In this document: one piece after another, positions 1 through 64,000 of the stretch
Layout: each line of letters opens with the position of its first letter
Position numbering within the stretch: the first letter of the stretch is position 1
Assembly: GCA_002049455.2 (NCBI GenBank)
Contig: KV918861.1
Location: 62,001 to 126,000 of the forward strand
From: Porphyra umbilicalis
Lineage: Eukaryota > Rhodophyta > Bangiophyceae > Bangiales > Bangiaceae
Length of the DNA stretch: 64,000 nucleotides
Direction of reading: 5' to 3'
Made by a program: the position numbers and the translations under genes
Notes under the pieces: generated by a model
The model's input: the letters and a program-made list of their open reading frames with translations, nothing else
What the model was told of the DNA's origin: nothing
The model's database searches: none

Positions 1-9
1 GCACAGGCC

Positions 10-726
10 ATGCTGAAGAAAATCTTCGAAGGAACTGCGAGCCCTGGAAGAAATGGAAGCGCCGTCGACTCGCCCGAACACGATTGCCTCTCATGGCTGG
101 CCCCATCTGGACAACTCGAAGGACCCAACAAAGACTGTACTCGCCCCCTCCGCGCTGTCATGACTAAAGCTATTGAGAAGTATGCGAACCAGATTGACTA
201 TGGTGCCAACGGCTGGTCAAACAATCGTCGTGGCGTGAAGCAGGCCCTGAAAAAGGGCCTACGTACCCGCTGCAATAGACGGCGTACCTCGGGTCGGCTG
301 CTGGCGTACCGCACCCTTGGAGTTTACATGGATGATGACGTGAACGAGGCCTCCATGGAGCGTGTCGTCGTCGCTGCCGACGCCGCAGATGTCCTCGCCG
401 CTGGCGCACTGGCCATGACCTCAGACGTGGGGTATCGATTGAAGCTCAAAGATGGGGACCACGGAATGGAGCGAGCGCTTGACATGAACGGAGCGGCGGC
501 GACTATCATAGCCGAGCTGTTGTTTCTGGACCCGAGTGAAATATGGAGCTCCGTGCGAGCAGCCGGAGCTGCCTGCCTGAAAGCCTATGTGGACACCGCA
601 AAGTACCCGAAGTTCTTGCGCCCAGAGAGCACGGAGGCTCGCAAGGGCGTGATCCGGTGCATGCGTGACGAGTTGAAGGACCTCAAGGCTGGCGATATCA
701 ATCTATCGGATGAGGAAGGTGACTAG
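10..726 (+). CDS. Hypothetical protein, possibly 5'-partial
   Basis: A 238-residue ORF that begins with ATG at 10. The frame is also open through the nine bases before it, so the true start may lie outside the window. The protein has a basic N-terminal half (a KQALKKGLRTRCNRRR stretch near residue 78). Its helical, alanine-rich middle has no transmembrane segment, and it ends in a short acidic tail (LSDEEGD). No family was recognised. The tail resembles the acidic end of the Cys/His-rich protein encoded at 3794-5565, but this is too little to claim relationship. GC at third positions is lower than in the 28-51 kb gene island, as for the accessory genes around it. The reading frame is the only evidence that it is a gene. 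Confidence 0.4.
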   Translation: MLKKIFEGTASPGRNGSAVDSPEHDCLSWLAPSGQLEGPNKDCTRPLRAVMTKAIEKYANQIDYGANGWSNNRRGVKQALKKGLRTRCNRRRTSGRLLAYRTLGVYMDDDVNEASMERVVVAADAADVLAAGALAMTSDVGYRLKLKDGDHGMERALDMNGAAATIIAELLFLDPSEIWSSVRAAGAACLKAYVDTAKYPKFLRPESTEARKGVIRCMRDELKDLKAGDINLSDEEGD

Positions 727-3700
727 CGTACAAGCACGACTTGCAACAGCACAGTCTTCCCTTCTCACCACGTCGGTAAGAGATGGGGTTGCACTGAACA
801 CGAGCTGGCTTTGAGGTCATCCCATGACCCGATGTTTTGCGGACGACACCCCGATGCCGGCGTTAGCGACTGCAGCGCTGTTCGTGGAGACTTTTTTATG
901 CCTGACTTTCTTTGTTTGTCAAAATATTTCTCCATGGGTTGATTTTGGTTTTATTCTGTGCTTCTTCTGTTGCCTTTTCCCGCATCTTTTTATTTAAAAA
1001 AGTCGCACGTATAATACAGGAGATAAAAATGAGGTCATGATGGCTGCGCATACAGGGTACGGTCTGACGACGAGTAAATGGGGTCGTTCTGGAGACTGTT
1101 CTGACGACAATTTCAGATCTGTACGTGCAGATAATACTGAGGCCGTCACTCGAGGCATTCCAAGCAGCGATCCGACGGATAATCCCTTTTCTTAGGGAGA
1201 GGACCGCTCTGACGGTTGCATCTCGCTTCATTCCACGTTCTGATGCCATGTAGGCATGCGAGATCATCTCTCTCTCTATCTCTCGTGTCAAGCCCAGTAT
1301 AAGCACCGGACCACGTCTCCGGAAGGGCGGGCATCTGATCGGTATCCTTGTCCCTCAAACAGGCGCTTCGATTGTCCTTGGGGGCCGCGTCGACCGATGC
1401 GCCTGCTTTTTCCTCAGGTACATGACACAGGATGGATGTGGTTTTAAATCTGGACCAGTCCGAAGGATGTAAAGAGGTGCTGTGTCAGGGTTTATTCTGT
1501 TGGGCGGTCATGCATCCATGCCATGGGATGCGCCGCGAAACTAACTTGCAAACAATCTTGAAGACAGTCCTCGATCAGATCCCAGGTCGTTCCACCATCG
1601 AAGACCATGGCAATCCTAGGATCGGACAAGTAAACCTCCGCGGCGTATCAGCCGGATTATCCCAACGGCCCGCGAAGATAATCCCTGAGATAATCCCACA
1701 CCGATCCTGGTACTTTCCCAGAGATATGCCGACGAACTCGATGCTATCGAATCCTGATAACTCCTCCTTATTTCTTTCAGAAGAAAGGATCTCAACATAT
1801 ACCGTGAACTTCATACCACCACGCAGTGCGACTGCCTCTTCCACAAACAAAATGTCTGCCCATTCTGGCAACAGCGTAAACAAAAACCTTTTGACACTCC
1901 GGCCGTTCAGAACAATGCCCATCGTGGAAACTGACATATCACTCATGCGTTTGTGTATTCTGGTGCGAGTGCTTTTAACATGTATTGAACCGGGGGATTG
2001 CGAGTTCGGGACGTGCTGTGTTAAGACGATGGGGGACGAGATTGCCTCCGAGCTGAGAACAAATATACTGCGCGTGAAGGAGACCCAATCATTAATAAAT
2101 CGGGACTGGGTGCGTCCTTGACTGGACGGTATTCTCGATGTGCGAGCCGACGCATGTTTACCCAGTTCCCATCCTCTGCGCCGGGCAGCAGCGTGTCCGT
2201 CGCACGACTACCAAGTCACATTGAAGCTCCCTCTGCACACGCTTCGTGGCCCAGGAGCGACGCTCCATTGGCAGGTCTTGCTCTCTGATCGGTTTCGGCA
2301 GACCCTCCTCACGATGGAACTCTAAGAAGTCCAGGCTATCATCTACGATCGAGTACTTGAGGCAGGAATCCAGATCAATCTTGCGCGCTCGTTCACTCAT
2401 TTTATGACGACGATGCTCAAGATGATTGTACTCCGACGCCAGGACCGTCCTGAGCACGATCCCCAGGATGACCTTACTCCCACATCAGGACAGTTCTCAG
2501 CGCGATACGCAGAACGATCAGAACCAGCGATTCGGAATGATTCTTCAAGACCATGTGGCAGCAACTTCGCCGGACAATTGCCGAATCTGCAGGTGCTGGT
2601 GTCAGGATGATTCCCACTGAATATCGGTGCAGATGGTCTTCGAGCACTTCTGAACTCCACTGCGGGCTCTGGCTCCAAGATCAACAAAAAGTGGGCCTAG
2701 TTTGATCGCATGATCAGCGTGCGACAGTTCTGCGAACCGTCGGTGGGCGTGTTTGAACCTTGCAGTTCTCAGTTTTAAGGAATCGGGGACAAAACGCTGT
2801 GCAGAGATTATGGCAGATCCCTGTTCTTTGGACCCCCCCTGGCAGCACATTTGCGGGAAACGCGTTTCACCCCCCGCCGTGGCACCGTCAGGGCAGGCAT
2901 GATTTGGGATTTGGCCGCGTTTGCTGACAGCAGGTGCACTCACGAGGCGAAAGGTCGCGACATCAGAAACCGAGCACGCGACGCCGAGAGATCAATCGCG
3001 GAGAGACCGGACATCTGTGGACCGATGTTCCATTAGTCTGGCTCAAGGCCGCTAATCGTGCCTCGCGGGCCGCTCCGATTGGAAACGTGCTCCACTTCGT
3101 GTCGCTTCCCCCTAACCGGGCCAGCGAATCCTTAAGCGAGACCCCCGACAGAGGGCCTCAGGCGAGGTCCTCCGATTTCATTTACTTTCCGGTCCCGAAT
3201 GTGGGGCCTCCGACCCTGCATTTTTGGAAACGTGCTCCACATCGTGTTCCTCGCGGTGGGGTGCAAACGGTATGAGCCGTTGTGCAAAGCTGAGAAAGGT
3301 GGGCTACAAGGAAATTGCATTGTCGTGTGATCGCTGGTGCCTGGATCTGCGGGCTTGCGACTGGACCAGCAGTCACCGAGGGTCGTCGACAAACGGAGCG
3401 GGGCACATGTGTTGGCGCACAGGCCGTCCCGATCTGGGCTTTCTTGCGGACAGCGTTATGGTCTGTGCGTGTGATTGCGGTAAGTCCTACACATGTTGTA
3501 GCCCCTGCCAAAGCGCCTCCTCCGCCGCACTCTCCCTCCTTGCGTCCTCTTCCACTGCGCTCCCGTCGTGTTTCTCGACGTCTTTCTTTCTTGCAGGCCG
3601 AGGACCTGTGCTGCCGTGCGGACGGGTAAGCTGCCCAGCGCATGATGTGCGCGCGCTGATCCCTGTCTGCCTGAGCCGCCACGTCGTGCACGGTGGTGTC

Positions 3701-3793
3701 GTACGGAGCGCGGTGTCTCAGACTCGCCTGCTTTTTCGTGGGCGGTGTTTCGTCGGGGTTCGGCTTGGCCAGTACGTTCGAGTGTCTCGGGAA
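727..3793. other. Region without a supported gene, lower GC
   Basis: About 3 kb of clearly lower GC than the gene island. Overlapping short ORFs occur on both strands. The one that reads most like protein is on the minus strand at 1575-1946 (123 residues, normal composition, VEEAVALRGGMKFTVYVEIL in its middle), but it matches no family I recognise. A pyrimidine microsatellite of TCTCTCTCTATCTCTC type sits near 1270. A 20-base word, GGAAACGTGCTCCACTTCGT and its near copy, recurs at about 3080 and 3227. The stretch looks like decayed mobile DNA. Confidence 0.35.
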
Positions 3794-5565
3794 ATGACGG
3801 AGCGGTGCCTTCTATGCAACTTTGACTTGGGTGTGAACGCGAATGGGGTGCAGCGCACGGGGTCACACACGCAGCGCACGTGCAGCCTCAAATCTATGCC
3901 TTGTCGTCACGCACTTCCAGTCGGGCACCCTTTTCGCAAAGACGGGACCTGCTTCGAGGTGGACTGTTGCCACCACACTAAGTGCACCAAGTGTCCCGTC
4001 GTTGGGCACCATGTCAGCACCCTCGTGCTGGCACCGGATCGCTTCCAGATGGACAACAAGACGGGCAACGTGACGCGTCGGCGGACGGCGCCACCGCTTA
4101 GCAGCTCTGATTTCGTTTGCTCCCTTGTCACTGACGCTGTTGTCGCTGAGTGGGTGCGTGCCCACCATGCTGCTTGCTGGGCGGACTGGCGGCAGTCCCA
4201 GGAGGCGGCTGCCGCAGCTGCCGACATCGTCGCCAACATCTACCAATCGGGGATGCGTACGGTCGCGGCGGCCGACTTGATGGCGGGGACCGGCATCGTT
4301 GCCGCGTCGAACAACGTGGATAACCGGCCAGTTTTTCAGGCGAGGGCGATTGCGCTGGAAGATCCCGACCAGACGGCCGTCGAGGCGGCTCTGGCCGCCG
4401 CTGCTTCGGCCACGACGGCAGTGGCGGGGGGCGGGGTGGGGCGTGGGGTTCGACCGGGGAGTGGTGCTGCGGGCAGCGGCGGGCGTGGTTGGGCCGCTCT
4501 TAGTCACGTTGATGGCCGTGGTCGCACTCCTCGTGGTGGTGGCTCAGGGGGGGCCGCTGATTCCGAGTCGACCATCGGGTCCGCTGACAGGGGCGTCGGA
4601 AATGCCGCGGGCTCTTTTGACATGGCTGTCGCAGCCGGGAGTGGGACGAGCCGTGGTGTTCGTGCTGCTGAGGAGACACCCGGCAGGCGCAATGTTCGAG
4701 CGCGCTCAATGAATTCGTTGGATTTGCCCTCGGGCGTCGATCGACGGGCATCGACGACGGGAACTGGTGGAGGAGGGGGGGGCGGGTGGGCTCGCGCGAG
4801 GCGTATCCACACACGGAGAATGCGGCGCGTGTGGGTGGCCCGAGTGACCTCCCAGCCCTGTCCGCCGCGCAGATGGCGCGTGCGCACGTGACACTGATGC
4901 AGTCGTACGCCCTCCGTGCCGCCGACTCCGTGTCGCGCCTGACGGCCACTGGCTCTGGGTCGACGGAGCCGGTGGCGGTAGCGGCGGCAGCGCGGGCTCC
5001 AGCGGCGGAGACTGGAGGTCCCGCAGCGGCCGTGGCTGTTGTGGCAATCCCTCTTCACTTGACGTCGAAGACGGGGGAGCGAGAGAAGTTTTCGGCGGTT
5101 TCGGTGTTTGACTGCCCGGCTGTGAGCCGGATGACGTCGACGCAGCTGGCGTCCGCGGCGGTCAAGGGCGCTCTGAAGTCCCACGCCGTCAACTTTCCCT
5201 CCAGGGAAGGCGAGTTTATCGGCGGTGCGGAGGACCACTTGCTTACCGGGTCGAGCATCACATGCGGGGGGGTATCGCCTGCGGACGTGGCCGAGCAGCT
5301 TGTCTCGCGCCGTGTGGACCGGTCAAAATCCAACCTCATGCGGCTCGTTGCCTCGTGGTGCCAGAAGCTCGTGACAGAGAATATAGTGGCAGCGGCAGCG
5401 CTCGGTCATACAGGTGTGAATGAGGGGGCAGACGGGGAGGCGGACGGTGACGCGGATGCCCGGAACGAAACGGCTGGTGCAGCCGATCCGTCCCACAGTC
5501 GTGGTTGCGGACACTGCGGGATTTCTGTGAGCGATGACGAAGAGGGGGAAGAGAACGACTACTAG
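3794..5565 (+). CDS. Cys/His-rich protein, unknown function, frame break at a G run
   Basis: The start chosen is ATG at 3794, because the Cys/His-rich block begins there with MTERCLLC. The block runs over about 95 residues in the order C-x2-C, H, C, CRHALPV, PF, C, C, C-x2-C, GHH. The same order recurs at 15608-15892, which supports both as coding. The block probably binds zinc. After it come a helical alanine-rich segment and a Gly/Ser-rich linker. The frame changes at an 8-G run (4775-4782) and continues to the TAG at 5563. The second part is helical and ends in an acidic tail (SDDEEGEEND). Joined, the product is about 590 residues. The break could be a run-length error or a real mutation. 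The family is unknown; a role in a mobile element is possible given the surrounding repeats. Confidence 0.5.
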
Positions 5566-5639
5566 TGACTTATGCCTTTATTGCACATACATAAACTATG
5601 CATACATAGTGCATGTCCGTTTTTTACACACGGACACGC

Positions 5640-6930
5640 GACGCCGCCGTCGTCCATACGGAGTCGCAGTTGGCGGCCGTCCAAACGTCGTGCACGAAGT
5701 TGGACAGGTTTCCCCCGCGGCGCCTCCGCGGCAACACGGCGACGCAGTTGGTGAACGCCCCGTCGTCGGCGACGGCGTCGGGCATCACGACCGACGCACA
5801 GATGGTGCGGATGCAGGTGGGGACATTGCGCGTGACCGCGTCGCTGGCGCCGACCCGAGGTAGGGAGCGCGTCGCGGAAGTGCTTGGTCGAGGCAGCCGT
5901 TGCACACGCCGCTGACACGAAGAGCCAGTTGGGGCACGTCCCGTCGTCTACGACGGCGTCGGGAATCCCGACAGACGCGCAGGTGGTGCACATGCAGGTG
6001 GGGATGTTGTGTGTGACGGCATCGCCGGCGCCGACGCGGAGTCGGGAGCGTGTCGCCCAAGCAGTTGGTCGTGTGGCGACCGTTGTGCACGCCGCTGACA
6101 CGACGAGCCAGTTGGTGCACGTCCCGTCGTCGGCGACGGCGTCGGGCATCACGACCGACGCGCAGGTGGTGCAGATGCAGGTGGGGACGTTGTATGTGAC
6201 GGCGTCGCCGGCGCCAACGCGGAGTCGGGAGCGTGTCGCGCAAGCGGCTGGTTTTGTGGCGGCTGTTGTGAACGCCGCTGACACGATAAGCCAGTTGGTG
6301 CAGGTCCTGTCGTGGGCGACGGCGTCGGGCATCACGACCGACGCGCAGGTGGTGCAGATGCAGGTGGGGATGTTGCGTGGGACGGCGTCGCCGGAGCCGA
6401 CGCGGAGTCGGGAGCGTGACGCGCAAGCAGTTGGTCGTGTGGCGACCGTTGTGCACGCCGCTGACACGACGAGCCAGTTGGTGCACGTCCCGTCGTCGGC
6501 GACGGCGTCGGGAATCACGACCGACGCGCAGGTGGTGCAGATACAGGTGGGGACGTTGTGTGTGACGGCGTCGCCGGCGCCAACGCGGAGTCGGGAGCGT
6601 GTCGCGCAAGCAATTGGTCGTGTGGCTACCGTTGTGCACGCCGCTGACACGAAGAGCCAGTTGGTGCGCGTCCCGTCGTCGGCGACGGCGTCGGGCATCA
6701 CGACCGACGCGCAGGTGGTGCAAATGCAGGTAGGGATGTTGCGTGGGACGGCGTCGCCGGCGCCGAGGCGGAGTCGAGATCGTGTCGCGCAAGTGGTTGG
6801 TCGTGGCGTCGCCGGCGCCGACGCGGCGCAGGGAGCGTGTCGTGCAAGCGGTTGGTCATGGCGGCGCTTTCGCCGACGCGGAGCAGGGAGCGCGGCGGGC
6901 AAGCGGTCGGGAGACGCGCGCCCTGTGGCA
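5640..6930. repeat. 183-bp tandem repeat, open on both strands
   Basis: About six copies of a unit containing GCTGACACGA-x-x-AGCCAGTTGG. Anchors at 5911, 6092, 6277, 6460 and 6643 give spacings of 181 to 185 bp, mostly 183. Since 183 is 61 codons, ORFs stay open across the array on both strands: plus 5884-6939 without an ATG start, and minus 5562-6902. The plus reading gives a Val/Ala/Thr-rich 61-residue repeat. The minus reading gives a Cys-rich repeat with PTCICTTCASVVMPDAVADD. Which strand, if either, is coding cannot be settled by eye. The first units (5640-5900) and the last one (after 6740) are diverged or truncated. Confidence 0.75.
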
Positions 6931-6939
6931 GTTATCTAG

Positions 6940-7475
6940 ATGGGAGGAAAGTTGTGGCATGAACGTTTAGCTTTCGTTGACACGGTGTGGTTATCGCGGT
7001 AATGGGGTGGTGTGGAAGGTCGGGCGTGGGGTGGGGATTGGGCTGTGACGGCCTGCAAACGACCACGGCGCCAGCGGTCGTGAACGTCTCTGGCGTTCAG
7101 TCAGAGACGGGACGGCATGTCGGGCAGGAACAAGTGGAACGAACTTGGCTTTCAAGCGGTGCAAGGGGCGCGGTGCTTGAGTCTTGGCCGGATGCGTCCG
7201 GAGCGCCCAAATTGAATGCACTGTTGATGAATGTAAATGGGACAAATATCGGATTCAAGGTCGCAAATACGCCGCTCATGTCTCATGTCACATTCAAATT
7301 GGTATGATCTGAGTGGAAGCATCAGACAGCTCCGCTGCTCTGTCAATCCCGAAGCACATCGAGCAAGCGGGCGTGCTTTGATCTGCGTGCCATCATTGTC
7401 GGTCGTTGTCAGCCGTCAGCGGTCGCGAGCATCGTGCCATTGGTCGCTGCCTCATGGCTGTCTCGGGTCCGCACG
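6940..7475. other. Intergenic, nothing recognised
   Basis: Short spacer between the 183-bp repeat array and the E(z)-like pseudogene. No gene, repeat or clear promoter element was seen. Confidence 0.3.
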
Positions 7476-10400
7476 ATGGATGCAGCGCGTCGTGGCTCTG
7501 ACGAGGCATTCGTGGACGAGTGGCAGAACGCGGAAGAACCCCTGTCTGATGTCGACTGCGACGCTGAAGAAGCCGAGCGCGTTGCTGCTGTCGCCGGCGA
7601 TGCACGCAGCATCCATCGAGTCGTTTATCGTCTGTGCGGGCGAGCAGGGCGCCGCGCGCGTCAGCGTCGCAGCGCGGAAGTTCAGGTTTCCATTGCTGTG
7701 AACCTTCAAGCAGTGTTGAGGTGTGCGCGGTATGTGGCGACGGCGGGCACGGACGCCGACGTCCGCCCGGTACCCATTGAGGCTGCCATTGATCCTTGTG
7801 GTGTGAGGTCGGGCGCCTCGGTCGTTCGGCGCGATGGTGACGCATTGCTGGTGGAGGCGAAAGGAGTGTCCCGAGGTGGCCCGAGTGGCCGTGGCGGCTC
7901 GTGTGGTGACACCGCTGGCGGGGGAAGTCCAGCTGGGGACGATGTAGTGGTTGGAGCAGCCGTCGTGGAGCTGGATGCCAGGCAGAGCAACCCCTTCCGC
8001 AAGAGGCAGCGCACGATACGGGAGTTCATGCGAGCGTCACGAGCCTCGCCGTGTGTCCCGCGCGGTGTGGAGGCGAGTCGCCACGGCGTCCCCGAACCGT
8101 CTCGCCCGTTGCCCAGTACCCTGCCCACCGGACACGGCCACGGCTCTGCTGCTGCCACGCGTGAAACTGGTGGCATTGACGCCGCTGTCATTGCTCGTGT
8201 GGCTTTCTGGTCCACAAGCGGAACGACCACTGCCGCAACTGATGCTTCACAGCGGGCGGTGCCAATTGTGGTATTGCCAGCGGCTGAGTGTCTCCCGACG
8301 GCGTCAGCGTACACGTCGATGCGGCGGTCGTGGCGACGGGTCGAGGGCGTTGCGTCTTGCAAGCACACATCTTACATCGGAGACACCGACGACGCGCATG
8401 CTGCGGCGGCGAGCATCATGGACAAGAATGGGTGGACGGCCCTCGACTGGAACAGTGACGGAAGTGACGCGTCAGACGATGAGCCTACCCACATCGGCAA
8501 TCGATACCATTCGCGTGAACAACGGACCTTCCAGATGGCCCAGCGCGCCGGCGTGTACGCAGTTGTTCACGCGCTTGGTGACTCGCCGGCGGTCCTTCCC
8601 ACCTTGAGCGAGGTGCTGGGGGAGACGCTGCCTCACATGACGCACGTGGAAAATCTCGTCTAGCGGAGGGGAGATGACCACCGACGAGCCGTTTCAGAGC
8701 GCCAGGCGCAGGCCACCCGCAGAGCCGCTCTGGAGCAGTTGACGGGTGGCGCCAGACTTGCAGTGGTGCTTGCTAGCGGCGCTGTACGGGATCAGGGCGG
8801 CCGTGTGGCTGGTTCTGCGTTTCTGACATCGAGGAGCGGCGCTCTCGAGGCACGAGTGCGAGCCGCACCGACAGCTTTTGGGGCCTCCAAGTCTGCGGCT
8901 ACGGCGTCAGCGGCCGATGTCGCAGCCGCTCGACTCCCCCCTTCGAGTCGTGTGTGGGCTCTGCGGCAAGCCGAGCTAGTTCGGCAGTCGCATACGGAGA
9001 GCGACGCGATGCGCAACGACGCAGCTGCTGTTCGGACTCTACGCACAGTCGTTCGAGGTCACGGGGCCCCTGATGCTGCCGCGAACCTGCCGTCGGTCGG
9101 CACTCTGTTCTGTGCTGGCCACGCGGCGCCAACTGCCGCCAGTGTTGTCGGACCCGCTGTAGCGGTGGCGGGCGAGGTGCAGCTGCCGCAAAGAGGACAT
9201 TTGATTCGTCTCTTGTTCCGTTTCTGCCTGCGGTACGCGTGTCGGCTGCACGGCGCGCGTGACGGCGACCCGCCAGCTGTGCAGCTTCCCCCTCGCCCGG
9301 TTGGTCTTCCTCGTGGCGCCGACGGCGCCGACGCGTACAGGAAAGCGTCGCCTCCCCGCCGCGATTGGGGCGACACGACAGTTGCCCCAGTTGCCCCATG
9401 CGCCGGCGCAGGCACACGATTCTCGTCTTTCTTCGATTGGGCGGAGGCGACGGGTCTGCACGTTGATCCGAGTTTTGATTTACGTGTTGGCTCGGCCGTC
9501 GCCGACGTGCGGCGAACAGACGTTGGACCAGATGCAGGGTGCCGCGGCCGCCCGCCGGTTTCCACTGTCATGGCCAAAAGCGTTGCTGCTGCCCCACGCG
9601 ACGGCGACTTCGCCGGGCGTTTCGTGGATGGCACCAGGCGCGCCACTGCGGGTGGTACTGGGTCACCTCAATTTAGCAATGCTGTCGGCGCCTCTGTTGG
9701 CGACGGTTCGGCCGTTGTAGCTGGTACCTCCCCGGCGATGGACGACGCAGATGCTCCACTGCCTTCGACCATTCATGCGGTGGATGTGGAAGTCGCACGA
9801 GTCGATGAAGTCTGGCAGCGGCCGTCGTTGTCTTCTCTCTGGCGTGAACGGAGTGCCCGAGTCCACCACTCGGGAATCGCAGAGGCGGCCAGTGGGTGCG
9901 TTGAGTGCCGTCTCGACCCTCGCGTGCGAGCTGTTATGCATTCCGTGCCTTCTGCTGTGGGCGGTTGGCGAGTCGACCCGGTGGGGCTGCTGCAGACGGG
10001 AGCTGACATTGTCGGTGTGCAGGACACCTGCCGCCTTGGTCGGTTTGTGGCTGGCAAGACGTGTCGCCGCGTGGCTGAGTTTTGGGCGGGTCTGGGGCTC
10101 TCTCTCCTCTGCGCGTCACCGGTGGAGCAGCCGCTGCAGGATCCTGACCTGGAAGCTGTCGGGAGCTATGAGGCGACGGCGGGGAGTGGCGCCGCCGGGT
10201 TGGACGAGGACAGCGGGGGGCCGGCAACGGCGTCGCAGTGCTCTTCTGCCCTGCATTGCTCTTTTGGCAGCTCTCGCGCCTCCCATCAGTCGGGCATGAC
10301 CAACAGCCAGGACGACCCCTGCGCGCCGGAAAAGGTGCACGTCTGCGCGCTCTGCTTTCACAGCGAGGAGTGCACAGAGGAGCGTTGTCGGTGCGCGCGC

Positions 10401-11186
10401 ACCGAGTTGGCGTGCGAGAAGTCGTTTGGGTGCGCTCCGTACCGCTGGACGGTGGGCTCGCCGTCTTTAGCAGGCCTGGGCTCAATCGGCGAGTCCCAGC
10501 ACCTGGGTCTCGCTTGTGCGGTCGTCGCATCTGGTGTGCATGTGTGCCGCCGTCGAGGTGCGACACGGATGATTGCCCGTGTTTCGCGGTCGACAGGCAG
10601 TTCGACCCCGGTGCCTGCAACACTTGTGGTGCGAATTGGCATCCAAGCACTGGGGTCGACGGTTTTCCTCACTGACCGGATAACGGCGTGCACCGTGCCT
10701 GTGCGCAGGTACTACGAGGAGCGGGGTTTCTGATTGCGGCTAACGTTGATAGCGGGGGTGTCGCTGCCGGAGGCGTTGTAGGCCGCCGTCGCTGTCGCAA
10801 CGTCCAACTACAAGTCGGTGCCCGCGGTTCGTTGCGTGCTCGGTCGCTAGGACGTTCACGGATTCGGCGTCTTCGCTGCTGAATGTGCGGCGGAAGGGGA
10901 CTTTTTTGGTGAGTAAGTCGGTGAACTCATCTCAAATGCGGAGGCGGCAGCGCGTGGGCGCGTGCACGACGCCAAGGGGGTGAGCTTCCTGTACTGCATC
11001 GCTAAGACGGTGATCATAGACGCTACACGGGTGGGCAACTGGATGAAATTCATGAACCACCGCACGACGGAGCATGCCAACGTCGAGGCGAAGCTGTTGA
11101 GCGTGTGCGGCGAGCTTAGAGTCGGGCTGTCAGCCAAGGCGCCGCTGTGTGCCGGGGAGGAGTTGTTCTTTAATTATGGATACTAG
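7476..11186 (+). pseudogene. Decayed Enhancer-of-zeste (PRC2 H3K27 methyltransferase) gene
   Basis: Pieces in three frames follow E(z)/EZH2 order. They are: an acidic N-terminal part with WTALDWN and a nearby HIGNRY (8430-8510); an MCSS-like Zn segment, LLFRFCLRYACRLHG (about 9211-9255); a SANT2-like segment, LLQTGADIVGVQDTC (about 9985-10070); CXC motifs HVCALCFHS and CEKSFGC (10339-10433) and RCDTDDCPCFAV (10545-10595); and a SET domain (10848-11186) with GVSFLYC, VIIDATRVGN, FMNHR and GEELFFNYGY just before the TAG. Breaks within aligned sequence are TGA at 10673, TAG at 10848 (LGR-stop-DVHGFG), TAA at 10914 (GE-stop-VGELI, where Tyr is expected) and at least two frame changes. A CXC ligand is lost (RQFDPGAC, where RECDP is usual) and so is one MCSS Cys. 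A functional E(z) would trimethylate H3K27 in PRC2; this copy cannot make an intact enzyme. ATG 7476 is the first Met of the N-terminal ORF and is uncertain. Confidence 0.8.
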
Positions 11187-11514
11187 GTGCCAGGGTGGGT
11201 TCAGTGACGTGTGCGTGTGCTGCTTCTCAGGGAATTACGAGGACCGGGTGCCGTCGGCCGTCGGGGAGGAGCATAAATGAGCACCTCGTGCGCGCTTCGT
11301 GTTGTGCCCCGTCCTTTGTTCTTGGACAAGGCTTTCATTGCTCCGGTGCATTGAGCGCGTCGTTCGTGCCACTGGAAACGCAGGTGAACTTGTTGCGCAA
11401 TGACAACCATACGACGCGCCTCTTTTTTATGAGCCCAGCGTGTGCGCCCGAGAGTTGACGCTAATTCCAAGACGGCCCCTATTGCATGCACAACAGGATC
11501 CTTTCTTGTGTTCG
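11187..11514. other. Intergenic, nothing recognised
   Basis: Spacer of moderate GC between the SET-domain relic and the MITE. No gene or repeat was seen. Confidence 0.3.
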
Positions 11515-11947
11515 TATTGCTGATCCCCCAATTTTGTCCTCATCGCCAGAGAACGGGAGTGCAACAGCAATGCAGGGACGTTTGTGATTGGCCAAGAGGA
11601 GCAACAGCAGTGCATGTCGGGTCTCATCTTTACAGAATGTGCCCGTACGGCCCGCCAACGCACAATCGGCGCACTCGCTTTTCTGAGATTATCTGAGAAT
11701 CCTGAAGAAAATCTCGATAACTCACTGCTCTGGGCTACTTTACCACATGAGACGACTGAGAAAGGAAAAATATCTCAAGAAAACGGAGAATCTCGATTCT
11801 GCACGGACCTGGCGGTTGAAGAGCCAATGGCGCGTCGAAGATTCGCACTCAGCAGCTGTTTGATGCTGTTCTAGACCAATGGTTGGCCTGTTTTACAAAG
11901 CAGTCCCGGTCTTGGCCGATGAGGACAAAATTGGGGGATCAGCAATA
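11515..11947. mobile_element. MITE, Tc1/mariner type, TA target duplication (copy 1)
   Basis: The left end (11515-11545) and right end (11917-11947) are perfect 31-bp inverted repeats including the TA. Inside the flanking TA the TIR begins TTGCTGATCCCCCAATTTTG and ends TCCTCATCG. TA dinucleotides at 11515-11516 and 11946-11947 fit the TA target duplication of the Tc1/mariner-IS630 superfamily. The 429-bp interior is AT-richer than its surroundings and holds no transposase, so the element is non-autonomous. A second copy lies at 53991-54394. Confidence 0.85.
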
Positions 11948-12599
11948 TCACTTTTGAGAACGACAAAGTCGGGTGGATTCGTGCGTCACCGAGGGGGGCG
12001 GTGGAAGGGATCTCTGAAAGTTTCCTGACAGCTGCCATCCAATGATCGCGCGCCATTGCACAGTGAGAGAAACACACGCAAGTGCAGTCGCACGACGAAG
12101 TTGCCGGTCGGACATGCACACGCGCGGTGCTCACGTTGCGTTCTTTTGCCTGCTGGTCCCGGGCGCCGTCGTCGCGTCCGAAGTTGAAGAGGGGGCGCAC
12201 GAGCAGCGATTCGCTGCGTTTTAACGGCGGCACCACGCTGGCGCGGTCGGGAGAGCCGTTGTACGGCTCCGGAGGGCTGTGGCGGAGGCGCGCGGGGAGC
12301 GCGTAGCGCACCCGGCATCGCGCCACGACACGGGCGCTGTCGTCGACGAGGACGTGGTCGCCTTGAATTTCATGTCGGAAGAGGGTGGCGGCGGCGCGCG
12401 TGACGTGCATGACGGATCGGCTTTTGCATCTCAACGCGGCCGCAGTAGGCGACGCGGACGTGCGCCGACGGCGACGCGGACGTGGTTGGCTGGGTTCGCT
12501 TCTCGGGCGGTGGGTGGCCAAGGTTCGCGGAAAGCGCGTAGCTTAACATCCTGAGCGCCACGGCGAAGCCAGCGCCCGGGACGCGGACCTGGCGCGCCT
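11948..12599. other. Intergenic, no supported gene
   Basis: Overlapping short ORFs occur on both strands without a recognisable motif. The region grades into the minisatellite that follows. Confidence 0.3.
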
Positions 12600-13390
12600 T
12601 GTCCTCGCCTTCTGAGGCTCGCGGTGGCGGCGGCGGACACGGTGCACCTGGTAGGCGTCTGGGCACTGCTGTTGAGGCCGTGCACACGGTGCTGCTGGCG
12701 GTGCTGCTGCGGGGGCACGTGCGGAACGGCGTGCTGCTTTCGCTAGTCGTCCGCTTTGAAGCGGAGCTCGCGGTGGCGGCGGCGGACGCGGTGCACCTGG
12801 TGGACGACTTGCCACACAGCTGTTGAGGCCGTGCACGCGGTGCTGCTAGAGGTGCCACTGTGGGGGCACTTGCGGAATGGCGTGCTGCTTATGCGCGTCG
12901 TGGGCATTGCAGCGGAGCCCGCGGTGGCGGTGGCGGACGCAGTGCACCTGGTGGACGTCTTGGCGAAGCTGTTAAGGCTGTGCAAGCGGTCCTGCTGGCG
13001 GTGCTGCTGCGGGGGCACGAGCGGGACGGCGAGCTGACTTCGCTTGTCTTCCGCGTTGCAGCGGAGCTTCCGGAGGCGGCGGCGGACGCGTTGCACCTGG
13101 TAAATGTCTTGGCACGGCTGTTGACGCCGTGCACGCGGTGCTGCGGGCGGAGCAGCTGCGGGGGCACGTGCGGGACGGCATGCTGATTTTGCCCGTCGTC
13201 CGCGTGCCAGCCGAGATTGCGGTGGTCACGGCGGACGCGGTGCACCTGGTCGACGGCTTCGAAACGCTGTTCAGACCGTGCACGTGGTGCTGCTGGCGTT
13301 GCTGCTGTGGGGACAAGTGTGGGCCGGCGTGCTGCTGTTGCGTGTCGTGCAAGTGCGGGCTGGCGTGCTGCTGTGGCTCATAGAGCACGT
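12600..13390. repeat. Minisatellite, 149-151 bp unit, about five copies
   Basis: The anchor GTTGAGGCCGTGCAC and its variants occur at 12671, 12822, 12971, 13120 and 13269, giving spacings of 151, 149, 149 and 149 bp. Each unit also carries GGCGGACGCGGTGCACCTGG. The unit is not a multiple of three, so the reading phase changes from copy to copy, and the many short ORFs across it are by-products. The last copy is truncated and Cys-codon-rich (TGCTGCTGTGG type) just before the transposase relic. Confidence 0.85.
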
Positions 13391-13447
13391 TGCTGTGCAG
13401 AGCTTCGTCTTTCAGAGCTGTTTCCTGTGCTATCCTGACTCTCTGAG

Positions 13448-14470
13448 ATGTACAGCGTTGACATTCGTCTTGTAGCTGTTACAATGTTGCGGAATGGTGT
13501 GAGCAAGAGAGTCATTTATAAGAACATTGGCGTCAAGCGGTCAACTCTCAAGCGCTGGTCCAAATACTACCGGGAGCACGGGTCAGTATGGAGGGACCCG
13601 TTGCGGCAGAACCAGCATCACAACAGCTGCTGGTTTGACAGGACGCTCATGACGGCCATGGTCCACCTGGTGCGAGAACACCCGCGGGCTCTGTTGCGGG
13701 AACACTCGGAGATGCTTAAGCTGATGCGCAACCACCCCAGCAGCGAGTTCATTGCTCTGCGTGCATCCAAGAGTATGATAGACCGGCACTTGCTCTCCAC
13801 GCAAGCTCTCACTCCGTCTCTTTCGTGAGTCGTCGGCTGCCGTGCGGCGCATCCACACCCTCGTCCGGGACAACATCCCCGAGCGCTTCATCGTGTCAGT
13901 TGACCAGACGCATACAGATGGAGGCGATTCATCCGATTGTACGGGCGGGCGTTGGCTCGTGAGCGCGACAACGTCCACGTTCGGGACCCCCGGTCAGTTC
14001 CGCGGACAAGCACGACGATGTCGGTGTCAAGTGATGGCCGCATCTTGGGCTTCCAGTCCGTGGTGGTGGGGAGAGGCGCGCTGACGTCGGCGGACTGGCG
14101 ACTGTTCCTGGAACTGCTCATCCCCAAGCTGGGTGTGTATGTGCCGGGGCGTCCGTGGAGCCAGCAGTCGAACAACTGCGTCGTTCTGTTCGACAATGCG
14201 CCCATTTACAACGCTGGTGGGGACACGTTCCTCGGAAACAACGGCGTCCCCCTTTTGCGTCTACCACCGTACAGTCCCGACCTGCAGTCAATCGAGAGCG
14301 TCTTCAACGACTTGAAGATTTTGATCCGGAACTTGGTGTACGTGATGCCGGACTTGTTGGACGACCCGCACTTGTTGCAGGCGACAGCGGCAAGCAAGCT
14401 CTCTCGACGCCAGATCATCGGGCAGTTCGATCGGGTTCGCAAGGTCATTGAATCAATCATCGCCGAATAA
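13448..14470 (+). pseudogene. Tc1/mariner-IS630 family transposase, frame-broken
   Basis: A DDE/D transposase that would cut and paste its own element at TA. From ATG 13448 comes an HTH-like N-terminus (DIRLVAVTMLRNGVSKR, then KRSTLKRWSKYY). The catalytic core follows with a first Asp in FIVSVDQTHTDG (about 13885), a second in VVLFDNAPIYN (about 14185) and a Glu in YSPDLQSIESVF (about 14290). By my count 33 residues separate the second Asp from the Glu. The frame changes twice: a TGA at 13826 where the next frame continues as RLFRESSAAVRRIH, and again at about 13920-13936 before YGRALARERDNV. The C-terminus is complete and ends in TAA at 14468. No flanking inverted repeats were found, so it cannot be paired with either TA-flanked MITE on sequence alone. 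Confidence 0.85.
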
Positions 14471-15607
14471 ATCTCACATTGTCTTCAATCTGATTCGATC
14501 TTTTGCTATGGGGAGGAGCGTCGGACACTGAAGTGCCTCTCGCCACGACCCTTGCTCTCCACGCCCCAGACGAGCACGAGGCGTGGCCATGCTGGATGCG
14601 CCATCTGTCCGACCCAGTCGGTCGGTAACGGACGAACATGCAATCGGGTGGAAAGATGTCTGCCTTTGAGGCACTGTGGCGAAGAGCCGGAGATGGCGGC
14701 ATGTGCGGCTGCTGGCGCATTGCGGTGCAGAAGAACGTTTGTTCCGCGACGCCGACGTGCGAGCATCGATGAAGTGAAGCGCATTAGTGCGGAAAACGAA
14801 GTGATGCGGGCGCACTTTGGCCGCGTCCGGTGCTGAGGGCACTTCATTGCTCCAGGCTCAGACAGCGAAATACGTTTCTGTCAAGTCTCTCTGCACTCAG
14901 TCCGCAAACGGTGCTCACGGCAGCACCCCAACGCGTTAGGATTGGTGGCCGGTGGTCATGAATGGACACGTTCGTGTCGAACCTACGGATCTCGACTGCA
15001 TAGATCGTCCATAGAGGCGGTTCGCCTCGTTGAAAAAAAAAAGAAGAAGAAGTAGACCACAGAATTCGTCATTGCCCTGGATCTCGCTGTCGAATTCGGG
15101 TCGGGTCAGCTGTCACCGTCGTCGACACCACCGCCGTCACCGTCGAGGATCGCCATCCCTGCTGCCGATCGAATCGCACGTGCCCCCCTGCCGTTGCCAG
15201 CGACTGCGCCATCCCCTCCTTCGGTGTTGAGAACCACCATTCGGAGCACGCGATCTGTGAGGTCGTTCCAAGCCCCCTCCTGCACGACAAGAGACAGCCC
15301 CCCGCTCCTGCGCTCACCACGCATGCTCCACGGCCTGGTGTGGTCGCTCATTCTGTCTCACAGTCTTCCGGGCGTCACAGTATGTTTGTCTGCCGGAGGC
15401 CCAGTATGCTATTGATTCTGAATGTCGAGTACTGTTTAAAGTTCTGTTTTTTGTTTCGTCCCGTGGATTGCTGCAGCGTGGTACTCCGCCTGTGTCGCTG
15501 GGTGCAGCATGCATGACGTGTTGGAATGGGTGTTGACGACCATCGTTCTGCCGTTTTTCGCTGATGTCGACGTCCCATTCAGTCACCCAGACCCCTCCAT
15601 TTTAGGC
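14471..15607. other. Intergenic, no supported gene
   Basis: Mixed-composition DNA with short ORFs on both strands and an A/AG-rich tract at about 15030-15055. Nothing recognisable was seen. Confidence 0.3.
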
Positions 15608-15892
15608 ATGACGACATGCAAAACGTGCTGGGGGGAACTGCCCATCGGCCACCAGCATCACAACGCATCTACGTGCCCGCACAACGATTTTGCTTGTCGC
15701 CATACTCTTCCTGTCGATGATCCGTTTTATCTTCCTCTGTCTGTTCTTTTCCATGGTGATCTTAACGGCCGGGGTGTGTGTAACAGGATTTGCTCGGTAT
15801 GCAAGGGGGTCGGCCACGAGCCGTGCTCTCAGGTACCCCGGGCTGGTCGGTGGGAGCTGCGCAATGGACATGTGGTCGCTTTTCGGCCTTAA
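15608..15892 (+). pseudogene. Fragment of the Cys/His-rich protein family
   Basis: A 94-codon piece from ATG 15608 (MTTCKTCWGELPIGH). It repeats the metal-binding pattern of the protein at 3794: MT-x2-C-x2-C, H, C, CRHTLPV, PF, C, C-x2-C, GH, then NGHVV. Cys and His spacing is largely kept while most other positions differ, which suggests an old duplication with selection on the fold. It ends at a TAA after VAFRP, and no downstream domain was recognised, so it looks truncated. The open frame reaches upstream to 15509, but the homology starts at 15608. Confidence 0.5.
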
Positions 15893-16279
15893 CGTCCGCT
15901 GGATGCCAATGACTTTGCTTGTCCCGCTCACCATTTCGTGCCTGACCCACCTGTCTCATAAAGCGACGTTGCGCGTCGTACTCACACCATTCCACCCTAG
16001 TTCGTTTCTTTACTGTTCCAGCATGACATGGTGCTGGTAGTCAAGTACAGTCCTCAACAGTTTTTTTTTCAACCACGGCTACATCCAAGTCATTCATCAC
16101 AGCGTCACCTTCTGTTCAACAACGGAGGCTTACCCGTCCTCCAGAGCAAAGAGACCCTCACTCACTCCGCGACCTGCGAAGCGACGGCATCACATCAGCC
16201 AGATGTCGTCTTCACGTGCCGAGTCCGGCGAGAGGTCCCCACTCAGAGTGCCGCCACGACGCCCCAGACGCACGACGCG
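15893..16279. other. Intergenic, nothing recognised
   Basis: Spacer between the Cys/His-rich fragment and the ~115-bp minisatellite. A hydrophobic short ORF reads through it, but no family is apparent. Confidence 0.3.
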
Positions 16280-16990
16280 TCGGACCTCGCAAGCCATCCC
16301 GCGGAACAAACCGCACCGCCACCGCCACCACAACTTCGAGCGCCACGTCCGCCGCCGCCACGCCGCCAAACAGCACCGGCTGCACGACAAACACAAGCCG
16401 CAACTTGCACGTCGTCACGCGGGACAAACCGCACCACCCCTGCCACCGCCAGGTCGAAAAAAAGCACAAACTGCACGCTCCACGCAAGCGGCGACGTTCA
16501 CGCCGTCCCACACGATGAGCCGCACCACCCCCACCACCGCGGCCAGCCCCGCGTCCGCCGCAACGTCCGCGGCCGTCACTCCGACGATAAGCACCAGCGG
16601 CACGCCGCTCACAAGCCACAACTTGCAGACCGTCCCGTCGGACAAACAGCACCACCCCCACCACCATGCCCACCTCCACGTCCGCCGCCACCACGCCGAC
16701 AAACAGCATCATCTGCACGCCAAATACAAGCCGCAACTTGCACACCGTCCCGCGGGACAAAGAGCACCACCCCCGGCACCGTGTCCACCTCCACGTCCGC
16801 GGCCGTCACTCCGACGATAAGCACCAGCTGCACGCCCCACGCAAGCGGCAACGTGCACTTCGTCCAGCGCGACAAACCGCACCGCCCCCGCCACCACGTC
16901 CAGCTCCACGTCCGCCGCCACCACTCCTCGAAACAGCGCAAACTGCACGCCAAACGCAAGCGGCAACTTGCACGCCGTCGTGCACCTCCC
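16280..16990. repeat. Minisatellite, ~115 bp unit, about six copies
   Basis: The core CGCAACTTGCACGTCGTC followed by GGGACAAACCGCACCACCCC recurs with variation at about 16290, 16401, 16500, 16617, 16732, 16847 and 16964, at intervals of roughly 100-117 bp and most often 115. Units also share CACGTCCGCCGCCACC. The period is not a multiple of three. The 383-codon plus-strand ORF across the tract is His/Thr/Pro-rich and changes register from unit to unit, so it is not a credible protein. Confidence 0.75.
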
Positions 16991-17350
16991 GTGAGTTCGG
17001 CTTCCACCTCACCACTGCCTCACCGTGGTCAAGTCGGCGAGACAGGAACATGCGGCGGCGGGCCGCTTGTCAGAGGTCGCCAGAGTTTTCTCACGAGATT
17101 CCGCCCCAATCGACGCCAAGTCCGTACGTTACGGGACATTCTCGACAGATACGACGAGGCTCCCGTGACCAATGTATGAACTCAACCGGTCCACGAAGCC
17201 GCGCCTGCGATTGGGCGGCTGGCCGTGTCAGGTGTTGACAGCACGTTTGGACACGTTTACTTCAGGTCCGACCTGGAAACGGAGGGGGGTCCAAAGAACA
17301 GGGATCTGCCATAGATATCGGGTTTCGCCCCATCGTCGGAACATGTTGCG
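16991..17350. other. Intergenic, nothing recognised
   Basis: Spacer between the minisatellite and the left palindromic repeat. No gene was seen. Confidence 0.3.
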
Positions 17351-17423
17351 GCCTGTCCGAGTCCAGGTTTCGGACTCTTCCCGGACCCTGTCCAGAAGGG
17401 CGTCCGGGAGAATTCCGGAACAG
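17351..17423. repeat. GTCCGGA/TTTCGGAC palindromic repeat (left copy)
   Basis: An imperfectly palindromic 73-bp block with the words CCTGTCCGA, GGTTTCGGAC, CCGGACC, GTCCGGGA and TTCCGGAA. A clearly related block in the same orientation lies at 26729-26805. The pair brackets the two divergent transposon-like genes between them. They could be subterminal repeats of one large element or independent copies of a small fold-back repeat. Confidence 0.6.
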
Positions 17424-17970
17424 ACCTGTTCGGTATGCGTGGCCCTCGCTCTCGTGGTTTTTGTGCCTCAAACGCCGCGATTGCCTATTTTTGCTAAGAA
17501 GACGGCCCGTCAGGACAATGCCAGGCCTCAGCCATTCCATCGAGGTCAGCACGCATTTGTTCCAAAAAGAGCATGGGTCCTGGCCACCCCCCCTACAGCA
17601 GCCGTATGGCCTCGCTTTTGTGCTTTTTAGCGCCTCAGCCCGGGAACGCTCGTCGGTGCGTGAGCACATCTTCATATACACCAGGTTGACGAAGATGTGC
17701 ACTGTCTGATACACTTGACCGCAGGAAACCAACGTCTCTCCACTGGTCAAAAGAATGCGGCAAGAAGACCAAAGAAAACAAAAGCAGTGCTTCCCGCCCA
17801 CCTATACGACGCGACGGCCGGGTACCACACGTCTGGCAACCAAGGGCCAAGAGGCATGCCAGGCAAAGACAAACGGCAGCAGCGCGGGCACGCCAGGACG
17901 CACACGGCACGCCCCAAGCGGCAGAATAGTCGGAGAAGTACGAGTACACGGAACAAAGGGCACCACGCTG
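17424..17970. other. Intergenic, nothing recognised
   Basis: Spacer downstream of the minus-strand gene that ends at 17971. It has ordinary composition and no motif I can name. If the large-transposon reading is right, this is its left subterminal region. Confidence 0.3.
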
Positions 17971-20535
17971 TCAGTTGTTGACACCCACCTGCAACCGTTT
18001 GTTCTGCTCATACATCCACACACGGCGAGCCGCCCGACTCGCGGCAGCAGCGGCCATCTCAGCTGGGGTGCGGCGGCGGCGCGAAGGTGCTTCCTCCCCG
18101 TCACCCTCGGTCGTCGTGTAGCCGTCGGTGGAGTTGCTACCGACCGTGCCGGCAGCCGTGCCACTTATGGCCATGGAGCCCTCGCGCGCGCCGTTGGTGC
18201 GCCCGTCGACAGTGACGTCCCTGTTGCTGCCATTCGGTGGCAGGTGAACAGGGCCCGCTGGCACCGATTCGACAGAGCCCGCGGCCGACGTCGCCGGCCT
18301 CCCTTCCACCGCCGTCGTCTGCCGGCCCGTCACAGCCCCTGAATCTGCAACCGCTGCCGACCCCAAGACGCTCGCTGCCGCCACCGCCGTCGCCGCCGCC
18401 GCCGCCGCTGCCGCGCCGGCCGTCACACCGGCGGACGGCGACCGCTGCGGTCGCGTTGACGGCCGGGTTGTATCGGTGCGACTTGAGTCACGGGCGTCGC
18501 TGATGCGCAGGCCGTTGACTGCCGCGGTCCCCCAGGGCTTGAAAATGTCACCAACCGTGACGAGCTCGTGCTCCACCTCGATGCGGTGCCCCGGGTTGAG
18601 GACCGGCCCCGTGTCGGCGTCTGGGGGCGGTACTCCCGTCTCAGAAATGATGCCCCCGTCGCCGTCGGTAGCATCGCCGCCTTTGGCCTCGTCGTCCGAG
18701 TCCTTTGCTTGGGCACGGTTTGCCAGGTGCGCCCGCACCTTAGTGGCAACCAGTGCAATGTAAGCGTTGCGGCAGACGAGTGTGCGCGGCCCACTGGCCG
18801 TCGGTCGGGGCTCCGAAAAGCGGTGCAGGACGCCGTAATCGCCGAAGATGACGGCCAAGGCGCGCACCAACCCGGCGACGCAGTTGGTATCCTTGAGGAA
18901 TAGGTTGTCCTCGAGCAGCCCCGCCGCGTCCTTTGGCTTGAAGTAGACTTCGAGCTTGGTGGACGTGCCGCGCACCCGGCGGAGCGTGCCCCGGCCGCCG
19001 TTGTCGTTGACGTGGGTCGCAAACACCGACACCGCCTTATTCCCGATGCTCTCGTAGAAGTGGTAGACCACGCGATGCAAATATCGGTACGCCGCTGTCA
19101 TTTTTGTCTCCGGTTGTGGAGCGTCGGCGGCCACCGCAGCCGCTACACGCTCTGCCGCCTTCTTGGAGGTCCGCGTGGGCAGGCGCCACCTGCGCGTGAG
19201 AAAGCGCACAGCATATTTGGCGTCAACGTCAAAGCGGGCCATCACCCAGTCACGCAGGAACACGTTCACCTCTGCCATCGCAAGCCACATGTCAGCAGCG
19301 CAGGTGGCGTGAACAAACTTGCTTTCAACCCACCCGTCGAGCACCGGCTTCAGGACGCGCACCCAAGCGGCGTCCTTCTTCTCCTTCTGCGCCTGAGTCC
19401 GTGGCGGCTGCAGCGCAATGACGGTTGATGCGGCTTCCGGCACCGACGCGACTCCATCCATCCCGGCCGCCGCACCACCCGCGTCGCGTCACGTGGAACG
19501 ATCAGTGACCCTGACCGCCAGCTGGACGACAATCTTGGCGAGCATACGCCGGTTGTGGATGAACGCGTCGGCGAGTCGGTCCTCCACAGTGGCGATGTCG
19601 TTGGTCTTCTTGACCAGCGAACGAATATTGTTGTTTGTCACCACCATCTCCTTGCGGAGCACCGTGGCGTCCCGGCGGAGGCCGGCGACGGACTCCCGGT
19701 GCACGTGGGACATCTCCGTGATGGCGGCTTGGAAGGAGCCTGCCTGGAAGGGAGGCGCCGGTCCGCCCGCCGCAGCGGCCACCGCAGCGGTGCCACTTGC
19801 TGTGGCAGCACCAGCGGCGGTGGCGGCCGACGAGGGCGCAGTCCGCCGCCGATGTCGAGTCGGAGTCGGGCTTGGCGAGGAGCGGCTGGGAGCCCCTCTG
19901 CCCCGGCGCCCGCGGGCGGGCGCTGCAGACACTGCACCCGGCGGGGGACGAGGAAGGCCGAGGTGGCGCTGCCCAATCGAATGGACTTCCTAATCCGATC
20001 CGCCACGAAAATCCGCCGACGGGGAGATGCTGCGCCGGGTGAGCGCGGGAGGGGGAACACCGGCCAAAGAGCTCCCGCCGGCGCACGCGGCGGCCGCTAC
20101 AGTCCGGACGCCGGCAGCGCTCGTGAGGCCCGAAACTGTCGTTGACCCCGGCAGTGACGCCGCGTTGGCGATCGCCATGGGCAGCGGCGCCGTCATGCCC
20201 CCACGCCCCCTTCCCGGCGGAGTGTGTGCGCGGCCCGCACCGCCGCCACTCGCCGCTGCCGCGGCGTCGTTGAGCGGCAGCGCATGACCAGAGGCTGTCG
20301 GCAGGGTGGAAGCACCTTGAAGAAACGGCCGCTCACCGGGGAGCGCCGTGCTCACCGGCGGCGACGTGACGTGCGTGCCGGCAAGGAACGTGTACCCATG
20401 GGCCGGTGGGGACCGGCGTGGAGGCAAAGAAGGGAAAGGAGCACCCAAAGCCGGGTGATTCACGTGACGGCCACCATAGGGGTGGGGGTCGGGGGGCACA
20501 ACCGCGAGCGTCAGGCTGGAGAAAACCCCCTTCAT
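17971..20535 (-). pseudogene. Transposon companion protein, unknown family, two in-frame stops
   Basis: One reading frame from ATG at 20535 (MKGVFSSLTLAVVPPDPHPYG) to the stop at 17971, about 855 codons, is interrupted only by TAG at 19990-19992 and TGA at 19489-19491. The N-terminal third is Pro/Ala/Gly-rich. The middle is helical (HRESVAGLRRDATVLRKE, then NNNIRSLVKKTND). The C-terminal third starts at MDGVASVPEA and holds a well-composed domain of about 250 residues (DGWVESKFVHATCAADMW, FLRDWVMARFDVDAKYAV, TAAYRYLHRVVYHFYES), then a low-complexity tail. No family was recognised. Its divergent arrangement with the transposase-like gene at 22264, and their shared decay, suggest the second protein of a large DNA transposon. 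The shorter ORFs 17971-19461 and 19489-19932 might instead be separate genes. Confidence 0.5.
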
Positions 20536-20685
20536 CGGGCAGAGCAGACGAAAGCGCGAAGGAGAACAGAGTGGAGCGAGCAATGAAAGGAAAACGGGGG
20601 GGAGGGAAGGGCGGTCAGGCCGTCTCAGCGAATGATGGGATGGCCGAGCGTCAGCTGTCTCGCCAACACTGTGGACGGTCGCACA

Positions 20686-20693
20686 TATAGCCG
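20686..20693 (-). promoter_or_regulatory. TATA-like box for the minus-strand gene
   Basis: Read on the minus strand the sequence is GGCTATATGTGC, about 150 bp upstream of the ATG at 20535. The spacing is close to that of the stronger plus-strand TATA box at 22097, so the two appear to be the divergent promoters of one element. Confidence 0.4.
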
Positions 20694-20699
20694 CTAGCT

Positions 20700-22090
20700 T
20701 GGCCAAAGCCGTCCTCATGGGCGTCCCAGACCTGGCAACGGGCGTGCAAGCGGAGGACCCGCGGCGCCGCTGCCCGTGCCTGTCCAGGCCGCGGGTTGCC
20801 CGTCGCCCGATACAGGCCACAAACTCAGCACGATCTCGGCGCCCCGCAAAGGCACGGCACGGCGGCGCGTGCGAGGCCCGGCCTTTCCTCCTGTCGCGCA
20901 AGACACCACCTGGTACCGTACAAAAAACGTGGAATGATCCGTCGTGCGCGCAAGCGTGAACACACGCAGGGGGTAGGGGGAAAGTGGCCGGGGGGGGGAG
21001 GTGTCGCGTGTCCGCCGTGGAGAAAAGGCAGCAGCGTACGCCTGGGCACCTGGTGGAGAAGGGGTGGGGAGTGCGGTGGCAAGGGTGACGATGGAGCGCC
21101 TCAGCACGCGCAGTCGAAAGGTCGGCCAGTCACCGCCAGTCGCGCAGCAGACCTGGGAATATGCGTCTCATAATTTGTATGCAACTACAATCTGATATCC
21201 CAATCTATCGGGTACGTGCAATTGAAAGCACGACACAGGGGTGCTACCAGTCCGCGGGAGACACTCTCATTGGGGCGTTTCGATGACAGGGGTCCTCCTC
21301 GCATCGCCAGCAGCTTTTCCTGGAGCACAAGTACTGAAAAAGATGCCGTTCGATTCCGATTGCGGGATTGAATTGGCAAGTGGTCGCACATCCGAGCCTG
21401 TGCTGCGTCTTGTTTCTCGCAAGCCGGTTTTTTGAGGCCGTCACACGGCCGATCGACACGGCGCCGGGGGCAAGCGGGTGGAAGCGGCACTCGCCGGGCC
21501 CCTGACGTGCGTGTGCGGTGTGCCTTCCCCTGCCCGTTGTCTCTTGCGCAAGCGCCGCACAGGCTCTGTAACGGCGTTGTCGCGCCGCGGCTGTGAAGCG
21601 GCTCATGTGCGGAAAGCTACCGTACTGCTTGCGCGACTGATATGGGCTGGGGCGCGTGTCGGCGTGAATGGGAGACAACGAAGCGCTGCGCGACTCCATT
21701 ACGGGTCTGCATTTGGGGCGGGGCGAGCGTGAGCCCCTTGAATCCTGCTCGGCGCTGTTGCCTGTCGCGCGCGGGGACGGCGAGGACCGGCCGAGAGATG
21801 GTAGAATGGCTTGGTTGCGCGACGCGGGGAGCGTGTGTCTCGGTCTGCTGGAGGTGGGTTGCAAAGTGCTCTTGCGCGAGGCGCACTCCCCGCTTGGAGG
21901 CACTGCCGTGGCTGCTGGTCATCGTTTTTTCGGCGGTCAACCCGTTGGCCTGTGGGGGGGGTACACTGAAGGGGGTCGACGACGAGGCCGTTTGGGCCAC
22001 AGCGAGACGCTCGGCGGTGGCCCTGATGTCCAACGAATTGGGCAGTCTCTGACGCATGCGCAGCGACCCTCGCTCGATTCCTGCTGGCGC
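20700..22090. other. Central intergenic region of the divergent gene pair
   Basis: About 1.4 kb between the two candidate promoters. Short ORFs occur on both strands, none with a motif. A lower-GC stretch lies near 21140-21420. It probably carries the upstream regulatory sequence of both genes, but no specific site can be named. Confidence 0.3.
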
Positions 22091-22096
22091 CCCCCC

Positions 22097-22104
22097 TATA
22101 TAAA
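22097..22104 (+). promoter_or_regulatory. TATA box of the 22264 gene
   Basis: A perfect TATATAAA in an otherwise GC-rich region, 160 bp upstream of the ATG at 22264. A pyrimidine-rich leader follows it. Transcription would be expected to start about 25-35 bp downstream. Confidence 0.6.
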
Positions 22105-22263
22105 CCCATTGGTCTGCACTTTCTCGACGCCGCCTCTCCACCGTGCTCCGACGTACACCGCCGCGACCCCCTCCACCGCGCTTTCTGCTCACTTCCCCCC
22201 ACCCCGCTTGAGCCCTCCCTATAGACTGTGAATCCCCCCGCGCTCGCTACTTTTTCCGTCGGC

Positions 22264-25200
22264 ATGGCGCCCCCCGCCGGCTCGTCACGTCCGGCCGTCA
22301 AGTGCGATTTCTGCGACATGACGTTCGCCCACGTAGCCAACCTCTGCCGACACGTACAAATGCCGCACGGCAATGAGAGCCGTCTCATCAGCTTTTCCTC
22401 GCCGCCGGCGCACCTCGTGTCCTGGACGTTTGGCGTCAGCGACTCCCCCGCCCCAGCCCTGTTGGACCCCGTCCCTGATCCCGTTGCGCTGCCACTGCAC
22501 ACCGTGCCGCCGCCTTTATCCATCAGTGAGCACTTGAAGCAGGTGGCGCACGTGGCGGCGACTGAGATGGAGACGGAGGACATGCTGGAACAGCCGCCGC
22601 CGCTCATGGACGTTGCGAACGACCAGCTGGACGGCCTCGGCGGCGGGTCTACTGACCAGAACGCCAAAAGCGTCGCCGACGACGACGAGCCGCCGCCGCT
22701 GGTGGACGTCGTGGACAGAGAGCTCGCCCACGTTTGCGACATGCTCGGAGCTCACGACACTGAGAAGGCGGCCTCATCCCACCAGCCGATGGCGTTGTTT
22801 CAGGACACGGACGCAGAGGACACCCCATACAACGGGGAGGGCGCTCACGAAGGAGATGGCAGCTGCAGTTCGGGGATGGCCTCGGACGGTGGCAGCATCG
22901 AGTTGGCCGAACACGGCGCTTACGACGACGTTGGTGACTTGCTGGGTGCGGGTCTGAACATGCTGTCGGTGGGTGCAACCAAGGCGCTCATGTTGCAGAA
23001 CGTCTTCCTGAGCAGCACAGCGGCGCGCATCCGGGCGTATTACGAGGTGTTGCCGGAAGCGTCCATGGCCGTGCCCGTCGTCAACCCGGTTTGGGCGAGC
23101 CGCCCAACCCGCTTTGGATCTCCCGCGTTGCGCGACGCGCTCCGCTTTGCGCTCACCGCCGGCGGCAGCGGCTTGTCGGAGCGCGACCAGACGCGCTACG
23201 CCGCGACGCTCTGCGTCGCGGAGCGCGAGATGGCAGGGGGCACTGGCGCTGTGGGCTGTTCCTCAGCGGCGTTCCCCTCGCCTCGCGTCTTCCTTCACGC
23301 CGTGCGGCACGTGACGAACCGCGTACTGGCGGTCCGCCGTTGGCAACAGGTGCCCATCACAGTGGGCGCCATCACGTGCACCTACGTCTTCCGGGATATC
23401 TTCCAGGCCGGCCTGGACACGCTGGCGACAGCCACCAACGTCTTGTTCGGGGACCCTGACCACCTCGCTGCGGCAAGCCTGCAGGCGGGCAGCGACGAGG
23501 ACGACACGAGGGTGCGGCACGGTTCGCTGGACTCGGACTTGTACCTGGGAGAGTGGCGGGACGTGCGACGCCTGCATGGCGCCGACGCGCGGTTGATGGG
23601 GGTGCAGCTGCACGCTGACGAGGCGGTAATCTCGTGGTCGCGGGCGTGTTACATGTTCCCGGTGCGTGCCAATTTTATCAACGTCCTGGACAATGGCGGC
23701 GGGTGGACCACGGTGGGGTACATTGAGCACATCCACAAGCCGATTGAGAAGACGGCGGCGGCGCGACTCGCCGTTAGTGGCGCCCATAACGACCTCTTTC
23801 ACCGCTGCACCGCGGTGTCGACGCGGACGCTGGCCCGCGCGAGCGAGACGGGGATGTCGGGGCCGGTGGGCGGGCACGGCATTGTGCGGCTCGTACCACG
23901 GGTGGTCGGCCTCGTTGTCGACCAGGTGGAGGAACGCCGTTTCTATGCGCTCATGGGGAACCGGTGCCGCTTCTTCTGCTCCACCTGTATGAACGACCGG
24001 CGGGTGCGCAACGCCCTGCACGGCATCCGGTCGGTCGACCGCGACGCGATCGCGATGCTAGACGTCCACCTGGCGGCAGCGGTCGTGCGGGCGACAGACC
24101 CGCGCCCGAGCCGCCGCCGCGTGTTGGGTGAAGATTACAGCGCACTCGCATTCGCTCCGCCGCTCGACGCCATCCACGGCCTCGGCACGGGCGCTCTCAA
24201 CCTCTACCCTATCGCGTCGTTTGACGTGCTGCACGTCTGGAAACTTGGAATCCTCCGCATGCTCGCACAGCGGCTGCCTGCGGTCCTGCGGGACCTGTGC
24301 CGAGGCCGCGGTGGCGCTCGCTACGGCTCCGTGGCCTCCACGATGGATGCCATCAACCTCCGTGGGATGCACTTGGGCCGCAACTGCCAGGCATCGCCGG
24401 CACCACCCGGGTGAGTCCGCGACGCTTTCGCTGAGAGCCTGTGGAAGAACGGTGGCTAGGGGAGAGCAAGCAGCCATGGAGTGGACTTGTCATATACGGG
24501 TGTACGGAAGACGGCCCGTGCGGCGCGTGGCCACCGTAAATGCGGGCGTCGGCTGACTGCACTTGTTCCTCCTCACTGCTTTCCTCACGTATCTGCTTTT
24601 CCTCTACACTCAGTTTCTTTGTTCCCGTCAGTGACAAGCAGGCGACAATGACGGGGAGAACATGGCGCCATCTCTCTGTCTTCTGGCCATTTATGCTTGC
24701 CGGCGCTGTCGGTCCCCGTGATGCCGACGACCCCGCCGACTTTCTGCTAGACGGCCTGCCGGTGGCGCCCACCGCGGATGCGCTCGGTGCCCGTGCCGCC
24801 GCGGACACCTGCAGCGACGACGGCGCGTCCGACGCGTCCAGCGTCTCGAATTGGCAGTCAGAAACAGACGGCAACGTGGCGGATCGGGCGGATTTTGACG
24901 AGCCGATGGGAGGCGACCAAGAGCTTCCCGGTCCCGACGTCGTCAACACTCCGCGCTACCTCCAGGTGTTTGGCTCCATGTCGATTGACGACGCCGTCCT
25001 TCTCACGTTTTGCCGCGTGGCGCAGCTCGGCGGCGCCCTCTTTGGCGACAACGTCGGCACCACCACGGCTATCACCGAGGTGCAAATCAAGTCGATGGAA
25101 GATGCTGCCTCCGCGCTCGGGGTCAACTGCGTGCAGACCCTGTAAGGGTACACCGACACCAGCAAGCTGCACCGGCTGGTGTAGCACCTCGCTGCCGAGC

Positions 25201-26096
25201 TACGCGGCCGTGGCAACCTATGGGAGGGCGACACGTCGGAGAACGAGAGCCTGCATGCCTCTTGTAAGCAGACGTTTCGGCGCAGCAACAAGCGGGGACC
25301 CGACGTGACTTTACAGATTCTTCGGTGCGATGAGACCCAGTCGGCTTTGCTACAAGACGCTGAGGAGGACGCGGCCGCCACCGTTGAAGAGGACCTCAAC
25401 GCGAGCGGCGGCGGTGACGGAGCCGCCGACAGGACTGCCGCGGGCGACGCGGCGGGCGGCGTTGCCGCTCGGACGGAAGACCTGCCTTTCACCGGCCGCA
25501 GCAGGCGCGTGCCTGTCGCCGCTTTCCGGCGCAATCTCGCTTTGTTGCGGATTGCTGACGCCCTTGGCGTCATGGACAGCACCTGGGTTACGACGCACAG
25601 CACCATCCGCATCGTCGCCCGCTTCGAGTGGGGCGCCCCGTCGGCCATGCAGCACCTCCGCGCGACGCGCGACTACTTCGGGAAGCCGTGGTACTCGTTC
25701 GTTAGGTACGGGATGACCGATGGCGGCATCGGCTGGGGCCGCCTCCGCGTCGTTTTTCGGTCCCTCGGCGTGGGACGCCGCAACTGCGTCGTGTTGCAGC
25801 GCCTGCGGTCGGTGGTGCCGCACGCGGGCTGTATCTTGACGAGCTTCAACTGTGTGCGGCTGGGGTGGGACTTTGACAGCGACACTGACGACCACCCGGC
25901 GCCCGAGGTGGTGGACGCGGCCCGAATCCTACGAGCAGAGGACGTACAGATAGACTATCAAGACTTGGCCGACCGCCTCGGCCTGTACGCCACTCCGTCG
26001 ACGCAGCCAGACACGGCCGCGGAGCGGCGCATGACGCGCTACTTCACCAACCCGTTTTTCCCGTGGACTACGCGCGCGATGCGGCCGGGGCTTTAA
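22264..26096 (+). pseudogene. C2H2-finger transposase-like gene (Plavaka/CACTA style), one intron, two nonsense codons
   Basis: ATG 22264 opens a protein whose N-terminus is a canonical C2H2 finger (KCDFCDMTFAHVANLC, then RHVQMPH; C-x2-C-x12-H-x4-H). An acidic linker and a large core follow, with LHADEAVISWSRACYMF (about 23610), FFCSTCMN (about 23970) and FDVLHVWKLGILRML (about 24220). Exon 1 ends at 24410 before GTGAGT; exon 2 starts at 24632 after CCCGTCAG; the 221-nt intron keeps phase (APP-G-DKQATM). Two stops then interrupt conserved-looking sequence: TAA at 25143 and TAG at 25182. Reading through gives YTDTSKLHRLV-stop-HLAAELRG and GDTSENESLHASCKQTFRRS, which resemble the N-E-x-H-K-x-TN signature of fungal Plavaka/CACTA-like transposases. 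The frame then stays open to the TAA at 26094. The family assignment is tentative; the inactivation is well supported. Confidence 0.6.
24411..24631 (+). other. Spliceosomal intron, 221 nt
   Basis: The donor is CCCGG|GTGAGT and the acceptor is TTTGTTCCCGTCAG|TGAC, with a pyrimidine-rich run (TTTCTTTGTTCCC) before the AG. Removal joins the frame of 22264-24410 to the frame open from 24632 without a shift. It also removes the in-frame TGA at 24412. Confidence 0.75.
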
Positions 26097-26728
26097 TGAG
26101 GGGTTTTACTTTTTTTGCTGTTGTTGGGACGCGCGCGTCGCGGGCACTGGCCTGCTGTTGTCAGAGGGAGCGCCCTTCTAGTTAAATGGACCATGTTCAC
26201 TTCTGTACAAGCATCATCCGCACTTCCACCGAGCTCAGGCGGCGCCGGTTGCAGTGGTGGAAGCAAAGGCAGACGCCCAGGCGTGCGGCGGCGTGCCGAC
26301 ACTGCGCCACTAGCCGCTGCGCTGCCTGGCCCCGCGTTCGCATACGACGTGATAGACAAAGCATTGGCGCCATTCACATCAAACCCCTGCGGTCCTCAAA
26401 CAACAGCAACAGGCCCATTGCCAAGAGCCGAGTGTTGTCCGTTTACTTCGTCTCGGTGGTGCCTGTCTTGTTCCCAGCACCCCTTCGCGGGCAACGGCTG
26501 CAATGGACCAAATGCAGCGCAATGAGCGTTCGCGCGTATTGCCTGGAACGACCGGTGCCGAGAAAGTGCGACTGGGCAGGAAGTGGCCCACTGGCCAACA
26601 ACATTTATATGGTAAATAGCAGCTAACCAAGATCCTGAACATTTCATTGGCCCATGTTAAGACATCTCGCAGGATCCCACTCGCGACGGCTCCGTTAGCG
26701 CCAGCATGCTCGAGACCGCCTTGCACGT
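26097..26728. other. Downstream region of the transposase-like gene
   Basis: Moderate-GC sequence with short ORFs on both strands, and no gene recognised. If the large-transposon interpretation holds, this is its right subterminal region. Confidence 0.3.
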
Positions 26729-26805
26729 GGCCCCTGTCCGGAACTGGGTTTCGGACAACCTTTCGGACCGGTCCGGGGGACTGTCCGGGACATGTCCGGA
26801 AGCGC
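26729..26805. repeat. GTCCGGA/TTTCGGAC palindromic repeat (right copy)
   Basis: It contains CCCCTGTCCGGAACTGGG, TTTCGGAC twice, CCGGTCCGGGGGAC, GTCCGGGA and TGTCCGGAAG. It aligns in direct orientation with 17351-17423 over nearly its whole length, and each copy is itself imperfectly palindromic. Confidence 0.6.
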
Positions 26806-28572
26806 CGGACCCAGTCTAAGGATTCCGTTCGGCCCCTTGGACAAGTGCTACATTTTCCGACGATATCTACGGCGCTTCGAGCTCGAGCACACCTACCTCA
26901 TCGACATGGAGTTTCGATGAGCTTCTTTGATGTGGGCACAATGGCCCATCGAGGACAGACCTCAGTGATCGCCGGGCCTCGATGGGCCTCGATGGATTTT
27001 TCTTCCAAAGCAGACGATGGCGCCTGTCCGCGGGGTGCGCCCGCCGCTCCTCGCGTCGACCCGCCCGCGTCGGACGTGGGCGGGCAGCGACGGGCGGGGT
27101 GGGTGGGGAATGTGGCCGACGTCCGCGCGCCGCTGCTCGGCCGGCGGCCGTCGGTCGAGGTGGCGCCTCGGGCGGCGCGCGGCGAACGCCCGTGGCGCGC
27201 GTGCGCGGGTGGTCGTGCCGCCCCCCGCCGCCGCCGCCGCCACTCCCACCGGGGGCGGGGGCCTGCTGCGCCCCCGCTCGGCGCGTAGCCGACAGACGCC
27301 AGCGGCGGCGGTACGCGATGGACGGCGCTCGGTCGCCGGGGGGGCGGTGTGGGGGGGGGGTGGGGGGCCGCGGCCACCGCCGAGGCGCCGCGCCCCACCC
27401 CGTGGCACTGGGTGAGGCGCCGCCCCCGTCCCCATCCCGCCGGGGCGTCGACCGCCTTGCCGCTGGCGCTCTTCGCGCCGCCGGCGGGGCGCCGCCGCCG
27501 GCAAGGGCGGCCTCGCCGCCCGCCGCGGCCGCTGCGGCTGCGACATTGAGCCGCGCGCGCCGCCGCCGCGCCGGCCACGACGCCGCCGCGGCGGCGCGAC
27601 GCGGCGTGCGCGCCTGGGGACGCGCGGCGGCGCGCGGCGCGCGCCGCCCGTCCCCTCGCGTTGTCGTTGGCGTCGAGCCTTTTGTCGTGCTGGCCCCCCG
27701 CGGGCGGGGCCCGACACAGCAGCGGCGGCGCATTTGCCACGGGCCCTACCGGCGGCTGGGGAGGGCGGTCAGCTCCACTGGGCCCAGTGGCCCACCGCCC
27801 CGGGGCGGCGCGCGGCGTGGACGTCGACGCCGACCGGGCGGCGGCGACGGCCTCGCCCGCCCAGCACGCGTCGCAGGCAGCGTCGGGGCGCCCCGACGCG
27901 GCCCGAGCCGTGCGCTCGGCCGCTGCCCTCGCCCACGCTGGGCCGCCGCTCGTCTGTTTGACACGCGGGGCGGACGGGAAGTGGGCTCAGCGGCCCCCAG
28001 CCCTGCGTAACCTGTGGGCGGCCCCGCCCGGGTGGAGCCGTGGCCGTCGGCAGGTGTGGCGAGCGGGAGAAGCAGCGTTCTCACCGCCGCCGCTGCGACC
28101 GACGCAATGCCCATCCGCGCGACGGTGACGCGCCAGGCATCCCCCTCCCTGTCGGTCGTCGCCCGTGGCGGGAAGTCTTCTCAGTGGCTTCCGTCGTGAC
28201 ACGACTGTGTCACGCGCCCTCATGCAATATTTGAAAGACAACAGGTGCTTGGCCAGACCAGGCCGCGGACAGCTGCAGTGCGCGGGCTGACTGCAGGAGC
28301 TAGCGCCCCGACCACACCACTGGCCGCGATAGCCCCGAGCGAGCGACGCCAGCGGAGCATTCTGGTCAGCTGTCGCGGGCGGCAGCGCCGGCGACTCGCT
28401 CGCCGCCCGTGCGCATCGCCACGGCACGTATCCCATGGATGTGACAGCAGACTGCAGCTTGTGCGTGTTGGCGGCAGCCACGTCGCGGGCGGCCCGCCGA
28501 GGTGGTCGTTAGGTCCGAGCGGTCGGACGGGGCTCGTGGACACTGGCTGGGCACGAAATCTAGGACCTCCGA
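26806..28572. other. Intergenic; GC-extreme from about 27.0 to 28.15 kb
   Basis: From about 27000 to 28150 the DNA is so GC-rich that several frames on both strands stay open for 200-340 codons, giving Ala/Arg/Pro/Gly-only translations without any motif. I see no gene. From 28150 the composition relaxes into the promoter region of the NLR-like gene. Confidence 0.4.
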
Positions 28573-28573
28573 A

Positions 28574-28581
28574 GTATATTT
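28574..28581 (+). promoter_or_regulatory. TATA-like box upstream of the NLR-like gene
   Basis: AAGTATATTTACG lies about 210 bp before the ATG at 28786, followed by a pyrimidine-rich leader (CTTTACTCTCTCCCGC type). It is a plausible TATA element by position and by contrast with the GC-rich surroundings. Confidence 0.35.
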
Positions 28582-28785
28582 ACGTTTGTGCTCGCCTTGT
28601 CCCGGACCGCGGTCGCCCGGTACCGGGCGGCCGTGCTGGCTACTGCAGTACTGCTGCAGCTGCGTGGGCCCCTGCCACCCAATGTGGGGCCGTCTCCCTC
28701 TGTTGGCTTTACTCTCTCCCGCCCCCCCCACCTCGCCTTCATCAAGATCACCCTCTCTTATGCCGCTGGCCCCTGCTCGCCCTTT

Positions 28786-31700
28786 ATGGCGTTGACGGTA
28801 GAGGGCTCCTCGTCCATGCCGACGGCCGACGGCGCGTCGGCCTCTGATGATTACTGCCTGCCAGAGGAGGGGGACGCACCCGCATGGGCCTCCCTCATGC
28901 GCCCCTGCATGGGGCACCTGCAACAGATCAAGCCGGCCGGGGTGATGGCGTGCGTGTCGCGCCTCGCCGAGAAGGCGACGGTGACCGCCGTGTCTGTTTG
29001 GTTGCACTGCGGACTACACTATCAGCCACGCGCGCCCGTGGACCCCGTATGCACGCCGCCCGTCGCTGGGAACATGCCGCCCTTGAGTCAGCCCGAAAAG
29101 GGCTGCTGCTTTTTCCCACTGCGGCGCGACGAGTCGGGCGTGGTCTGTTGGGAGGTGCGCGTTTTTCGCGCATCACCGACGGGGGAGCTGCGGGCCGCCG
29201 CTGGACGGTGGGTGATTGAGCTCGTACATCTCCCAAACCGGGGTGACCCGCTGCAGTTTTGCGCGGCGTCCGAGACAGACGCGGGCGAGTGGTATCGGCA
29301 GCTGCGCATGCGCGCGGCCCCAATGGAGCTGATTTGGACGCGGCACGTGGGCGTGGCGCGTGGCGGCGGTGGTGACGGGGATGGGGTCTGCCCGGCGCCC
29401 GGCAAGCCGGCGGCGGCGAGGCGTCTCCCTGTGATGGACGCGCTCACCCGCGGCGCGAGCCACCTGGTGGCTACCGGAGCGTTGGAGGGCGTGGTGGGGG
29501 TGGCGGAGTTTGTGACCGACGTGACGCAGACGGAGGCGTCGAACCTCGCTGCCGCGGCGGGCCCTATGGTCGGCGTGGCGCTTCAGTCGGTGTGTTTTGC
29601 CGCTCGCGTCTGTGCTGCCGCGCATCGCGTTTTCGAGGCGGCCGCGCAGGCATCGGCAGATGTAGACGGCCTGCACGGAGTGTGTCGACGCCTGCTCGTC
29701 GCCCTCAAGGACGTCCGCGATGACGCTGACGTGGGGGCGGCGGAGCTGCACCACCTCCTGAGCCGCCTCCTCGCCGACGTTGAGGCGGCGGCGGGGGAGC
29801 TGCACCACCTGGTGCGATCCCGCCGGCAGCGTGCATGGCTTGCCTGCAGCGCGTCGTGCCGGGGGGTGGAGCTCGATTCCGCCTTGGGCGATCGACTGTC
29901 CCAGAGCCGGCAAAAGGCGGACGGGCTATTGCAGGAGCTGCTGTCGGCGCTGCAGCGCCAGACGGCGGTGGACACGGGCCACATCCTGGCGGCAGTCGGC
30001 CCAGAGGCGCAACTCGCGGCGGCGTCGCGGGCGGGCTGGCGGGGCCTGCCCCGGCTGCCCGACGAGGACAGCATTTTCAACGACTGGGGTGACCCGACGC
30101 TGCCCCCTGCGAGGCTGTACGACGCGGTCATGCAGTCGGGTGCCTCGGCCTCGGCGGTTGTGGGCGCGCACGGAATGGGCGGTGTCGGCAAGACGCTGAC
30201 ATGCCTGCTCGTGGCGCACAAGGTCTCTTTGGAGAACAGCGGCCAGTTGCGCTTCCCAGATGGCGTGCACTGGACGCAGCTGTCCCATCACGTCACGCCA
30301 ACGGACGTGCGCGCGCAGCTGTGCCACCTGACGACGATCCTGTCGGGCACGCCGGCGGAGGCAAACGACACGGAGTTTGCCATCAAGCAGCTCCGTGCTG
30401 TCATCAAGGACAAGGCGTGCCTTATCATCGTCGACGATGTGTGGCACAAGGAGCGGGCGGTGCCGTTCACACGCGCGTTAGCCGACTCTGAGCGCTCGTT
30501 ACTACTCTTGTCGTCACGGCGTGTAGACATCATCGACGCATGTAGCCGCGGTCGCAATGTGCGTTGTGTCAAGGTCGGCGAGCGGCACGGCGTTGACGCA
30601 GAAGGAATGCTCCTCACCCACGCCGAGCGTGGCAGCGTCGTCGCTAAGGACAAAACTGTCGAGCGCGTGCGGCGGGCGGTGGAGTTGTGCGGCGGACACC
30701 CACTCGCATTGGCCGTGTTTGGCTCACTCGTTCGCGATCGTGCACGAGGGAGCCCTCGCGAGGGCGGGTGGGTCGCCGCCCTCGACAAGGTCGGCAGCCA
30801 CCGAGGCGGCCTGCTTTACCAGTCGTCTGGCCTCGACCTTGAGTATGGCTGCCTGTCGGATTGCCTGCACGCCAGTTACGCAGCTCTCGGGGAGGAGGAT
30901 GACGACCGGTCGCAGTGGACGAAGCGCTTCCGCGCGCTCTGCGTCGTCCGCTCCAAGGAGCATCTCCCGTGGCCCGCGCTTGCGGCACTGTGGAACCCGG
31001 GCAGTATGGCGGCCGTGAAGGAGATTGCGAGCGTTTTTCACGCGCGGTCGTTGGTGTCGCTGCGTGGCTCAGGCCCCGACGAGACGCTGTCTCTCAGCCT
31101 CCATGACCTGGTGATTGACTTTCTGGCGGGCGTCTTTGCGACGGACGCAGCGGGAAAAGCGGCGTGCCACCAATCGCTTGTGGAGGGCTACTGCGAACTC
31201 AACGGCATTGCGGCGGCCGGTGAGGGGGTTTCCCTCGGGCGCACGCGCGTGGCGCTGCGGCCGCTGTGGCTGTTACCCCGAGACGGCTACGTGGAGCGCG
31301 CGCTTCCGCACCTACTTGTGGCCGCCGGCGCCGCCGACGAGCTCGACCTGCTGCTGTTGGATATGCGTTTCATCGCCTGGCGGGTGGAGATGGCCGGTGG
31401 CCACTGCGGCTTGTACCGTTCCGACTGCCGCCACGCGGTCGATGTGGCCGTGCTGGGCGATGTTGCCGCGGTGGTGGAAGGCGCCGTGGCCACCAAGGGT
31501 CGCCCACTGAGCGCGTGGTTGCAGCAGGCGGCGTGGGAGGTGGTCACCAGGTTTGGTTCCCTATTGGCGGAGGGCGCCGCGGAGGCCGACCGGCTGGCCC
31601 TCACCTACCTGTGCGAGTCGGCGCGTGCCTACCTCGTCTCCCCGTATATCGAGTTGCTTGGCACGTCCCGCCTGCTTGTGCCCCAGGAGGAGCACGTGCT

Positions 31701-33888
31701 GCCGGCCTGCACTTTTATGCCACTTCTGTGTGCTGGCTTCAAAGAGAGCGGCGTCCTGTTTATTGTCATCGCATACACTAATGTTATGGTGCCCACCATC
31801 CTCAAGGTCTGGGACGAAGACAGTGAAGCGGGTATGACCAAGTTGGAGGACCACGTCGAGCAGGTGGAGTGTTTGGCGGTGGTTGGCGGCAGCGCGTCCG
31901 GCACACCTCAACCGGTCATCGCTGGGGCTGGCTGCGCCCTGCGTGTGTGGGATACCGAGCGCTGGTCCTGTGTAGCAGTGTTGGAGGGCCACACCAAGGC
32001 CGTTTTGTGCGTCATGATGGTGGGCGCCAGTGGACGCGACACTCCCGCGCGTCTTGTGTCTGGTAGTCGGGACGGGACGGTGCGCGTCTGGGACACAGAT
32101 CGCTGGTCGGCGGGGAGCGTCACCGTGCTGGAGGGTCACACTGGCCCGGTTACGTGCTTCGCGGTGGTTGACAATGGCCAGTGTGCGAGTCGAGTGCTCG
32201 TTGCTTCGGGGTCGCATGACAAGACTGTACGGGTGTGGGACCTGAATGAGGGCAAGTGTGTGGCCGTGTTGGAGGGCCACGCGGGCCTGGTGACGTCATT
32301 GGTGGTGGTCGGGGGCGACGAGTGCGGCACGCCCGCACACTTGGTGTCGGGATCCGCGGATGGGACGTTACGGGTGTGGAGTGATGCTGAGAGCTGGTCG
32401 TGCGTAGCAGTGTTGGAGGGCCACACGCAGTCGGTGGACCAGGTAGCCGTGGTGCGCAGCGGGGCATGCGGTGAGCGCATCTGGGTCGTCTCGGCGTGTT
32501 CGTCACGCGTGGCCGAGAGCAACGCGTTGCGGGTCTGGGACGCCAAGGACTGGTCGTGCGTGGCACTTTTGGAGGGCCACACCGGCCCGATCACCTGCTT
32601 GTCGGTGGTGGACGACGACGGGTTTGCTCCCCCGCGGGTGGTATCGGGGTCGATGGACCAGAACGTGCGGGTGTGGGATGTGGCCGCCAAGACGTGCGTT
32701 CTGGTGCTGGAGGGCCACATTTACGGAGTTACCTGCCTGGCGGTGGCCAGTGGCCCTCGGCGAGGCAAGCCGACGCTCGTGATATCGGCGGCGCTCAACG
32801 ACAAGGTGCGGGTGTGGAACCTGGCGGGCCGGTCAACGCAAGTGGCGTCTGCCCGGCACAAGGAGAGGATCTGGTCTCTGACGGCGATGGGTGGCGGCGG
32901 GCGCGATGGTGCTGCGGTGCGGTTGATGTCTGTGTCGCGCGATGTCGTGCAGGTGTGGGACACTGACACCTGGTCGCCTATGGCGGTCTTGTCTATCGGC
33001 GACAATTCGCTCCGAGGCATCGTGGCCGTTGACCGGGAGGGCTGCGGCGTGCCCACTCACGTGGTGATGACGGCATTGGACAAGCTGAAGGTCTGGGATA
33101 TGGCCGGTACGTGCGTGGCGGAGTGGAGCGGGCATACCGCCGAAGTCTGTGACCTGGCGTTGGTGAGCAGCGCCGATGGCCGTGCCGCCGCATGCGTGCT
33201 CTCGGCGTCGGCCGACAAGACGGTCAGGGTGTGGGACGTGGGCAGCGGCGCCTGTCTTGACGTCATCCACTTTCCCGACAGTGTGCAGCAACTTGCAGTG
33301 CTCGACGCTGGCGAAAGCGGCTCACCGGCGCGCTTTGCAGCCGTCATTGGCGCTTTCCCCGAATTCGGGTCGCACAACGTGCAGGTCAAGTGCGTGGATC
33401 AGGCGTCGGCTGGCATCTTGGGCGGCACGTCTAGACTTTCCTTCTCCTGCATTGCGGCCGTGGGTGGCCTCGCACGTGCGTGCGCGCCGTACCTCGTATC
33501 GGCGTCGCTCAATGGGACGGTGAGCGTGTGGGACTGGGAGCGCACCAGTCGCTTGCACACTTTCAATGAGCCGGTGATTTGGGTGCAATGCGCGTCGTGG
33601 TGGGCCTGCCCGCCGGCGGAGACGGGGCGGCCAAGTGCGGTTCTCGGCAGCGGCGAGGCGGCGGCGGTCAACGACGCGGCGGTGGCCGGCGGGTCGGCCG
33701 CCACGTTTGAGGATGCCGCCGTGCTGGTCGACGCGTTGGGTGCCTGCGCGCTCGTCGACTGCCGGCAGCTGACGCTGCGGTGGCTGCCCGCCCCGCCCAA
33801 TGTTTTGTCGGTGTGTTGCCTCCCTGGCGGGCGGATGGCATGGGGAACCCTCACGGGTCGGGTGTATGGCGGTCGGGTCTCGCTGTAA
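28786..33888 (+). CDS. NLR-like STAND protein: PH-like, helical bundle, NB-ARC, WD40 repeats
   Basis: The first ATG of the frame, 28786, gives 1,700 residues. Residues about 105-175 look like a PH domain, with strands ending in DPLQFCAASETDAGEWYRQL, the typical C-terminal Trp helix. Residues about 215-405 are an alpha-helical bundle (VCRRLLVALKDVRDD, then QKADGLLQELLSALQ) that recalls HeLo/RPW8/MLKL-type N-termini. The NB-ARC ATPase has Walker A GMGGVGKT (463-470), kinase-2 LIIVDDVW (546-553), a sensor-like LLLLSSRR, GGHPLAL (from 636) and LHDLVIDF, whose LHD at 772-774 takes the MHD position. From about 990 to 1593 come about 12 WD40 repeats with VLEGHT starts and VRVWD ends, enough for two propellers. 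The family senses a ligand through the repeats and oligomerises after nucleotide exchange, as in APAF-1 and plant or fungal NLRs. All ATPase motifs are intact and there is no frame break. The ligand and output are unknown. Confidence 0.9.
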   Translation: MALTVEGSSSMPTADGASASDDYCLPEEGDAPAWASLMRPCMGHLQQIKPAGVMACVSRLAEKATVTAVSVWLHCGLHYQPRAPVDPVCTPPVAGNMPPLSQPEKGCCFFPLRRDESGVVCWEVRVFRASPTGELRAAAGRWVIELVHLPNRGDPLQFCAASETDAGEWYRQLRMRAAPMELIWTRHVGVARGGGGDGDGVCPAPGKPAAARRLPVMDALTRGASHLVATGALEGVVGVAEFVTDVTQTEASNLAAAAGPMVGVALQSVCFAARVCAAAHRVFEAAAQASADVDGLHGVCRRLLVALKDVRDDADVGAAELHHLLSRLLADVEAAAGELHHLVRSRRQRAWLACSASCRGVELDSALGDRLSQSRQKADGLLQELLSALQRQTAVDTGHILAAVGPEAQLAAASRAGWRGLPRLPDEDSIFNDWGDPTLPPARLYDAVMQSGASASAVVGAHGMGGVGKTLTCLLVAHKVSLENSGQLRFPDGVHWTQLSHHVTPTDVRAQLCHLTTILSGTPAEANDTEFAIKQLRAVIKDKACLIIVDDVWHKERAVPFTRALADSERSLLLLSSRRVDIIDACSRGRNVRCVKVGERHGVDAEGMLLTHAERGSVVAKDKTVERVRRAVELCGGHPLALAVFGSLVRDRARGSPREGGWVAALDKVGSHRGGLLYQSSGLDLEYGCLSDCLHASYAALGEEDDDRSQWTKRFRALCVVRSKEHLPWPALAALWNPGSMAAVKEIASVFHARSLVSLRGSGPDETLSLSLHDLVIDFLAGVFATDAAGKAACHQSLVEGYCELNGIAAAGEGVSLGRTRVALRPLWLLPRDGYVERALPHLLVAAGAADELDLLLLDMRFIAWRVEMAGGHCGLYRSDCRHAVDVAVLGDVAAVVEGAVATKGRPLSAWLQQAAWEVVTRFGSLLAEGAAEADRLALTYLCESARAYLVSPYIELLGTSRLLVPQEEHVLPACTFMPLLCAGFKESGVLFIVIAYTNVMVPTILKVWDEDSEAGMTKLEDHVEQVECLAVVGGSASGTPQPVIAGAGCALRVWDTERWSCVAVLEGHTKAVLCVMMVGASGRDTPARLVSGSRDGTVRVWDTDRWSAGSVTVLEGHTGPVTCFAVVDNGQCASRVLVASGSHDKTVRVWDLNEGKCVAVLEGHAGLVTSLVVVGGDECGTPAHLVSGSADGTLRVWSDAESWSCVAVLEGHTQSVDQVAVVRSGACGERIWVVSACSSRVAESNALRVWDAKDWSCVALLEGHTGPITCLSVVDDDGFAPPRVVSGSMDQNVRVWDVAAKTCVLVLEGHIYGVTCLAVASGPRRGKPTLVISAALNDKVRVWNLAGRSTQVASARHKERIWSLTAMGGGGRDGAAVRLMSVSRDVVQVWDTDTWSPMAVLSIGDNSLRGIVAVDREGCGVPTHVVMTALDKLKVWDMAGTCVAEWSGHTAEVCDLALVSSADGRAAACVLSASADKTVRVWDVGSGACLDVIHFPDSVQQLAVLDAGESGSPARFAAVIGAFPEFGSHNVQVKCVDQASAGILGGTSRLSFSCIAAVGGLARACAPYLVSASLNGTVSVWDWERTSRLHTFNEPVIWVQCASWWACPPAETGRPSAVLGSGEAAAVNDAAVAGGSAATFEDAAVLVDALGACALVDCRQLTLRWLPAPPNVLSVCCLPGGRMAWGTLTGRVYGGRVSL

Positions 33889-35737
33889 CATCCCCTGCGG
33901 CTCTGTGACCAAGCAGGCGGGGAGAAACCGGGTGCAGTTCACTGCGGCGCCGCGGGCGCGTCACGGGCGGCGGGTGCCCCCGGGCGCACGCCGGCGCGCG
34001 CCCCCGTGGCCGCTCGGGGCGCCACCCACACACGACGCCGGCTGCAGGGGCGGCCGCAGCCTCGCGGGGCGGCGCTGCCGTCGCCCACCAGCGTGTGGTC
34101 GCGCCTGGGCGGAGCGGGGCCCCTGCCCCGGCGGTCGGGCGCCGCGTCCCCCCGCGTCGCTGACCGCCCGCGGGGGGCACCCCCCGCCCGCCGCCACTGG
34201 GACCCCACCCCGCCGCACACGGGGCCGCCGTCGGCCAACCGACGGCGCGACCGGCGGGCGGTGGCCGCAGAGACCCCCGCCGCGGCGGGCGGCGGCGACA
34301 CCCCCGCCGCCGCGCGGGGGCCCAGCGCACCGCCGCGGCGGTGCGCCGCGACGCGCCGCGCGGGCACCCACCCGCGGCGGGGGCGCGCCGCCGCGCACGG
34401 CGCGGCGGCGGCGCGCACGGCCGCCGGCGGCGCGCGTCGCCGCCGCGTCGCGCCGCAGTCGCGCCGCCGCCGCCGCCCCGACGCGCGGCGCCGCAGCGCC
34501 GCCCGCGGCGCCCCCCCCCCCCGCCGGCGGCGGCGGCGGCGGCGGCAAGCGGCGCGCCGGCGCGCCGGGGCGGCCGCGACACGACCCCCGCGTGCGCGGC
34601 CGGTGCGCGCCCGCCGACGGGGCGCCGCGCGCGGTCGGGCGGCGGCGCCGCGCGGTGGCCCGCACGCCGCCGCGGGCGGGGGCGTGCCGCCACGGGGGCG
34701 ACGGTGGCCCGCGCGCCGCCGCGGGCGGGGGCGTGCCGCCACGGGCTGTGCCGGTGCAGGCGGCGGGGGGGGGTGGGCCCGCCGCCGGCGCGGGCGGGGG
34801 GGGGGGGGGCGCCGCGGTGCGCCGCGTCGGCGGCGCGCGCCGCGCGCGGCGTGGGCGGCCGGGCGGCTGGCAAAGCGCCGCCGTCGTGGGGATGGGGGGG
34901 GGGGACGCGGGTGGCGCGGTGGGGGACGCTGTCGGACGGCGGTGTGGGGGAGGGGTGGATCGAGGACACGTCGGGCACGCCCGTGCGCATCGCAACGGGG
35001 GTGGGAAGGTAAGGAACAAGCAACAACAACAAAAAAAAAAAAAAAAGGGACGAGGCGACGATTCTATGTCGTGCCGCCGCGCGCGACCGCGCGAGCCCCC
35101 GCACGGCCCGTCCGACGCGACCGCCGCGCCGCCGCCGCCGCGTGCCGCGCCGCGCAGCGCGGTCGGCGTCACCGCCGCGGCGGCCGCCGCGGTGCGCACC
35201 GACGCGGCACGCTGCGGCGGCGCGCAACGCCGCCGGCGGGCCACGGCGGCCGCGTCGCTGGCGACCCGTCGACGCGCGCGGCGGGGGCGCCCGCCGACGA
35301 CCGCGCCCTCCCCACGCCCTACGTACCCCTACCGGTGGCCACGCCACGCCACCACTGCCCGCCGCCACCGACGCGCGCCGCCGGGGGCGCCCGCCGTACC
35401 AGCCCCGGGCGTGGCCGCCACAAAAAAAACACCCCCAGCCGCAACGGGCGTCGCCCCGGCCGCCGCCGTCGTCGTCGCCTGCCGCCGACCAAGCGCAGCC
35501 ACCACGGCGCGCCGCGCCCGCACTAGCAGTGCAATGGACGGCCATGCCACAGCCCCGTACGGGTCCGCCGCCGCCCACCGAGCCGCACGTAGGCCACGCC
35601 CGCAAAGGCCCGACGCACATCCAGCCACCACCGACGGAGCGGGGCGGGCGTGCCCCGCCATCGCCCCTATCCCACCGCTCCACCCATCCCCGGTCAGTGC
35701 GTCCATGCCGCCCGACCACCCCACCACCACCCCCCCC
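33889..35737. other. GC-extreme intergenic with a 16-A tract
   Basis: It has the most GC-skewed composition in the window, with ORFs of 400-650 codons open on both strands and in several frames. All translate to Ala/Arg/Pro/Gly runs with no domain, so none is called. An isolated A tract (35031-35046, preceded by CAACAACAAC) interrupts it. The segment lies between the convergent 3' ends of the NLR-like gene and the CNNM-type gene. Confidence 0.45.
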
Positions 35738-37636
35738 CTATCCCCCCTCCTTACCGAGTGAGCAGGGGCGTCTGCTCCCCAGCCGCAGCGTGGCTCGCCC
35801 CCCCCCCCCCCCAACGCGCCCCGCCTCCTCGTCAACCAGCTCCGACGGCACTTGCATCCACATGCGGTTGCCCGGCGTGCCCCCCGCCGGCGGCGGCACA
35901 CCGACCACGTGCGCGTCCACGCCCGCCGGCGCACGGCTGCGGCGGTCGGCCGGTGCAGTAGCACGCTTGCGCAGCCGCGCGCCATCCTTGCGGAGCCCCC
36001 GCGGCGGGGGTTTGGCGCCAAGCACCGCCGCGTCCTGCTCGTCGGGGCTACCATTGGCGCTCGTCGGCCGGCCGCCGCCGGCACCGGCCGTGCCGTCACT
36101 GGCCCGCCCGTCAGAGGAGGCGGACCCGTCGCCGGCAACGGCGCCCGGGCGGGTGCGCGACACGGACGAGCTTGCGGCCGTCCCCGACGCGGCGGCGGTG
36201 GTGGCAGCCGTCCCCGACGGCGACGCCCCGCCCGCGGTGACGGCCAGCTGGTTGAGCGCGGACGACACCTTGGCGGCGAGGGGCGACTTGAGCGCCTGCA
36301 CGTCAATCTCTTTGAGGAGGATCGTGCCCGTCCCCGAGATCCGTTGCTGCGCGAGCACCGTCGCGCGGCGGACGAGGCGGCCGTCAGACCCCCGCTCCAA
36401 GACGGGCTGCTTGGACACATTGTCCACGTACCGGTCCGTCTCGTCGATAATCTCCTCGGCGAGGATCTCCTCGACAATGTCCTCGAGCGTCACCGCGCCG
36501 AGGAAAACGCGCTCCCCGTCGGGCTTGTTAATGTCGTCATAGACGAGCGCCATGTGCGAGCGCCCGTCCTTAAACTCGTTGAGCAGCTCCGACAGCGCCG
36601 TATCGGCCGACACGTACAGCGGCGGGGAGACACGCACCTTGTGCGACTTTTTCTTCTTGCTGATGAGCGCCCGCACGGGCACCTTGTCATCGGGGTCAAT
36701 GAGGATGAGCTGCTTGAGCAGCAGCAGCCCGACAATATTGGCCTTGTCGCCCTCGTACAGGGGCACGCGGCTGTGGCCCTTGCGGAGGCACAGCTTCATC
36801 GTCGGCCGGTCGAGCACCGCCGCCACGTCCAGACAAAAGACGTCCTCGGCACGGGTGAGCACGTCCGCCACGGTCTTGGCCGACAGCGTGAGGGTGCCCT
36901 TGAGGATGGTCGTCTCGTCCTCGGTCAACACCCCGTGGCGGTTGCGCGAGTGCGCGTCGATGAGGCCGCTGAGCTCGTGCCGCGAGTAGACCGTCCCAAT
37001 CTCCTCCCCGAGCACCGCGTCGAGGGCGGCCGCAATCGGCCACGCAAGCGGCAGCAGGATGGCACGGAGGACTTTGACAAAGCCGATCAGCCACGCGCCG
37101 ACCTGTAGCGCGTGGCGGGAGCACACCGCCTGGGGGATGACCTCCCCAAAGAGCATCAGCGACAGCACCGACACGACGAGCGCAACGGGGCCGCCCGGGT
37201 AGAGCGTCTCCAACACCAGCGGCAGCAGCTCCGACGCGAGCGTGTTGGTCAGCAGCAGCGTCACGAGGAGGAGGTTGCCCTGCTTCCGCACCGGCTGGAT
37301 GCGGCGCGCGGCGGCCGCCTCCGCGGGGTTGTGCGACTGCGCCATGATCTCCAGGCCGACCATGTCGAGCGACATGAGGCCGAGTGTTAGGCCCGCCACG
37401 AGCGCCGCCACGACGAGGCAGCCGAGGGCGAGGAGGAAGAGCATCCACCGGGGCACCGCCGCCAGCGCCGTCGTGGTGTGGCCGTGCGCGTGGCCGCCGG
37501 CCGCGCCGGCCGCCGCCGCGCCCGCGTCGGCGGCGCGGGCGGCGGCGGTGGCGACCGCGCCGGCCGCGTCGTTGCTCGACAGCACCGCCCGGCCCGTCCG
37601 CCATACGGTGCGGGCGGAGAGGACGAGGAGGCCCAT
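35738..37636 (-). CDS. CNNM/MAM3-type (CorC family) membrane transporter
   Basis: It begins at ATG 37636 (MGLLVLSARTVWRTG); the open frame upstream has no Met and crosses long G/C runs. The product is 632 residues. The DUF21 membrane domain is clear. A first membrane helix near residue 65 leads into GLTLGLMSLDMVGLEIM. Then come GNLLLVTLLLTNTLASELLP, GEVIPQAVCSRHALQVGAW and LLPLAWPIAAALDAVLG. A cytosolic CBS pair follows (KTVADVLTRAEDVFCLD, GHSRVPLYEG, TALSELLNEFKDGRSHMALV, GAVTLEDIVEEILAEEIIDE). The C-terminus is Ser/Ala/Gly-rich low complexity. CNNM/MAM3 proteins mediate or regulate Mg2+ and other divalent-cation transport at plasma or vacuolar membranes. All core motifs are intact. The last ~20 residues may be shifted by a C run near 35805. 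Its 3' end faces that of the NLR-like gene. Confidence 0.92.
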   Translation of the reverse strand: MGLLVLSARTVWRTGRAVLSSNDAAGAVATAAARAADAGAAAAGAAGGHAHGHTTTALAAVPRWMLFLLALGCLVVAALVAGLTLGLMSLDMVGLEIMAQSHNPAEAAAARRIQPVRKQGNLLLVTLLLTNTLASELLPLVLETLYPGGPVALVVSVLSLMLFGEVIPQAVCSRHALQVGAWLIGFVKVLRAILLPLAWPIAAALDAVLGEEIGTVYSRHELSGLIDAHSRNRHGVLTEDETTILKGTLTLSAKTVADVLTRAEDVFCLDVAAVLDRPTMKLCLRKGHSRVPLYEGDKANIVGLLLLKQLILIDPDDKVPVRALISKKKKSHKVRVSPPLYVSADTALSELLNEFKDGRSHMALVYDDINKPDGERVFLGAVTLEDIVEEILAEEIIDETDRYVDNVSKQPVLERGSDGRLVRRATVLAQQRISGTGTILLKEIDVQALKSPLAAKVSSALNQLAVTAGGASPSGTAATTAAASGTAASSSVSRTRPGAVAGDGSASSDGRASDGTAGAGGGRPTSANGSPDEQDAAVLGAKPPPRGLRKDGARLRKRATAPADRRSRAPAGVDAHVVGVPPPAGGTPGNRMWMQVPSELVDEEAGRVGGGGGRATLRLGSRRPCSLGKEGG

Positions 37637-38510
37637 GACGGGTGGGTGGGGGGGGGGGTGGGGGGGGGGGTGCGGGGTTGGGGCAACGCCGGGGGACGCG
37701 GGTCGACCGCCGCCAGCGCAGCGCCGGGGGGTGGGCGGCAGCTCACACGTCGGCAGCGACACACGACAAGGGTGGGGGGAAGGCGGGCAGCGCAGCGGGT
37801 TGAGTGGGTGTGGTCACGCGTTCCGCACCGCCAACGGCCGGGCGGCGGGCCGCGGTGGCGGCGGCGGTGCTTTGGCGAGCCGCTTGCGCAGCGGAGCTCG
37901 ACGGCCCCCTTTGCTTTGCTTGGCGGCTGCGTCCGGGACAAGGGGATCGCCGTGTTGGAGGCAAGTATGTACTGCACACATCCTCAGCAGGTGCCCGAGG
38001 TAGTTACACTTCACGGTTACAGAAATGGTTCTGTTTTTGTGTTTTCAGAGATTTTGGAGCACGCGTTGGAACACGTTTCCTTCACCGCACGTGCCTCACG
38101 TCGCGAACCGACGGCCCCCCATCAACCGCACGCTTGACGAGTGGCTGTCTTGCGTCCCACGTGGCGGTGCGGGCCACCACGGAGCGGATCCGCTGCCACT
38201 GTCGATGCCCCCGCCGTGGCCGCCGCCGCCTCTCCGTCTTGGCCCCGCCCGCCGTTGCACTGACGGGGCGGCGACTGGTCGCCGCCTTGCCGGCGAGCCA
38301 CGCCCCAGCTCTTGTCTCAACATTGCACGCTGCCTCGCCCTGTGCGCTCGTCGGTTGCGTCCGTGTGCGCTCGTCGGTTGCCTCCCTGTGCGCTCGTCGG
38401 TTGCCCCCCTGTGCACTTGCCGGTCGCGCCCCCGTGCGCCCGTCGGTCGACGCCGCGCGTGCCGGCGGCGCCCTCCCCCTCGACCCCCCCCCGCCACACT
38501 GGCGGCGGCC
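37637..38510. other. Divergent promoter region, CNNM-type gene / hydrolase
   Basis: Spacer between the 5' ends of two divergent genes. It starts with long G runs (37651-37672) next to the CNNM-type ATG. A less GC-rich stretch at 37960-38080 may be the promoter zone. No TATA box is obvious. Confidence 0.35.
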
Positions 38511-38606
38511 ATGGCCTTTCTCCCGCCGCCGCCCCTGGCGGCCGCCGCCCGCGGGGCGGCCGCCTCGTGGCGGCGCCCCTTTGCGCCGCCCCCCCCCCGC
38601 GGCGCC

Positions 38607-38637
<31 letters not shown>

Positions 38638-39045
38638 GCGGCGCCCCCCCCCCCCCGCGGCGCGCCCGCCCCGCATGACGCTGCAGCAGCCGCCGCCGGC
38701 AGCGGCGGCGCCGTCGTCCACGTCCCCCGCGGGCGGGCGGCCGCCCCCCCCCCCGCGCCCCCGATCGCCGACGCGGCCGACGCGGCGTCGACGCCCGTGC
38801 CGGGCCTCCGCGGGTGGCGCTTTGTCGGGCCCCCGCTCGACGCGGGCGCGCTCCCAGCGGTCGTGTATTTCGGGCTCGGCGCCGCCGAGACGCTCGGCGG
38901 CGCCCCATTTGACGCCTTTCCCCGTGCGCTCGTGCCGTATCCCCCGGCCGGGGGGGGTGGGGACGCCGCCGCCGCCGCCGCCGCCACCGCCGCCGCGGCG
39001 CCATTGGCCGCCGACGACGCGACGGCGGCAGCGGCTGCGGCAGCG

Positions 39046-39080
<35 letters not shown>

Positions 39081-39827
39081 GGGCGGGGAGGAGGTGGTTG
39101 GCGCCGGCGGCGTCCGCGTCTTTTCCGTGACGCTCCCCGCCCACGGGTCGGTCGCGCAAAACGGGACGGCGCTCGACAATTGGGCGGCGGCCTATGGGCG
39201 GGGCACCCCCGTCGTGGGCGCCTTTGTGGCGCGCGTCGCCAAGGGCCTCGCCACCCTCACCGCCGAGGGGGTGATTGCGCCGGGGCGGCTGGTCGCCGCG
39301 GGCGTCAGCCGCGGCGGCCTCATTGCCGCCCTCGTCGGCACGCTGCCGGGCGTGGCGGCGGTGGTGGCGTTTGCGCCCGTCACGTGGCTCGGCGACTTGC
39401 CGGCGTTTGGGGGGGGGGGGGGCGCCCGCCCCGGCCCCAGCGACGCGGACCGTGGCGACAGTGGCGGCGGGGGTGGCCCCCCCCCGCGCCCCCCGCCGAC
39501 ATGGCCGCCGCCGCCGCCGCCGCCGCCGCCATTGCCGCCGACGCGGTGGCTGGCAACGCTGCCGTGACGGCGGCGCTGTGCGCCAAGCCGCTCCGCTTCT
39601 ACATGGGCAACCGCGACGTGCTCGTGCGCACGCGCGGCGCCTTTGAGGTGGTCGAAGCGCTCGCCGACGCGGCGCACGCGGGCGGATGCCGGTCGCCCCC
39701 CGCCGAGCTCGTCTGCTACTGCTCCATTGGCAAGGACGGGCACGGGACGCCGGCGGATATTTTTGTGGACGGGGCGGGGTGGGTGCGCGCGCAGCTGGGG
39801 CTCGGCGCCCGCCGCGCGGGCGGGTGA
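38511..39827 (+). CDS. Alpha/beta-hydrolase, catalytic triad spread over two frames by G/C runs
   Basis: The likely start is ATG 38511 (MAFLPPPPLAAAARGAAASW), which reads like a targeting peptide. C runs at about 38587-38596, 38645-38658 and 38742-38753 then move the frame to the one carrying GWRFVGPPLDAGALPAVVYF. The core contains the nucleophile elbow AAGVSRGGLIAAL (Ser codon 39307-39309) followed by VVAFAPVTWL. After an 11-12 G run at 39411-39422 the frame changes again and gives RFYMGNRDVLVR (acidic residue, Asp codon 39614-39616) and GKDGHGTPADIF (His codon 39741-39743), ending at TGA 39825. Ser-Asp-His order and spacing fit a serine hydrolase of the dienelactone-hydrolase/prolyl-oligopeptidase type. 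The substrate is unknown. The frame changes at homopolymers suggest run-length errors, because all three triad residues are kept. Confidence 0.65.
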
Positions 39828-40265
39828 GGTGGGGGGGTGGGGGGGGGGGGGGGGGGGGAGGGGGAAACCCGACGTGGACCTTTTTTTTCTTCCTTGTGGG
39901 GACGGGCAATGTCCTTTTTTTTTCGAGAGAGACCACCGCGAGTGGAGACGGCGGGCCGCCCTTGTATACGTACTGTACCACTCCTGTTGCCGTGACGGCG
40001 GCTCGTGCGATCCCTCCCAGTGTGCGCACGGTGCCCGCCTGCCCGCTGTCCCGCGCCCCGCGATCCCGTCGGCGGGCCTGCTGCCGTTTCGTTGGTGGTG
40101 CCACTGTAAGGCACGGGTCCCCCCCCCCAACGCTGCAGCGTCAGGGCCCGTCGCCGGGCGGCACGTGCGCACACACCGCCGTGCCGTCCGCCACGTCGCG
40201 CCCGTGCTGTCCGACGCCCCGCCGCGCGCGGCCGCGCCGCCCGCCCGCCGCCGCCGCCCGCTGCA

Positions 40266-40297
<32 letters not shown>

Positions 40298-40458
40298 GCC
40301 GCCGCGGCCGCCCCCCCCCCCCCCCCCCCCCCCGCCGCAGCGGCGTGTGGCGTGCGCGGCGGCGACCCGTGCACCCCCGGCGTGCACCCCCTGCGCGCAC
40401 CGGCGGCGCGCGCGGTGCGGCGCGCCTCCCCCGCGGCGCGCGTCCCCCCCCCCCCGCC
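39828..40458. other. Intergenic, G/C-run rich
   Basis: It begins with a long G run (about 39829-39861), passes through a less biased stretch at 39880-40000, and ends in GC-extreme sequence with a C run at about 40311-40333. No gene is supported. Confidence 0.35.
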
Positions 40459-41399
40459 ATGGCGCGCGGGCGCAAGGCGCGCGTGCCCGCCGTTGCGGCG
40501 GCGGCCGCGTCCGCCTCGGCCGCGCGCGCCGGGGCGGCTCAGCGGGCGGGCGCGGCGGCGGCGACGGCGCATCCACTGGCTTTGTGTACGTTGGGGGGGG
40601 GGGGGGTGCCGCTGCCGGTTGACTGGGGGGGGTTGGCGATGGGGGGGGGGGGGGGGGGGTGATGCCGCCCCGCCGTGAGTGACGGCCCCCTTTGGGGGAT
40701 GGCGGCCGCCTGGCCGCGGCGTCGACAGACGTGGGCGGGCGCCCGCCGCGTGGGCGGGTTACTCCAGTCGGCCTGCTGACGCACTGTGTGCCTTTGCGGG
40801 GCGCGCCTTTGACGCGGCCCGCCGGTGTCACCCGGCCGGCGCGCCACGCCTCGTTGCGCACTCCCTGGCCGCCACGGCCCCCCCCCCCCCCCCCCCCCGC
40901 CCCCCCCCCTCTTTCCCACGCTTCCCACCTGCGCGCAGCGCACACGATTACCGTCATCTGCCTCGCCGCCGCCGGCGTCGCCCTCTCCCCCCACACGGCC
41001 ACCTACGCGCGCCTCGACGGGGCCCTCCGGTCGGTGGCGACCCCCCCCTGGCTCCCCCTCTCCCTCCCCGGCGCCGCCGCCGCCACGCTCGTCGCCGCCG
41101 CCGCCGTTGCGCGCGCCGGCCGCGTCGCCGCGTCGGCGGGCGGCGGCGGCGGCGGCCCCGCGGGCGCGGCGGGGGCGCTCGCGCTCGCCGCCGCCGCCGC
41201 CTTTGCGTCGGCCGCCTTGGCGGTCGTGGCCGGCCACGGGCGCGCGTCGCCCGTGCCCCTCACCGTCCTCCTCGGCGTGACGGCGGTGGACGTGGCGGCG
41301 GGGTGGGCGCACATGGTCGCCGCGGGGGAGGCAGGGGGGGGGGGGGGGGGGGGGCACCCCCCCCCGCCCGCGGGTGCCCCCGCGTCGTCGGCCCCGTCG

Positions 41400-41434
<35 letters not shown>

Positions 41435-41786
41435 CGGCGGCTGGCGCGGCCGCCGCTTGTCGATTGCGTGGCACGGCGTCGGCGCGGCGGCGGCGTCGCC
41501 GGCGGTGGCGGCGGGGGTGTTTGGCGTCAGCGACGCGGGGCTCGGGTGGTTGGCGGCGGGGGGGGGGGTCGACGCCGACAGCGGCCTCGTGCTGCTCGCC
41601 GCCGCGGCGGCGGTGGCGCGGCTGGCGCTCGGCGTCGCAACGGTGGTGGTGTGTGCGGCGGTGATTGCGGGGGGGGACGCCGCAACCGCCGCGCGGGCGG
41701 GGCGGGCGGCGGCGGCGGCGGCGGCGGGGGGGGGGGGGGGGGGGGGGGGGGAAGACGCGGCGGTGAGTGGGAAGACGCGGCGGTGA
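40459..41786 (+). CDS. Multipass membrane protein of unknown family, one intron
   Basis: Exon 1 starts at ATG 40459 (MARGRKARVPAVAAAAAS) and would end at 40585 (AHPLAL plus one base) before GTACGT. Exon 2 starts at 40939 after a pyrimidine-rich CTTTCCCACGCTTCC and GCGCGCAG, and continues in phase as S-HTITVICLAAAGVAL. The stop is TGA at 41784. The product is about 324 residues with roughly five to six hydrophobic helices (HTITVICLAAAGVALSP, ALALAAAAAFASAALAVVAG, PLTVLLGVTAVDVAAGW, IAWHGVGAAAASPAVAAGVF, LGVATVVVCAAVIAGG). Gly-rich loops are encoded by long G runs. No family was recognised. The C-terminus is a Gly run, and a second GTGAGT just before the stop leaves open a further exon. Confidence 0.55.
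40586..40938 (+). other. Probable intron, 353 nt
   Basis: The donor GT|GTACGT and the acceptor TGCGCGCAG|CGCAC are joined in phase. The interior carries G and C runs of more than 15 bases, and a C/T-rich tract (about 40880-40928) precedes the AG. The support is splice-site quality and the in-phase join only. Confidence 0.5.
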
Positions 41787-42203
41787 GTGGGGTGGGGGGG
41801 GTTGGGAAGGCTGGGGGGGGGGACCGGGGCGTGTGTTTTGAACTGGGGGGACTGGGTCGGGGGGCGGGCGCTGGTGGCGACGGGGCTGCTCGTCTGGTGT
41901 GTGTGGAGGTCCCGCTCACTTGCCTTTGGTGGGTGGAGGCCCTGTGCGCCACGGCGGTGCAGGGCTGCGAGTCGGTCGTGGGTGGGGGCTTGCTTGCCGG
42001 CCTCGACGGGGTGTGCACCGAGTGGATGAGTTTGTGTGTCGTCGCTCCCCCATCCGGCGCGCCGCACGATGCGAGCGTGGGCCGTCATCCGTCCCCCCTG
42101 CGGCGTACGCCCTACGCAGGACACCCTTCCTACGCGTACACGCAGGGGACCCCTCCCCCGCCGTCACCGTCACCACCCCTCCCCCCCCCCCCCGCGGCGC
42201 CGT
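41787..42203. other. Convergent intergenic spacer
   Basis: Between the 3' ends of the membrane-protein gene and the glycoside-hydrolase-like gene. It is G-run rich at its left end. A 17-bp direct duplication (GGAAGACGCGGCGGTGA) spans the stop codon of the membrane protein at about 41751-41787. No other feature was seen. Confidence 0.35.
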
Positions 42204-44044
42204 CTAGACCTTGGTCACCACCACAATCCAGTGGTCGTTCATCCCATAGGGCGGCCGCCCGACGTCGACCCAGCCCCCCCCCGCCCATTGACCTCGGCGA
42301 CGCTGCCCGTGCGGAGCCCCCCCCCCCCCGCCTTGGTCGCCCACCACCGCACCGTATAGGCGCCGCCGCCGGCGAGTTTGAGGTTGACCCGCAGCCCCCA
42401 GCTGACGAGGCCGACGTACACCCGCCCCGGCGCGGCGAGCGCCCACGACTTTGTGTCGATGAGCTCATCCGCGGGCGCCATGGCGGCGAGCGGCAGGTGC
42501 GCGGCGTCGACGAGCTGCGGCACCCGCTTGGAGGCGGCAAAGAGGCGCGCCCACACCCGAAAGTCCTCCAAGTCATAGTCCGAGTCGCGGTTCCAAAACT
42601 CGACGCCCCCGCCGCCGCCGAGGAAGGTGCCCCACACGACCTCCCGGAGCGTGGGCGCGTGGCCCTCCTCCCCCGTCTGGGCGTCGAGGGGGACCCCCTC
42701 CCCCCCCGTCTCGTCGGTGGTGACCATCCACGGCGCGCCCGCGGCGGTCGACGCGGTCACCCACTGGCGCGTCTCGGCGTGCACGTCAAAGTTGTTGTAC
42801 ACCTGCAGCGACGCGGCAGTGAGGCCCGAGCCGCCCCCGAGCATGGACCTGTACCGCCACTTGTGGTTGGGGAAGGTGTGCATCGCCAGCGGGCGCGTGT
42901 AGGCGGCTGTGAGGGTGCGGAGGCGGTTGACAAAGGCGCGCTGCTGTTTGACGCTGATCGGCGTCGACGACGGGTTGGCGTTGGAGCGAAAGCCCTGCTC
43001 CTCCCCGAGATTAAACACCGCCGCGTTGGCGCCCGAGCCAAACCGGGCGACCATCTCCCGGTAGTAGACCATGCGGGTGCGCGCAAAGAAGCCGCCCCCC
43101 TCCGCCGCCTCAAACAGCGACTGGTTTTCCGCCTCGGTCATGTAAAAGTGGCGCGCGACGCCGACCGTGTCGGCAAACGCAAAGACGCGCGCCCACTGGC
43201 TGAGCTTACTCACATCGTACCGCGCGCGCTCGTCGTACGACGTAAAGGGCACCACGTCGGTGCTGTCGCCGAGGACGCTGTTGGTCAAGATGAAGAGGCT
43301 GTTGAGGTCCGCGTTGGCCAACCACCGCACCATGCCGACGACGCCCTTGCCGCGGCCGCCGCCCCACGTCGGGTCTCCCGCCCGCCAGTCCCGCACGTGG
43401 GGGCCCCACGTGTGGTGGGAGCGCGGCGTAAAGTCAAACGCCGAGTCGCCGAGCACATTCTCGGGGCACCCGACGCCGTTCTTGACCCACGCTTCCCCGT
43501 CGGGCCACGTGGCGTAGCGCGAGTTGGGGAACTTGCGGAGGACGCCGCGCGCCCGAAAGTCGCGGCCGCCCTTGTCCGACGCCCGCACGGTGAACGGCGT
43601 CGACTCGCCGTTGAACGAGGTTGGCTGTCCGGCCGTGGCGCCGACCGAGGCGGCGACCCAGGGGCCCTCCCGAAAGCTCGCCGTCACATTCCACGCGCCC
43701 ACGGCGGTCGGGATAAACTCGCACGCCCACTTGTTTCCGCCCGTCGCGCCGCTATCCGCCGCGTTGCCGTCGGCGGCATAGTAGCCCGGCGTCGACAGCG
43801 TCGTGCCGCTGTCGGCGTGCGCCCACGCGCAGTCGAGGCGGTAGTCGGTAAAGGGGTTGGGCGTCGCGCCTTCCGACGTGGGCGGGCCGCCCCAAACGGC
43901 CACCTGCCGGTGGTGCAGCCGCGCGGGTCCGGTTAAGTAGACGGCGCCCGCGGGGGTGGCGGCCCCCACCGCCGCGCCAATGGCGGCGGCGGTCGACGCC
44001 ACGAGGGCGACGGTCGGCGGGCGGGACCGCCTGCGGGAAGGCAT
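42204..44044 (-). CDS. Secreted glycoside-hydrolase-like protein (DUF5060-like beta-domain plus TIM barrel)
   Basis: ATG 44044 (MPSRRRSRPPTVALVAST) starts a signal peptide with probable cleavage after ATPAGA near residue 34. An Ig-like N-terminal domain follows (RLHHRQVAVWGG, YYAADG, KWACEFIPTAVGAWNVTASF), as in DUF5060 enzymes. The barrel-like centre has FILTNSVLGDSTDVVPFTSY, AFADTVGVARHFYMTEAEN, NLGEEQGFR (about 42990-43015), DETGGEG (about 42705-42726) and FLGGGGGVEFWNRDSDYDLE. The C-terminal beta-domain reads YTVRWWATK and then GSVAEVNGRG. The strict frame ends at 42239, but at the 9-C run 42274-42282 another frame gives GWVDVGRPPYGMNDHWIVVV and TAG at 42204. That is the D-W-V-hydrophobic ending expected of this domain, so the longer end is annotated. 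The NLGEE and DETGGE acids are the best candidates for catalysis. A cell-wall or extracellular polysaccharide substrate is inferred. Confidence 0.75.
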
Positions 44045-46423
44045 CGTGGGGGGGGGGGGGTCGTTTGGTGGGGGGGGGGTCGGGGGAAGTGCGCGCGCGT
44101 GAGGCGGCAGCGGACGGCGCGTGGCGGGGGTGACGTGCCCTGCGCCGGCAATGCGGGGCGGTGTGCACTGCTGCCGACCGGCGGCGGCGGTGGGTGGGAT
44201 TCGGCAGTCGAGCTACGCCTATAAAGGGCGGGGGGGGGGAGAGTTGTGGGTCCCCCTCGCGCCCCGACACCCAGCCCGGTGGGGAGGGGAGGCACGGCGC
44301 GCGCGGGCGCGCGGCCGGTACGCGCCCAGACGGGTCCCCCCCCCCCCCCCCCCCCCCTGTGGTGGGCGGCGCGCCCGTGGCGGCCGGCAGCGCCCCGTCT
44401 GGCACCAGCAGGCGGCGCGCGGTCGGCACAGCTGCCGCTGCCGCGGCCGGCGGCACGCCACCCAGTGCGGCGGGGGGGGCGGCGGGAAACGGGCGGGACG
44501 CTCCCGCGGCAGCGGCGGCGGCCGCGGCGGCAGTGGCCGCCAAAACGGCGCCCACGAGGCCGAGACACCCCTCCCCCGCGGGTCGGATCGGGGCGGTAGC
44601 GGGGGGGCAGGGGCCTCGAGTGGCCCAGTGTGCCCCCTCCCCCCGCCGCCGGCGCGGGGCGTGGCGTGGCGCGCGCCGACGCCCCGCGCGCCCGCCGAGT
44701 GGCGGGCGCTGTCGGCGCCGGCCGCCTGGCAGCGGCCGACTGGGCAGAGCGCCGCTCGCCGCCGGACGCACGCCGCAACGGCTGGTCGCGCGAGCGGCGG
44801 CATTGCCTGCAGAGGTGACCAAATTACCCGCTTGCCATTCCCTCCCACTCGTCGCACCCAGCCGCCGCCGCCGACGTGGCGGCCAGTGCCGCACCGCAGC
44901 CGCCGCCGCGGGTGCCGGTGGCGCCGGCTGGGCTGCTTTCGGCGGCCGCCGATGGTTGCAAGGCTTGTGCGACACCTCCTGGATGGCACACCAATCGAGG
45001 AGCAATGCCCGTCTTTCCGTCGGCCTCTTGGGGTGGGTCGACCTGGGGCGGCACATTGCTGGTAGGCACAGCGGGAGGGGCAGGCGCGTCGCGAAACGGG
45101 CAGAGAGAATCAGATCCAACGGGTCCTCTGGCTGCCCCAGGTATGGCCGCTCGGCTGACGACATGGCCACTTTGGCAGAGATCGACCTGGGAAGGAAGGC
45201 CTCCGTCACCAACATCCGTCATGCGATTCTTCTTCTCGCACCATCCTATTGATAGTCAATGGCACCAGGGGCATGAGCCTCCCCACCCCCCTCGATCGCT
45301 TATTCAGTGCCCCCGTGCAGGTGGCCTCCACATGGAACCCCGAGCCGACCACCGCCGCCAATCCGAATGAGTGCCCCACCGCGTGAGTCCGCCATGTTCG
45401 CACGAGGGAAGGGACGACGAAAGATCCATCGAGTGGCGGCGCAATCAGCGCAGCAGGGGTTAGAGCAAGTCTATCCGTGCGCCATTGTGCTATCGCCATC
45501 TGGCCATATCTTTTGGCTATGGCCAAGAGCATCTCTATCAGTCAATTCTTGTGCTATATATGCAAATCCAGCTGCTCACCCCCTTGTGAAGGCCCATACC
45601 TCTCGGATTACTCGCAAAGCACCTTCCAGTACAGATGATGGCCTTGTATGGTTCGAAGTCCGCGCACAGAGGGCCTGTGGTAAGGTAGCCAAAACAATTC
45701 CGAACTGGCGCGTTCGAGAGACGCTGTTGCTCGTCGTTCTATTGGTCCACGTCTTTGGCACAAAGGATGGCTATAGCTATCCTTCTGGCTATCCTGCGCA
45801 CATTTGGCACGAAGGATAGCAATATGGCACAGGATATGGCAAAATGACCTCCCGATAGAGATGCCCTTGGCCATCGGATGGCAAAATGGCACACCGATAG
45901 ACTTGATCTTAGGATCTGAGGCGGAGGCAATCGCGACCACGTGTTGTGGGTTTGCACAGGTGACTCGCACTGGCAGCCGCCGTCGTTGGCTCGTGCCGTG
46001 GTGACGAGCCCCGGTGGCACACGAGAGATGGCGCCTGAATTCTGGGCCATAGTCCGTGCCAGCGTGTTAGAGGCCCACGAAGACTCTGTGAGTGCTACTT
46101 TGTAAGGGAAGAGTAACGGGTTGGTACTGTACAATAATGTAGTTGAACAGAGAAAGTGCCGAGTGCAGAAGAGGACGAGATGCCACGCGACGAGCAACCG
46201 CACAGACAAGAGGAGGACGTGGCCGCCGCCACGCGCAAGGGCCACGCCCGCGCACGACGCCGCCCGCGAGTTGCGGGAAGCAGCGATCCACAAACAAACC
46301 ACGGTGCTGCCAACCGTGGGCTGGCAAACGCGGAAACGTACAGCTATCTTTCCGCCTTCCTCCGCGGCGGGCAAAGGACCGGCACGCGCCGCCCTCCCCT
46401 CCACCCAACCGCACCGCGATGCC
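44045..46423. other. Intergenic: GC-extreme to 44.8 kb, then AT-richer
   Basis: 44045-44800 has G/C runs and open frames without motifs. CTATAAAG at about 44217-44224 reads CTTTATAG on the minus strand about 175 bp upstream of the hydrolase-like ATG, a weak TATA candidate. From 44820 to 46420 GC falls. The stretch 45470-45930 repeats short words around GGCACGAAGGATAGC, GGCTATCC and ATGGCAAAATGGCAC with local palindromes (GGATGGCTATAGCTATCC). It resembles a decayed mobile element, but no protein or clear terminal repeat is visible. Confidence 0.35.
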
Positions 46424-47247
46424 TTAGATGAGGATCTGCCCCTCAGGCGAGACGCCGACGACGACCCCAGCATTGTCGCCGCCGCCGCCGCTGTCGGCAT
46501 CAGTGACAAGCGGTGGCGGCGGCGGCGGCGGTGGCGGCGGCGGTGGCGGTGCCCCCCCCCTCCCCCCCCCCCCACGTCCTCGTTGGAAAACCGCGCGCTC
46601 TTGAGCAGCAGCTTGGGCACCCCCCGGTCGATGACAAACAGGCCGAGCTCCCCCTCGGCCCAGGTGAACCCCCCCCCACACACCACGTCGCCCGCGCGCG
46701 CAAACGTCGGCATCAAGGACGGGTCCGCCGCCTGCAGCGCCACCGCCGACGGGTTGTCCGCATAGGCGACCCGGTACGCGGCGCCATACACCCCGACGAG
46801 CGCCGCCGCAGCCGTCGAGCCGACGCACGCCCGCCCGTCGACGGCCACGTCGGTGGGGCGGATGGTGACCGTCTGCGCAATCACGTCGACCGCCACGGCG
46901 GCAAAGGAGAGGGCGTCGGGCACGTCGGTGGCGTCTGCGGCGGCAGCGTCGTCGTCGGCGGCGCCATCCCCATTGTCCACCGCAGGGAGGATGCGCGTGT
47001 AGGCGCCGCCCGTGGCGATCGACACGCCGGCGACGAGCGGGCGCGCCGCCGCCACGGCGGCGACGGACGGGGGGTCGGCGCCGCGCCCGCCGGCGGGCGC
47101 AACCGCAATCGCGGTGGCGGCAGAGGCGGCGGCGGCGGCGGTGGCGGCGGCAGCAACGGCGGCGGCAACGGCGTACACGGCGGCGCCGCGGCGACGCGCG
47201 GCGCCGCCGGCACCGTGCGCGGTCACCCACATGGCGCGGCGCGTCAT
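46424..47247 (-). CDS. Ala-rich, N-terminally anchored or secreted protein, unknown function
   Basis: It starts at ATG 47247 (MTRRAMWVTAHGAGGAARRR); 47232 (MWVTAHG) is an alternative. A basic N-terminus is followed by a roughly 30-residue Ala/Val hydrophobic stretch (AAVYAVAAAVAAAATAAAAA), a signal anchor or signal peptide. The ectodomain has ordinary composition: ARPLVAGVSIATGGAYTRIL, SFAAVAVDVIAQTVTIRPTD, DVVCGGGFTWAEGELGLFVI and PKLLLKSARFSNEDV. At C runs around 46553-46573 the frame changes. The continuing frame encodes a poly-Pro stretch and LVTDADSGGGGDNAGVVVGV, ending at TAA 46424. The family is not recognised. The two Cys in the ectodomain could form a disulphide. The long ORF continuing to 45739 in the original frame is Arg/His-rich and not credible. 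Confidence 0.5.
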
Positions 47248-47946
47248 CGGCGGCACACGGGCACCCCCCAACCAGAGGGAATTGGCGGGGTGGGGGCGGG
47301 CAGCAGGCGACTGGGATGGCGGTCGCCACCCCACCGCCACCGCGCCGTCGCCGTCGGTGGCGAGCCGCGCACAACGGCGGGCGGCGGGTGCGGTGCGGCG
47401 CCGGGGCAACGGAGGGGGGGGGTGGCCCGCCACGGAATCCGCGCCGCCGGCCGCGGCCGCTGGGCGACGCGTTTTGGGGGCGCCCGCGTGACGAGGCCGC
47501 CCCGGGGGGCGGGCGCGCGGCGGGCGCGCGGGGTCCCGCGCCCGCCCAGCATGACGAGGATTGGCTGGGGGGGGGGAGAGGGGGGGGGGGGGCGGGCACG
47601 TGTTCCCCAGCGCCCGCCCGCGCGGCCGCGCTCGATGCGGCGCGTCGGCGGGAGGCGGCGGGGCGGCGGCACCCCAAAAGTATCAAAAAAAAAAAAAGAA
47701 AAAAAAAGAAAAAAAAAGGCGCGGCCCGTATCGCGACGTGACGCGCGGCGGCGGCGCCGACCCCCGCGTCACCGCCCGCTGCCCCGTCGCGGCGGCGGCC
47801 GCCGCCGCCACCCCCGCGGCAGACGACGGCACGGCGGCGGGTGCCGGCACCGCCGCTGCCGCACCGTCGGCGGCGGCGGGCGGCCGAGCGCGCCCCCGTG
47901 CGGCCGTCCGCGAGGGGGGGCGGCCGCGTCGGCAGCGGCGGCGGCG

Positions 47947-47978
<32 letters not shown>

Positions 47979-48313
47979 GGCGGCGGCGACGGTGGCGGCG
48001 GCGGGAAGCACGCCGCCCGCCGCGGGGCGGGGGCGCCCGGGCACCGCCGCCGGCGGCGCCACCACCACCCTCTAAAAAAACGCACGCACACCCCCGCCGC
48101 GACCGGGGACTCGCCGCGGGACCGCGTCAGCCGTGCCTGAGCGGCGGCGGCGCCCCCCTCCCCCCCCCGGCGGTGGCCACCCCCACCGCCGCCGCGACCG
48201 CGACCGCCGCGACGGCGGCGGCGGCCACGGCGGCGCGGCGGGCGGCGCCGACGGCGCATCGTACGAGGCCCGTGCGGCGCGGCGGGTCGCTTCCTCCCCC
48301 TCCCCCCCCCCAC
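47248..48313. other. Intergenic with an A-rich tract
   Basis: GC-extreme, with open frames on both strands but no motif. An A-rich tract (47685-47717, three A runs separated by single Gs) stands out; on the minus strand it is a pyrimidine tract about 440 bp upstream of the anchored-protein ATG. GGC-type trinucleotide runs fill 47935-48000. Confidence 0.35.
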
Positions 48314-48396
48314 TCACAACCGCAACGCGCGGCTGACCGGCAGCGGCACCTCCACCTCGGCCGCGAGCGCACAGTCGACAAACGCACGCACGGGGT

Positions 48397-48432
<36 letters not shown>

Positions 48433-50561
48433 GGCCCCGTCAACACGGCCACCCCCCCCGGCGTGGCGAGCACCCCCAACATCGTCTCGACAAACGCGCG
48501 GCTGTACGGCGGCCGCGCGACGGCGAGGAGCCCCCGCACGTACCGCCGGACATAGGTTGGGTCGACCCCCCCCCCCCCCCAGCCCGCGGCGACGGCGTTG
48601 GCGGCGAGCCCCCCCCCCGCCCGCGCCACGCCGACGAGGCCGTCGACAAAGAGGGCACGCAGCGACGCGGCGAGCGCGTCGTCGGCGCCGGGGAGCGGCG
48701 CCGCAAAAGCGTCGGCGAGGAGCGCCACCACGTCGGGGGTGAGCAGCGGGTGCGTCCGCGCAATCACGTGCGCGAGCGCCACGTAGGCGGGGGCGGTGGG
48801 CGCGAGGGAGGTCGACGCCCGCGCGGGCGCCGTCGACACGAGGGCGGTAGGCGTCCGTGCGGGCGCGTCGGCGGGGGGGTGCCCCCCGCCGCCGCCGCGG
48901 TCGCCGCGCTCGCCGCCGCGGTCGCCGCCGCCGCGGCGGTCGCCGCGTCCGCCGGCGGCGCGGCCGGCGGCGCTGCCGACCCCACGGGTGGGGGTGGCTA
49001 CTCCCCCCACGCCGGCGCTCCCCCCGCCCCCCCCAGCCTCCCCCAACGGCGGCGGGGCGAGAATCAACGCCGGCCGCAGCCAGTGGCGCAGCAGCCCCGT
49101 GGCCACGACCGGGTGCGTCAGCGCCGCCCCGAGCGCCGCATACTTTTCCCGCAGCAGGTACCGGGGGCACCCGGGCGGCGCGGCGGCGGCCGCCGCCGCC
49201 GCCGCGTCGAGCGCGTCGCGGGTGGCGTCAAAGAGGGCGGCGTCGGCGGTGGCGCCGTCGGCGGCGGCGGCGGCGGCGGCCGCGCGGTGCCGCACCGGCG
49301 GGTGCCCATTGGCGGCAGCGGCCGCCGCGGACGCAGAGGCCGGCGGGGGGGACGGGGGGGGGGCCCCGCCACCGCCCCCGCCCGCAGCAGCAGACGCCGC
49401 GTCGCCCCCCCCCACCGCCCCCGCAGCCGCCCCCGCCCCCGCCCCCGCCGCGCCCGGCAGCGGCTGACACGCCGCCCGCGCGAGCAGCAGCACGAGCACC
49501 TGCCGCACCGCCGGCGTGCGGGCGGCGGCGCCGCCCGGCGCAAACAGCGCGCGCAGCAGCCCGTCGGTGACGGCGGGCACGCACAGCATCCACACGGGCG
49601 CCGTCGACGGCGCCGCGTCGGCGGGGGTGGGGGCCGCCGCGCCCGCCCCCCCCCCCTCACCGGCGGCACCCCTCCCCCCCCCCCCCCCCCTGCCCCCACC
49701 GCCGCCGACGAGGCCAGTCCCCCCCCCCCCCCCCCTCCCCCCCCGCACCGCCGCCGACGAGGCCCGCCCCCCCCCCGTCCGCCGCGGCGGGCGCGGCGCA
49801 AAAGCCGAGCGCAGCGTCGTCAGCACCGTGGGCGGGAGGGTCGACCCCCCCCCCCCCCCCCCACCGTTGCCGCCTCCACAACCGACACGCGGAGGAGGGC
49901 GTCGACGAGCGCCGGCGGCGGCGGCCGGTGGCGGCCGACGAGCGCCGCCATGACAATCGCCGAGCGGGCGACGTAGACGCGGGCGGCAAGGGTGCCCCCC
50001 CCGGCCGCCACCGCCGCCGCCTGCACGTCGGCGGCGAGGCGGTGGAGGGCACCCGCGGCGGCGGCCGCCGCCGCCGCGCCGGCCGCATCGCCAGACCCGC
50101 CGCCGGCGCGCGTCACCGCCGCCGCCCCCTCCCCGAGTGCCCGCCCGACGAGCGCGTACGTGCACTCGTCGTAGCAGGCGAGGACGGCCAGCTGCCGCCG
50201 CCACGCCGCCGGCGCGCCCGCCGACAGCTGCGCCGTCAGCAGCCGCACGAGGCCCGTCGGGGTTGCGAGGGGGTTCCCCCCCCCCCCCCCCCCCCCCCCC
50301 CCCCGTCGCCGCCGCCGCCGCCGCCATCCCCGCCGCCGTCGCCATCGCCAACGGCCGCCGCCGCCGCCCCAACCGTCGCGGCAGACACGTTGAGGACCGG
50401 CACGAGGGCGGCGACGCGGCGGAGGATGACCGACTTGCGGTGTTCGGGGCGGGCGGCGAGGGCCATGAGCGCCGTCCGCCACGCGGGGCGACCGAGGAGG
50501 GTGTCGACGGCGGCGGTGAGGGCGGCGCCGCCGCGGCCGCGGGCGCCGCCACCGCCGCCGC

Positions 50562-50592
<31 letters not shown>

Positions 50593-51021
50593 GGCGGCCG
50601 CCGCCTGCGTCAGCGCCGCGTTGGTCTGCCCCACGTTAAAGGTGGTGGCGAGGACGTGGCGCAGCGCCTCGTCGAGCAGCGCGCCGCCGGCCGTGCCGGG
50701 GGCGCCCCCGCCGCCGCTGCCCGTGCCGCCGACGGCGCCGACGGCGCCGCCGCCGCCGCCATCGGCGAGGATGTCGGCCCACCCCGCGGCGACGCGCACC
50801 ATATCCGCATAGCCGACGTAGCTGTCTGAGAGGCGGGCGGCGGCGGTGTTGCTCCCGTCCTGCCGCCCGAGGGCGGTCGCCACCAACAGGTGCCCGCGGA
50901 TCAACGTGATGATGTGGGGGCGGAGGATGGCGTCGGGGACTTCCAGCTCCGACGCTGCCGCAGAGGCGGCGACCGAGGAGGGGGGGCGCCGGGGGGGGGG
51001 GGGGCCAACCGCGGGCGCCAT
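48314..51021 (-). CDS. NELF-C/D (TH1-like) subunit of the negative elongation factor
   Basis: The start is ATG 51021 (MAPAVGPPPPRRPPSS). Conserved TH1 segments follow in order over about 900 codons. They are PAWRTALMALAARPEHRKSV; RLLTAQLSAGAPAAWRRQLA with CYDECTYALVGRAL; ALHRLAADVQ; VWMLCVPAVTDGLLRALFAP; LREKYAALGAALTHPVVATG with LLRHWLRP; YVALAHVIARTHPLLTPDVV; YVRRYVRGLLAVARPPYSRA with FVETMLGVLA; and the C-terminal DPVRAFVDCALAAEVE, ending at TGA 48314. The PPYS-x-x-F and DPV-x-x-F motifs are diagnostic of NELF-C/D. The frame changes at C runs 50276-50304, 49846-49862 and 48400-48430, which encode poly-Gly in loops; the conserved blocks between them are intact. NELF-C/D pairs with NELF-A in the complex that holds RNA polymerase II in promoter-proximal pausing. 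Long Gly/Ala insertions make it larger than the roughly 580-590-residue animal protein. Confidence 0.85.
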
Positions 51022-51374
51022 GGGGGGCGCGCGGGCGCGCGGGCGCGCGGGCGGGCGGCGGGGCGAGGGTGGCGCGGCGCGGCGCGCGCGCGGCGGCGGC
51101 GGTGGGGCCCGCCCCACCGCGGCGGGTGTGACGGCAGCGACGTCGGCGGGGGGGTGGTGGACGTCGGGGATGGTGGGAACGTTGGCGCCGACGGGTGGGA
51201 ATGGAAAGGGGTCAAGGGGGCATGCGCAGGACGCGGGCCACGCCGAGTGAATACACTGTGAATCGACTCATAGAGCAGAAAAGACCAACTGAAAACGCGT
51301 TCGCAGAAATACCCTGAACTTGCTTACAGCCTGCGAAGCAGCCGCCCTCGCGCGGCCGCTCGTCCTCGGCAAAA
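51022..51374. other. Upstream region of the NELF-C/D gene
   Basis: GC falls sharply around 51240, marking the end of the gene island. No TATA box or other motif is obvious. Confidence 0.3.
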
Positions 51375-52117
51375 GAGACTTTTGGCAACTGATTTGTGGG
51401 GAGCTTTGTGGGCATCTGGGGCGCCACGTAGAACACGTTTACTGTCAGAGGCGCATCTTCCCACCATTGCGATCCCATTTCTCGTGTGGAGGGGTCCCGT
51501 CCCGATGACCTCGCATCATCTGTGGGGAGCGTCTGGTCGATCAATTTCATGTAACGTGGCGTCCCACATCGGATTTCTTTGCAGCGACTGCGGACTGACG
51601 GCCCATCGACGTCAGATCAACCACCTCGGCTTGCACACGGGCAACATCCACTCCCTCTCGTTGCTCCCCCCTCCCTGCCCCCTTTCCCTGTGTCCTAAGC
51701 TAAAAATTTATGTGCTTCTAAGCATAGTGAGCCGTGCTGGCGCCCGCGCGCATTGACGTGCCGTGGTACGTGGCGACAGGGGTGTTGTTCTCGTCCCGCT
51801 CCAAGAATCTTTAGGCGACGCCGCGCATGGTGGACGCTGCCAATGGAGTACTCGACGATAGCGACCATGGCGAACGTCACTGAAGACAGCTGGCCGGCTG
51901 CGAGTAAACGTCCATGGTGCCGGCCGACGGCCCGCGGCGAAAAAATGTTGTAGCTCCGTGTTGCAATTGCGAACAAGTGCTGGGGGCTGCCCACAATCTG
52001 TCGTCAGTTGAGGGGCCAAAAGTCGCAGTGCTTTTGTGGGGATGAATATCTCGTGGCCATGGCGTCCCCACAAAGAACCCACAAAAGGTGCCGATAAAAG
52101 AACTGCCAAAAGTCCCT
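51375..52117. mobile_element. Inverted-repeat element, non-autonomous, unclassified
   Basis: The left end reads GAGACTTTTGGCAACTGATT, then TTTGTGGGCATCTGGGGCGC. The complement of the right end reads GGGACTTTTGGCAGTTCTTT, then TTTTGTGGGTTCTTTGTGGG. The similarity extends over about 60 bp at each end with mismatches and small gaps. The 740-bp interior has no transposase. A target duplication is not clear. The element is AT-richer than the adjacent gene island and lies just upstream of the NELF-C/D promoter. Confidence 0.5.
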
Positions 52118-53990
52118 AAACAAGCCACCGTGTTGTGGGACCAAGAGTACTTTGGGGCAACACATGACGCGTATGGTTAAATACGAGCCGGATCAAGTAC
52201 GACCGACTCGACGGATCGAGTGCAAGGGTGCTGATGGGCGCGATGCCCAACATGAGCAGCACCTGGAGCGCATGGGCGGCGGGGCGGAGCGAGTCGACGG
52301 GCGGGGGTAACCCGCCCGGCAAGAGCCACGCGAGCGTGTGGCTGGACGCGCCTCCCGGTTTGCACCAGAGGTGTAACGCGGCGCTGAGGGGCGGTGGGAG
52401 AGCCACGTAAGGGTCGCGCCGGGGGCGCTTTCAGATGCTGGCTGGCGACAGCGGCGCCTGCGCCGGGACGGGTGGACACCGCCTTCCTGGGCAGACAGGG
52501 CGCCAGCGCGCAGGGGGCGCGCGGCAGGCGAGCAGGGCGAGGGGAGGCGCGCGGGGGGAGCCCGAGCAGGGAGCACATCACCGCCGAGAGATTATATGGG
52601 GCGACGGAGGAGGCCGACCCGGCAGGTGAGAACAGAAGCCAGAACCAGAACCTTTCCCACCACCCTTCTTGCACAACATACCGCCAACAAGCACCGCCGC
52701 CGCCGCCGCCCGCGCCGCCGACGTCACCGCCGCGCGCCCCCTCCCCAGCCACAAGCAGGCGTGTACCCCCGCACCTCCAGGCGTGTGCAATATTCATGCC
52801 GCCTCCGACGTTTCGGCTCGCCGCCTGCAAGCACCTCAAGTACCTGTTGGAATGAACACGAAACGAACGGGCCACACAAAAAAGGCACACACGAGCGCAA
52901 CACGAGCAAGCCTTGGAAGAAAAGAGATGGGCAGCGCGCGACTGATCTCAGTCGCGCTCCGCACCGAATTCGACGCCGCGCGCCCCCAAGCCCGTCGACA
53001 TCGACCGCTGCGTCAGCCAGTGCGACCTCAGCTATCTCCTCAACCGTGCCAATCGGCTGGTGGTGCGCAGCGTCCGACACGTATACTGGCCTCGTACAGC
53101 AGCGACCCATGGTCAGCCAACACCGTGACACCCTCCGGCTGCCGCCCCATCCGCTGCCACGTCTGGGCCGCCGCCGCCGCCGCCGTCTCCCCCAGCCCCC
53201 CTCCCCCCCAGACGGTCATCACGGCCGCCGCCGTCGGCTCGCCGCTCCCTCGCACCGCCGCCCCCGGCCGCCGCCGCTGGCTCGCCGTCGCACCCGTCCC
53301 GGTCGCCACGGCCGCGGTACAGTCATTATTCGCATATGTGCCATTCACTTGGAGAGCATGCTCTACAAGTGAATGGCCCCTAGAGCCTCAGGACCGCGAT
53401 CTCTCGCGATCTCGGACTGAAAGAGGGTGCTACTTTTGTGGCGCACCCCTGCCATGAAAACGCATAACGACTGTATTTGGGCGCCGCCGCCACCGCCGCA
53501 GGCAGCCCGCTGTAGCACGTCTCCGCCGCAATCGGCAAATTGCCACCGGTAGCCCCCTTGACTGGCCAAAGCCCACGTACTGTGCGAGTTGGCCTGTGGC
53601 ATGCCCTTTGGGGGGTTACTTCCGCATTGTTCATTGTTTTTTATTGTTTGTTTGCGTGCCTGTCTTATCTGTCTGCCGGCATTCATTACGATCGCTTGTT
53701 ATCGGACGGTCGATCGACCAGAGCCCTCGTTCGTACAAAATCACCATGGCGCGGGGAGTTGGGTTGGGTTGAGGGGTTGCGCGGTGGGCCGCCTAATGCC
53801 GTTCAGTGGAGGAAGCGGTGTAGGCGCTGGCACCCCCCGAACGGTGGGTGGGGCGGCACGGGGGAGCACTCACGGCGTGGGGGCAAACACCCGTACGTCC
53901 GCGCACCCCACAACGAGCGGCCGTCATAAAATCCACTGCCGACTCTTCACAATTTATGCGTGTGTGATCCTAACCCCACCCTTGCTCCCA
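52118..53990. other. No firmly supported gene; possible minus-strand fragment near 53.0-53.35 kb
   Basis: Two overlapping minus-strand frames read like protein and may be pieces of one decayed gene: 53348 to about 53060 (TAAAAAAQTWQRMGRQPEGV, TVLADHGSLLYEAS) and about 53085 to 52960 (VSDAAHHQPIGTVEEIAEVA, LADAAVDVDGLGG). A further minus ORF at 53363-53686 contains WALASQGGYRWQFADCGGDV. None matches a family I recognise. The rest is mixed-composition sequence with short palindromes (GACTCGACGGATCGAGTG at about 52206). Confidence 0.3.
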
Positions 53991-54394
53991 TATTGCTGGT
54001 CCCCGAATTTTGTCCTGGGGTACAGAGACAGAGACTGATTGTGAATAACAGCACTCTATTGGTCGAAAACGACAGTAAGAAGGCATCCAAGCCAATAGAA
54101 AGCCCGAATTTGGTGCCAGGACCTTGCATCCAGCAGAACTCACTGTTGGTTGCCGCTTGATCCGCTTTTCTTGGCACGGAGCAAGCTGCCCACGCGAGAT
54201 TTTGATATTTTCTACTGTCTCCTTGGCAGAAGTGCAGAAAAACACAAGGAGCTGATGTTGATTACCAGGCTGTATGGGCACATGTAAGCAATCAGGAGCA
54301 CCAAGTCAGTCCCAGGGGCGCATCTGATTGGTGGAGTGAGTCGGTCCGCAAAACAGTTTCTGTTCACCAGGACAAAATTTGGGGATCAGCAATA
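53991..54394. mobile_element. MITE, Tc1/mariner type, TA target duplication (copy 2)
   Basis: Inside TA dinucleotides at 53991-53992 and 54393-54394 the ends are inverted repeats of about 28 bp: TTGCTGGTCCCCGAATTTTG at the left and, on the complement, TTGCTGATCCCCAAATTTTG at the right, both followed by TCCTGG. The terminal sequence is that of the MITE at 11515-11947, and the length (400 bp) is close. The two TIRs differ from each other at a few positions, so this copy looks older. No coding capacity. Confidence 0.8.
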
Positions 54395-57039
54395 CTATTA
54401 GTCGCGGAACGCACACAGAGCATCCAGACGACTACTGCCAAGCTCGTGCGTCTTCCAATCAGCTTGAATCCCCCCAGAATCCTAACCCCACCTTCCGTAC
54501 GGACCCGCCAACAACGTCTCCCCCAAGATCTCAAGTCTGAATTGGAATATTCCACGTTTGCATACGTGGAGGGCGGTGAGGGGCCCCCATTTTTCTCATC
54601 CAAGACCCTCTGCCATCCTGGAGTTACCGGAAACAAGGGCTACATGATCACAATATGGGGAAAGCAAGATGGGGGATGCGCGCTCAGCACGGCGGGAGAA
54701 CCTTGGCACACTTGTGTCAGACCCGAGTCTCACGGGACACAACAGAGGTGCTGGCGTCGGTCGAGGTCCCCTCAACGGGTGTGTGATGCGATGCGCTGTC
54801 GCGACAAGCCCGAGTCGAGGACCGCGCGGTCCGTCCCGAACCGCCTTTCGGGTGATTTCGGAAGCAACCGTGGCCGACGCGCGCATTCGTTGGACCAGGC
54901 GTCGGCAGGCCCTGAATGCTGTCTGGTGCAAAAATCCATTGGGGCAGTGTCGCTGGCCTGACGTCAGAAAACTGGTCCGATCCCGCAGCCAGTCTCACCA
55001 TTTGTTTTCTTGACATGGGGAAATAATGAAACTTTTGTATGCGTGTGGAGCCTTGTCGTTCGCTCGCGGGTTTGTTTCAGAAAGTATCAGGTGGGAGGCG
55101 GATTCGATGCGGCGAGCGGTTGTCCGGCCCGTGATCAGATTGTGTTGCTTCCTGTGTCCTGTGTGCCCCCCTCCCGCCCAACCGGTCATTTGGGGCCACC
55201 CCGTGACCACTGCGGATTGGAAGGGGGTGCCACCCTTTTTCCGGACCTGCTGGGGTCGTGGAGGGCGCGCGGGACACCGCAGGCGGTGTGCGTGCGTCAA
55301 TCCACCTCGCCTCGTGTGCTGCGTTGCGAGGTGGATTGCGGCTGGGGAGGCGTCACCAGGGGTTCGTGTCGCACCTCGGGCGCCCTCGAAGACACCTCGT
55401 GTGTTTCGGGCCCGCTGCGCTCTGCGCCCTGCGCCGCCTCCTCGTTCAGCGCGCGCGAGGTCGCTGGGACCCCCGGACACTCCCGAGCACCGGCGCAGCT
55501 TGCGGGGACGCGCCGCCCTCCCGCCCTCTGTCGCCAACGACCTCCTGCGCGCCACCAATCACGCCGGCGTCCCTGAGCGGGAAACGCCGGCGGCTCCCCC
55601 CCCTCCCCCTGCCCCTCTTGTGCTGTTCTCTCCTTCTTGCCTCCCGCGCGCGCCTGTTCCAACCGGCACGCCGCCGGTGTACCGCTAGCTCCGGCGGCGC
55701 GCCCGTGTGCTCTGGTCACCGCTCCCTCCTTGTCCCCGTCTCCACCCCCGGCCTTCGAAACTCGGCCTCATTCCCCCCCCCCTTCCCGAGCATGACCCGT
55801 AAGCCGGACCGGGAGCGCGACACGGAACGTCTCCATGACCAGCGTCGTTGCTATCAAGAGCGGCTCGCGGTGCCAGCGCGGTACACCCGCTGCTTTCATC
55901 TCGCGGGTTCCCCACCGTACTTAACGTCGGCCCCACCACGTGGGGGGCCCGCGCCTCCTGTGTCTGGTAGCTGTGCGCCGCCGGTTGGACAAGACCGCCG
56001 GTAGCCGGTGGCGCCTGGGTGCCACCGCCCATCCCTACACCGAACCAGGGCGGCGGCAATTGGGCCGGGGGGGCGGGACGGTCGTCACTGCCGACGCGCG
56101 GCAGCAGGGGGCCGCAACCAAGCACTCATTCCAACCAAGATGGCGGACGTCTGGGCGGGGGAGCGGGACGGGCGTCGCGGCCGCCGCGTGAAGAGTGGGT
56201 GCCGCCGGCTCCCTAGTAGGACAATCAAGCTGGCGGCGGTTGGGAGCAACCGCCCGACGGCAACGGCGGACACAACGGTCGGGGGTGGGATACGGGCGGC
56301 CGTCGATTTTCTCCTCGCCGCTGTGGCTGGCCGTCGCTGGCTGGCTTGCCGTCTCAAGCCGGCGGCCGCTGGAACCCGCCGTTCCAACTGGACCACGAGT
56401 TTGGCGGCCGGGGACTGGACTCGCGGGACAGGGACGGATCTCCCCGCCTCAACGTGTGAACGAAGCCGGGCTGTCAAGTTCAAGGAGCTCAGCAGCCCGG
56501 CGGCCACGGCGCCTGGGGCTTCTCTCCCTATTGCCAGCCTTCACCAGGCGGAACTGGGTGCCGCCGGGCGGGCAGCGTCCCCATTATCCCGGCGGCTTGG
56601 GCCACTTCGCGACGATTGGTGGCCGCCGGGTGGCCACGCAAGTCGTCAAGCCAGCGGCGACGCAGCACGCCACGACGACTGCGGGCCGCCGGGAGGTCAA
56701 GCAAGTCGTCATTCCGGCGGCCACGCGGCACCCTACGACAACTGGGGGCCGCCGGATGGAGGATCTTCCCAGGCCGGCGATTGGAGCCGATATGTGACAA
56801 CGGTAAGCCGCCGGTCGGTGCCAGACTTCCGGACGCCGGCGGCTCCGGTGCGCGTCGGGGGCCCTTTGACGACGGGGGAGGTGTACCGTCGGTCGGTTTT
56901 GGACCGCTCCCTGACGGGCAGGCGCCACCGGGCGGCAGGGAAGCGGAGCAAGCAGTCAGGGACGCGCCCCGCCGCGACGGACACGCGCCGACAGGTGTCG
57001 ACGGATCAGTACCTCCCTGTGGCGGCGGACAACTGCCTA
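54395..57039. other. No supported gene; Gly-rich ORF pieces from 55.8 kb
   Basis: 54395-55790 holds overlapping ORFs without motifs. A pyrimidine-rich leader precedes an ATG at 55792 (MTRKPDRERDTERLHDQRRC). From about 56017 on, scattered frames give Gly/Asn/Asp-rich pieces (NQGGGNWAGGAGRSS, NQDGGRLGGGAGRAS). These may be the decayed N-terminal low-complexity part of the Myb/SANT-like gene downstream, but phase is lost repeatedly, so no CDS is drawn. Confidence 0.3.
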
Positions 57040-58100
57040 CGCCGAAGAACAAGTACCACCGGCTGCTGCTCCATCCCTGCTCTCCGGCGGCGGCGGATCA
57101 CCTCGATCCGGCAGCGGCGCGTCACCGGCCGCCGGAACCGGCGGCGACGAGCCGGCCGTGACGGAACAGCGCCGTCCGCTGCTGCCCAATCGCCGCTGGC
57201 CGGCGGCGGCAGATCGCCTCGAGCCGGCGGCGGCGCGTTATCGGCCACCGGAACCGGCGGCGACAAGCCCGGCCGTGCCGGACCAGCGCCGCCGGCTGCT
57301 GCCCAATCCTCGCTAGCCGCCGGCGGAGCATCACGGGCCACCGGTGTCGGCGGCGACGCGTCCCGCACTGAAGGATAAGTGCCGCCAGCTGCTGCTCCAT
57401 CCCCGCTCGCCGGCGGCGTCGGATCGCCTCGAGCCGGCGGCGGCGCGTCACTGGCCGCCGGTACCGATGGCGACGCACCCCGCACAAACGGAAAAGTGCC
57501 ACCGGCTGCCGCCCGCGCACCGCTCGCCGGCGGCAGCGCATCACCGGTCTTCGGAACCGGCGGCGACGCGCCCCGCACCAACAGACAAGTGCTGTCGTCT
57601 GCTGCTCCACTCCCGTGCGCCGGCGACGGCGGATCACCTCGAGACGGCGGCGACGCGTCACCGGCTGCCAAAATCGGCGGCGACAAGCCCAGCCGTGACG
57701 GACCAGCGCGAAAGGCTGCTGCCCAATCGCCGCTAGCTGGCGGCGGCGCACCACCAGCCGCCGGTACCAGCGGCGACTCGCCCAGCACCGACGGACAAGT
57801 GCCGCCGGCCGCTGCTACATCTCCGCTTGCCGGCGGCGGCGGATCGCTGTGGGCTGGCGGCGGCGCATCACCGTCCGCCGGGACGGGCGGCGACGCGCCC
57901 CGCACACAGGGACAAGTGCCGCCGACTGCTGCCTGACCACCGCCAGCCGGCGGCGGCGCATCACCGACCGCCGGTACCGGCGGCGATGCGCCCCGCACGA
58001 ACCTATTATGGCCGCCGGCTGCTTCCCGACCACCGCTAGCAGGCGGCGGCGCATCACCGGCCGCCGGTGCCGGCGGCGACGCACCCCGCACCAACGTACG
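57040..58100 (+). repeat. In-frame coding-type repeat, alternating 117 and 93 bp (210-bp dimer)
   Basis: Equivalent codons at 57376, 57493, 57586, 57703, 57796 and 57913 are separated by 117, 93, 117, 93 and 117 bp. All are multiples of three, and the alternation makes a 210-bp dimer. The plus-strand frame encodes Pro/Ala/Gly-rich units such as GQVPPAAATSPLAGGGGS and AGTGGDAPRT. The frame is interrupted by TAA at 57376, where most sister units have CAA. Maintenance of phase suggests the array was once translated, probably as the N-terminal part of the gene that continues with the Myb/SANT domain at 58404. Confidence 0.65.
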
Positions 58101-58403
58101 AGCGCCGCCTGTTTAAGAAGATCTCGTTCCAGCCGGCGGCGGCGGACGACCGCCTACCGGCGGCGACGCGCCCAGCCCTGACGGACAAGCGCCGCCGGCT
58201 GCAAACGGCTCTCCACCGGAAGGCAGAGGGGCAGAAGTCCTAGTAAAGAGGTCCCCGCCGGCTCTTAGGGTTTCGCCACTTGCTGGGGGCGGTGGAGCGT
58301 CCGTCTTGGCTGTCTCCGGGGCGAGCGGCTCATTCCTCCATCCCCATCTCTGGATGGCGGCGAAGGCGCTGACCTGCTTGCGGCCACATACACGCGGGCT
58401 GCC
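58101..58403. other. Spacer between repeat tract and Myb/SANT-like gene
   Basis: Pro/Gly-rich frame pieces continue to about 58200. No other feature was seen. Confidence 0.3.
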
Positions 58404-59959
58404 ATGGGGACTGGGCTTGGTTGGACGGACGAGGAGGGGGTGGCCCTCAGCAGAGCCTCTCTGTCTATATCATTGGACTCTGTGAAGGGTGCGGACCATA
58501 CCGGGACAATGTTTTCGGCGGAAGAGGTCTCAGAATTGAAGCGCATGCTGGTCGGTCGCCGTGGCGCGCGACGGTGCATTGAGCGCCGTGTCAGGGGGGT
58601 GCAGAAGCAGTAGGACAAGATCCGGAGGGGGGTGAGCGAGTTCGTCACCCACTACCTGGCCGTCAAGCGGCTGAGCCGACAGGCGACCCGAGCGAAGAGG
58701 ACTTGATCAGCGTCGCTGTGGCGCGCTTTTGCGGGCTCAACATTTACGAGGCAATGTGAAAGGACCTGGCGTCTGACATGGCGAAGGAAAAGACAACGAA
58801 GCGGAAGACGAAGCAGACTACCTGCCCGTGCGTGCTATGTTGGCGGGTGTTGCGCCACGTTGACAGGTTCAGCGGCGCCGCCGGGGCCGCCGCCGCAGAT
58901 GGCGGCGATGGCGGCGCCGGTTCCTCCAGCGCGTCTTCCGGCGGCCGTGCCATCCTAAGCGACACGGACGAGGGAGAGAACGGGCCGCTGGCGTCGAGTG
59001 CCTTCCAGTCACGTCCGCGCGGTTCCAAGGCGGCCAGGAAGGAGATGACTGAGCACATCCGCGCGTCTCGGATGCTCAAGGACAGCTCGGACGCTCTGCT
59101 GGCGCTGGCGCGGGCAACGACGGAGCGGACAGCTGTGGCATTTTTCAACAACGCTAAGATGCGCGATACCCCCGAGGCGATTGTTTTCCTCAAGATGCAC
59201 GCGCGCATGCTAATGGTGGGGGCTCTGATGGACGTGTGCTCGACTCCGCCGGCTATCTTGTCGGGAATGGCCGCCGTCTTGGTGACGGAAGCGGGGTCGT
59301 CGACCGCACCGGCGGCCGTGTCCGAGGTGCATCCGCCGCCGCCAGTTGGCAACAGGCCGGTGGCAGTCGAGTCAAAGGTGCAATCGCCACCGGCGTCTGC
59401 GGACAACACGCCGGCAGTGCCTGCGACGACAGCTCCTGTTCCCAAGAAGACAGGCCGAGGCAAGCCGAGCCATGGCGCTCGGTCCCAGGTGACGAAGCAG
59501 GCAAAGGCAGCGGCGGAATTTGCTGCCGCGTCGACTACCTCGAAGGAAGACGATAAGGTGTACTGGGTGCCCATGCACCACAACAAGGCGGCGGACGACT
59601 CCGACTGTGCATTTGAAGAGTCCAGAGAGGACAATGACCATTACGAGTCCCTGCAGTGTTCGAGGTGGATGTGCTTTGTTCTGCAGCGTGCCAAAGGTTT
59701 CTTATCCCCATCGGGAAGGGTTTTTCCTGGTTCTGTGCATCACGCATCCTACCAAGAATGTGCAACACACGTCGTGGACTCCCTACACTTCTGGCCACTG
59801 AATATATACTCGCGCAAACACCGCCGACGGGCGCTACAGCCCCCACAAAGTTCGGCGCACGGACGCCGGAACCAACACACCAGCACACCCGGTCCCATCC
59901 GCGCTCCGAACACCCGCCGCCGCTCTCTCCAATACCAGCGAAGGGCCACTCACATCTAG
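58404..59959 (+). pseudogene. Myb/SANT-like (trihelix, NAM-associated type) DNA-binding protein, decayed
   Basis: From ATG 58404 the sequence GLGWTDEEGVALSRASLSIS, then LDSVKGADHTGTMF, is the W-x2-EE ... S-x-D-x3-G-x-DQ pattern of Myb/SANT-like proteins found with PIF/Harbinger transposons and in plant NAM-associated proteins. Reading on gives QKQ-stop-DKIRRGVSEFVT, where the stop (TAG 58611) sits at the expected Trp. Next is a frame change around 58660-58690, then EEDLISVAVARFCGLNIYEA-M-stop-KDLA (TGA at about 58756). The frame from 58778 continues as CPCVLCWRVLRHVDRF, the usual K-x-C-x2-W-x-LR motif, and then RPRGSKAARKEMTEH with a helical tail. The end of the original protein is probably near 59650; the last part of the open frame looks like unrelated 3' sequence. 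Two nonsense codons and one frameshift mark it as inactive. Confidence 0.65.
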
Positions 59960-59995
59960 TTCCCTCTCTTGCCCGCCCGCTACCCCCGACATGCA

Positions 59996-60455
59996 GCGCA
60001 GCGGGCCCAGAACCGTCGTCAAAAGCACGTCTGTTTTTGCCTGTTTTGAGCCTCTTGGAGGCCCGTGTTCCTGTTTGATGAAACAGAATTCCTGTGCAAA
60101 AAACCGATCGACCCCCCTTGACAGGCTCTCAGAGGCCATCCCATGCGAGGTCCTTGCATATTTGTGTTTGCGAGAACAGGAATCGTTCCTCACTCCACAC
60201 ATTGCGCCTGCTAGCAGGGCCATAGACGCTTCTCCGTCTCTCTCTCTTTCTGGAAGTGTGACGTGTATACGTCTTATGCTGTGTCTCTCTTTTTACGAGC
60301 GGGGATGCATCCATCCCGGCGAACAGATGATTTTGGCGCCCTTTCTGGAAAAAAGCTGCCCTGACAGAGCCCCAGGGCGGTTTGCAGATTATCTGTTCGT
60401 CCCAAAACATCCAAAAGCAGACGTGCTCTTGACGACGGTTTTGGGCCCGCTGCGC
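59996..60455. mobile_element. MITE with ~55-bp terminal inverted repeats
   Basis: Left end: GCGCAGCGGGCCCAGAACCG, then TCGTCAAAAGCACGTCTG. Complement of the right end: GCGCAGCGGGCCCAAAACCG, then TCGTCAAGAGCACGTCTG. Similarity extends about 55 bp with only a few transitions. The element is 460 bp and non-coding. No target duplication is evident, so the superfamily is open. It lies directly downstream of the Myb/SANT-like relic, a protein type that accompanies PIF/Harbinger transposons, but TIR and gene cannot be linked from this window. Confidence 0.75.
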
Positions 60456-60641
60456 AGGGCCGCCACCGGCCATACGGACGCAGGCGGCGACCCTCCCCGC
60501 CCGATGGCCGCCGCTGGCTTTAAAAACGCCGGCGACAACATACCAGCGCCCCTCCTCGCCCGACACGCCCGTCGCCGGTTCTGCCGACGCCGGCGGCGGA
60601 GAAGGAACAAGTGGGCGCCTCCCTTTCCCGCCGCCCCCCCC

Positions 60642-61510
60642 AACACACAGAGCCGCCGCCGGCGATACCGACGCCTACGGAAACCCGCTACCCCCCATGG
60701 CCACCGCCGGCCGTAACCGCCGGTGGCAACACGCCTGTGCCCCTCCCCGCCCGAAACGCCGGCCGCCGGTTTTTCCAACGCCGGCGGCAGAGAAGTAGCA
60801 GGTGGACGCCTCCATTGCCCGCCGCCTCTCCGAACACGCAGAGCCGCCGCCCGCCATGCCGACGCCGGCGGCAACCCACCTCGCCCCCACGCCGCCGCCG
60901 GCCGTACACGCCGGCGGCAACACACCTGCGCCCCTCCCCGCCAGACGAGCCTCCACCGGTCCCTCCAACTCCGGCGGCAGGCCAGTCACAGCTTTTCGCC
61001 TTCCAATCCCGTCACCCCCGACGTGACGTGCCGCCACCGGCCATATCAACACAAATGGCAACACACCAGCGTCCCTCCGCGCCCGACAGGTGCGCCGCCG
61101 GTCTCGCCGCCGCCAGCAGTGGAGCAGTAACATGTGAACACTTCCCTTGCCCGCCGCCGCCCCCAACACGCAGAGCCGCCGCCGGCCATACCGACGGCGG
61201 CGGCCACCCACCTCGCCCTCTAGCGGCAGCCGGCCGTACACGCCGGCGGCAACACACCTGCGCCCCTCCTCGCCTGACGCGCCCTCTGCCGGTCTCGCCA
61301 TCTTCCGCGGCGAGCCAGTCACAGCCAGTCGCCTCCCTTTCCTGCCACCCCCGGCGCCACGTGCCGCCACCGGCCATATCAACACCGGCGTCAACACACC
61401 AGCGCCCTTCCCCGCCCGACAAACCCGCCGCCGGTCTCGCAGACGACGGCGGCGGAGCACTGCTGAGTGGACGCCTCCCTTGCCCGCCGGCCCCCCCAAC
61501 ACGCAGAGCC
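60642..61510. repeat. 333-bp tandem repeat, GC-rich
   Basis: The anchor AACACGCAGAGCCGCC occurs at 60833, 61165 and 61498, with a partial unit from 60642. The spacings are 332 and 333 bp after a first truncated unit of 191 bp. Units share TACACGCCGGCGGCAACACA and GCCACCGGCCATATCAACAC. The tract is open on both strands (plus 60611-61567, minus 60675-61517), with Pro/Arg- or Gly/Arg-rich translations that lack motifs. It abuts the 167-bp satellite at 61511. Confidence 0.75.
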
Positions 61511-64000
61511 GCCGCATGCGACGGCGGGCGCTTGAATTACAGCACGGGACGGTCCTGGTTCTTTTGAGATGCGTGTGCGGCTACGCACCGCCCTTCATGA
61601 TCTGGGCGGGACTGACGCGGCCACGAGCGGTCTGCTAGGGTCCAAATATGCAATGAGCTGAGACGCACACGGCAGGAGGCCGCATGCACCGGCGTGCGCT
61701 AGACTGACGGGAGGAGGCGGTCGGGTGCATTTAAGCTTCGTGTGCGGCACCCCGCCGCCATTCACAATGTCAGCAGTACTGACGAGGACAGGAGTGGCTT
61801 GGTGCGGTCCACAGATGCCCTGGACCCTTATGAACCTTGCAGGCGGCGGCATGCACCGGCGTGCGCTTTCATGACGGCAGAAAGTGGTGGGGAGAGTTTG
61901 AGCAGCGAGAGCGGCACCCTCTAGTCATTCAGCATCTGGGCGATGCTGACGAGCCAATGACCTGCTTCTTAAAGCCCACACATGCTCCGCACCCCAACGC
62001 AAATGGCATGATGCCGCATGCGATGGCGGGCGCTGGTATAACAGCGAAATGACGGTCCTGGCTCGTTTGATCTTCGTGCGCGGCAACGCCTCGCCATATA
62101 TGATCTGGTCGGGACTGACGCGGCCGCGAGCGGTCTGATAGAGTCCAAACATGCGCTGGTCTGCGACGCGCACGGCAGGCGGCCGCATGCACCGGCGTGC
62201 GATTGATTGACGACAAAAGGCGAACGGGGGCGCTTGCGCAGCTTGTGCGGCAACCCCCCGCCATTCTGGATGTAGGCGTGCCTGAAGTGGCAATGACCTA
62301 TCTGGTAGGGCCCACACATGCCCTGGACCCAAACGCACACGGCAGGCGGCCGCATGCACCGGCCCGTGATTTATTGACGGCGGAAAGCAGTGATGGGAGT
62401 TTGAGCAGCGTGAGCCGCACCTTCCAGTTCTTCAGGATCTTGGCGGGTCTGACGTGGCCTTGACAGGTCATGTAGGGCTTCCACATACCCTGGACCCCAA
62501 CGCACATGGCAGGCGGCCGCATGCGCCGGCTTGTGCTTTAATGACTGCAGGAGGCGGTCGGGTTCGGTTGAGCAGCGTGTGCGTCACCGCTCCGCCATTC
62601 ATGATTTGGGCGGGGCTGAAGTGGCAATGAGCTGTCTCGTGGGGCCCTCACATACCCTGGACAAAAACACACAGGACAGGCGGCTGCATGCACCAGCGTG
62701 CGCCAGACTGAGGGCAGTAGGCGATCGGGTTCGCTTGAGCTGCGTGTGCGGCACTCCCCCGCCTTTCAGGATGTCAGCAGTACTGACATGGCCATGAGTG
62801 GCTTCATTGGGTCCACAGATATCCTGGACCCCTATGCCCCCAGCAGGCGGCCGCATGCACCGGCGTGCGCTTTCATGACGGCAGAAAGCGGTGGGGGGAG
62901 ATTGAGCAGCGTGAGCGGCACCCTCCAGTCATTCAGGATCTGGGCGATACTGACGAGCCAATGACCTGTTTCGTGAAGCCCACACATGCTCAAGACCTCA
63001 ACGCACAGGGCAGGCGGCCGCATGCACCGGCGTGCGGTTGAAAGACGGCAGAAGGCGGTCCGGTTCGTTTGAGCTGCGTGCGCGGCAACGCCTCGCCATT
63101 CATGATCTGGGCGGAACTGAAGCGGCCACAAGGGGTCTGCTACGGTCTAAACATGCACTGGTCTGCGACGCACACGGCAAGCGGCCGTATGCATCGGTGT
63201 GCGCATGAATGACGACAGAAAGCGAATGGGGGCTCTTGCGCAGCGTGAGCGGCAACCCCTCGCCCATCTGCATGTGGGCGGGGCTGAAGTGGCAATGAGC
63301 TGTCTCGTGGGGCCCACGCATGCCCTTGACCCAAACGCACTCGGCAGGCGGCCGCCTGCACCGGCGTGCGCTAGACTGACGGCAGTAGGTGGTCGGGCTC
63401 GTTTGAGCTGCGTGTGCGGCAACCCCCCGCCGTTCAGGTTGTAAGCCGTACTAACATGGCCATGAGTGGCTTGATTAGGTCCACAGATGTCCTGGACCCC
63501 TATGCCCCCAGCAGGCGGCCGCATGCACCGGCGTGCGCTTTCATGACGGCAGAAAGCGGTGGGGGGAGATTGAGCAGCGTGAGCGGCACCCTCCAGTCAT
63601 TCAGGATCTGGGCGATACTGACGAGCCAATGACCTGTTTCGTGAAGCCCACACATGCTCAAGACCTCAACGCACAGGGCAGGCGGCCGCATGCATCGGCG
63701 TGCGGTTGAAAGACGGCAGAAGGCGGTCCGGCTCGTTTGAGCTGCGTGCGCGGCAACGCCTCGCCATTCATGATCTGGGCGGAACTGAAGCGGCCACAAG
63801 GGGTCTGCTACGGTCTAAACATGCACTGGTCTGCGACGCACACGGCAAGCGGCCGTATGCATCGGTGTGCGCATGAATGACGACAGAAAGCGAATGGGGG
63901 CGCTTGCGCAGCGTGCGCGGCAACCCCGCGCCCATCTGCATGTGGGCGGGGCTGTAGTGGCAATGAGCTGTCTCGTGGGGCCCACACATGCCCTTGACCC
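61511..64000. repeat. 167-bp satellite with 668-bp higher-order repeat
   Basis: The anchor GCATGC in GGCGGCCGCATGCACCGGCG, or its variant, occurs at 61514, 61682, 61849, 62016, 62185, 62352, 62519, 62686, 62853, 63020, 63187, 63354, 63521, 63688 and 63855. Twelve of the fourteen spacings are exactly 167 bp; the others are 168 and 169. From 62686 on, monomer types distinguished by the bases after the anchor (GCCAGA/GCTAGA, GCTTTC, GGTTGA, GCATGA) repeat in the same order every four monomers, with all four spacings exactly 668 bp. The copies 62853-63350 and 63521-64000 are nearly identical. The array runs off the window end. Monomer length is not a multiple of three, so the ORFs within it are not genes. 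Confidence 0.9.

Follow-up and report, generated by a model that had tools for sequence, protein, structure and literature searches.

An NB-ARC–WD40 gene family of Porphyra umbilicalis with a conserved front end and a hypervariable propeller face

Gene structure and copies in the genome

The window (the whole stretch of DNA that was analysed, 64,000 nucleotides) carries on its forward strand a single open frame that runs without an internal stop from an ATG at 28786 to a TAA at 33888 and encodes 1,700 amino acids, as the sequence-only reading of this DNA had claimed. The frame comprises an N-terminal module followed by an NB-ARC domain, a putative winged helix and WD40 repeats, and all 8 copies with aligned upstream DNA have the start codon at the same position. 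The features are listed below.

28697..28785, + strand: upstream stretch conserved among near copies, with similarity that decays further out (copy alignment)
28786..33888, + strand: intact, uninterrupted gene of 1,700 amino acids
28888..29355, + strand: beta-rich PH-like domain, residues 35–190, with a closing helix that bears an invariant Trp
29356..29427, + strand: Gly-rich variable linker, residues 191–214
29428..30060, + strand: helical bundle, residues 215–425, the most constrained region
30145..30741, + strand: NB-ARC domain, residues 454–652 (Pfam E 1.5e-16)
30172..30195, + strand: Walker A, GMGGVGKT, residues 463–470
30421..30444, + strand: Walker B, LIIVDDVW, residues 546–553
30691..30711, + strand: GGHPLAL at the GLPLA position, residues 636–642
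30931..31125, + strand: APAF-1-like winged helix, sub-threshold (E 0.1 in the window copy)
31099..31107, + strand: LHD at the MHD position, residues 772–774
31807..33885, + strand: WD40 region with 13 blade anchors, whose top-face contacts are hypervariable between copies
33889..34079, + strand: downstream stretch conserved among many near copies (copy alignment)

From the alignment of copies, the conserved upstream stretch is likely to be 5′ UTR or promoter-proximal sequence, and the downstream stretch is likely to be 3′ UTR. Elsewhere in the genome, ten near copies align with the 5.1-kb gene over its whole extent at 81–92% DNA identity, and the overall dN/dS of the frame is 0.47 among 7 intact copies, indicative of purifying selection; the gene is thus not a chance reading frame. 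Ten further frames of the window had no Pfam match at E ≤ 0.001, bar one that fell under its cut-off, and scans of the window with Rfam at gathering thresholds and for tRNAs were both empty. Between 34000 and 51000 the window contains stretches of 75–83% G+C with many long overlapping frames on both strands, which are probably a compositional effect.

All four NB-ARC motifs named in the earlier reading were located, and these motifs (Walker A, Walker B, GLPLA and MHD-like), together with the C-terminal WD40 repeats, are those expected of a STAND/NLR protein. The WD40 region matched Pfam at E 2.3e-48, and its blade anchors, between residues 1008 and 1583, comprise twelve of the VW(D/N/S) type and one KCVD; the repeats, put at about 12 in the earlier reading, are present with a count of 13 anchors. 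The winged helix was matched with E values of 0.011 and 0.019 in two near copies and 7.7e-5 in the relative L018, all of which, like the match in the window copy, lie below the curated cut-off. NB-ARC, a weak APAF-1-like winged helix and WD40 repeats support the proposed APAF-1 plan. No CARD was matched by its Pfam profile in window residues 1–457 at E ≤ 10, and the APAF1_C profile was not found in the region scanned.

We searched the genome (84 Mb, 665 contigs) and found NB-ARC at 41 places, a lower bound, since the 41 leave out some N-termini of family B, C429 and C69:273275 among them. Hand comparison of positions with N-terminal searches divided these loci into 18 of a WD40 family (A), 20 of a TPR-type family (B) and 3 unassigned; among five C-terminal parts scanned, the three from family A have WD40 and the two from family B have TPR. 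The N-terminal module of the window gene was matched at all 18 family-A loci, including 3 with stops inside the match. This 18-of-18 association indicates that the module is part of the gene, and the sequences thus place it in one protein with NB-ARC and WD40, in agreement with the earlier assignment. N-terminal sequence also occurs without an NB-ARC match at four more places (C87, C413, C611 and C78:261104). One of these, L039:84-1505 (G000:C87), consists of the module alone, 81% identical to residues 1–391, in a frame that ends one residue past the matched part, within the bundle or close to its end; it is either a stand-alone module or a truncated copy. Another, L040:3223-5241 (G000:C78), lies ~15 kb from the family-A gene L010 and is 88% identical to it, with similarity lost inside the bundle.

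Near copies of the window gene numbered ten among 20 fetched loci (L012, L013, L017 and L019–L025), of which four (L012, L013, L019 and L023) are broken and six are intact, giving 11 near copies and 7 intact ones when the window gene is included. Along its full length, the window protein is 73.5–89.4% identical to the other six intact copies. The 11 near copies lie on 11 different contigs and have short flanks in common. The nearest copy, L022 (89% protein identity), has flanks that match window positions 27020–28511 (79% DNA identity) and 28697–35148 (92%); it is thus a segmental copy of greater length, located on a different contig, and the match extends to the edge of the fetched locus. Retrogene spread, raised by the short flanks in common, was dropped as an explanation, since similarity decays gradually and the L022 flanks are much longer. 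A short dispersed motif, GCGCAACGAACAGCCTCGGC or a variant of it, follows the stop in L012, L017, L024 and other copies, close to the 3′ end. In the same genome, phycobilisome linker domains were found at 12 places, four on the plastid-like contig C665 and eight elsewhere. Together with the NB-ARC+WD40 and NB-ARC+TPR families, which lie in large frames free of interruptions, these domains mark the genome as that of a red alga, probably a bangiophyte.

The N-terminal module

The segment on which a PH-like fold had been proposed, QFCAASETDAGEWYRQL, is present in the window protein, and all 14 aligned copies keep its Trp (W169). PH was the sole Pfam family matched by more than one copy of the N-terminal region, but these matches were weak: PH was found in 5 of 14 copies with a best E of 0.13 (13 bits against a cut-off of 25.1 for L024), and the window copy was unmatched. 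Thus, the Pfam searches proposed in the earlier reading gave significant NB-ARC and WD40 matches and a sub-threshold PH match in copies only. Profile searches of the PDB were not significant for the whole N-terminus (best E 0.56), family B (2.2) or the beta domain (0.14), the closest solved-structure sequence match of the last being a Pellino protein. AlphaFold, run on the single window sequence, gave a low-confidence model for residues 25–197 (mean pLDDT 35.9), and the PH fold is to this extent unconfirmed.

For residues 197–437 the corresponding AlphaFold model of the single window sequence was all-helical, again with low confidence (mean pLDDT 54). This model agrees with the predicted helical bundle, yet its likeness to death folds found no confirmation: a Foldseek search with the low-confidence model returned no match at E ≤ 0.001, and VIA-align returned unrelated generic helical bundles, with no HeLo, RPW8 or MLKL chain among the matches listed, an absence that carries no weight against these folds. 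A sequence relationship to HeLo, RPW8 or MLKL could not be shown: Pfam gave no match to any of them in the N-terminal region of the window protein or its copies, the MLKL_N profile detected nothing genome-wide at E ≤ 1, and a profile comparison with human MLKL was not significant (7 of 100 shuffles scored as high). The most hydrophobic 19 residues of the bundle, which begin at residue 261 (MVGVALQSVCFAARVCAAA), reach a moderate hydrophobicity of 1.68, and the peak of the whole window protein, at residue 990, lies outside the bundle. The most hydrophobic 19-residue stretch of the bundle keeps this place in all 14 family-A copies compared and lies at the corresponding position in 10 of the 11 from family B. 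Overall, these data point weakly to a module composed of a PH-like domain plus a helical bundle, and the fold names themselves (PH, death-fold-like bundle) are interpretation rather than observation.

Family B (L026, L028 and L029–L038) combines NB-ARC, and TPR in the two scanned C-termini, with a segment of its own that looks beta-rich and a bundle of helices, the first of them hydrophobic and of the VPVVGP type. Comparison of the beta domains of families A and B gave no signal (25 of 100 shuffles scored as high). The bundles of the two families aligned with a score above all 100 column shuffles, which 2 of 100 block shuffles reached, and with an hhalign probability of just 2.9%; on these alignments the two front ends may share an ancestor, which is a lead, not a result. 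Relatives of the N-terminal module were also sought in collections of prokaryote genomes and viral contigs by pattern and then tblastn, and none was confirmed among 523 and 206 pattern matches, respectively.

Constraint and variation along the protein

We compared dN/dS, calculated only by the Nei–Gojobori counting method, between parts of the 7 intact copies. Mean values were 0.26 for the bundle, 0.33 for NB-ARC, 0.35 for the ARC2/winged-helix region, 0.36 for the PH-like domain, 0.47 for residues 861–1030, 0.61 for WD40 and 0.96 for the short linker. The bundle is therefore the best-kept part of the protein, and the WD40 region is the least kept among the folded parts. Across 11 copies, 41 sites have at least 6 residue types, with none in residues 1–900, 8 in residues 901–1007 and 33 in WD40; coverage of the front part is thinner, rising from 7 copies at the start to 10 by residue 900, since only the open pieces of broken copies were included.

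The contacts on the top face of WD40 propellers are the positions termed R1-2, R1 and D-1 (PMC3419727). In the window family these contacts (38 sites, 11 copies) have a dN/dS of 1.62, compared to 0.54 for the other 595 WD40 sites, with a bootstrap range of pN/pS for the contacts of 1.09–1.88, and none of 20,000 random site sets held as many residue types. The contact rule was applied after the variability table had been seen, so that this first test was not blind, and contact sites in blades that have no canonical His or Asp were placed by eye. Five other choices of sites or copies (for example, canonical repeats only, intact copies only, or near twins dropped) gave contact dN/dS values of 1.56 to 2.19. 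Of the 33 hypervariable WD40 sites, 9 are exact contacts, 10 are adjacent loop positions and 14 lie elsewhere. By the counting method only, the top-face contact positions thus appear to be under positive selection, and the diversification of WD40 repeats that the sequence-only reading proposed to look for was found among these 11 copies of one genome.

The contact rule was already fixed when we applied it to tandem WD40 arrays in three divergent family members, L009, L010 and L011, which therefore provide a separate test, and in these arrays the rule held. Their repeat units are 141, 162 and 162 bp, respectively, with 12, 10 and 11 full-period units and mean amino-acid identities of 0.81, 0.91 and 0.81. 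The pN/pS ratios were 1.67, 5.34 and 1.76 for contacts and 0.38, 0.34 and 0.57 for the remaining positions; R1 is invariant in the L010 array, and the ratio of 5.34 is unsteady because contact pS is just 0.076. All three arrays vary at the second residue after the His, the two residues after the His as a class gave pN/pS ratios of 0.66, 1.62 and 1.25, and the residue after the tetrad Asp is variable in L009 and L010. The window gene and L014 have no tandem array of near-identical WD40 units. The family has a common domain order and a constraint pattern in which front end and switch are conserved and the propeller face diversifies.

Proposed function and comparison with known systems

Taken together, the sequences suggest that the gene probably encodes an intracellular STAND/NLR-type recognition receptor with diversifying WD40 repeats and a conserved, possibly membrane-directed output module. 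Its description as a diversifying recognition receptor is likely to hold; that the output acts on membranes or in cell death is an argument from analogy, which we advance tentatively. The WD40 propellers would be the sensor, their top faces, diversified by selection, binding a fast-changing partner that might be a pathogen molecule, a guarded host protein or a non-self marker. The steps that would follow are drawn from APAF-1 and from NLRs in general: partner binding would free the NB-ARC/winged-helix switch for nucleotide exchange and oligomerisation, as in APAF-1, and the conserved N-terminal modules (beta-rich PH-like domain plus helical bundle), then clustered, would provide the output, for which a membrane is the most plausible site. 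The predicted activities are thus binding of a ligand, oligomerisation, action on membranes and cell death.

The module could instead be an adaptor or scaffold of a diversifying NLR that signals by protein contacts and not as a membrane-acting executor, which we consider rather unlikely. Pfam gives no known membrane or death fold, the MLKL comparison was not significant, a Pellino protein is the top PDB sequence match for the beta domain, and the bundle lies behind ~200 residues and so lacks the free N-terminal helix of MLKL, HeLo and RPW8 (PMC9815663). Against this, the hydrophobic 19 residues keep their place in the bundles of both families, albeit with moderate hydrophobicity, and the alignment with MLKL, which is not significant, has what we read as a consistent register between families A and B. 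A different objection concerns what is recognised, because receptors of this kind might sense non-self of the same or a related species at cell fusion or contact, like fungal het-e/hnwd. Near-identical WD40 units that vary at contacts in three relatives match Podospora hnwd in this respect (PMC2873952); in Pyropia yezoensis, however, 3 of 7 listed NB-ARC+WD40 genes are up after infection by the oomycete Pythium (PMC6928737), and for this reason we favour defence and hold allorecognition to be unlikely, noting that allele frequencies cannot come from the single genome analysed.

Two further accounts were considered. WD40 scaffolds are common, and many duplicated families include broken members, as this one does with 4 of the 10 other near copies, so the genes might be a housekeeping scaffold family subject to ordinary paralogue drift. 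A contact dN/dS above 1 beside a bundle at 0.26 is not expected from drift, however, and variation in the three arrays is concentrated at the contacts, which makes this account very improbable. We regard as more improbable still the idea that the genes are cargo spread with a transposable element, which would explain much of the copy number. The dispersal of the near copies over as many contigs, their short common flanks and the repeat motif past the stop of some copies would fit such spread, but the motif has 121 genome-wide matches at ≤1 mismatch (reversed control, 0), many of them away from NB-ARC loci, and the similarity of the flanks decays without a common edge.

Recognition by a diversifying propeller, our preferred reading, bears on red algae because Porphyra and Pyropia reportedly lack the canonical NBS-LRR receptors of plants (PMC8307928, PMC6928737). 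Genes with a conserved front end and a diversifying propeller face are concrete candidates for specific intracellular recognition in these algae, and the contact sites say which residues to examine in population data. A broader and conjectural extension is that red algae may have their own expanding intracellular repertoire, with a lineage-specific PH-like-plus-bundle executor on an APAF-1-like switch and propellers diversified both by contact-site substitution between scattered genes and by homogenisation of arrays in the hnwd manner, a development separate from those in fungi and land plants; with a comparable front end joined to TPR in the second family, the two might constitute a membrane-directed NLR system in a further multicellular lineage.

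The NB-ARC–WD40 plan itself is known. Seven NB-ARC+WD40 genes are listed in Pyropia and NBS+TPR and NBS+WD40 are named in Porphyra (PMC6928737), two NB-ARC families are cited for Porphyra (PMC8307928), and rhodophyte proteins that combine NB-ARC with winged-helix-like and APAF1_C/WD40 domains have been reported (PMC8891106). The C-terminal plans of families A and B are the two known from Porphyra umbilicalis and Pyropia yezoensis, NB-ARC+WD40 and NB-ARC+TPR, and the consulted parts of the two accounts (PMC6928737, PMC8307928) contain no N-terminal module, near-identical arrays or contact-site diversification. The earlier impression that the arrangement was undescribed must therefore be narrowed: we found no description in the open-access literature searched of the N-terminal module, of contact-site diversification or of array homogenisation in red algae, and what appears to be new is the hypervariable propeller face with the conserved front end.

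Beyond red algae, the protein resembles APAF-1 and Dark in its NB-ARC, weak APAF-1-like winged helix and WD40 propellers, and differs from them in having no CARD by Pfam, many copies, a diversifying propeller face and no APAF1_C in the region scanned. NLRs of the HeLo and RPW8 types likewise carry a helical bundle ahead of a nucleotide switch, and the register match to MLKL is weak and non-significant; compared to MLKL, HeLo and RPW8, the bundle has no significant sequence similarity and is internal, behind a beta-rich domain. In brown-algal candidate receptors, repeat exons are reportedly shuffled, whereas each gene described here is one unbroken frame that either differs at WD40 contact sites or carries a near-identical array. 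Those brown-algal receptors, of the ROCO-LRR and NB-ARC–TPR types, are likewise algal multigene families with repeat sensors (PMC8307928).

The family also resembles hnwd, het-d and het-e of Podospora anserina, which couple a STAND switch to near-identical WD40 units with few diversified top-face codons (PMC2873952, PMC4986451). In hnwd units the codon pairs 7,9 and 25,27, at the propeller top, are positively selected (PMC2873952), and each pair is spaced by two, as are R1-2 and R1, and D-1 and the residue that follows the Asp, in the present family. The switch is NB-ARC here and NACHT in HET-E (PMC8891106), the window front end, unlike these fungal proteins, has no Pfam match to HET, and the WD40 repeats of the window gene are degenerate compared to the homogenised fungal ones. 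With this family one can test if the same way of diversifying WD40 sensors arose separately in fungi and in red algae.
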